Part shown: positions 1 to 41,430 of the stretch, piece by piece
Position numbering within the stretch: the first letter of the stretch is position 1
Layout of the letters: every line of letters starts with the position of its first letter
DNA from: Thermoplasmata archaeon
GTDB taxonomy: Archaea > Thermoplasmatota > Thermoplasmata > Thermoplasmatales > Thermoplasmataceae
Direction of reading: 5' to 3'
DNA: 41,430 nucleotides
NCBI GenBank assembly: GCA_021821635.1
Contig: JAKACH010000008.1
Coordinates: forward strand, 1-41,430
The notes under the pieces: model-generated
What the model saw: only the letters and a program-made list of their open reading frames with translations
Told to the model about the DNA's origin: nothing
Databases searched by the model: none
Program-made: the position numbers and the translations under genes

Positions 1-101
1 CTTAAATACTGGAAACACCATTGGATCAATATATCGAATCATAAATATACGATTTTGGATTCAACTGTAGGTTCTTAAAAATAAAATCTGAAAGGGAAAA
101 T

Positions 102-290
102 ATGAGTTATGTAAGGTATAAACCACGACATCCGAAGGCTCTTACTATTGGATTTTTAGTTGAAATGATTACATTTTTTATTATAGTATTTTCACTAAAA
201 TTCCCTATCGTTGAGATTGAAGATACATACTATCTATTATTTTTTATAGATCTGCTCATTATGATTTTTGATTTACAAAAGGTGGATTAA
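102..290 (+). CDS. Small hydrophobic protein, two predicted TM segments, unknown function
   Basis: 62-aa ORF with two hydrophobic stretches (FLVEMITFFIIVFSL; YYLLFFIDLLIMIF); AT-rich context. Confidence 0.45.
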   Translation: MSYVRYKPRHPKALTIGFLVEMITFFIIVFSLKFPIVEIEDTYYLLFFIDLLIMIFDLQKVD

Positions 291-428
291 TAATATTTAT
301 TTGTTGTGGTAATGTAAGCATTGCACATTAATCCAAATTTTCGCGATCTTTTAGGTGCAAAATTGATTTTAGATTCATAGCCTCTGTAAAGCCAACCTAC
401 AAATAAATTCACAGGATAGTCCTTCAAG

Positions 429-1991
429 ATGTCAACCCTTCTGGAAGGACAGGCAAAACGTAGAGCGATAAATGACCCGGTTCATTCACTGATCAGGATC
501 ACTGACCTCGAAAACGAGATCCTGAAGATGCCTGCAATGAACAGGCTTCACGACATCAGGAGCCTTGGCCTTGCGCAGCTTGTCTTTCCCGGTGCCACTG
601 CATCGAGATTCTCCCACAGTATTGGGACAATGTATCTTGCATACAAGATGGCGGAACAGATCCTGTCATCAATGAAAAAAAGACAGTATTTCGGCAAGAT
701 TTTCCCGGATCTTAAGGAAGGTGAAGGAGATCTTTCGAGGATTGTCCAGGCAGTTCGGCTCGCCGCCCTCTTGCATGATGTCGGGCACGGGCCTTTCTCA
801 CATTCCAGCGAATCATTCATGATGGCAAGCATTGCTAAGGGCCCAGGGAGACTTTCCGAATACAGGTCGCTATTTCCACTCTCACAACCAAGGGTAGAAA
901 CAAGAAATCATGCGCATGAATACTTCGGGATAAAGATCATTAAAAAACTTCTCAAGGAGCCGGAAGTTAGTGCATTTCTTCCGGATTTGGAAAGTGAAGA
1001 TGTGACATGCCTGCTTTCAAAAAATGGCACCGGGAGCCGGCTCTTCGCTACTGATGCCGCTCTCAACATATTCAGGCAGGTCATCTCATCCGATATCGAT
1101 GCAGACAGGATGGACTACATACTCAGGGACTCTTGGTACACGGGTGCTGAGTTTGGGAAGATAGACAAGGAGAGGCTGATCGACAACATGGAAATAGTAA
1201 ATCCGGGCGAGGGATCATATCTTATCGGCTATTCTGAAAAAGCCCTTGGAAACATAGAGGATTTTCTCGATTCCAGGTATAAGATGTATAAGTGGGTTGT
1301 GAGGCATCACCTCATGGTTGCATTTGACCACCTGCTCAAGTTCAGCATATATGACATGATATCATCTGGCCAGCTTTCACTTAATGAGTTCAGGTGGGAA
1401 AACTACTACAGGGGGAAGACAACGGACTCGACGGTGAACTCTATAATCTTCGGGAATAGCGTGGACTACAACATGATCTGCAGGTCACTGGTTGACAGGA
1501 GATACGCGCCAATTTCCCTCTTTAAAGGCAGGAGCGAGTCCTATATGAGATTCGAGAAAACTGTCTCAGGAAAGCTTCACCAGGGTTCAGGATCAGGGAA
1601 GCTTCGTAGTGATCCTTTGAAACATATAGAAAATTATATTTCGAAGATTAACGCCCCACTCAGCGATCCAGAGATAGCCGATGGAATTCCCAGGATAATG
1701 GTTGGCGATCTTCCTGCAATTGTCCTTGGAGCCAGCACTCCCGAACCAGCCCTTGAGTCTGTCACTGGCGGAAATGGCATACTGATCTATGATGGAAACA
1801 CTGTCCTGCCCATGGAGAGTGTATCGTCTTATTTTGCATCCCTGAATAATGAGTGGACCAAGTTCAGGCCTTATTACTTCTCCTATCTCGTGCCCGGCAT
1901 GAAAAGGGAGGGCTATTCATCAGAGGCTTTCAGGGAGAAATTTGTTGATATTCTCACCACGGACATAGCTTCAGAAGGTGTTGAGGAATAG
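429..1991 (+). CDS. HD-domain phosphohydrolase (dGTPase/SAMHD1-like)
   Basis: HD motif LAALLHDVGHGPFSHSSE, SSDIDADRMDYILRDS motif; AT-rich TATA-like acaaataaat about 25 nt before ATG. Confidence 0.9.
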   Translation: MSTLLEGQAKRRAINDPVHSLIRITDLENEILKMPAMNRLHDIRSLGLAQLVFPGATASRFSHSIGTMYLAYKMAEQILSSMKKRQYFGKIFPDLKEGEGDLSRIVQAVRLAALLHDVGHGPFSHSSESFMMASIAKGPGRLSEYRSLFPLSQPRVETRNHAHEYFGIKIIKKLLKEPEVSAFLPDLESEDVTCLLSKNGTGSRLFATDAALNIFRQVISSDIDADRMDYILRDSWYTGAEFGKIDKERLIDNMEIVNPGEGSYLIGYSEKALGNIEDFLDSRYKMYKWVVRHHLMVAFDHLLKFSIYDMISSGQLSLNEFRWENYYRGKTTDSTVNSIIFGNSVDYNMICRSLVDRRYAPISLFKGRSESYMRFEKTVSGKLHQGSGSGKLRSDPLKHIENYISKINAPLSDPEIADGIPRIMVGDLPAIVLGASTPEPALESVTGGNGILIYDGNTVLPMESVSSYFASLNNEWTKFRPYYFSYLVPGMKREGYSSEAFREKFVDILTTDIASEGVEE

Positions 1992-2186
1992 GTGTGTAAC
2001 TGTGAACAGCACTATGCCGGGGTTACCCGGCACCGCATATATGTCAATGTATTATAACAGAATTTCATAAATTATAATTCTAGGTTTTATGACGGTTATC
2101 ATTCCTGGACTTCATTTGCCTGAATCCTCATGTCACCCACGTGAAGGAGAATCATTATTATATTTGGGAAGTGCTATCCAGTGGCA

Positions 2187-3047
2187 ATGAAGTTTTACTT
2201 TGCATTCGATTCAGATGAATCTATCAGGGAAATGTGCGCAGAGATCACCGGAATGACGTATGCGCATAACCTCGATGAGGCAGATGTTGTTTTCTTCGGG
2301 CCCAAGCCGCAGATTGGTAAAAAGACAAGAATACTTCAGCGGCTTTACGCAGGCACGGATGACCTCGACCTGTCAGGCATACCTCCTGGAATCACGGTGC
2401 TATCTAATGCTGGCGGTTACAATGAACCCGTTGCAGAAACCGTTTTTGCACTGCTTCTAGCCCACTACAAGAAGGTATGCAGGCATAATTCGGACATGCA
2501 TGCCGGCACCTATAAGAAGCTTGGAGTCGAGACGCTGTTCGGCAAAACCATTGGCATTTACGGTTTCGGAGGTATTGGGCAGCAGGTTGCAAAGATTGCA
2601 TCAGTAATGGGAATGCATGTATCAGCTTACAGCAGGAGCAGAACATCATTTCCTGGTTTAGCCTGGCAGGACTCGCTTGAAAAGCTTGCAGAAACCGTTG
2701 ACATTCTTGTTATATGCACGCCGCTCTCTCCGGAGACGAAGGGCATTATAAATACATCAATTCTTAACAGATTCAAGGGGCAGTGCATCGTTAACATTGC
2801 CAGGGCGAATATAGTTGACCAGGATTCTATGCTTTCCTTCCTTTCCATGAACAGTGACAAGTTTTATCTGACCGACGTCTGGTGGGACGAGCCCAACATC
2901 AAGGTCAATCCTCCAGAGAACTGCGTAGTGACACCGCATATAGGAGGTAATGGCGGTGAATACAGAAACGAGGCCTTTGCAAGGGCATTCAGAAGCGTGA
3001 AATCTTTTCTTGAAGGGAACAGGCATAACTTAGTAAAGGCAGCCTGA
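2187..3047 (+). CDS. D-isomer-specific 2-hydroxyacid dehydrogenase
   Basis: GIYGFGGIGQQVA NAD-binding motif, VNIARANIVD, DVWWDEP, TPHIGG; ORF track starts at GTG 2181 but ATG 2187 is ~28 nt after ttattatattt. Confidence 0.88.
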   Translation: MKFYFAFDSDESIREMCAEITGMTYAHNLDEADVVFFGPKPQIGKKTRILQRLYAGTDDLDLSGIPPGITVLSNAGGYNEPVAETVFALLLAHYKKVCRHNSDMHAGTYKKLGVETLFGKTIGIYGFGGIGQQVAKIASVMGMHVSAYSRSRTSFPGLAWQDSLEKLAETVDILVICTPLSPETKGIINTSILNRFKGQCIVNIARANIVDQDSMLSFLSMNSDKFYLTDVWWDEPNIKVNPPENCVVTPHIGGNGGEYRNEAFARAFRSVKSFLEGNRHNLVKAA

Positions 3048-3205
3048 GCCTGAAAATCGGGATAAATGGAATATTATTTCACCAATCTTGAAAAATTATG
3101 ATTAGCAGAAATAACTGGATCATACTTTTATATATAATTGCCATATAGTATTAAATAAAAGCAGGATTACATAATGTCCTAGATTTTATAAGCAAAGTGT
3201 TACAA

Positions 3206-4513
3206 ATGGACAACTTCGAGAAATTTAACCTTAACCAAGAATTGTATAGCGCATTGAAAGAGATGAACTTCAAGACACCTACGGAAGTTCAGGAAAAAGC
3301 CATCCCGATTATTTTGAACGGAAGGGATATTATTGTTCAGTCCAAGACTGGAACAGGGAAGACAGGAGCATTCCTGATACCCATAATACAGAAGCTGAAG
3401 GCATCAGATCCCTTATCGGCAATGATAATTGTTCCTACTAGGGAACTGGCAATACAGGTTCATAGCGTGATGAAGAAATTAGCACACGGATCAGGTATCA
3501 AGGGGGTACTTGTTTATGGAGGCGCATCCATCAATGTTCAGATTGACAAGCTGCGCGACGGGGCAAACATAGTTATCGGAACTCCAGGCAGAATAATCGA
3601 CCTCATGGAAAGAGGAGAGATCGATGTTACCAGGATAAAGTTTCTTGTTCTTGACGAAGCAGATATGATGCTAGACCTCGGATTCATCGACGACATAGAA
3701 CTCATCATAAGAAGCATGCCAAAGGAGAAGCAGATGATGCTCTTTTCAGCCACTATGCCTTCTAAGATTTACGGGCTTTCCCAGAGATACATGAAGAAAG
3801 CAGACATGCTCAACATAAGCAGCGACCAGGAGCTTACGGTAGATACAATATCCCATAGCTATAGCATTTCTGACAGGGCTCACAAGATCAGAACTCTTGT
3901 TTCATACATTGATGAATACAAGCCAAGGAAGGCAATCATCTTTTCAGACACAAAACACAATGCCGATTTCCTTCACAGGACCCTCGCAAGGCTAGGATAC
4001 CAGGTGACCGTTATCCACGGCGATATGAGGCAGGCACAGCGTGAGCGATCCCTTATGGATTTCAGGCACAATGTCCAGTTCTTGGTAGCAACAAACGTTG
4101 CTTCGCGGGGTCTCGATATAACAGGCATCTCGCACATTATCAACTATGATACTCCACTTGATCCATACGTTTATGTGCACAGGGTTGGTCGATCTGCAAG
4201 AATGGGAGCAGATGGCGTTGCATTCTCTATTGTGGTTCCAGAAGAGGAATACGTAATCAGGGAAATTGAGAATTCGGTATCTGTCAGGATGAAGCCGGTT
4301 TATCTCGATGAGAGCAAATTTGACGACGCAGCTCTGGGTTTGAGAGGAAATAACCGTCCGGAAAGATCTGAACGATCGGAGAGATCGGATCGACGCGGAC
4401 CTGGTGGCGGTGGATTCAGGGGAAATTACGGGCGGAGACCACCACAACAGAGGGGTGGCGGTAACTATTCCCATGGCAACAGGGGAAGGCGCGAGTATCA
4501 TCCCAACCACTGA
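3206..4513 (+). CDS. DEAD-box RNA helicase with RGG-rich C-terminal tail
   Basis: Q motif, SKTGTGKT, PTRELA, VLDEADMML, SAT, HRVGRSAR motifs; tail RGPGGGGFRGNYGRRPPQQRGGG; ATG 3206 preferred over GTG 3197. Confidence 0.93.
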   Translation: MDNFEKFNLNQELYSALKEMNFKTPTEVQEKAIPIILNGRDIIVQSKTGTGKTGAFLIPIIQKLKASDPLSAMIIVPTRELAIQVHSVMKKLAHGSGIKGVLVYGGASINVQIDKLRDGANIVIGTPGRIIDLMERGEIDVTRIKFLVLDEADMMLDLGFIDDIELIIRSMPKEKQMMLFSATMPSKIYGLSQRYMKKADMLNISSDQELTVDTISHSYSISDRAHKIRTLVSYIDEYKPRKAIIFSDTKHNADFLHRTLARLGYQVTVIHGDMRQAQRERSLMDFRHNVQFLVATNVASRGLDITGISHIINYDTPLDPYVYVHRVGRSARMGADGVAFSIVVPEEEYVIREIENSVSVRMKPVYLDESKFDDAALGLRGNNRPERSERSERSDRRGPGGGGFRGNYGRRPPQQRGGGNYSHGNRGRREYHPNH

Positions 4514-4602
4514 GATCATCTAGAAATAGACGAGAAAGAAAAACTGAAGTACCGATATAATTTAATCATGCATGCTTTCATTTTTTCATGCATTATTCAG
4601 TA

Positions 4603-6078
4603 TCAGTCAAATTCTACACTCAGTGAAGCCTGCAGGTAGTTCTCCAGGTCAGGTAACTTTACTCTGTCCTGTTCCCTGCTATCTCTCTTCCTCACAGTTA
4701 CAGTTCCAAAATTTTGAGATTCACTGTCTACAGTATCATAGTCTATTGTGATGCAATACGGCGTGCCTATCTCATCCATTCTGGCATATCTCTTTCCAAT
4801 GGACCCTGAGGAATCATAGAAAATTCTGAACTTCCTGCTCAACTGAAGGAATAATTCCCTTGCTTTCCCGTTAATTGAGGCATCATTCTGGAGCGGCAGT
4901 ACCGCAGCGGAATAGGGTGCAAAGTAAGGTTTAAGGGAAAGAACCTGCCTGCCGTCTGCATTCGTGAAGAAGACATCAAGCTGGGCCCACAGGTTTCTGT
5001 CAACACCAAAGGATAGCTCAAGGACATGCGGCATGAATTCTCTTCCTTCAGATTTGGCGAGCATGCTTTTGTTGGATCCTTTTGTGTGTGATGTGAGGTC
5101 ATAATCGCCACGGTAATGAAGACCGCCAACCTCCTTGAATCCTCCCCAGCTCGCTATATCGATCTCTATATCCATATGTATCTTGTTGTAGAATGCCTTG
5201 TCCTCCCCGCCTTTCTCCAGGAAGCGGAATTTACTATCCGGCACACCAAGTATTTTCCTGTAAAACTTGTCGATAATTGCCATGTGGTAAACATAGAATG
5301 AAGGATATCCCCTTGAAACGAGCTCATCAGGTGTCATGGACTCAAGCTTGCCTGTCACATAAGGAACAACGTTAATTCTGGTTCCGGAGAAACCGGACAG
5401 ATCAGGCTGGAACGCCTGGTCGTCAAAGAATATCTGGAGTTCCGCCTGTATTAGCTCCCTTAATCTGTATAATCCCTGTCTGGGTGATATTTCGTTTCTA
5501 TATGCTCGGCCGATAATTGCAAGTCCAAGCGGAAGTTTCTGCCTGAGCAGGCTGTACTCCCTGTAAAAATTCAGGTACGCAGACTGTGCAGTTTCAGGTC
5601 TGAGATAACCATGGTCTGATCTATCGGGACCGAGAGCCACATCTATCATCATGTTGAATGCCTTTGCCTCTCCCAACTGTCCTCCGCATTTCGGACATTT
5701 CAGGCCATTCACTGATACGGCGACGTCAACTTCTCCAGGAGTTGCGCCTTCATTCAGCTGGACACCGAGATCTGAAAGAAGCACGTCAGCCCTGTAGTAT
5801 GTTTTGCACTTCTTGCATGCAATAAGTATATCATTGAATCTTTCGGCATGTCCCGAAGCGACAAGGGGCTTTTCCGGAAGAATGGTTGTTCCGTCAATAA
5901 GGAAATAGTTCTGGTTCCTTTCCACAAAGTACGAGAGCCAAATGTTCTCAAATCTCCTCTTGAGCATGGCACCTATATGTCCATAATCATACAATCCTGC
6001 GGAACCGCCATAAATTTCAGCAGATGGCCAGAACATTCCGGTTCTGCGAGCATAACCCAGGAGATCTTCTATGTTCAT
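4603..6078 (-). CDS. glyS: Glycyl-tRNA synthetase (class II, alpha2 type)
   Basis: Class II motifs (RPETAQSAYLNF, GRAYRNEISPRQGLYRLREL), N-terminal RRTGMFWPSAEIYGGSAGLYDYG. Confidence 0.95.
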   Translation of the reverse strand: MNIEDLLGYARRTGMFWPSAEIYGGSAGLYDYGHIGAMLKRRFENIWLSYFVERNQNYFLIDGTTILPEKPLVASGHAERFNDILIACKKCKTYYRADVLLSDLGVQLNEGATPGEVDVAVSVNGLKCPKCGGQLGEAKAFNMMIDVALGPDRSDHGYLRPETAQSAYLNFYREYSLLRQKLPLGLAIIGRAYRNEISPRQGLYRLRELIQAELQIFFDDQAFQPDLSGFSGTRINVVPYVTGKLESMTPDELVSRGYPSFYVYHMAIIDKFYRKILGVPDSKFRFLEKGGEDKAFYNKIHMDIEIDIASWGGFKEVGGLHYRGDYDLTSHTKGSNKSMLAKSEGREFMPHVLELSFGVDRNLWAQLDVFFTNADGRQVLSLKPYFAPYSAAVLPLQNDASINGKARELFLQLSRKFRIFYDSSGSIGKRYARMDEIGTPYCITIDYDTVDSESQNFGTVTVRKRDSREQDRVKLPDLENYLQASLSVEFD

Positions 6079-6237
6079 TTCAGCCTTCTGTATTCATTCG
6101 GGTTTAATATTATGTATCTATTCTTGTCTGTCGAAGAATAATGCACAAGACCACAATAAGGTGATTCCGGGGTATACCACATTTTATGAGAAATACCTAC
6201 ATGCATTTGGTATATTGCCATTGAAGATAGCCAAGAT

Positions 6238-6612
6238 CTAAAAATAGGCCCAGAACCTATCCTCCCATAAATCATATTCTTCCTTTATTTCCTGGATCTG
6301 TTGCGTCAAGATATTATCTTGTTTCTTCAACGCCTGATACTCATGCATAACCTGATCATAATTTTGGTGCGAGAGGTTATCGAACCTTTCCCTGATCTTC
6401 TTTTCGTTATGAGGATGTAATTTTCCAACATGAGGTCCGGCATAAAGTATCCTGAAATATTTCTCTTCACCGAGAGTCACATGGAATACGCGCCATTGAA
6501 GATCCAACTCATTCCTGAATTCATTTCCTACTATGTCAGCCATTGCTTTGACCAGTACAATATCGCCGTTTCCTGACGAAATCTGGAAAGCAATCTCCAC
6601 TCCCTTCTCCAT
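6238..6612 (-). CDS. Conserved-looking hypothetical protein with C-terminal coiled-coil character
   Basis: 124-aa ORF, EVQ/K-rich helical C-terminus; no family recognised. Confidence 0.6.
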   Translation of the reverse strand: MEKGVEIAFQISSGNGDIVLVKAMADIVGNEFRNELDLQWRVFHVTLGEEKYFRILYAGPHVGKLHPHNEKKIRERFDNLSHQNYDQVMHEYQALKKQDNILTQQIQEIKEEYDLWEDRFWAYF

Positions 6613-6835
6613 AAAACTCTTAGTTTCTTATCTTATTTTTACTCTTCTTTAATCGATGCTAAAGAATTCTTCTAATTTGGGATCGTTAAGAATTCGGGTG
6701 GCCCACTTCATTAAACAACGCAAAGCTGCCTAACAAAAAATAACAATCAGAGGGGAACAAGATCCTGCATTATCACCCAGAAGAAGAGGCTCCCTCTTCA
6801 AGAATCTAATGAAACAAGATATTTTTATGAATGTA

Positions 6836-6923
6836 TGCCGGGATCGGGGATCGAACCCAAGACCTTCGGATTTCTCAGCTTTCGCTTATGAGTCCGACGC
6901 TCTACCAACTGAGCCACCCCGGC
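6836..6923 (-). tRNA. tRNA-Met (CAU), elongator-type, with 15-nt intron at 37/38
   Basis: Cloverleaf read by eye: acceptor GCCGGGG/TCCCGGC, D arm GCTC-AGTTGGTA-GAGC, anticodon stem TCGGA/TCCGA with loop CTCATA^A, T arm TTGGG-TTCGATC-CCCGA; intron at 6872..6886; CCA not encoded. Confidence 0.95.
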
Positions 6924-6927
6924 AGAA

Positions 6928-7554
6928 TCAGGCCACGACTTCGGCAACGACGTGTTCAGACTCAGGCTTCTTGAAACCAAGAACCTCTGTCTTTCGTATC
7001 TCAAGTTTCTTCATCGCATATATCTGCCTTATTGCTCTTGACATTTCGTTAAGAACTTCATCGCCGATGAGATATGAAACGAGATCCTGAAGATTCGAGG
7101 TTGATATCTTCTCTTTCAAGAACTTGTCCAGTGCTAGCCTGATATCAGCCCTCTTATTCGAAATTAGCTTAACGTCAGAAACGCCCACGACTTTGACTGC
7201 AAGGAGATAACCGTCACGTGTGTATTCTTTCTCTATAACGTCTATGCGCTCCTTTCTTCTTCTGACCATTCTCCTTATGGAATCTTCACTGACATAACTT
7301 CCAACGAATGATGTGAAACACCTGTTTCCCTGGCACTCATCGACCCTGAACACCATCTTCAGGTTAGTCTTTTTGAAATTTCCCGTCATGTCCGAAACCG
7401 GCATCTCTATCTTTCTGCCGACCATGCTCTTAGGGTCCATTCCTGGGCTGGTCGCTATCTCTTTTTCTCCGAGATAAGCCGGTGTCAGTATGGAGTACCA
7501 TACTTTCTCTCTCCACTTGTCTTTTCCCTTTTTCTGTTGTCTTTCAGTAGCCAT
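6928..7554 (-). CDS. rps3ae: 30S ribosomal protein S3Ae (eS1)
   Basis: Sequence pattern KDKWREKVWYSILTPAYLGEKEIATSP, MVRRRKERIDVIEKEYTRDGY. Confidence 0.95.
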   Translation of the reverse strand: MATERQQKKGKDKWREKVWYSILTPAYLGEKEIATSPGMDPKSMVGRKIEMPVSDMTGNFKKTNLKMVFRVDECQGNRCFTSFVGSYVSEDSIRRMVRRRKERIDVIEKEYTRDGYLLAVKVVGVSDVKLISNKRADIRLALDKFLKEKISTSNLQDLVSYLIGDEVLNEMSRAIRQIYAMKKLEIRKTEVLGFKKPESEHVVAEVVA

Positions 7555-7682
7555 TATTTACCTCTGTATATTATTAACCTTTAGGCGACGAGTATTTTAA
7601 GAAGCAAATTAAAGCTTTCGATGTCTTTTCCAAAATGCGTGGAGGGTTCAATAGAATGCGAAAAAGAAAGGTTGCAGGATTA

Positions 7683-8951
7683 TCACCCTCTTATAATTGA
7701 AGCGGTCATGCAGTGTGCTCCTCCATATCCGCCCGTCAACTCGGAAAGATTGGCAGTTACAAAATCAAGTCCATAGTCTTTTGCTGCCTTGCTCCTAGGA
7801 AACATGCTGTTGCCTCCATCGACGCTCACGGCATGCTCAATCGCTGCCAGTGTCGACGCTGAAAACACGTTCTGGGAAATCAGCTTTCTCAAGACCCTCG
7901 AGGAATCGACCGCAAGCACATGATTCTCCTTCAGCGTCAGAAAATTAGACGAATAGCTGAGTTGCTCCGCTATGCTGAGAGGTATTATTTCCACGCCCTT
8001 AGATTTTAGATATGCGGAAAGTGTGGTACTGGACTGCTTCTTGATCCCGTCATCCTGGCGTATGTAAATGGATCCTTTCGCCTTCTTTGCCAGAAGAGGT
8101 GATGTTACGGCCGCCTCCTTAGAAACAAAGTTAAAATAAGTATCAAGGTGCATATTGATCATCTGATCCCTGGGTTCTTTCTCCATAAAATCATATATCG
8201 GGTTCTCAACAATGAGGTATTCATCTGCACCAGAAATGCCCGAGTTTATGAACGATAATGCGCCATCAAGGTTTGTCCTTGACCCTATCCCGATGATAGC
8301 GTATTCTCCTGCTGGCATGAAATCGCCACCTTCAAAATAGCCCGTGTTTCCAAGAGACCTGAACTGCTCTTTGCTTTCATAAAGGGCTCTAAGGATAAAT
8401 TCAGTTATGCTGTTTTCTTTCTGACGCTGCCGCATTCTCATGCGACCGAAGAAAATACCCTTGCCTGAAACAGCCTGCTGGTCCCTCATGAAATACAGGT
8501 TTGCTAGTGGGAGATTCGAGTTAACCGATGGATAGTCAGGCCCGGTTTCCCCCTCTGATTTCAGCAGAACGGAAGGCTCAATCAGCATGAGATTGAAAAG
8601 AGTGGACGGATCCAGGACACTTATGTTGTCCCTGAAAGCTTTTTCTTCCCTTTTCACCGATTCCCTGTCACCTTCATATCTGACTGTCTTGAGCACTTTG
8701 TCAAGGAAGATCTGTCGAAACTTTCCCGAGGAATCAAACAATTCCATAACGACATCTTTAAGGAGCTTGACCCGCACACCCGCTTCTTTCAGGTACCGCT
8801 CAAGCTTTTCATGTTCCCTCACGGCCATTGTCGTCCTGTACGGCCTTTCGAAAAGGAAAGGCTTCGGGGCAAGCATTGCATAATCAATCTCCACCCCGGG
8901 TCTGTGCATTATAACTTCTCTGAGATTATTCCATTCGGCTCTTACAGACAT
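7683..8951 (-). CDS. arcA: Arginine deiminase
   Basis: N-term EWNNLREVIMHRPGVE, YFEGGDFM, MHLDTYFNF, C-terminal GGAHCMTASIIRG with catalytic-type Cys. Confidence 0.92.
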   Translation of the reverse strand: MSVRAEWNNLREVIMHRPGVEIDYAMLAPKPFLFERPYRTTMAVREHEKLERYLKEAGVRVKLLKDVVMELFDSSGKFRQIFLDKVLKTVRYEGDRESVKREEKAFRDNISVLDPSTLFNLMLIEPSVLLKSEGETGPDYPSVNSNLPLANLYFMRDQQAVSGKGIFFGRMRMRQRQKENSITEFILRALYESKEQFRSLGNTGYFEGGDFMPAGEYAIIGIGSRTNLDGALSFINSGISGADEYLIVENPIYDFMEKEPRDQMINMHLDTYFNFVSKEAAVTSPLLAKKAKGSIYIRQDDGIKKQSSTTLSAYLKSKGVEIIPLSIAEQLSYSSNFLTLKENHVLAVDSSRVLRKLISQNVFSASTLAAIEHAVSVDGGNSMFPRSKAAKDYGLDFVTANLSELTGGYGGAHCMTASIIRG

Positions 8952-8971
8952 GAAAACAACGAAGGTAGCTA

Positions 8972-9985
8972 TTATTCGGTATAATAATATTTTTCCTTAT
9001 ACTTGAGAAGATTAACGCTCTCCATGCCTGCTGCGCTGATCTGCATCGTAATCTGCTTTCCTGCGGGATCCATGAGCATTGCTTCTTTCTCGTTAGCAGA
9101 AATAACCATGTAGTCAGATATTTCTGCCTTCATTTCAGAAAGCCTTATCCTTGAATGAATAAACTCGCTCCTTGTTACCTGGAGATGCATGCCACTCTCA
9201 ACAGATATTAGCTTTATTGCCGACTGGGATATTGAACTAACGATGTATTCATGATCGTTCATGTAAATCACGTTACCCCTGTCGAAATCAACTACCTTTA
9301 CCAGGTATGTGTACCTGTAGGTGTCGTACCCTCCTTCCCTGCCGAACATCTTCTTTGTTTTTGTTACCTCGCAAAAGAAACCTGAATTCATCCTGTTTAC
9401 AATGCTTTCGGCGAAACTCTTGCTTCCAAGGTAAAGGTCGTATCCGCCCTGCACGTTTTGTTGTTTCATGATGTATCTATTGCTTTTTGAATTTTCAGAC
9501 TTGCTTGCAAACTCTATTGTTTTGGCAAGCGCCTCGCCAAATATCCGAGACATCTTTCCTGATACAGGCCGGATCTGTACTATTGCTTCATAAGAGGATC
9601 CAGATATCTTATTGCACCTGGGACAACTGATGCTTCCTAATATGACTGGAATATCCACAAGCTGTTCCCCATGCACGCCATCGTTGCCCGAATAAGAAAC
9701 AAGACCCTTAGCAGTCTCCTTTCCCAGTGAAAGATCAGCTATGCTGACGGAATCAAGTGTAAATTTTGACCCATTTATTGAAACAGATTTCCTGGCAAGG
9801 GATTCTGCATCTTTTGGGGAAAAATTGTAAATCCAGTGCTTGCCTATCATAACCCCTCCGCATTTCCTGCACTGGGTTATCTGCATGGGTTGCACCTTTA
9901 GCATCAGCACCTGGTTAAGGCAATCGCTGCACAGGCCCATGGAAACCGCATCCTCTTTTCCGCACTTTATGCACTTTAAATTCAT
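8972..9985 (-). CDS. NMD3-family protein (ribosome biogenesis/export factor homolog)
   Basis: Four N-terminal CxxC motifs (CIKCG, CSDC, CRKCGG, CPRC), NMD3-like organisation. Confidence 0.85.
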   Translation of the reverse strand: MNLKCIKCGKEDAVSMGLCSDCLNQVLMLKVQPMQITQCRKCGGVMIGKHWIYNFSPKDAESLARKSVSINGSKFTLDSVSIADLSLGKETAKGLVSYSGNDGVHGEQLVDIPVILGSISCPRCNKISGSSYEAIVQIRPVSGKMSRIFGEALAKTIEFASKSENSKSNRYIMKQQNVQGGYDLYLGSKSFAESIVNRMNSGFFCEVTKTKKMFGREGGYDTYRYTYLVKVVDFDRGNVIYMNDHEYIVSSISQSAIKLISVESGMHLQVTRSEFIHSRIRLSEMKAEISDYMVISANEKEAMLMDPAGKQITMQISAAGMESVNLLKYKEKYYYTE

Positions 9986-11136
9986 TTTGGAAGACTCTTG
10001 TTTTTCCTGAAATACTTGACCAGGTTTGAAGCAACCAGGTGTTTCCTTATCTCAGTTGTACCTGCCCCAATCTGTCCCAAGATCGCATCTCTAAGCAGCC
10101 GCTCGACGCCCGAATCTTTGACATAGCCATAGCCGCCGTGGATCTGCAGTGCTTCCCTTGCTATATATTCTGCTGACTCGGCCGTGAAGAGTATTGCCGC
10201 CGCGGAATCTATGGCATTCATCCTGTCGTTCTGTATTTCAACAAGCGCCTTTTCACATAGTAGCTTGCTGGTTTCATATCTAGTGTACATGTTTGCAAGC
10301 TTTTCCTCGATTAGCTCAAACTCAGCTATGCTCTTTCCAAACTGCTTCCTCTCCACTGCATATTTGAGCGAAACCTCCAAAGCGTTCCTTGCGAGTCCAA
10401 CGAAAATGAATGAAAGTATAACTCTCTCGGCATTCAGCCCGCTCAGTATAATTTCCTTTCCCTCACCCTGCTTTCCAAGCACACGATCGACATTTAATGA
10501 CACATTGTCGAAGTAAATTTCTCCTGTTGGTGAGCCCCGCATTCCCATCTTTGAGAATTTTTTCCCCTTGGATACGCCCTTGTCAGTGTTAAGGACGACA
10601 AACGCAGTGAAGGAATCGCCGGTCCTTGCATACACAAGCATAAGATCTGCATATGGTGCGTTAGTGATGAGCGTCTTGCTGCCGTCAAGAATAAAGTGAT
10701 CCCCCTCCATTCTTGCCTGGGTCTTCATGGCAAGCGCGTCAGATCCTGATCCGGGCTCTGTCAGGCACAGGGAGGCAATCATCTCTCCGCTGCAAAGTTT
10801 CGGAAGGAATGTTTTCCTGATGTATTCGGAACCGTTTCTATATATTGAATCAACTACTAGGTTGCTGTGTGCACCATAAGACAATGAAAAAGATGCGGAA
10901 GAATATCCAAGCTCCTCTGTTACGATTGCCTGTGCATCGTAACCCAGGCCCGAACCACCGTATTCCTCAGGGACCGTTATGCCGAGAAATCCAAGCTTTC
11001 CTAATTTCCTGAATAGTTCCACAGGAAAGAAATCATCCTCGTCGATCTTCGCGCTGATTGGTTCCAGCTCTTTACGGGAAAATTCCCTGGCGGTTTCCCT
11101 TATCATCTTAAGCGACTCTTCTCTTTCGGTCATCAT
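9982..11136 (-). CDS. Acyl-CoA dehydrogenase
   Basis: CLTEPGSGSDA motif, YVKDSGVERLLRDAILGQIGAGTTEIRK C-terminus. Confidence 0.95.
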   Translation of the reverse strand: MMTEREESLKMIRETAREFSRKELEPISAKIDEDDFFPVELFRKLGKLGFLGITVPEEYGGSGLGYDAQAIVTEELGYSSASFSLSYGAHSNLVVDSIYRNGSEYIRKTFLPKLCSGEMIASLCLTEPGSGSDALAMKTQARMEGDHFILDGSKTLITNAPYADLMLVYARTGDSFTAFVVLNTDKGVSKGKKFSKMGMRGSPTGEIYFDNVSLNVDRVLGKQGEGKEIILSGLNAERVILSFIFVGLARNALEVSLKYAVERKQFGKSIAEFELIEEKLANMYTRYETSKLLCEKALVEIQNDRMNAIDSAAAILFTAESAEYIAREALQIHGGYGYVKDSGVERLLRDAILGQIGAGTTEIRKHLVASNLVKYFRKNKSLPK

Positions 11137-11494
11137 GATTTCCAGACATGCTAATTTAAATTATAATGTTGTTTAAGTATACCGCCCATAGAGACATTCT
11201 ACCATGATCATATATATGGTCACTATCTTTTGGGAATGTTTTCAGGATTGACCTGACTCTCGCATTTGCAGTAGTGTGGCAGAAAACAGCCTCAGCATCA
11301 TAACCAGCAATGTAAAGCATGCTGACAATGGAGTCCAAACCAATCAGACATGATACAGTTACTTATGAGAACAAAATCACGTGAAATATACCGAATCCAT
11401 TATATATCTATTATACATATTAAACGGATGGTGGAAGGAAAGAAAAACGATATTGCTTTTAACATATCCACTGTTAAATTAATAGGTGACAGAA

Positions 11495-12829
11495 ATGAAT
11501 GTAGATCCAAATCTAACAAAGTACATGATCAAAGTAAAGATTACGGCGGATGGGGTGGTTGAAAAGCCCGACGTCGTCGGCGCAATTTTTGGCCAAACAG
11601 AAGGACTTCTTGGAGACGAGCTAGATCTTAGGGACCTCCAGAAAGGGGGTAAAATTGGACGAATAGAAGTAGAGATAGACAGCAAAAAGGGACGCACTGA
11701 AGGTTCAGTTTTGATCCCTTCTGGGCTGGATCAGGTGGAAACATCCATTCTGGCTGCTTCATTGGAAACAATTGATAGGATAGGTCCATGCAAGGCAAAG
11801 GTAGACGTTGAATCCGTAGAGGATGTTCGAATCCAGAGAAGGCAGAAGATTGTCGAGAGGGCCCAGAATCTTTATAAGAAGATGAACCAGGGGTCCAAGA
11901 ACGTCAGTGAAAGCCTTGTCCAGTCCGTGCGGGAAGAAGTCGAGAAAGGTGAGATAATTTCATATGGCGATGAAAAGCTTCCAGCTGGCCCTGCAATAAA
12001 GGATTCCGATTCAATCATAGTTGTCGAGGGCAGAAGCGATGTGCTTAACCTTCTTAAATACGGAATAAAGAATACAATCGCAGTTCAGGGGACAAACATA
12101 CCTAAGACTGTACAGGAACTCTCCAGGCAGAGAACAGTAACCGTGTTCCTGGACGGGGACAGGGGAGGCGACCTTATTTTGAAAGAGATGCTTCAGGTTG
12201 CGGAAGTTGATTTCGTTGCCAGGGCACCCCCGGGCACAGAAGTCGAGGAGCTGACTTACAAGCAGCTATTCAAGGCACTTAAATACAAGACTCCTGTGGC
12301 ACAGTATCTTGCAATGAAGGGGATGACAGAAGAACTCAAGGAACTCCAGGAGAAGAACATTGCTGAGAAGGAGGAATCTCCAAAGAAGCCTGCCGAGAGC
12401 AAGCATGAGATCAGGGCCGAACCAAAATCTGAGCATCCATCTACCAATCAAGTTGTAAGAGAGAAAGTAGAGGAGGCACCGCAGGTTGCTGTTGCCAAGG
12501 TTGTGGAACCAGACCAGGCGGGCACAAAGGTGGACCTCAAGGACAGCGAAGCCATAGAACGGAGGCTGTCGACACTTCAAAAGGAAAAACTTACCGAGGT
12601 ATTCAACGAGGATGGAGAAGTTCTATCATCCTTCCCGCTTTCCGAGGCCTTTGATGGCCTTTCTGCAGTGAAATCTGCATTCGCAATTTTGACCGGCGGC
12701 GTAGTATCGCAGAGAATGGTTGATATTGCACATGACCTGGGAGCCAGGCAGATTTACGGAATAAAGGTCTCCAATCTTACAAAGAAACCAATAGATCTGA
12801 AGGTAGTTGAATGGGATCGTCGTTCGTAA
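11495..12829 (+). CDS. dnaG: Archaeal DnaG-type primase (Toprim)
   Basis: Toprim motifs IVVEGRSDVLNLLKYGIKN, VFLDGDRGGDLILKEM; archaeal N-term NLTKYMIKVKITADGVVEKPDVVGAIFGQTEGLLG; ATG 11495 preferred over 11486. Confidence 0.95.
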   Translation: MNVDPNLTKYMIKVKITADGVVEKPDVVGAIFGQTEGLLGDELDLRDLQKGGKIGRIEVEIDSKKGRTEGSVLIPSGLDQVETSILAASLETIDRIGPCKAKVDVESVEDVRIQRRQKIVERAQNLYKKMNQGSKNVSESLVQSVREEVEKGEIISYGDEKLPAGPAIKDSDSIIVVEGRSDVLNLLKYGIKNTIAVQGTNIPKTVQELSRQRTVTVFLDGDRGGDLILKEMLQVAEVDFVARAPPGTEVEELTYKQLFKALKYKTPVAQYLAMKGMTEELKELQEKNIAEKEESPKKPAESKHEIRAEPKSEHPSTNQVVREKVEEAPQVAVAKVVEPDQAGTKVDLKDSEAIERRLSTLQKEKLTEVFNEDGEVLSSFPLSEAFDGLSAVKSAFAILTGGVVSQRMVDIAHDLGARQIYGIKVSNLTKKPIDLKVVEWDRRS

Positions 12830-14310
12830 ATGCCGATTATACAGACTTAGTAGATACTTCCCAGGTAAAGATACCTGCATCACCGCTCGACAGGATTATC
12901 GGTCAGGCTGAGGCAGTCAGGCTTGCCAAAATCGCAGCAGCCCAGGCAAGGCACCTTCTACTTGTAGGTCCGCCTGGGGTTGGAAAATCAATGATAGCAC
13001 AGGCGATGTCCTTCTACATACACAGACCAACGGAGGAAATAAGGGCAGTGCATAATCCACTCAGGCCGGAAAGGCCGCTTGTAGAGATAAAAACTGCAGC
13101 TGAGGTGCTTGCTGAGAAAGATGAGGAATCCGCCCTTGAGGAGCAGGTTCTTGACCCGAAGGATGCACCGCCGTTCGCAGCGGAGAGACTCGGGTTCCGA
13201 TGCCCGAGATGCGGCTTTATTTCATCTTACACAGAGACGGTATGCCCAAACTGCAATGCGCCAAAGACGCAGGTTTCACAGACAGGTCCGTTTGGTGACG
13301 TTTTCAATGTACTTGGAGCGGCTTTTGGAGTCCAGAATAACACTGACAGAGTTACATCCACTAGGCGTGTCGGCGACAAGGAGGAAGTGGTTATTTATGA
13401 GCGGTCGGGCGACAAGATCAGAGTACTTGACGAAAGGGCTCTGGAGAAGAAGAGAAAGCTGGAAAAGAGGAGCCCCACCAAGGTTATAGTTCCTCTGGAC
13501 AGGAACCCCTTCGTGCTTGCTACCGGTGCGAGCGAAACCGAATTACTGGGTGACGTGCGCCATGATCCATACGGCGGCCATCCGCATCTTGGAACACTCC
13601 CTTATGAGAGGGTAGTGGCAGGATCGATACACGATGCGCATCAGGGCGTTCTCTTCATAGATGAGATAAGCCATCTTGGATATATACAGAGATACATACT
13701 TACGGCAATGCAGGAAAAGGTTTTTCCCATCACGGGGAGGAATCCACAGAGTGCAGGGGCAAGCGTCAGAATGGACAAGGTTCCATGCAACTTTATACTC
13801 GTGGCAGCATGCAACATCAACGATCTTCAGTACATACTGAGCCCCCTGAGGTCCAGGATACTCGGCAGCGGTTACGAGGTGCTAATGGATACTACGATTC
13901 CCGATACACCAGAAAACAGGGGAAAATATATACAGTTCATAAGCCAGGAAATAACATCAGACGGCAAGATACCCCATATGGAAATTTCAGCATGCGAACT
14001 TGTAATTGAAGAGGGAAAAAGAAGGGCCAAGGAAGTTGATCACAGGGATAATTCCCTGACATTGAGGCTCAGGGAGCTAGGCGGCCTGATCAGGGCAGCA
14101 GGCGATATCGCCAAGACCGAGGGATCACGCCTCATTACCACTTCACATATGAAGGAAGCACTTAAAATTTACATTCCGGTAGAGGAAAAAATCAAGAAAG
14201 TATATGGCAATCTGGGAGCAGCATACGACATAGAGAATTCGCTCTCACAGAAAGGGAACCAGTACGAGATGACATATCACAACTACAACGAAGACAGGTC
14301 ATATCTTTAG
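12811..14310 (+). CDS. Lon-like AAA+ ATPase with zinc-ribbon insertion, no recognisable protease domain
   Basis: Walker A GPPGVGKS (12967..12990), Walker B GVLFIDEISHL, CxxC-x10-CxxC insertion (13201..13254), ends after the AAA lid. Confidence 0.85.
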   Translation: MGSSFVNADYTDLVDTSQVKIPASPLDRIIGQAEAVRLAKIAAAQARHLLLVGPPGVGKSMIAQAMSFYIHRPTEEIRAVHNPLRPERPLVEIKTAAEVLAEKDEESALEEQVLDPKDAPPFAAERLGFRCPRCGFISSYTETVCPNCNAPKTQVSQTGPFGDVFNVLGAAFGVQNNTDRVTSTRRVGDKEEVVIYERSGDKIRVLDERALEKKRKLEKRSPTKVIVPLDRNPFVLATGASETELLGDVRHDPYGGHPHLGTLPYERVVAGSIHDAHQGVLFIDEISHLGYIQRYILTAMQEKVFPITGRNPQSAGASVRMDKVPCNFILVAACNINDLQYILSPLRSRILGSGYEVLMDTTIPDTPENRGKYIQFISQEITSDGKIPHMEISACELVIEEGKRRAKEVDHRDNSLTLRLRELGGLIRAAGDIAKTEGSRLITTSHMKEALKIYIPVEEKIKKVYGNLGAAYDIENSLSQKGNQYEMTYHNYNEDRSYL

Positions 14311-14592
14311 CCTGTCTGCCAGGCTGTTTATCTCGTGCGCGATTTCAAGGTCCTTCTCGGATATGCCGCCCTGATCATGTGTAACTGATTCTATCACCAC
14401 CTTGTCGTAGTAGACGCATATATCAGGGTGGTGATTGACTCTTTCAGCGATGTTTTCAATGTCCTTCATGAACCTCAACGCGACCTTGAAGCTGCCAAAC
14501 TGCACTTCCCTGTAAAGCTTGCCCTCCCTGACTTCCCAGCCTTTGAGTCTGGCAAGCCCGGTTTTTATCTCCTCGTCCTGCAGCAGAGTCAT
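14299..14592 (-). CDS. phhB: Pterin-4a-carbinolamine dehydratase
   Basis: Sequence ERVNHHPDICVYYDKVVIESVTHDQGGISEKDLEIAHEIN, the family signature. Confidence 0.93.
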   Translation of the reverse strand: MTLLQDEEIKTGLARLKGWEVREGKLYREVQFGSFKVALRFMKDIENIAERVNHHPDICVYYDKVVIESVTHDQGGISEKDLEIAHEINSLADRLKI

Positions 14593-14845
14593 CCGAAAAA
14601 CACCAGAAGGGTCGATTGTCGATTCAGCAAGCGTCCTGTCAGTATTCTAGCATTTTGCAACAGACCTTTTCCTGTAAACATAAACACAGCTTTGATTAGC
14701 AGGGATGTATAAAAATATTGTTCTTACGAAATGGTATGATTCTTGATCGAATTGTTACATAAGTTTTTATGATGCACACAGGGAGGCTTATCCGTATCTC
14801 ATATTTTTTGCCTGCAGCCAGTAGAGCAAAACTTTCAATTAGCGG

Positions 14846-15526
14846 TCAAAGTTTGAGCTCTACTACGCACTTCCTGTCCCCTGTTGAAAATTTTTCTTTT
14901 ATTTTGAAATCTTCTCCGACTACTCCTTTCACGATGTTCATTCCAAGCGAACCGCAGATGGCTCCAGCGTTTTCTTTTGCCAGGTCATAGAATATGCAAT
15001 TATACCTTACGATCTTGGCTGATCCGCCTTCGACCACGAGTTTCGCAGAGTAACCCATCTTATTAAGCGACTCAACGAAGAGGCGGAGCTTGTCAAGTCT
15101 GCTTCCCCCGTCCGCTTCCTCATCAAGTTTTTGGTCATTTATGGCATAATTCTTCACAAGCTTATCTGCCACGCCGGCAAGAAGCCTGTTTAGTGTATCT
15201 TCTCCCATCTCTCCCCTGATTTCGTTCATGAGAAGGGAAGCAAGGGCAGCATATCTTTTTGGAAAGAGATCCATTCCCTTCTCGGTAAGGTCAAAGACCT
15301 TCCTTGGCCTGCCCGCCAGAGCATGCCTGAAGTCGTACTTGACATATCCTTTCGCAATGAGGGAATCCATGTGTTCTTTTACCGCGTTCTTGTTTATGCC
15401 CAGCAGCCTGGACAGGTCATCCATTGACTTCGAACTGTAACTTAGTTCCTGCAGAACCCTACCCCTAACTGGCCCAAAGAGCTCCGTTAGCGACTTATCA
15501 ACAGGATATTCTTCCAACATTTCCAC
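14846..15526 (-). CDS. sufR: SufR-like HTH repressor of the SUF operon
   Basis: N-terminal wHTH, C-terminal YNCIFYDLAKENAGAIC...GDRKCVVEL with cysteines as in COG2345/SufR; divergent from sufC. Confidence 0.82.
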   Translation of the reverse strand: MEMLEEYPVDKSLTELFGPVRGRVLQELSYSSKSMDDLSRLLGINKNAVKEHMDSLIAKGYVKYDFRHALAGRPRKVFDLTEKGMDLFPKRYAALASLLMNEIRGEMGEDTLNRLLAGVADKLVKNYAINDQKLDEEADGGSRLDKLRLFVESLNKMGYSAKLVVEGGSAKIVRYNCIFYDLAKENAGAICGSLGMNIVKGVVGEDFKIKEKFSTGDRKCVVELKL

Positions 15527-15550
15527 TACGAAGATAGAATACTGGATAGT

Positions 15551-15560
15551 ATTTATAATT
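15551..15560 (-). promoter_or_regulatory. TATA box for sufR
   Basis: aattataaat on minus strand, centre about 29 nt before the sufR ATG. Confidence 0.55.
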
Positions 15561-15567
15561 TGGTCAC

Positions 15568-15591
15568 TTTAAACATTAAAAAGTGTTTAAA
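15568..15591. promoter_or_regulatory. Candidate SufR operator: inverted repeat TTTAAACA-N8-TGTTTAAA
   Basis: Perfect 8-bp arms, 8-bp spacer, in the sufR/sufC divergent intergenic region, right arm overlapping the sufC TATA box. Confidence 0.6.
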
Positions 15592-15593
15592 TA
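15586..15593 (+). promoter_or_regulatory. TATA box for sufC
   Basis: tttaaata, centre ~28 nt before ATG 15618, consistent with a leaderless transcript. Confidence 0.55.
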
Positions 15594-15617
15594 GGATTAT
15601 CACATCCCAGACTGTAT

Positions 15618-16358
15618 ATGACAACACTCGAAGTGAAGAATCTTGCAGCTTCAATAAACGGCAAACAGATACTGAAGGACGTTTCCTTCACAATGCATGG
15701 CGGGGAAATACATGCTCTTATGGGTCCTAATGGGGCCGGAAAGAGCACCCTGGGTTATGTCCTGATAGGCCACCCAGACTATGTCGTTACGCATGGATCT
15801 ATCAAGCTCGACGGCGTGGAACTTGTTGACAAGCTTCCGGAAGAGAGGGCAAAAGCCGGTCTTTTCCTTGCCTATCAGACACCTGTAGCGGTCCAGGGCG
15901 TCAAGCTTTCGACTTTCCTAAGAATGGCATATAACCAGTTGCATCCAGATTCAAAGATGAAGATACAGGACTTTTATGATGAACTGAAACGCAATCTCAA
16001 CAAGGTTGGCCTGGACGAGACATTCATGTCAAGATCAGTGAACGAGGGTTTTTCGGGTGGAGAGAGAAAACGTGTAGAAATATTACAGATGATGATGCTG
16101 AAGCCGAGGTTTGTTATCCTCGACGAGATAGACTCCGGCCTGGATGTTGATGCCTTGAAAATGGTGGCCGAGGAGATCAAGAAATACTTTTCAGATCAGG
16201 TGGGTTTCCTGATTATTACGCATTACCAGAGGATACTGAAGAACATTGAGCCGGGTTTTGTCCATATCCTGGTTGACGGAAAAGTGGTAATGGAAGGCGG
16301 AAACGACATATCGCTGCGCATAGAAGAAGATGGTTATGACTGGATAAGAGGTGCATGA
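15618..16358 (+). CDS. sufC: Fe-S assembly ATPase SufC
   Basis: Walker A GPNGAGKST, signature FSGGERKRVEILQMM, FVILDEIDSGLDVDAL. Confidence 0.97.
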   Translation: MTTLEVKNLAASINGKQILKDVSFTMHGGEIHALMGPNGAGKSTLGYVLIGHPDYVVTHGSIKLDGVELVDKLPEERAKAGLFLAYQTPVAVQGVKLSTFLRMAYNQLHPDSKMKIQDFYDELKRNLNKVGLDETFMSRSVNEGFSGGERKRVEILQMMMLKPRFVILDEIDSGLDVDALKMVAEEIKKYFSDQVGFLIITHYQRILKNIEPGFVHILVDGKVVMEGGNDISLRIEEDGYDWIRGA

Positions 16359-17802
16359 AATGGTTGTAGAATATTCAAGAGAAGAGGAACTTGAGCGCTT
16401 GGTGCATGAACTGAAGACTGTAAAGACATCAGACTGGGAATTCCACGACAAGGATAACTCCGTCTATTCAACAGGGAAGGGTCTAAACAAGAAGGTTGTG
16501 GAGGAGATTTCTGAGATAAAGAAGGAGCCTGACTGGATGAGGCGTCTTCGCCTGAAGGCTCTCGAGATCTTTGAATCAAAGCCCGTGCCTACCTGGGGCC
16601 CCGATCTTTCCGGAATAGACTGGGAGAACACATCATATTACAACAGGCCGGATGAGCGGAAGACAAATAACTGGGATGAAGTCCCTGATCAGATAAAGGA
16701 TACCTTCACAAAGCTCGGCATTCCCGAGATGGAGCAGAAATACCTCGCCGGCTCCGTGGCCCAGTATGACAGCGAAGGCGTGTACCATAACCTCAAGAAA
16801 GTATGGGAAGACAAGGGCGTAGTATTCATGGATCTTGACTCCGCTGTCCAGAAGTATCCGGATCTTGTGAAGGATTATTACTGCAGGGCAGTTCCAGCCA
16901 GCGATAATAAATTTGCTGCACTGAACGGAGCTGTATGGAGCGGCGGGTCCTTCCTCTATGTCCCCAAAGGAGTCCAGATAGACATGCCTCTTCAGACATA
17001 CTTCAGGATGAACGGCGAATCAACAGGGCAGTTTGAGCACACCATAGTGGTGGCAGACGAGGGATCGAAGGTCCACTATATAGAAGGATGCACTGCGCCG
17101 AGATATGAGAAGAACTCGCTACACAGCGCAATAGTTGAAATTTATGTCAAGAAGAATGCAAAGGCAAGATACACAAGCGTCCAGAACTGGTCCAAGAGCG
17201 TATACAATATGCCTACAAAGAGATCATGGGTCGACGAAAACGCGAACATGGAATGGGTCGGCGGATCTCTTGGATCTAAGGTTACTATGCTCTATCCCTC
17301 ATCATATCTCAGGGGTCCGAGGGCAACAGCGTCTAACCTCAACATATCGCTCGCTGGGCCGGGTACGGTAAAAGATACAGGCGCAAAGGCAATTCATCTT
17401 GCCCCTTACACACAATCGAAGATCGTGGCAAAGAGTATAAGTATTGAAGATGGAAAGGCCATTTATCGGGGTCTCCTGAGGGTAAATAAAGGTGCCACCG
17501 ACGCAAAGAGCCGGGTGCAGTGCGACGCCCTCCTGATCAACGACGAGTCGGCTTCCCTGACATTTCCGCATGATGAGATATATGACCCCACAGCGACATT
17601 CTCGCATGAGGCTTCAGTGGGACGTATAGGTACAGAAGAACTCACCTATCTCAGATCTCGGGGCTTGACAGAGGATGAGGCATCTTCGATGATAGTCCTT
17701 GGTTTCCTCGATGATGTTATGCGCGAAATCCCAATGGAATTCGCGGTGGAAATGAACAGGCTCATAAAACTAGAAATGAACAAGTTAGGCGCCGTAGGAT
17801 GA
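16351..17802 (+). CDS. sufB: Fe-S assembly protein SufB (start may be ATG 16360)
   Basis: SufB-type sequence: YVPKGVQIDMPLQTYFRMN, EGCTAPRYEKNSLHSAIVEIYVKKNAKARYTSVQNW. Confidence 0.97.
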   Translation: MHEMVVEYSREEELERLVHELKTVKTSDWEFHDKDNSVYSTGKGLNKKVVEEISEIKKEPDWMRRLRLKALEIFESKPVPTWGPDLSGIDWENTSYYNRPDERKTNNWDEVPDQIKDTFTKLGIPEMEQKYLAGSVAQYDSEGVYHNLKKVWEDKGVVFMDLDSAVQKYPDLVKDYYCRAVPASDNKFAALNGAVWSGGSFLYVPKGVQIDMPLQTYFRMNGESTGQFEHTIVVADEGSKVHYIEGCTAPRYEKNSLHSAIVEIYVKKNAKARYTSVQNWSKSVYNMPTKRSWVDENANMEWVGGSLGSKVTMLYPSSYLRGPRATASNLNISLAGPGTVKDTGAKAIHLAPYTQSKIVAKSISIEDGKAIYRGLLRVNKGATDAKSRVQCDALLINDESASLTFPHDEIYDPTATFSHEASVGRIGTEELTYLRSRGLTEDEASSMIVLGFLDDVMREIPMEFAVEMNRLIKLEMNKLGAVG

Positions 17803-17806
17803 TCCA

Positions 17807-19051
17807 ATGGAAGAGTACGAGGACTTAATAAAGAAAAGATTCAATGACGCTTCCTTCAATTACAGGGCCAAGGCATTCAGGGAATTCCTGAGGAGCCCGG
17901 TCCGTACGTTCAAGGAAAGTCCAACAGTGAAGGACTACGTTGAGATAGCTGACGGAGAACTCGAGAGCATGCTTATCGAGTCCGAATCTGGCGTCTCGGG
18001 GAATCCTGTCTTCTCAGATGATTCTCAGATACGGTTTGTCGATGACCGGCTCTTAGCGGTCTCAGATAAGCTGGAGCACAAGGGTGTGCTTGTCCTTGAC
18101 TACGTGAGCGCTGTATCCGGCGACAATTATGAGTTAAAGAAATTTTTAAACTCGTATATTGGTTCTGATAGGGAAGAATTCCTCATAAATGCCGCTTGGA
18201 AGAATGGTTTTGTCATTTATGTTCCAGCAGGTACAAGGGATTTGACAATAGACATAGAATCCTTCTCTGATGCCTCGCAACCAATTGCCGCAAAGAACAT
18301 AATTGTGTGCGGTGATGATTCTTCTGTGTCAATCAATGATGTATACAGGTCCTATGGGGTAGGAAACGGTGTTCATGGAAAGACTGTCTACATTTACCTG
18401 GGGAAGCGGTCCACTCTTAAGTACAACTACCTTCAGGAGAAGGAGAGGGGAATCCTGGACATAGCGTTTGTCAAGTCATTTCTTTCTGAATTTGCAGATT
18501 TTACCTTCTATCATGTGAACAGGGGTGCTTCTAGAACACTGTTTTCAAACACTTCCTATATGGAGGGAGAAGGCTCAAGCTTCAAGACATTCGGTGTGAG
18601 TTATAGCGATGGCGACCAGAAATTCGACATCAGGGACAGCAGTTTCCAGACCGGCATTGCCAGCTCTGCTGACATAAAGGTCAGGGGAGTCGTAAAGGGA
18701 AAGAGCCTCACCATCCACAGGGGAAATATAGACATAGAGGAAAAGAGCATAAAGTCGACCGGTTTTTACGATTCAAGGATCCTTCTGCTTTCCAAGGACG
18801 GATACGCCAACAGCAAGCCAGGGCTGATCATCAGAAACAACAACACGAAGTCAAAGCATGCATCGTCGATCAGCAGCCTCGACCGTGACCAGGTTTTCTA
18901 CCTGCGATCCAGGGGTATTCCCGAAGCGGTTGCACGAAGCATGCTTACTGAGGGTTTTCTCCTCGCGAACCTTGAAAACGCGTCAAGCGAAATACTTATT
19001 GATAAGGTTCATACTTACTCCGAGGAGATAATACGTGAGAGTGAACCCTGA
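17807..19051 (+). CDS. sufD: Fe-S assembly protein SufD
   Basis: SufB/D family C-term FYLRSRGIPEAVARSMLTEGF; position in suf operon. Confidence 0.93.
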   Translation: MEEYEDLIKKRFNDASFNYRAKAFREFLRSPVRTFKESPTVKDYVEIADGELESMLIESESGVSGNPVFSDDSQIRFVDDRLLAVSDKLEHKGVLVLDYVSAVSGDNYELKKFLNSYIGSDREEFLINAAWKNGFVIYVPAGTRDLTIDIESFSDASQPIAAKNIIVCGDDSSVSINDVYRSYGVGNGVHGKTVYIYLGKRSTLKYNYLQEKERGILDIAFVKSFLSEFADFTFYHVNRGASRTLFSNTSYMEGEGSSFKTFGVSYSDGDQKFDIRDSSFQTGIASSADIKVRGVVKGKSLTIHRGNIDIEEKSIKSTGFYDSRILLLSKDGYANSKPGLIIRNNNTKSKHASSISSLDRDQVFYLRSRGIPEAVARSMLTEGFLLANLENASSEILIDKVHTYSEEIIRESEP

Positions 19052-20306
19052 AAAACTGAAAAAAGATTTTCCAATTTTTTCCAACAATCCTGATCTTGTC
19101 TATCTCGACAACGCTGCAACAACGCAGAAACCATCATCTGTCATACAAGCCGTATCTGATTATTATTCCACCGTCAACAGCAATGTTCATCGTGGTGTGT
19201 ACAGAATTTCCGAAGAGGCAACAGAGATGTACGAAGGCTCCAGGAAAAAGGTATCAGAATTTATCGGTGCCAGGGAATCTTCAGAAATTGTATTTGTGAG
19301 AAATACAACCGAGGCAATAAACCTGCTTTCATACACCATAGGAAGGAAGCTGAAAAAGGGGGACGAAATTCTCCTCACTGAGATGGAACACCACTCCAAC
19401 CTGATACCATGGTATTTTCTGCGGGAGGCTGGAATAGTCATCAGGTTCGCCCGAACCAAGGACGACTTTACACTTGATTACGAGGACTTTCAGAACAAGC
19501 TGAATGCAAAAACCGCAATTGCCTCTTTCACTCAGGTTTCAAATGTCCTTGGCACTATCAACGATGTCAGGAATCTCAGCAGTATGTGCAGGGACAACGG
19601 AACAATATCAATAGTGGATGGCGCACAATCGGTTCCGCACCTTCCCGTCGATGTATCAAAGATAGGGTGTGATTACCTGGCATTCTCGGGCCACAAGATG
19701 CTTGCCCCCGCAGGTATTGGTGTCCTGTATGGCCGCAGAGAGTTGCTCGACGAAATGCATCCCTTCCTTGGCGGCGGCGAAATGATCGGCGAAGTCAGCT
19801 ACAACAGTGCAACATGGGCGGACGTTCCGTGGAAATTCGAGGCCGGAACACAGAACGTCGAAGGCGCAGTTGGACTTTCCGCTGCCATCGATTATCTGAA
19901 AGCATTAGGGATGGAGTCGATCCAGAAACACGAACGATCCGTGATGGATCATATCTTTAAGGTTATGAACTCTATTGAGGGCCTCAGGCAGTTTGGCCCT
20001 CTTGACTTAGGCAAAAGGGCAGGAGTGTTCAGCTTCAACATAGGCGATGTCAAGCCGTTCGATCTTCTCAATCAGGCATCGACAAAATTTGCGATTTCGC
20101 ACTCGATCCATCCGCATGATGTAGCTGCATTTCTGGACAGGAACAACATTGCGGTCAGGTCAGGGCATCACTGTGCAATGCCCTTAATGGGGAGAATCGG
20201 TGTTTCATCCACTGCGAGGATATCTCCTTACATATATAACGATGAAGCCGAATTGGATTTATTCTTTGAGGCGCTTTCAAGATGCAAGAAGGAGCTGGCA
20301 AGATGA
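19035..20306 (+). CDS. sufS: Cysteine desulfurase SufS
   Basis: VYLDNAATTQKP, FSGHKMLAPAGIGVLYG PLP-lysine motif, RSGHHCAMPLM active-site Cys. Confidence 0.97.
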   Translation: MRVNPEKLKKDFPIFSNNPDLVYLDNAATTQKPSSVIQAVSDYYSTVNSNVHRGVYRISEEATEMYEGSRKKVSEFIGARESSEIVFVRNTTEAINLLSYTIGRKLKKGDEILLTEMEHHSNLIPWYFLREAGIVIRFARTKDDFTLDYEDFQNKLNAKTAIASFTQVSNVLGTINDVRNLSSMCRDNGTISIVDGAQSVPHLPVDVSKIGCDYLAFSGHKMLAPAGIGVLYGRRELLDEMHPFLGGGEMIGEVSYNSATWADVPWKFEAGTQNVEGAVGLSAAIDYLKALGMESIQKHERSVMDHIFKVMNSIEGLRQFGPLDLGKRAGVFSFNIGDVKPFDLLNQASTKFAISHSIHPHDVAAFLDRNNIAVRSGHHCAMPLMGRIGVSSTARISPYIYNDEAELDLFFEALSRCKKELAR

Positions 20307-20677
20307 ATGACGAAGTCAACATCGAGGTCCTGCTGGATCATTACAGATCGCCAAGAAACTATGGGAGTGTTGAGAACCCCTCTGCGCAGATCACTGAACA
20401 CAACCCGTTGTGCGGAGACACTGTCCACTTTTCGCTAAAGATCGAGAAGGGAAAGATCAATGACATCAAATTTGTAGGGCAGGGATGTTCAATAAGCCAG
20501 GGAGCGGCATCAATCCTGACTGAACTGGTTAAGGGTAAGACCGTCGCTGAAGCCAGAGCCATCAGCGAGGAAGATTTCCTTAAAATACTGGGAATACGTC
20601 TCGGGCCAAACAGGGAAAAGTGCGCTCTTCTCTCCCTGAACGCAATGAAGAAGTGCCTGGTTTCAAACAATGTCTGA
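20303..20677 (+). CDS. sufU: SufU/IscU-like Fe-S scaffold
   Basis: HNPLCGDTVHFSLKIE, GQGCSISQGAASILTELVKGK, KCALLSLNAMKKCL; ATGA overlap with sufS. Confidence 0.93.
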   Translation: MNDEVNIEVLLDHYRSPRNYGSVENPSAQITEHNPLCGDTVHFSLKIEKGKINDIKFVGQGCSISQGAASILTELVKGKTVAEARAISEEDFLKILGIRLGPNREKCALLSLNAMKKCLVSNNV

Positions 20678-20690
20678 TTTAGCTTCAGAG

Positions 20691-21530
20691 CTATAGGAAT
20701 AGTTTCATTATATCAAGATCATAAAGCATTCCATTGGGTTTTCCGTTTGCGCTTAGAACAGGAATCTGGTTGAAGTTTCCATTCAGCAGGACCTGTATTG
20801 CATCCTTCAGCTTTGATGTCCTGTAAGTAACCTTTGGATCCTTTACCATTACCTCAGATAGTGGTGTTGACGGAATCTCCACCATGTTCTTCTGCACTGC
20901 ATACTGGACGAAGTTCCTCATTCCGGTCCAGCTCCAGGGATCCTCATCTTCGTCCATTCCCCGTTCCGATGACACAAGATCCCTTCTAACGTTTATCTTG
21001 TCAAAAATATCCCTGTCTGTAATCAGGCCGATCATCTTCCCATCCTCATCAATAACCACATAGACAAAGATCGATGATATGGTCATTACATTGAACATTA
21101 CTTTAAGTGGTGTTTTCTCCCATATTGGGATTACCCTGTCGTAAGGTACCTCGGATATTTTCTTCTCACCATATTTTTCCTGGGCGAGTTTTAGAAGATT
21201 CTGTGGAGTAAGAATTCCGACCACCTTGTTGTCGTCATTCACCACGGCAATGTGACGCTTACCCTGCTCAACCATCTGCTTTGCAGCAACTGAAACATCC
21301 TCATCTTCCTTGACCGGCACAGGCGACCTCATTACCATTGCGGTCTGGGTCTCCTCGTGGTTCCTGAAAATATCCCTCCTGCTTATGATACCGGCATACT
21401 TCCCATTTCCATTTACAACCGGCATTCCTGTCAACCCAATCTTTGTGAGGGTCTTTACAACTGATTCGACGTTCCCTGGTACCGTGCAAACCACCGGATT
21501 CTTTGTCATTACGCTAGATACAGTTGGCAT
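20691..21530 (-). CDS. Multi-CBS-domain protein (four CBS repeats)
   Basis: Repeated VMTKNPVV / MVMRSPVPVKEDEDV / GLITDRDIF / VMVKDPKV patterns; ORF can extend to 21620 but MPTVSSVMTKNP start is preferred. Confidence 0.85.
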   Translation of the reverse strand: MPTVSSVMTKNPVVCTVPGNVESVVKTLTKIGLTGMPVVNGNGKYAGIISRRDIFRNHEETQTAMVMRSPVPVKEDEDVSVAAKQMVEQGKRHIAVVNDDNKVVGILTPQNLLKLAQEKYGEKKISEVPYDRVIPIWEKTPLKVMFNVMTISSIFVYVVIDEDGKMIGLITDRDIFDKINVRRDLVSSERGMDEDEDPWSWTGMRNFVQYAVQKNMVEIPSTPLSEVMVKDPKVTYRTSKLKDAIQVLLNGNFNQIPVLSANGKPNGMLYDLDIMKLFL

Positions 21531-21653
21531 CTGAACATCATAATTATCAGATATTAAAGCATTCGCGGTTAATAGTATGTCATTATCATCCTGACATTTA
21601 TTATTTGTACGTCTAATCATTAATTGATTGTGGAACAGTCATGCCTGCCGAGA

Positions 21654-21860
21654 ATGCCGCCATCTTCCAGGACTGTGCTCGATGCGTTGTCCAGGGCCAA
21701 GATTTCAACATTGAATGCTATCATTAATGAGACGGGGTTGCCATCCAGGACTGTACAGCTTGCACTGAAGAATCTTATAGCGCTCAAACTGGTGAATGTC
21801 CGGATATGCCTGAATGATACAAGAAGGAAATTTTACTGCTATTCCAGATCATCTAAGTGA
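21654..21860 (+). CDS. Small wHTH DNA-binding protein
   Basis: PPSSRTVLDALSRAKISTLNAIINETGLPSRTVQLALKNLIALKLVNV; ORF can extend to TTG 21624. Confidence 0.65.
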   Translation: MPPSSRTVLDALSRAKISTLNAIINETGLPSRTVQLALKNLIALKLVNVRICLNDTRRKFYCYSRSSK

Positions 21861-22874
21861 AAGCATTGAATTAATCGTGTCTTCAGACATTGATATTCCG
21901 ATCATTTCCAGCAATTCGGTTATGGATTCTGCACTGGAACCAGATAGAAATGAATATTGAGTCAATGATTTCATGATTACGGATTCATCAACCGCTAGCA
22001 GGCTGGAAAAATACTTCACATGCTCACTTATGGCATCGTTGATTTTTGGATTTGAAACCATTCTTTCCAGAATTGAAAGAATTTCCTGAACATCTAATGA
22101 CATTTTTTCGAGACTGGTTGATGTTGTGCCCATGCAGCAACAAGGCATGTTATCCATTGCATCTGTGAACCTGAATACTTCATGGTTGTCTGCATGGTCC
22201 CTAAGCAAGGTGGCAAAGGGTTCCCAGATTGCGATATACCTGGTCTCGCCCCGCAGAAATGCAGATAGCGCAGAAGCAGGTGATCCTGAACCTGTAACTT
22301 CGAGTTCTCCAGACATTCTCTCAAACGCTTTCGTCAGCATTGCCATAGATGAAAATTCGCTGGAAATTATTCTTCTGTTCTGGCAAGAGCGGTTTTCAAA
22401 TATGGAGGAACCACCTGTCGCTACATTGCTGATAATCCTCAGGCTTTTGTTTTCTGGATGTATTATGAATGATACAAGGGGCGAAAACCCAAAATCAAGA
22501 GTTCCTGCAAGAAGGTTCTCGAGTATATCTGCCGATCTCTGATACAATGTAACATGAAGCTTATCACCATGTTTTGTGCAGTACTCCTTGATTGCAGCCA
22601 GATGGTACAAATATTCAGCCGAAGGCAGAATCCCCACTCTGATTATCCCAGCAACACTGCCAGGATAATACTGCGGAAGCCAGACTCTGTTGCTCCTGCC
22701 TGCTTCCTTTCTAATCACGATCTCTCCATTCTCAAGCATTTCTGCCAGGATCTCAGATACCCTCGATTTTGAGAAGCCCTTCCTGGAATGGAAATCCGCC
22801 TGAAGATACCCCTCCCGTCCTCTGTTGAGGAGAATTGCTCTTACTTCGTCTTTCAAGGGCAAGGAAGGTCTCAT
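21849..22874 (-). CDS. HTH domain fused to NMT1/THI5-like (substrate-binding-protein fold) domain
   Basis: N-term wHTH (GFSKSRVSEILAEMLENGEIVIRKEAGRSNRVWLP); SBP-like IRVGILPSAEYLYHLAAI...GTLDFGFSPLVSF...AIWEPFATLL...PCCCMGT; TATA aattatacc ~27 nt before start. Confidence 0.75.
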   Translation of the reverse strand: MRPSLPLKDEVRAILLNRGREGYLQADFHSRKGFSKSRVSEILAEMLENGEIVIRKEAGRSNRVWLPQYYPGSVAGIIRVGILPSAEYLYHLAAIKEYCTKHGDKLHVTLYQRSADILENLLAGTLDFGFSPLVSFIIHPENKSLRIISNVATGGSSIFENRSCQNRRIISSEFSSMAMLTKAFERMSGELEVTGSGSPASALSAFLRGETRYIAIWEPFATLLRDHADNHEVFRFTDAMDNMPCCCMGTTSTSLEKMSLDVQEILSILERMVSNPKINDAISEHVKYFSSLLAVDESVIMKSLTQYSFLSGSSAESITELLEMIGISMSEDTINSMLSLR

Positions 22875-23101
22875 GCTCTACTATAAACGGGAACAGGTAT
22901 AATTAGTGAACTGCTTCATTAAAAAACTACTGTACAACATATAGGGATTGTATTCGCTTTTATCCCCTTACCAGGTCAGGGGTATTCCAGCTCATATAAG
23001 TCATCATGGATTTCATAATTAAAAATCATTGTCTGATTAAAGCAGGTCGGGTGATAAGTGTATCAGTTATTTATACCGAGATTCCATTACGTTTTCTTGG
23101 C

Positions 23102-26100
23102 ATGAGTACATCCACTGACTTACCTGAAACAATCACACAGCGCTTTAAGACATTCCTAAGGGAAACACCCGAGTTTTCCCTCCTGGTAATTCTTGTTCTG
23201 TCTTACCTGTTCATCGCAAATTACTTTGCATGGTCCGCAACTTTCGTCGGTGGGATGCAGAACTTTTCAGGAGGAAGTGACCCGTATTACAACTTCAAGT
23301 CCATTACATATTTCATTACAACCAAACACTGGATGGTTTACGATACATCGATTAACTATCCTGTCGGAACATTCAATCCAAGAAATCCGTTCTTCCATAT
23401 TCTGCTCGTTTACGTAGGCGTCCTTGGAAGTCCATTTTATAATATGACAACCATCACAGAGTTCTCGTTTCTAGAGTTTGATGCCGTATTTGGTGCTCTG
23501 CTGATAATTCCTGTTTATCTCATGACAAAAGAGGTATTTGGCAGGAAAGCAGGTATGCTTGGCGCTGTCCTATATACGCTTATGCCCAGCAACTTCTCTT
23601 CAGGAATCCTATCTGACGGGAGGATGCATACCCCTGAGCTTTTCTTTGCATTTTTCGTTATATATTTCTTCATCAAGGCAACAAAGTCATACAAAAAAGG
23701 CCAAATTTTTTCCTCACTGTCAATATTTCACATAAAGGCAAGGGCATCTGAAGTCAGAACATACATGCAGCGCAACAGAGTCGGGAATATCTATACCATG
23801 CTGTCCGCAGCTTCCCTGGGCGCTCTTATGCTATCCTGGCAGGGATACGCATATATTGAGGCTATCATAGCCATATATATTATTGTTCAACTTGTCTTCA
23901 ATCTTCTCATGAAGAAACCCACCGGCTATATCACCGTTCTTTCGCTACTGTTCTTCATATTGCCATTTGCCATGAGTTATTATTACTACCTTGGGGTTCA
24001 TGAAGTCTCACCGTGGTTTGTTGACGGTTTTTACATAGCTGTCCTGGCGGTAGGTTTTTCAATCATCGTCAATTTGATCGGAAGAAGACCGTGGATCATT
24101 ACAGTCCCATCGATCCTGATACTTGCGGCTGCAGGTATCTTTGCCTTTTACCTGGTTGCTCCGGCAACTCTATCAAGCATACTTGCCGGCGAGGGATACT
24201 TTATTAAAACCAGGGTATACCAGACAATAGCGGAGGCCGCAGCACCACAGCTTGGACAGTACATCTCCGGCTTTGGGATCGGACAATTCCTGCTTGGAGT
24301 TTCCGGAGTTATTCTTACTGTATATCTCTACTTCAAGAGCAAGAAGGAATACCTTCTGCTCTTCATGGTCTTTGCCATAGTGTCAATTTACATGAGTTTC
24401 GTAGCTGCGAGGTTTAACATTACTGCAGCTCCGGCATATGCCGCGATGGGAGGAGCTGTTCTCGCTCGTTTTGCAGATATGGCAGGAACGAGCAAGATCA
24501 GGCACAGGACTCCTATGGAGTCGCTGAATGTCAGGAAGTCCCTGAAGGGAAACATTTCGTTCTCCTCATTCACCGTTGTACTTGCTGTGGTCATACTTCT
24601 GATCATCCCATCAGGATTTGGCGTACTGAATGCTGCAGTTCCAGCAAACAGCGCCGGCCCTGTCAATCAGGAAATATACAATTCCATGCCGTCATTCCTG
24701 AAACCGTTGGTCAACTATTCCTCAGCGAATGATCAATTCGTGGGTACATATGGCTTTGGAATTACAAACCAGTCAACCCCGCTTAATCAGGCTTTCAAGT
24801 GGCTTTCTACACAGGATATAAATGTACCATTGATCGATCGTCCAGCATTTGTATCATGGTGGGACTACGGTTTCCAGGAAGTGGTGGAGGGGCAGCATCC
24901 AACTGTAGCCGATGACTTCCAGCAAGGTTATCAGGTAGCAGGCCAGGTTCTTCTTGCACAGAATCAAAGCCAGGTTGTCTCTCTCTTTATAGCAAGGGTT
25001 TTAGAAGGGGCCTACCTGAATAACAGTAACAACATACCATCAAACGTTTATCAGACACTCGTGAACTGCCTCGGACCTACAGGCGCTTCATTCTTGGCCG
25101 GAGACATCAAGAATCCAGGTAATTACGTTTCAATTGTTCTTAACAACCCATCCATCTATGGTAAATATATTAGCCAGCTGACTTCTGCTAATGCCCAATT
25201 TGCAGTATTCAGTGGATACTTGCCGGCTCACTATTCCATATCAGTTATTAACAATCTTTATACGCTTCTAATAGCAGAGACTGGCTATAATATAAAGTAT
25301 GTTGGCGTTGATCACAGCCTCTTTCCTGTCTCAGGATTGAACCCTGGTATATTTTATGCTCCCGAATACCTGACAGATGGTCTTTCCTACGCCTATCAGG
25401 GAGAGATAGTTCCGTACCCGTATTACCAGATATATGCAGTTACTGCAAACAAGACCTATCAGCTTAACCAGACACCTACGACGGCAATAGTTACAAACTA
25501 TCAGATAATATATAACCCGGCTTTCTACAATACATCAATTTACAGATTCACAGTTGGATATCCGCCTTCTGCAGTTGGTTCCATCGGCGGAATACCGGGT
25601 CTTACAGTCAACCAAACCACTGCGCCTGTTATGCCGGCCTGGAACATGAGTAATTTTGAACTGGTTTACGCAGGAGTTCCATGGAATCCATACAAGGATT
25701 ATCAGAATCACAGTGCAGCATGGACTGTTGTGCCCATTCAGACCGCATACAAGTATCAGAAAGAAGGTTATGGCACCACAATACTGCTGCCCACTCTGTC
25801 AAGCATCCAGGCGGAGTTTGATCCGATAGTTGCGTACTACCCCGGTGCGATAATACAGGGCAGAGTGACTACCTCCTCCGGCGCTCCTGTAGCAGGTGCC
25901 CATGTTACTCTTTTTGATCAATACGGTATACCGCATGATCTGGTCAAGACAAATTCCCAAGGTTACTACAATCTCACAGCTATCCCCGGTAACGATTCCA
26001 TTTACGTTACCACCGGTGCACTGAACCAGCAGTATCTTATAGGTTCTACGCTGCTCAACAACACCACCATAACTATTACAAATGCGCAAGCAAACAGGAA

Positions 26101-29100
26101 CGTACCAGCAGTGTCATCCGGTGGTCTCCCAGGTTATATAATATCAAAGAACTTTGTTGCTGCCTCAGGCGGTGTGAGGGGGAGTATAAATTATGTTTAC
26201 CAAGTCACAAAGAATTCCACTGAAAAAGCCGCTGTGAATAACGGCGTCCTTACTTTCACAAACACAACTTCAGGCCAGAGATACAGCGTCTCAATCACAT
26301 CAGGAAACTATTCCCTCAGCAATGTGCCGCCTGAAACTTACAACATTACGCTAACTGCAGGCAGCAATGTCTACAGGGACTTCTCGAGTGTGACGATAAG
26401 CTCCAACAATAATATAACTCAGAATCTGCCAGTGAGAATGGATACCATATATGCAGCATCTTATTCCGGCAATACTTCGTTGCACAATGTCAAGTTTGTG
26501 GCAGTTTCAAGCAATTTCAGCACATCAGCTTATTCCAATGACTCTGGTATTGCGCTTTTACAGGTTGTACCTGGCAATTACAGTGTATATGTTTCAGGTT
26601 CAGGATATACGTCTCTAGCCCAGAAGGTGGATTTCGCTTCCTGGGGGCTGAATCGTACAGTTCTTCTGGCGCCCGTACTGTCTGCAACGGTCACCGGCAA
26701 CGTTCTCAGTTCCAGCGTTCATGTGGTGAGCTTCTTTTCAAATGGAAACATATCTGATTCTTATAATGCATCTGTCGTCGGTGGAAAATTCTCGATTACA
26801 TTACCTGTCGGCTATTATACGGCATATGCCATGAATGGATTCTCGGCATATGCGCATTCCTTCTTTTTGGGCAATAATACCAGCATTTCAGTAAGCCTGT
26901 CCAGAGGGTACTACGTCAACGTATCATACTCTACCAGCGCATTCACAAATGGAACCGGCTTTTTCGAGGCTCTTTCAAATGGAATATCAATGCAGTCTGA
27001 GGGCTCACTCTCCACCTATTACAATTTCTTCCTGCCCATCGGGACATACACTTTTGCAGCATATGTAACCCACGTCGGGCTGAACTATGGATCATTCAGG
27101 ACCATAGAGGTCCTTGGTAACCTTTCGTTCACAATGCGACTTGCATTCCAGACAAACATTTCACTTACCACATACGATGCTTATCGTACAAGTTCCGGTC
27201 CAACTGCGCCACAGGTGACCGGTGGAGTGGCCATAGAATATGCCGGCAACCTTCCTATATATTATACAGGTGTATCGGCTGCTGGCGTTGCCAGTTTGAT
27301 TCATCCAAAATCCCTCGTTGACTCGTACACGTTCGATCTTTACAGCCCGGGCTTCTTTAATGCAAGCACAACGATTTCATATAACAATACGGTTGCTGCT
27401 CTCATTGTAACTCCAATACTGACGACGATCAGTCTCAATGTAAGCGTAAATTCCGGCCAGAGTGCCAGCGGCTACATTTCACTGCAGGGACAACAGTCTT
27501 ATTTGTTCCCAATAAAAAACCTGACAGCAACCGGTATTCTTACCCCAGGTCTCTATTCGGTATCGGTATTCTCTACATCCGCAGCCGTTAATTCCTCAAT
27601 AAGCGTACTGGCCGTACCAATCGGTAAATCATACAGTACAAGCACCGCGCTAAGCCAGCTCTTCTCACTTTCAAGTACTGCTTCATCCTTCTCTGTCTAC
27701 AAGAATGGCATCCAGGTTGGAAGCACATATCTTGCCTCAGGATTATATACGCTGTATTCACAGACAGGGACAAGATCAAATATTACGACCTTATATCTCA
27801 AAAGCAACACAACGATTACACCATCACTTCAGAGCAGTTCCACAGTCAATCTCTCGAATAGTCTAGGTTATACGTCGGGAACTTATTTCATCTCCTCGAA
27901 TCAGGGCATGATATCCACTTCAGGCAGCTCAATCGTATTGCCTCTTGGAACCTACAGGATAAGCTATTACTATAACTTCACAAGTAATGGAGTGGACAAA
28001 TCTGTTTCCGGCTCCGTTCTGGTTTCCACAAGCATAACCGGATCTATAAAAGTCCCTGTTTCTGTTTCTCCTGCCAGGACGACAGTCACAGGTATGACGT
28101 TCTATAACGGGATTCCTGTGCCTTATGCCGCTGTCATGTTCTACAACAGCACCGGATATCTCGTTGGGTCTGCTACTTCCAACGCCTATGGAAATTATAG
28201 TGCCCAACTCTTCGGCGGTTCATATGCGGTTTACGCAACAAGCAACGCAGACAAAGAGGCTGCACTGACGACCCTCGCTGTGACTCCATTCGGTTCCCCT
28301 GAAACGCTGAACATTACAATGGTTCCGTCATATAAGGTCTTCATTACAGAAACGAAAAGCAACATACTCCTGCAGAGAAATATATCAATTTCGTCCGGAA
28401 CCATTTTACTGCTATTCAACACCTCGGCAGGAAGCATTTACCTGCCTGGTGGAACTTATACCTTCTCCGGAAACCTTACAGTGCATGAGGCAAACTTTAC
28501 CGGTTCATCAATGAACATAACCTACAGTTCATCTGTAACACAGAGCATTGCTGCACAGAACACTTATGTGAACATCCAACTTCTCAGAGTCAACGTTTAT
28601 CAGTTCTCGTCTGGAATGCTCTCTCCTCCAAAGGTAGCCAGTCAGGGATCTAACCTTACAAACGTACCCTTCTATGTGCAGAATACCGGTAATACTTATG
28701 TTAACATGACATTCAGCTCCGGCCAATCAGGATTGATTGCTTCATTTAACCGGAGCAAGGTAATGCTGGCTCCTGGGCAGAATGTTTCTATTTCCGCAAA
28801 CCTCACACTGCCGCAAAAGATGCTGGCAGGAATAGACAAGATACAGATAAACGGCACTTATGGTACAAGTACCTACAACATCAAGCTGAGCGTAAATATC
28901 TCGGCCAGCCCATCTTTCAATGCATATCTGGTCCCAGCAAAGAACTCAATATACGGAAACACAGGCAGCATACCGGTGGTTCTTTCCAATACCGGAAATC
29001 AACTTATGACAGTTTATGTTGCCCTTGATCCCAATAACCTGAGTAATCATAACTGGGGTGGAAATATAGGTACAGGGTTATATTACAGTGCAAAGCTGCC

Positions 29101-29398
29101 TGCGTTCTCCTCGAATACCATATATGTCAATGTAACACCGATATCCGGGAAGAGTCTCTATCTCAGCGGGGATCTTACTCTGAACATAACCACCAGCACG
29201 AACTTATCAAAAACCCTCAACGTGCCAGTGAACCTCCCAAACAACATTAACATTAAACCCACTGTTTCCGGTACTGAAATAACACACTTTACAGGTGACC
29301 CTGAAATGACGATTATCATAGGTGTTGTGGTGATAGCTGCATCTGTTATTATCGGGCTTCTGGTTGCTTCATCGAGAGGGAGGCGCAGAAACAGGTGA
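23102..29398 (+). CDS. aglB: Oligosaccharyltransferase STT3/AglB with very large C-terminal extracellular repeat region and C-terminal TM anchor
   Basis: Polytopic N-terminus, GGSDPYYN loop motif, WWDYG at 24857..24871; carboxypeptidase-regulatory-like beta repeats from ~25840; terminal TM IIIGVVVIAASVIIGLLVASSRGRRRNR; ORF can extend to 23006 but MSTSTDLPE start has TATA ~30 nt upstream. Confidence 0.92.
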   Translation: MSTSTDLPETITQRFKTFLRETPEFSLLVILVLSYLFIANYFAWSATFVGGMQNFSGGSDPYYNFKSITYFITTKHWMVYDTSINYPVGTFNPRNPFFHILLVYVGVLGSPFYNMTTITEFSFLEFDAVFGALLIIPVYLMTKEVFGRKAGMLGAVLYTLMPSNFSSGILSDGRMHTPELFFAFFVIYFFIKATKSYKKGQIFSSLSIFHIKARASEVRTYMQRNRVGNIYTMLSAASLGALMLSWQGYAYIEAIIAIYIIVQLVFNLLMKKPTGYITVLSLLFFILPFAMSYYYYLGVHEVSPWFVDGFYIAVLAVGFSIIVNLIGRRPWIITVPSILILAAAGIFAFYLVAPATLSSILAGEGYFIKTRVYQTIAEAAAPQLGQYISGFGIGQFLLGVSGVILTVYLYFKSKKEYLLLFMVFAIVSIYMSFVAARFNITAAPAYAAMGGAVLARFADMAGTSKIRHRTPMESLNVRKSLKGNISFSSFTVVLAVVILLIIPSGFGVLNAAVPANSAGPVNQEIYNSMPSFLKPLVNYSSANDQFVGTYGFGITNQSTPLNQAFKWLSTQDINVPLIDRPAFVSWWDYGFQEVVEGQHPTVADDFQQGYQVAGQVLLAQNQSQVVSLFIARVLEGAYLNNSNNIPSNVYQTLVNCLGPTGASFLAGDIKNPGNYVSIVLNNPSIYGKYISQLTSANAQFAVFSGYLPAHYSISVINNLYTLLIAETGYNIKYVGVDHSLFPVSGLNPGIFYAPEYLTDGLSYAYQGEIVPYPYYQIYAVTANKTYQLNQTPTTAIVTNYQIIYNPAFYNTSIYRFTVGYPPSAVGSIGGIPGLTVNQTTAPVMPAWNMSNFELVYAGVPWNPYKDYQNHSAAWTVVPIQTAYKYQKEGYGTTILLPTLSSIQAEFDPIVAYYPGAIIQGRVTTSSGAPVAGAHVTLFDQYGIPHDLVKTNSQGYYNLTAIPGNDSIYVTTGALNQQYLIGSTLLNNTTITITNAQANRNVPAVSSGGLPGYIISKNFVAASGGVRGSINYVYQVTKNSTEKAAVNNGVLTFTNTTSGQRYSVSITSGNYSLSNVPPETYNITLTAGSNVYRDFSSVTISSNNNITQNLPVRMDTIYAASYSGNTSLHNVKFVAVSSNFSTSAYSNDSGIALLQVVPGNYSVYVSGSGYTSLAQKVDFASWGLNRTVLLAPVLSATVTGNVLSSSVHVVSFFSNGNISDSYNASVVGGKFSITLPVGYYTAYAMNGFSAYAHSFFLGNNTSISVSLSRGYYVNVSYSTSAFTNGTGFFEALSNGISMQSEGSLSTYYNFFLPIGTYTFAAYVTHVGLNYGSFRTIEVLGNLSFTMRLAFQTNISLTTYDAYRTSSGPTAPQVTGGVAIEYAGNLPIYYTGVSAAGVASLIHPKSLVDSYTFDLYSPGFFNASTTISYNNTVAALIVTPILTTISLNVSVNSGQSASGYISLQGQQSYLFPIKNLTATGILTPGLYSVSVFSTSAAVNSSISVLAVPIGKSYSTSTALSQLFSLSSTASSFSVYKNGIQVGSTYLASGLYTLYSQTGTRSNITTLYLKSNTTITPSLQSSSTVNLSNSLGYTSGTYFISSNQGMISTSGSSIVLPLGTYRISYYYNFTSNGVDKSVSGSVLVSTSITGSIKVPVSVSPARTTVTGMTFYNGIPVPYAAVMFYNSTGYLVGSATSNAYGNYSAQLFGGSYAVYATSNADKEAALTTLAVTPFGSPETLNITMVPSYKVFITETKSNILLQRNISISSGTILLLFNTSAGSIYLPGGTYTFSGNLTVHEANFTGSSMNITYSSSVTQSIAAQNTYVNIQLLRVNVYQFSSGMLSPPKVASQGSNLTNVPFYVQNTGNTYVNMTFSSGQSGLIASFNRSKVMLAPGQNVSISANLTLPQKMLAGIDKIQINGTYGTSTYNIKLSVNISASPSFNAYLVPAKNSIYGNTGSIPVVLSNTGNQLMTVYVALDPNNLSNHNWGGNIGTGLYYSAKLPAFSSNTIYVNVTPISGKSLYLSGDLTLNITTSTNLSKTLNVPVNLPNNINIKPTVSGTEITHFTGDPEMTIIIGVVVIAASVIIGLLVASSRGRRRNR

Positions 29399-30156
29399 AA
29401 GGAAAGGCAGCACTAATTGCACTGGGCATCCTGTTCATAATGATGCCCATTGCTGCAACAGTATCAGATGCGGGAACAGTCTACCCTTCAATCTTCTCAA
29501 GCACTGTGTCTTATGGGACTGTCTATGTGAACGAAAACTTTTCCATTTATGTCAACTCAACCTACGGTTTCAATAACTACACTGTGGTCCTTATATTCTC
29601 CGGGTTGAACCTGAGTGGTATGGCACCCGGAACAACGGTCCTGTCACAGAATCAGCCCAATCCGGATCTGGTGTTCAACATAACCGCACCATCTAATCCA
29701 GGGACAATATCCATTCTCGTAATGACATCAGCACATGGATCAACTATCATGCAGTACAGAACGACAGTACAGCTTACTGTTGTGAACCCTATAAAAATGC
29801 AGGCAACCATAAGCAATCCCACTCAGTATTACATGTACAACGTTACGGTGACATTCGCCATCAATGGCAACAACGTTTCAAAAATAGTGATACCGAAGCT
29901 TGCCCCATACTCGTCACAGATTGTATCAACATACTCTTCCGCCGTTTCGGTGATAAATAAAGGCGAAAACACTATCAGCGTATATGCAAGCACTCCTGGG
30001 GCTGTTGTCAGTGGCGACTCTACGTTTTATTACGGCACGCCATCCAACTATACATGGATATACTACATCGCTGCGGTTGTTGTAGCATTCATGATATTCC
30101 TCGCGGTCAGCGCCGGTCGTAGATCAATCCCAAAATCACCCAAATGGAAAAAATAA
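29395..30156 (+). CDS. Secreted membrane-anchored protein with signal peptide, beta domains and C-terminal TM
   Basis: N-term ALIALGILFIMMPIAATVS, C-term IYYIAAVVVAFMIFLAVSAGRR; GTGA overlap with aglB stop. Confidence 0.8.
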   Translation: MKGKAALIALGILFIMMPIAATVSDAGTVYPSIFSSTVSYGTVYVNENFSIYVNSTYGFNNYTVVLIFSGLNLSGMAPGTTVLSQNQPNPDLVFNITAPSNPGTISILVMTSAHGSTIMQYRTTVQLTVVNPIKMQATISNPTQYYMYNVTVTFAINGNNVSKIVIPKLAPYSSQIVSTYSSAVSVINKGENTISVYASTPGAVVSGDSTFYYGTPSNYTWIYYIAAVVVAFMIFLAVSAGRRSIPKSPKWKK

Positions 30157-30171
30157 CCTCCTAATCTATTG

Positions 30172-30819
30172 TCAGGCGGTTATTGCCTTCTGCAGGGTTA
30201 CGAATTCGAGTTCCAGTATATCCCTTCTCCTGTAGTTCTGGATCTTCGGGTCAGGGTAAGAGGTGCTGCCTCTCGCGATCCTTGCAGCCGATACGGCATT
30301 GTCATGTATCTTATGGGGTTGGCTTGTATTTGTTTCATCAACAATTTCAGGTACCATGCCTGCAGCCTTAAGCTTGAATATGATGCTGTCCCTGTTCGGT
30401 ATATCGCCATGACCTATCTTTATAGAAAACGATATGTAACGGTAGCCGGCCGCAATAGTCCTTATTGACTGGACTAGAGCTTCTATGCTGGGTACCTCAA
30501 AAGCCTCAAGCAGGACATCGTCGCCCAGAACCGCTATACCAGGCTTGGGACCAGGATCAATTCCTATTATCACTTTACTGAATTTTTCCTTGCCCAGCAG
30601 AAAGGGTATTGCCACTCGAACTGCTTCGGTTGCACTGTCTGTCCTGATCTGCTGTTCCCTGATCTTCTCGTCTTTGTTCGAACTCAGTATTATGGAGACA
30701 TCAGAAGGCAAATGATCTAAATCGTCTATTGAAACGGATTTGATTCGCCAGGATTTGAGAACATTGACAACTTCATGATAAAATCTGAAATTATGAGTGT
30801 AAATCCCGACCCTCTTCAT
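30172..30819 (-). CDS. Predicted RuvC-like RNase H-fold nuclease
   Basis: IIGIDPGPKPGIAVLG strand motif, VDETNTS, HDNAVSAARIA acidic positions. Confidence 0.65.
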   Translation of the reverse strand: MKRVGIYTHNFRFYHEVVNVLKSWRIKSVSIDDLDHLPSDVSIILSSNKDEKIREQQIRTDSATEAVRVAIPFLLGKEKFSKVIIGIDPGPKPGIAVLGDDVLLEAFEVPSIEALVQSIRTIAAGYRYISFSIKIGHGDIPNRDSIIFKLKAAGMVPEIVDETNTSQPHKIHDNAVSAARIARGSTSYPDPKIQNYRRRDILELEFVTLQKAITA

Positions 30820-30869
30820 TTACATCATGATAAATGTATACTCATTTAATAGCTTTGTCAAATTTTTGT

Positions 30870-32225
30870 TTACTGCGAATCGGATTCCGGTTTGCCCTGT
30901 TCCTTCAATATCCTGTTCACAAGTTCAACGAACTCTTTTTCCTTTCCCTTTGGGATAACGCCACCTGCCGCAACATCATGGCCACCTCCTGATCCGCCAA
31001 CCTGCTCACAAGCGCTTTTCAGAATAGAAGAGAGGTTGAGCCCCTTCCTGACGAGTTTTATAGTTCCGCGCGCCGATAGCTTTGTAGTCTTGTCGCCCAC
31101 ATTGAATCCGATTATCGGCTTGTTCTGGTCTACAAGATAAAGCATCAGGAGATCGCTAATCTTTCCAGCCATTTCAGATTCAGGAGAATAGAAGTATTGG
31201 AGATGCGACATGTTCCCGACTTCCTTCATTGTACGATACACATAGTCGATCAGCCGTGTCTTATAAGTTTTCCATGCAGCAAGCATCTCCGCCTTGAGAG
31301 TCCTGTCTCCAAGGAAGTACTGGACTGCAACTGAGTTCTTCCCCACCCGGGCATTGCCGTCTATGATGCTGCTCAGCTCCTTCGATGTGAATTCAAGGTC
31401 CCTGAACCTCAACATGTCTGATTCCAGGTACTTGATAGCTTCCAGGCCGCATTTCTGAGATATCAACTGAGCAGCGAGCTTCTTTTCAAGGCTGCGTTTC
31501 TGCTCTTCATTCATGGATGACGGTGACTGGTCATAGCCAAGGTGACATTCATCAAGAATCTTCTTCGCCCCTTCTGGTTTACCCGTAATTCCATTGAAGA
31601 ATGGGTCCGTGGAGTAAACAAGGGAATCAAGAAGCGTCTCGCCTTCAAGGCTTATTGATCTCTCATTGCTGAAAAGACTTGAGTATTCGTCCAGCAAAAG
31701 CTTATTCAGTCCCGATATTCCGCCAAGATCCTGCTTGTCGGCTATCATTCCCGAGACGAAATACGGAACAAGATCCGCGTTCCGCTCTGAACAGACCAGA
31801 GAAAATAACATTGCCATTGTTGAGCCACAAGCGCCCCTTGTTCCGTCTATTCCAAAATCCCTTGCATTTATGTTCATTGCCTTTGCTGGAGACGGTTTGT
31901 AAAAATGATGATCCAGCACAATCAGCTTTTCCAGCTCAGGTGTGAACTGGACCTGATCTGAACCAGCATCTACCACAATGGTAAGTGAGTCCGGGTATTC
32001 CATGACTACGTTGCGAAAATCCTCCCCGAGAAGGCTCTTTATATAAGTAAGATGAACTCTCTTTTTTAGGCGAAGAAGAGTCTTCAGCATCACGATCGCA
32101 GCGCTTGTTCCATCGCCGTCGTAATGCGCAATGACCCTTGCGAAAGGCTCTGATTTTGTTAGCTCTGCCGCATCTGACAGCTTATTGTATAAATCCTGGT
32201 TGATAATGTTCTGGACAGGACTCAT
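30870..32225 (-). CDS. DHH/DHHA1 phosphoesterase, archaeal RecJ-like (GAN family)
   Basis: AHYDGDGTSAAIVM, VDAGSD, LDHHF, GGSGGGHDVAAGG motifs. Confidence 0.92.
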   Translation of the reverse strand: MSPVQNIINQDLYNKLSDAAELTKSEPFARVIAHYDGDGTSAAIVMLKTLLRLKKRVHLTYIKSLLGEDFRNVVMEYPDSLTIVVDAGSDQVQFTPELEKLIVLDHHFYKPSPAKAMNINARDFGIDGTRGACGSTMAMLFSLVCSERNADLVPYFVSGMIADKQDLGGISGLNKLLLDEYSSLFSNERSISLEGETLLDSLVYSTDPFFNGITGKPEGAKKILDECHLGYDQSPSSMNEEQKRSLEKKLAAQLISQKCGLEAIKYLESDMLRFRDLEFTSKELSSIIDGNARVGKNSVAVQYFLGDRTLKAEMLAAWKTYKTRLIDYVYRTMKEVGNMSHLQYFYSPESEMAGKISDLLMLYLVDQNKPIIGFNVGDKTTKLSARGTIKLVRKGLNLSSILKSACEQVGGSGGGHDVAAGGVIPKGKEKEFVELVNRILKEQGKPESDSQ

Positions 32226-32659
32226 AGAACCTTGTCTAGGTTCCAGCCAGCAGGAAGAACGTTGTTCCTTCTATAATATTTGATAAGCCTTAGAATCTTT
32301 GCCATAACAAGTGCCCTGCCTCTATCATTGCTCTTGTCCCGTGTATTTAACGCAAGATGCGCACTGACCTTCCTGTATCGCGTAATAAGGCTCCGCAGAT
32401 CATCTGGAATCTCAGGCTTCAGCGTCTTCTCCTCCAGTACCTTGCTCAGCTTCTTCCCGAGCACCAGCTTGGTGGATGGTATCGCATACTGATCCCTCAG
32501 CCTTATTCCTATCTCAGCTGTGGTGAGATTCGAGTTCTTCAACTGTACGATGTTATCTACAATTTCGTCATTTGAGGCTTTAATCCATGTGGGTTTTGAG
32601 GTATACCTGTCCCTGTGCGATCGTGATTTGCCTTTTTTTCTGGTGTGCATTCTGGCCAT
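32222..32659 (-). CDS. rps15: 30S ribosomal protein S15 (uS15)
   Basis: MARMHTRKKGKSRSHRD, IGIRLRDQYAIPSTKLVLGKK, HLALNTRDKSNDRGRALVMAKILRLIKYYRR. Confidence 0.97.
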   Translation of the reverse strand: MARMHTRKKGKSRSHRDRYTSKPTWIKASNDEIVDNIVQLKNSNLTTAEIGIRLRDQYAIPSTKLVLGKKLSKVLEEKTLKPEIPDDLRSLITRYRKVSAHLALNTRDKSNDRGRALVMAKILRLIKYYRRNNVLPAGWNLDKVL

Positions 32660-32823
32660 TTTGTATTCTCCGCTGAAACCGTAATTAGTCAGTTATTAAT
32701 CTATTTTATGCCTGCATACGAAAAATAATTCAAAGAGGCGAGGCAGATTTCTGAGATCCTCATAGGATGAGACCGCACTGTCGGACCACATCCTTCGCCG
32801 ATATAATAGTCACTTTAGATCAT

Positions 32824-33498
32824 TCATGTTATAATCCTATGAATCCTCTCATACGTGCAGATAGCTTCCATCGTGACTGTCCAGATGGTCAGTTCCTCAG
32901 GATAAATAGAATATCTGTCTCCCAGACCGTCGAGATCAGATCGGAACGTACCTTCGGAGAAGCCTCCGATAATAAGAGTGGTTTCATCCTGGCTCCCAAC
33001 GGCATCCGAAACGCTGCTTATCTTGTCATCTGGAGAAAAAATCCGTATGTTTTTGAATCCTCTTGAAGTGACAAAATCCCTGATGGTTGAATCTATCATT
33101 TCTAACAGAACAAGATCATCATTCTGTATCTTCCGTTTGTAGAAAAGATCCTCTACAAGTCCAGCAAAGCGGTTGAACGATCTTGGTATTCTGGTTTGCC
33201 AATGAACAATTATAACCTTATTCTCCCTGGTATGTATGAAAACCCGGAGCATACCGGCCTTGTTAAGGATGCTCTCCTGACTGCTAAGAAGCAGTGTGTG
33301 TATGATATCCGGTCTACCTCTCCTGGTCGACTCCCCGGGAAAAACTGATTCGATCGCCCTGTGCATGTAGTTGGAATCCAGGAGAACTTCAGAAAGCTTC
33401 TTTGATCTTCTCCTTGAATAGGATAATGCATCGGGAAAATTCCAGAGCTCCTTTGGAACAAGTTCAAGTTCAGCGTCTGCTATTATTATGTTGAGCAT
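32824..33498 (-). CDS. nep1: 16S rRNA pseudouridine N1-methyltransferase Nep1 (EMG1)
   Basis: STRRGRPDIIHTLLL, IPRSFNRFAGLVEDLF, LIIGGFSEGTF, ELTIWTVTMEAICTYE. Confidence 0.92.
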   Translation of the reverse strand: MLNIIIADAELELVPKELWNFPDALSYSRRRSKKLSEVLLDSNYMHRAIESVFPGESTRRGRPDIIHTLLLSSQESILNKAGMLRVFIHTRENKVIIVHWQTRIPRSFNRFAGLVEDLFYKRKIQNDDLVLLEMIDSTIRDFVTSRGFKNIRIFSPDDKISSVSDAVGSQDETTLIIGGFSEGTFRSDLDGLGDRYSIYPEELTIWTVTMEAICTYERIHRIIT

Positions 33499-33592
33499 AC
33501 ATCACTTGATGGCTGCATTTCTTAATTGCTTTTGCAACTTCAGCACTGATGAATAAGTGTAAAGCTCTTATTGTCCCGATACATGCTTTGCC

Positions 33593-34441
33593 ATGTCTAT
33601 TTTTGCGGAAAACCTGCTTAAGGGGAAGACCATCCTTATCACCGGCGGTGCAACTGGACTTGGCAGGGCAATGGCTGTTGCTTTCGGAAATCTAGGTGCT
33701 AAGATCGGTATAGTTAGCCGTAAGAAGGAGAATCTTGAATCCACAACCGCCGCTTTGTTGACGATGGGCATAGAGATCGACTACCAAGTATGTGATGTGC
33801 GGGATCCCTCGCAGATAAGTGAATCAGTTTCTAAATTGGAGGAATCACTCGGTCCGATAAATGTCCTGGTCAACAATGCCGCCGGGAATTTTATAAGCAG
33901 GACGGAACAGCTTTCTCCAAAGGCATTCGATACAGTTATAGGAATAGTGCTGCAAGGGTCCTCTTATTTCTCTCTAGAAATGGGAAAGAGATGGATCAAT
34001 TCTGGCATTCATGCGACAATACTTAACATAGTTGCAACGTACGCCTGGACAGGATCCGCTTACGTTGTGCCGTCCGCAGTCTCAAAAGCAGGGGTGCTTG
34101 CACTTACGCAGTCGCTCGCCGTGGAGTGGGGACCGAAAGGAATAAGGAGCGTTGCCATTGCGCCCGGTCCAATGCCGACGGAAGGTGCGTGGAAGAACCT
34201 GATCCCCGATGCTTCCTTCGAGAATATAATGAAAGCGCGGAATCCAATGTTACGCCTTGGTGAGCCATCAGAACTTGCCCATCTGGCAGCTTTCCTAATT
34301 TCCGATGCAGCATCGTACATAAACGGAGAGGTTGTTACTATAGATGGCGGCGAATGGCTGAAAGGAGCTGGCCAGTTTAACATGCTCTCTGAGATGCCAG
34401 ACTCTCTCTGGGATGCAATGAAGTCAAGGCGAAGCAAGTAA
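33593..34441 (+). CDS. SDR-family oxidoreductase (2,4-dienoyl-CoA reductase-like)
   Basis: TGGATGLGRAMA, NNAAGNF, SAVSKAGVLALTQSLAVEWGPKGIRSVAIAPGP. Confidence 0.92.
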   Translation: MSIFAENLLKGKTILITGGATGLGRAMAVAFGNLGAKIGIVSRKKENLESTTAALLTMGIEIDYQVCDVRDPSQISESVSKLEESLGPINVLVNNAAGNFISRTEQLSPKAFDTVIGIVLQGSSYFSLEMGKRWINSGIHATILNIVATYAWTGSAYVVPSAVSKAGVLALTQSLAVEWGPKGIRSVAIAPGPMPTEGAWKNLIPDASFENIMKARNPMLRLGEPSELAHLAAFLISDAASYINGEVVTIDGGEWLKGAGQFNMLSEMPDSLWDAMKSRRSK

Positions 34442-34449
34442 GCAGTCCA

Positions 34450-35610
34450 TTAGCTGCCTTGGATGCCTGGCCTAGGGGAAACTGCTGTCCTTCTAACTGC
34501 TCTCATCTCTTTGATGTTTAGCATGTACGCAACCATAAGTATTGCAAGAATCAGTCCCGTGTTGGAATCAGTGCTGAACTGTGCCACAATCCCAAGTCCC
34601 TGATAAATTATCCATGTGAATACTGCAAAACAAAACGTCAGAACGGGCGCGAACATGCTCTTGATCAACCACAATAAAATTGCGACAGCAATAATTGCAA
34701 CAAATATTGCGTTGAATATACCGGAAGAAGCAGCAATCCTTGTTTGAGCCGTAACTGCAAAACCAAGAAACCCGAATGGAGAAGGAAATACATTGACTGG
34801 AAGGGATGACCAGAATCCATTTGCCGGGTATGCCTGGAATCCCAGAGATATCAGGAGAGTGAGTACCGTTGCATACCTGATTGTTTTTTCTGCTCTCGTC
34901 TTATTGTTTTCATTCGACGTAAAGAAAAGGACCAGGGCACCAATGAGATAAAAAAGAACTGAACCCGGAAGTCCTGTAAGGATTGATGAACCTGTTGTAA
35001 AGACACCTCCGAAACCCTCGCCAAAAACCCAGATTACAGAACACCACACAATTGCAGCGGCCTCGTTTATATTGAATGCCAGGCCTCTCTTTGTAACCAG
35101 GTAAATGACGCCTATGTAAAGCTGTATCACGGCAGCTGCTAGATCCATCAATGGCGGGTTACTGCTCCAAACATTTACGCTCAGCAGTATTACCTGAGTT
35201 ACCGGAAATCCCATTGACAGCATTGGTATCAGGTCATATTGCGCAAAGAGGTTGTTCATTTCGGGTTGGACCTGTAAGATTGCATCAAGAATCCACATTA
35301 CACCAAGTGCTATCCTGAGGAAAGACCTGGATCTCTGCTCCTTTATTCCTGCCTGGGATTTTCGGAATAATATGGCTATAAACGGCGCAGGAAGTGCCGA
35401 CAGCAAAAATTCTTCGTAAAAAGGGACAAAGTCAGATGCCCTTATCACAGGGATGCCGAGATAGAACCGAAACTCGAAATAGAAAATAAGACCAAGAAGG
35501 ATTGCCATTAAGGCAATCAGTGCATACGCAGTAAGCTTCAGGAGTGATCTCATCGGCCTGATAGGTAATGGATAGGGCAATAAGATGTTTTCACACCTCA
35601 TGATCAGCAA
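34450..35610 (-). CDS. Polytopic membrane protein of unknown function
   Basis: Multiple hydrophobic helices; likely start at a downstream Met (MRSLLKL, ~35562). Confidence 0.7.
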   Translation of the reverse strand: MLIMRCENILLPYPLPIRPMRSLLKLTAYALIALMAILLGLIFYFEFRFYLGIPVIRASDFVPFYEEFLLSALPAPFIAILFRKSQAGIKEQRSRSFLRIALGVMWILDAILQVQPEMNNLFAQYDLIPMLSMGFPVTQVILLSVNVWSSNPPLMDLAAAVIQLYIGVIYLVTKRGLAFNINEAAAIVWCSVIWVFGEGFGGVFTTGSSILTGLPGSVLFYLIGALVLFFTSNENNKTRAEKTIRYATVLTLLISLGFQAYPANGFWSSLPVNVFPSPFGFLGFAVTAQTRIAASSGIFNAIFVAIIAVAILLWLIKSMFAPVLTFCFAVFTWIIYQGLGIVAQFSTDSNTGLILAILMVAYMLNIKEMRAVRRTAVSPRPGIQGS

Positions 35611-35713
35611 AGCTGGCTCTCAATATCCTATCTTAACGGAAAATACAGACACAATACCCCACTGCAAATAACTGGAGATAGCAGGGATATTGCATTAGGC
35701 CAAACAGCTAAAC

Positions 35714-35721
35714 CTTTTAAG
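35714..35721 (+). promoter_or_regulatory. TATA-like element upstream of ORF at 35744
   Basis: cttttaag, centre ~27 nt before ATG 35744. Confidence 0.35.
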
Positions 35722-35819
35722 AGAATAAACGATACTCAGGATTATGCTTGCACACGCTATCTGTGACCAAGAGCCAGTTGTATTTTTCTCCTATCAAGGA
35801 AATATGCAGTTTTATTTGA

Positions 35820-37562
35820 AGGGGCGGGTCTGAAATCAAGATCAAGCAGCTTTTCAGTGTTTTTTCTCCGCTTGTCTTCGCACTCAAGTATCTTAGGAAG
35901 GAGAGAAAAGTACTGGTTCTTGTTTCAGTTGTTGCGGCACTTACGGCAGTCTTCAGGCTGCTTGTTCCTATATTTTTCGGCGATGCAGTTAACTCAGTCG
36001 AAAGCACAGATTTCTCTGCTGCAGAGCACTTTGTTGTCCTGATACTGATTGTATCCGGGTTGAGTGCCATTGCACAGTTTGTTGTGAACTATGGCTCCCA
36101 ATATCTTTCCCAGCGGTATGCGTACGAACTCAGGAAGGACGTCTTTCACCATCTCCTAAACAAAAAGTTCAGGTACTTCGAGACACAGACCTCAGGGAAT
36201 CTGCTGTCAAGATCGACAATGGATATTGAAGCGACAAGAAATTTTGTCCTTAATGTACTGTCGCAGCTTATTCCGACGATCTTTCTGATTGCAATTGCTT
36301 TCTATTTCCTTATCACGCTTAATGCAATCTATTCCCTGTTCTTTCTTGTAGTTGTTCCATTGCTCATATATCTGGGTATCACATTCCAGAGGAAGCAGAG
36401 GAACCACTGGCGCAAAATAAGGGATACCTATGGCACCATGAACGAACGCCTGCAGGAAAATATAACGGGCCAGCGTGTTGTTCGCGGCTTTATAGGTGAA
36501 GAGCGGGAAATAGGTAGATTCACGGAAACTACGGATACGTATTTTCAGGAGTACAACCTTGTCGCTAAACTCCGGGGAAAATACAACAACCTCATGCCGC
36601 TGCTGATAAGTGCAGCTGCTACAGGCGTCATCCTGTATGGTGGCTACACTTCGCTATTGACAGGAAGCCAGATCGGGAACCTGGCCGCGGCTGTGAACAT
36701 CTTCAACACGATGACATTTCCGGTTAGCTTCCTTGGAAGATTGATTGTCTTCTCTGAGAATGCAAGAGCTGGAATAGATCGTATCGATACAATAATAGAC
36801 GGCAAAGACGAGGAAGCGGTATCAGGTGAAATAAGGAATCCATTAAGTCCGCCTGCTGAAGTTGAGGGGATTACTTTTTCCCGTGGTTCTAAAGTGATAC
36901 TTAATGACATGAGCTTCCGCATCAGGAAAGGCGAGTTTGTCGCCATTACAGGAACCACAGGCAGCGGCAAGAGCACGCTAATAAACATGCTCCCCAGGTT
37001 ATATGACCCGGATTCCGGAACAATTTCATATAACGGCGTAGTGTATGATAAGTTCACCCTTCCGGAAATAAGGGAAAGGATTGCTGTGGTACCACAGGAA
37101 ATAAGCCTTCTCTCAGGCTCCATAAGAGAGAACATTGCATTCGGAAAGGGTGAGTTCACAGATCAGGAAGTCGTGGAAGCGGCAAAGATAGCCCATATTG
37201 ACGACTTTATAGACAGCCTGCCTGACAGGTATGAAACAATCGTTGGGGAACGCGGTATAACATTATCCGGTGGGCAAAAACAGAGAATTGCCATAGCAAG
37301 GGCGGTCATAATGATGCCCGAGCTCCTTATCTTTGATGATGCTACATCAAGCCTTGATGCCGAGACCGAGCTGGACATATTCAATTCAATAAGGAAAAAG
37401 CTGCGTTCAACATCTGTCATCATAATATCCCTGAGGGAAACTGGGCTGAAGTTTGCCGATCGCGTTCTCGTTGTAGATAATGGGAACCTCGAGGATGTTA
37501 CTGATTCCCGAAGGAATCTTATAGATGCTTCCAGAGGGAACGGCCTCGCCGGAGGTGATTGA
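35820..37562 (+). CDS. ABC exporter subunit 1 (TMD-NBD, degenerate ATPase site); N-terminus lacks an in-frame start codon
   Basis: Walker A GTTGSGKST, LSGGQKQRIAIARA; TM1-TM2 coding continues upstream of the tracked TTG 36060 to a stop at 35817. Confidence 0.85.
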   Translation, partial: RGGSEIKIKQLFSVFSPLVFALKYLRKERKVLVLVSVVAALTAVFRLLVPIFFGDAVNSVESTDFSAAEHFVVLILIVSGLSAIAQFVVNYGSQYLSQRYAYELRKDVFHHLLNKKFRYFETQTSGNLLSRSTMDIEATRNFVLNVLSQLIPTIFLIAIAFYFLITLNAIYSLFFLVVVPLLIYLGITFQRKQRNHWRKIRDTYGTMNERLQENITGQRVVRGFIGEEREIGRFTETTDTYFQEYNLVAKLRGKYNNLMPLLISAAATGVILYGGYTSLLTGSQIGNLAAAVNIFNTMTFPVSFLGRLIVFSENARAGIDRIDTIIDGKDEEAVSGEIRNPLSPPAEVEGITFSRGSKVILNDMSFRIRKGEFVAITGTTGSGKSTLINMLPRLYDPDSGTISYNGVVYDKFTLPEIRERIAVVPQEISLLSGSIRENIAFGKGEFTDQEVVEAAKIAHIDDFIDSLPDRYETIVGERGITLSGGQKQRIAIARAVIMMPELLIFDDATSSLDAETELDIFNSIRKKLRSTSVIIISLRETGLKFADRVLVVDNGNLEDVTDSRRNLIDASRGNGLAGGD

Positions 37563-39346
37563 TCACGGCTAAGACATATGAAGAGGTTGAAGATGAACTG
37601 ATAAAGGGAGGCAAAGGTTTTGCATCATTCAAACGAATGATTGGTGAAATGCTCTCCCAGAGGAGGGAATCAGCCAAACTGGGTATCTCTATCATAGTTA
37701 CAGCAGTAATGGGTACGATATACCCGCTTTCAATCGGTCTTGCTATTGATGCAATCCTCATCCAGAAGAGCGCAATCCTGCTTGCTGCGTATGCATCCCT
37801 GTTTTTCGCTGTCTACGTAGTGCAGTTCTTTTCAAACCGTGTCAGGACGATTAGCTCGACCTACCTGGCACAGTATACCATAAAGAGCCTGAGAGACAAG
37901 GCATTCAAGAACCTCCAGAAAGTGCCAGTATCCTTCTACAGCAAGGTTAAGACGGGATACCTTATAAGCAGGATTAGCAATGATGGAGAGTCCCTAAGTG
38001 AATTCCTCACATTCCAGGTACCACAGGTGGTCTCAGGCATAACGACGGTAATAATTTCTGCGTCAATCATGCTTATACTTTCACCAAGGCTTGCACTTTA
38101 CTCATTCATCGTGATACCTCTTCTTGTCGGCTTTACTTTTTCGCTTCAGCCGAGAGTCAAGCGTAATTATCTCAGGACAAGGAAGACGATTGCTGCAATA
38201 ACGGGAAATCTGAGCGAAAACATCAATGCGATCAGGGCGATAAAGAGCTTCAATGTCGAAGGCAGGGTTGAGGGGAACTTTGATAAGCTCAACACTGCAA
38301 ACTACTCAGCCAACATGAAAGCTTCAAGGTTGGCATCATCATACGGTTCGGTTGTCAGGATAATTGAGGCAGTGGGTATAGCTATAGTGCTGATAGAGGG
38401 TGGCATCATGGCTCTTGGTGGCCTGATCACCGTTGGGATACTTGTATCGTTTGTGTTTTACGTGCAGGAATTCTTTGATCCTGTCGTGCAGCTTTCACAG
38501 ACTTATAACTCATATCAGTCGGCAATGGTTGGGCTTGTCCGGATATACGGCATAATAGACAGCGAGAAGGACAAAGACCCAGTGGATTCAGTCAAGCTGG
38601 AGGACTTCAAGGACAAGATTGAGGTCAAGGATGTCACATTCTCATATGGAGGTGACAACGCGCTGGAATCTGTATCATTCAGCATAAGAAAGGGAGAGAA
38701 AGTTGGCATTGTTGGACACACTGGCGCTGGTAAAACAACAATCTCAAACCTGATCATGAAATATTATCATCCAACGAGAGGGGTGATCCTGATAGATGGA
38801 AGGAACCTGGATGAAATTTCCACTGGTTCCTACAGGAAGCTTATAGCGCCTGTTCTGCAGGATCCATTCATGTTCAGGGGTACAGTTCTCGAGAATATAC
38901 AGTTCGCCAATCCGTCTGCAACCCGTGAGGATATAGAGAAAGCAATAGAGCAGTTTGGATTGCACACCCTCTTTCAGCGGATGCCTGACGGCGTCGACAG
39001 CGAAATAGGTGAGATGGGACGAAACCTTTCAGAGGGACAGAGGCAGGCCATATCCCTGCTCAGGGCATTCATTCTGGACCCTGAGATCCTAATACTTGAT
39101 GAGCCAACTTCGCAAATAGATCCTGCGTCAGAGAAAATCATAATGGTTGCACTCGAAAAATTCCTTCAGGGAAAGACTCTTGTCCTGATTACACACAGGT
39201 TCTCTCTTATCCGCCTGGTAGATGAGGTGATCGTACTTGATCATGGCAAACTCGTTGAACAGGGCAAAGTTGATGACCTGATGGCTGAGGACGGTAAATT
39301 TGCCCAGCTCTACAAGTACCAGAAGGCAGACAACGACCTGCTCTGA
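37559..39346 (+). CDS. ABC exporter subunit 2 (TMD-NBD, canonical Walker B)
   Basis: Walker A GHTGAGKTT, LSEGQRQAISLLRA, ILILDEPTSQIDP, LITHRFSLIR; TTGA overlap with subunit 1. Confidence 0.92.
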   Translation: MITAKTYEEVEDELIKGGKGFASFKRMIGEMLSQRRESAKLGISIIVTAVMGTIYPLSIGLAIDAILIQKSAILLAAYASLFFAVYVVQFFSNRVRTISSTYLAQYTIKSLRDKAFKNLQKVPVSFYSKVKTGYLISRISNDGESLSEFLTFQVPQVVSGITTVIISASIMLILSPRLALYSFIVIPLLVGFTFSLQPRVKRNYLRTRKTIAAITGNLSENINAIRAIKSFNVEGRVEGNFDKLNTANYSANMKASRLASSYGSVVRIIEAVGIAIVLIEGGIMALGGLITVGILVSFVFYVQEFFDPVVQLSQTYNSYQSAMVGLVRIYGIIDSEKDKDPVDSVKLEDFKDKIEVKDVTFSYGGDNALESVSFSIRKGEKVGIVGHTGAGKTTISNLIMKYYHPTRGVILIDGRNLDEISTGSYRKLIAPVLQDPFMFRGTVLENIQFANPSATREDIEKAIEQFGLHTLFQRMPDGVDSEIGEMGRNLSEGQRQAISLLRAFILDPEILILDEPTSQIDPASEKIIMVALEKFLQGKTLVLITHRFSLIRLVDEVIVLDHGKLVEQGKVDDLMAEDGKFAQLYKYQKADNDLL

Positions 39347-40249
39347 TCAGTAGTTACTTGTTATCAGCGTCCCTTCTGGTGTGCTTTTATGAACAAAGTT
39401 CCTGACGCGTATGTCAAGCGACAGGTTCTTTGCAAGCTCAATAGCTGCAGGGTGAACGATCTTCGAGCCTCCGGATGCGATAGTTATAGCTGCATCGTGT
39501 GAAAGCACCTCATACAGAAAAGCTCTTTCAGATAGGGTCTTGGGGTCAACATTGTATATCCCGTTGACGTCCTTGAACAGTGTGATATTTGACGATCCAT
39601 ATGCACCGGCAAAGGCAACAGCACTCAGGTCAGAGCTATTTCTGCCGAACGTCCGTATCTTGCCATGGACGTCTGGTGCAAAGAATCCAGTTGTAATCAG
39701 GACATCATGTGACGCAAGGATCGCATCCACGTTCCTGCGGATTGTGGGGGATGATGCCTGGATATCTGGAAGGTAGCCGGAGTCTTTCCTGCATGCTATG
39801 AGGCCAAGCAGATCAGAAGGAACGAAAGCCGCGTTGTACCCTATTTCATTCAGGTACGCAGTGCATGTTGCTGCGGAAACCCTTTCTCCAATGGATAGGA
39901 TTTCCGGCAAGTCTTCTTCCATAAGCATGCGTTCATGCCATCCTTCCCCTCTATCTGGATGCGGATTTACTGAACTCGAAAGTAGCTGTAAAGCGAAATC
40001 ACTTGGATAACGGCCGATTGCTGCGCTCAGCCATCCAGCATGAAGTGATACAAGATCCTGGACATGACTTGATATCTCAGCTCTGCTGTGCGTGTACCAG
40101 TACATCAGTGAATCTGTGACTTTTTCAAACGCACTGACAACAAATACGCTTCTCGAATCACCTCCTGCTATGTCTCCGAGATTTCTCAGTGCATCGGCAC
40201 CTGTAAGGCACGAACCGCCGATCTTGTAAAAATTTACCTTTTCGCTCAT
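39347..40249 (-). CDS. Aspartate kinase without apparent ACT domain
   Basis: YKIGGSCL, IVVSAFEKVTDSL-type motif (VFVVSAFEKVTDSL), FGRNSSDLSAVAFAGAYGSSNITLFKDVNGIYNVDPK; ORF ends soon after kinase fold. Confidence 0.88.
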   Translation of the reverse strand: MSEKVNFYKIGGSCLTGADALRNLGDIAGGDSRSVFVVSAFEKVTDSLMYWYTHSRAEISSHVQDLVSLHAGWLSAAIGRYPSDFALQLLSSSVNPHPDRGEGWHERMLMEEDLPEILSIGERVSAATCTAYLNEIGYNAAFVPSDLLGLIACRKDSGYLPDIQASSPTIRRNVDAILASHDVLITTGFFAPDVHGKIRTFGRNSSDLSAVAFAGAYGSSNITLFKDVNGIYNVDPKTLSERAFLYEVLSHDAAITIASGGSKIVHPAAIELAKNLSLDIRVRNFVHKSTPEGTLITSNY

Positions 40250-41241
40250 ATTTGACCTCCAAGAGTGGCTGCAACCTCAGCATTCAGCAAAGTTGATCCC
40301 GCAGCGCCCCTTACGAGGTTGTCTACTACAAGAACGAATTGCAGGATGTTACCTGTCACCCTTATCCTTCCTATTGATACCTGCATACCATCCATCTTGC
40401 CTGGTTTACCGGAGTCAAGTCTCGGTTGAGGGCGATCCTTTGCATCCTGCAAGATAATCGGCCTCTCAGGAAGCGTTGGCAAACCGGACGGAAGATCCTT
40501 GTTTTTAAACAACCGGAACGAATCCAGAATTTCATCAAATGCGACGATCGAATCGAATTCTACGGTTACTGATTCCAGGTGCCCATTAACAACTGGTACC
40601 CTGGTACAGGTTGCAGTTAGTCGAAACTTTGTCCTGTTCCTGGAATCTAGTATCTTGTGTGTTTCTGCCACAATTTTCTCCTCCTCGCCCTGAATGAAAG
40701 GAACTACATTGGAAAGAATATCAAGGGAAGGAATGCCGGGATAACCTGCACCGCTCACGGCCTGTAGTGTTGTTACATCAACGCTTTTTATGCTAAATTC
40801 TGCAACGGGTGCAAGTCCAAGAACCAGACCAATTGTGCTGCAGTTGCCATTGGCAAGTATATATCCTTTGTTGAGGTTTGAAATCTCTTTGAAATTGATC
40901 TCCGGAACGACAATAGGAACATCAGGCAGCATCCTGTTTCCGGAAGCGTTTGTAACGATACGGTTCCCCATACCCCTTAGCTCCCTTTCAAGTATGGTGG
41001 CACTCTGTTCGCTTACTGCGCTGAAAATGTAGTCATAATGCTGCCTGTTTATCTCTTCTGCGTCGGCCTCTCGTATCTCCATGGAAAGACCATCTTTGTC
41101 TACTTGCAGGGAATTCCCAGCAGAATGTCGCGAAGCGTAAAGTGCATCCAGCTCAAAGTAAGGATGTTTTTCAAGCATTCTTATAAGTTCCTTACCGACT
41201 ATGCCAGTCGCTCCAAGTATAGCGACCTTAAGGCGATCCAT
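40246..41241 (-). CDS. asd: Aspartate-semialdehyde dehydrogenase
   Basis: ILGATGIVGKELIRML, ANGNCSTIGLVLGLAP active-site Cys, QAVSGAGYPGIPSLD. Confidence 0.95.
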   Translation of the reverse strand: MDRLKVAILGATGIVGKELIRMLEKHPYFELDALYASRHSAGNSLQVDKDGLSMEIREADAEEINRQHYDYIFSAVSEQSATILERELRGMGNRIVTNASGNRMLPDVPIVVPEINFKEISNLNKGYILANGNCSTIGLVLGLAPVAEFSIKSVDVTTLQAVSGAGYPGIPSLDILSNVVPFIQGEEEKIVAETHKILDSRNRTKFRLTATCTRVPVVNGHLESVTVEFDSIVAFDEILDSFRLFKNKDLPSGLPTLPERPIILQDAKDRPQPRLDSGKPGKMDGMQVSIGRIRVTGNILQFVLVVDNLVRGAAGSTLLNAEVAATLGGQI

Positions 41242-41430
41242 TCAGTTGCTTCCTCCGCTTTTATTCGTAGCTTTTTGCATTGCATTCGAGATGTCTTCGA
41301 TCAGATCGCTTGGATCCTCTAGTCCTATGGACAGCCGGAAAAGTGAATCGTCTATGCCAGCTGCCTTTCGTTCTTCAGAAGTGAGGCCTCTGTGGGACAT
41401 GGTTGCCGGATGCGATATTGTTGTGTTCAC
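41242..41430 (-). CDS. C-terminal fragment of Cys/Met-metabolism PLP enzyme (cystathionine gamma-lyase/synthase-like), cut by window edge
   Basis: ISHPATMSHRGLTSEERKAAGIDDSLFRLSIGLEDPSDLIEDI is the family C-terminal signature; 5' end lies beyond 41430. Confidence 0.9.
   Translation of the reverse strand: MNTTISHPATMSHRGLTSEERKAAGIDDSLFRLSIGLEDPSDLIEDISNAMQKATNKSGGSN

Follow-up and report, generated by a model that had tools for sequence, protein, structure and literature searches.

Archaeal oligosaccharyltransferases (OSTs) have been described as single-subunit enzymes (PMC8342417), and the AglB proteins compared in one study are 754 to 1054 amino acids long (PMC5131992, Table 3), which fits the statement, made in a preliminary description of the DNA analyzed here, that known AglB proteins are mostly under 1000 amino acids. 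In AglB-Long enzymes, such as those of Archaeoglobus fulgidus (3waj/5gmy) and Pyrococcus furiosus, some members carry extra beta units (IS, P1, and P2) on the core. The AglB encoded in our window, a stretch of 41,430 nucleotides from a Thermoplasmata archaeon (contig JAKACH010000008.1, forward strand), shares with AglB-Long the STT3 fold, the aspartate in EL1, and the TIxE and WWDYG motifs, but unlike AglB-Long it has a stalk of about 1165 amino acids that ends in its own membrane anchor, and a companion encoded by a coupled gene.

The giant aglB gene lies at positions 23102 to 29398 on the forward strand and encodes 2098 amino acids in a single open reading frame (ORF), with STT3 and TIGR04154 matches and orthologues of equal length. 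The ORF is uninterrupted from 23006 to 29398 (+), and of its two in-frame ATG codons, the one at 23102 is more likely to be the start than the one at 23006, which would give 2130 amino acids. Residues 1 to 520 (23102 to 24661, +) make up the N-terminal polytopic STT3 domain, recognized by TIGR04154, with Asp60 of EL1 in a GGSD motif and TIAE of EL5 at residues 375 to 378, and residues 521 to 900 (24662 to 25801, +) make up the catalytic ectodomain, with WWDYG at residues 586 to 590 (24857 to 24871). In an alignment of 63 AglB sequences, WWDYG is invariant (63/63), the EL1 aspartate and the EL5 TIxE motif are conserved in 62, with the remaining row gapped, and in 46 a GRxHTPE-type motif takes the place of the acidic (DxD-type) motif of EL2, with D, H, and E found in positions shifted relative to A. 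fulgidus AglB-L. The archaeal STT3 model TIGR04154 matches residues 59 to 543 of the 2130-amino-acid ORF at 151.6 bits, a score that does not reach the 450-bit cut-off set for archaeosortase A-associated AglB, and no genome among 350 of the class passes that cut-off. In a whole-genome search, the PF02516 (STT3) match scored 42.6 bits, above its cut-off of 24.5. This gene is the sole STT3 gene found in the source genome, which is about 80% complete, and judged by its sequence, it is the organism's oligosaccharyltransferase, in a form general to the class Thermoplasmata.

The stalk spans residues 901 to 2065 (25802 to 29296, +), is supported by PF13620 matches, an AlphaFold2 (AF2) model, and sequon tests, and contains about 12 to 13 tandem beta-sandwich domains, which are TTR/CarboxypepD_reg-like and, late in the stalk, NEW3/CARDB-like. 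The CarboxypepD_reg model (PF13620) matches four stretches of the giant AglB (E = 4.9e-21). An AF2 model of the last 1198 amino acids, made with 58 homologous stalks, is a chain of beta-sandwiches that ends in a transmembrane (TM) helix (mean pLDDT, 83.7); with a pTM of 0.51, the individual domains are confident and their overall arrangement is not. Hydropathy and the AF2 helix place the C-terminal TM helix at residues 2071 to 2089 (29312 to 29368, +), followed by a basic tail, SSRGRRRNR, and this helix is retained in 61 of the 63 aligned sequences. The ORF, the two STT3 model matches, PF13620, and the modeled helix together bear out the preliminary description of a giant OST with a beta-domain stalk and its own C-terminal anchor. 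A search for a second copy of the stalk elsewhere in the source genome found none.

Mean pair identity is about 0.32 to 0.55 in the enzyme part and 0.52 at the beginning of the stalk (residues 901 to 975), where the best conserved stalk domain is found (residues 916 to 1000; 25847 to 26101, +); it is about 0.21 to 0.31 in the remaining stalk and about 0.24 over most of it. Column occupancy in the stalk is at or above about 0.9, so that gaps are rare while identity is low, and it is therefore the number of domains, rather than their sequence, that is conserved. The first ~480 and the last ~420 positions of the stalk profile are recognizable throughout the class, as well as in several families of the phylum outside it, with a variable middle; two loci (L145 and L158) have just traces of stalk-end similarity. 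In Acidiplasma-type genomes (L106, L107, and L110), over half of the stalk is lost, and the 541 to 555 amino acids that are left correspond to the first three to four domains, the last domain, and the TM helix, with the companion retained.

We found matches to aglB in 109 of 117 genomes and 31 of 33 genera of the order, with frames nearly all 2033 to 2134 amino acids long; the exceptions are the short form of Acidiplasma-type genomes and copies that are broken or cut off by a contig end. Some of the genomes compared are drafts. Because frames of like length recur across the order, single-contig genomes included, the giant frame is not an assembly artifact, and the single continuous ORF proposed earlier stands. 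Matches are present in 335 of 350 genomes of the class, where frames reach about 2430 amino acids, and frames of 2300 to 3250 amino acids are common in the phylum. Examples are the AglB proteins of Ferroplasma acidarmanus Fer1 (2062 amino acids; L134) and Aciduliprofundum sp. ARK-15 (2082 amino acids; L127). Several families of the phylum have short AglB forms of 930 to 1430 amino acids, and the C-terminal anchor was absent from the short phylum AglBs examined; two phylum AglBs (L150 and L160) end in a PGF-CTERM-like tail. The architecture is the usual one in the order and class, is wide in the phylum, and occurs also in methanogens and Aciduliprofundum, so it is not peculiar to this genome or to a wall-less lineage. 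The preliminary description had also considered that this form might be standard and characterized in the order: it is standard there, and the literature that we searched, outside of which most subscription journals lay, contained no characterization or other account of a giant AglB.

Beyond the preliminary description lie two further observations, a coupled companion gene and relatives without catalytic motifs. The companion gene (29395 to 30156, +; 253 amino acids) begins with a GTG codon that overlaps the aglB TGA by 4 bp (GTGA). Among 64 aglB-companion junctions, 56 have a 4-bp overlap, two have a 1-bp overlap, and five have a gap of 4 to 6 bp, and on the strength of this gene order and sequence, the two genes are translationally coupled. 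The protein has a signal peptide, two beta-sandwich domains, of which the second is CARDB-like (CARDB was detected in 51 of 57 members), a C-terminal TM helix, and a basic tail. Its AF2 model (pLDDT, 88) has two beta-sandwiches and a TM helix at residues 220 to 240 (30052 to 30114, +). The cytosolic tail carries the motif PKWKK (30139 to 30153, +), in which the P-K-W columns have a pair identity of 0.96, compared to 0.30 for the ectodomain; since the tail is far better conserved than the ectodomain, a cytosolic partner seems probable. Another form of the companion tail reads RKPVKNYGKPKxRR. The companion was found in 195 of 201 genomes and 77 of 77 genera of the class, and among the matches listed, it is the next gene downstream of aglB in 108 of 113 genomes; in the other five, the two genes are on separate contigs. 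Outside the class, near full-length companions were found only in family f39, there too adjoining aglB, and the other companion matches in the phylum are mostly to the CARDB stretch of long proteins. Two phylum giant AglBs (L145 and L157) have no companion gene next door. The companion and the last stalk domain can be aligned over 57 columns (92% probability), which is consistent with a shared Ig-like fold and is too little for a claim of duplication. On an OST companion in Thermoplasmata, and on loss of N-glycosylation in Methanomethylophilaceae, the same literature search returned nothing relevant.

The stalk is rich in sequons. In the window protein it has exactly 50 N-x-S/T sequons, the number that had been estimated by eye at about 50, compared to 26.0 ± 4.3 in shuffled sequences, and no N-P-S/T; the catalytic ectodomain has 10, compared to 4.5 expected. 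Over the 63 aligned stalks, the mean is 51.9 sequons compared to 24.1 expected, and N-P-S/T is depleted (0.37 versus 0.98 expected). Sequon positions are mostly unconserved, with the exceptions of N621 in the catalytic ectodomain (63/63) and N964 in the first stalk domain (97% of aligned sequences). For a control of local composition, we used the ratio of N-x-S/T to the reversed motif S/T-x-N. This ratio is 1.90 for the stalks of the order, 2.66 for catalytic ectodomains, 2.61 for companions, 1.47 for the window stalk alone, and 0.79 for cytosolic proteins of the window. These values show a selection-like excess of sequons on the stalk and companion.

One family (f11) of methanogens that bear mcrA, which we infer to be Methanomethylophilaceae, keeps an AglB homologue of 1831 to 2029 amino acids followed by the companion. 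In 20 of 22 genomes sampled from this family, WWDYG is degenerate, as are the EL2 and TIxE motifs where the frame is complete; in one truncated copy (L167), WWDYG alone is readable. The EL1 aspartate is mostly gone from the motif-less copies, and three of them (L177, L181, and L182) still have GGSDA. The catalytic motifs are retained in the two genomes of genus g84. The motif-less proteins form a single clade (support, 100/100), and a single change suffices to place the loss on the tree. A TIGR04154 search of each motif-less genome gives one gene, at the aglB locus, with few and marginal extra matches; marginal matches aside, the motif-less giant AglB is their only STT3-like gene. In this family also, the tail of the companion is far better conserved than its ectodomain (pair identity of 0.91, compared to 0.36). 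The sequon ratios in this family are 1.17 for the stalk, 0.69 for the ectodomain, and 1.30 for the companion; the Mann-Whitney value of 1.3e-6 for the decrease is too strong because the sequences are related, and the loss is one evolutionary event. The orientation-specific excess is nearly gone in the motif-less lineage, and stalk sequons therefore behave like true acceptor sites in lineages with an intact enzyme. With the sequon excess and the depletion of N-P-S/T, this makes it probable that AglB glycosylates its own stalk, as the preliminary description had proposed. The stalk and companion were kept after the catalytic motifs were lost, which argues for a role independent of catalysis, and we infer that this role is that of a scaffold near the secretion channel.

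Our best guess, to which we give about even weight, is that the fused AglB and its co-translated companion form an ectodomain scaffold at the site of secretion that is doubly anchored and autoglycosylated. In this model, a catalytic AglB fused to its own long ectodomain would be anchored twice in the membrane and translated together with a single-pass companion. Secreted proteins, the companion, and the stalk of AglB itself would all receive lipid-linked glycans from the enzyme, and the glycosylated stalk would form a glycan-coated arch above the active site. Stalk and companion, as one putative complex, could hold or screen polypeptides as they emerge from the secretion channel, and the conserved basic tail of the companion may dock on a cytosolic partner, for which the ribosome and SecYEG are the first candidates. 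A location of the stalk and companion at the translocon is suggested by their topology and the conserved tail. By analogy, the scaffold would unite what OST accessory subunits do in eukaryotes with the roles of NOMO/TRAP-type lumenal translocon proteins, and since it would not depend on catalysis, it could have outlasted catalysis in the motif-less family. A broader reading, that Thermoplasmata have a two-subunit OST that is primarily a secretion-site scaffold built on STT3, equivalent in archaea to NOMO, TRAP, and OST-accessory functions, with glycosyl transfer dispensable and a pseudo-oligosaccharyltransferase in one methanogen family, is a tentative one that we consider somewhat unlikely.

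A wall role is possible and less supported than a scaffold at the secretion site. The glycosylated stalk might be a structural part of the envelope, an enzyme-anchored substitute for an S-layer, to which the companion would add a second element. The divergence and sequon richness of the stalk suit a surface coat as well; Cuniculiplasma has AglB and no visible S-layer (PMC5155288), the motif-less family could have retained the stalk as a coat, and the STT3 protein of Picrophilus (PTO0786) is among 30 secretome proteins (PMC8345856), an observation that fits coat and scaffold alike. However, there is a single gene copy per genome, giant AglB is also found in Aciduliprofundum and methanogens, more than half of the stalk has gone from Acidiplasma-type genomes, and a coat does not account for the conservation of the companion's cytosolic tail. 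In addition, a stalk anchored in the membrane at both ends must fold back and so would not project freely. On balance, we find a coat doubtful. It is less probable still that the stalk, without a role of its own, only protects or stabilizes the active ectodomain, as has been proposed for the peripheral P1/P2 units of thermophilic AglBs. The first stalk domain is conserved as strongly as the catalytic domain, and a stabilizing role has been suggested for the extra beta units of AglB-L (PMC3703281), but the motif-less family keeps stalk and companion with no active site to protect. Giant AglB is also found in methanogen families that we take, from inferred habitats, to be largely mesophilic.

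Two further explanations are improbable. The motif-less proteins could still act as glycosyltransferases through catalytic residues that have moved or are unusual, and no catalysis-independent role would then be needed. They do retain the polytopic domain and a TIGR04154 match, and activated mannose for N-glycans has been predicted in Methanomassiliicoccales (PMC4153887); against this, four separate motifs were lost together and the sequon bias drops toward the reverse-motif control, which makes continued activity improbable. The C-terminal part could instead be a separate protein, made from an internal start or by cleavage, with the fusion a matter of annotation only, and a few assemblies (L111 and L142) do have a stalk ORF that is separate from the catalytic one. 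These split loci are overlapping frames of the kind typical of sequencing frameshifts, however, and dozens of genomes, some of them consisting of a single contig, have one frame of constant length, so we regard a separate stalk as very improbable.

The described archaeal OSTs are single-subunit, with characterized examples of about 750 to 1050 amino acids, and the whole class and much of the phylum have a form of 2000 to 3200 amino acids. With the near-universal coupled partner in the class, the idea of a multisubunit OST in archaea can be put to a direct test. The methanogen family without catalytic motifs serves as a natural experiment that points to a function of the added parts in their own right, and it supplies the background (N-x-S/T versus S/T-x-N) against which real sequons can be judged. 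If the scaffold is at the translocon, it bears on the origin of OST accessory and lumenal translocon proteins.

Compared to known systems, the stalk resembles archaeal S-layer glycoproteins in its long, sequon-rich beta ectodomain and C-terminal anchor, and in L150 and L160 also in the PGF-CTERM-like tail, and differs from them in its single gene copy, polytopic N terminus, and fusion to an OST. The companion shares with TRAP (SSR) and OST accessory subunits a signal peptide, an external beta-sandwich, a C-terminal TM helix, and a basic cytosolic tail, and its gene is coupled to an OST gene. A TRAP identity was considered and rejected: no TRAP family is among 25 of the 40 Pfam families that match 57 companions at E ≤ 0.1, and the top 50 Foldseek matches of the companion are without TRAP and are generic Ig-like proteins, including WxLIP and transglutaminases. 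NOMO, a subunit of the BOS complex of the endoplasmic reticulum multipass translocon, is like the stalk a chain of tandem TTR-like beta domains and has a C-terminal TM helix. Against sequences in the PDB, the stalk profile has its best match in NOMO2 (9c7v; E = 1.3e-13), and some stalks match the NOMO_5th/3rd and EMC7 models. Orthology to NOMO was set aside, as the strong profile match is not co-linear and NOMO is absent from the top 50 Foldseek matches of the stalk model, among which ciliary Ig proteins, alpha-2-macroglobulins, and complement rank first, at TM-scores near 0.1. Foldseek thus ranks generic tandem beta-sandwich proteins first, at low TM-scores, and kinship with NOMO or TRAP is therefore unsupported at the level of the fold. 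Unlike the stalk, NOMO is not fused to an OST, and the matches that they share are short and at the level of the CarboxypepD_reg superfamily. NOMO may be seen as the closest architectural analogue of the stalk, and we keep it as an analogy only.

The giant aglB gene is translationally coupled to a downstream companion gene (29395 to 30156, + strand), and across the window and the related aglB loci L069 to L143 this coupled companion is conserved class-wide in Thermoplasmata. The companion protein, whose basic cytosolic tail is conserved, is a candidate oligosaccharyltransferase (OST) subunit. At L145 and L157, more distant relatives within the phylum with AglB frames of about 3,200 amino acids, visual inspection suggests that the gene after aglB encodes a protease of the subtilisin type instead.

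The AglB stalk is naturally shortened to 541 to 555 amino acids in L106, L107, and L110 (Acidiplasma aeolicum), with the first domains, last domain, transmembrane segment, and companion all retained. The giant AglBs of L150 and L160 have PGF-CTERM-like C-terminal tails (IPGFEAF... and MPGFEAL..., respectively), a hint that in some lineages an archaeosortase processes the end of the stalk. Overlapping frames divide aglB at L111, L142, and L084, probably owing to sequencing frameshifts; the L084 split is identical in G110, a genome of the window's own genus.

Two neighboring genes lie on the - strand. A 341-amino-acid protein (21849 to 22874) joins a winged-helix-like region (DUF7343) at its N-terminus to an apparent substrate-binding-protein domain, an unusual architecture for a regulator. 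A 215-amino-acid protein (30172 to 30819) had no Pfam match, and its GIDPGPKPGIAVLGDD stretch resembles RNase H/RuvC-type nucleases.

Within the N-terminal polytopic domain of AglB, SDGRMHTPE (residues 171 to 179; 23612 to 23638, + strand) replaces the EL2 acidic motif. A GRxHTPE pattern occupies EL2 in 46 of 63 sequences, and a DHD-type motif is found elsewhere in the class. At L165 to L182, L185, and L186, loci from the mcrA-positive methanogen family f11, the giant AglB homologues have degenerate catalytic motifs while stalk and companion are retained, making this form a candidate pseudo-oligosaccharyltransferase.
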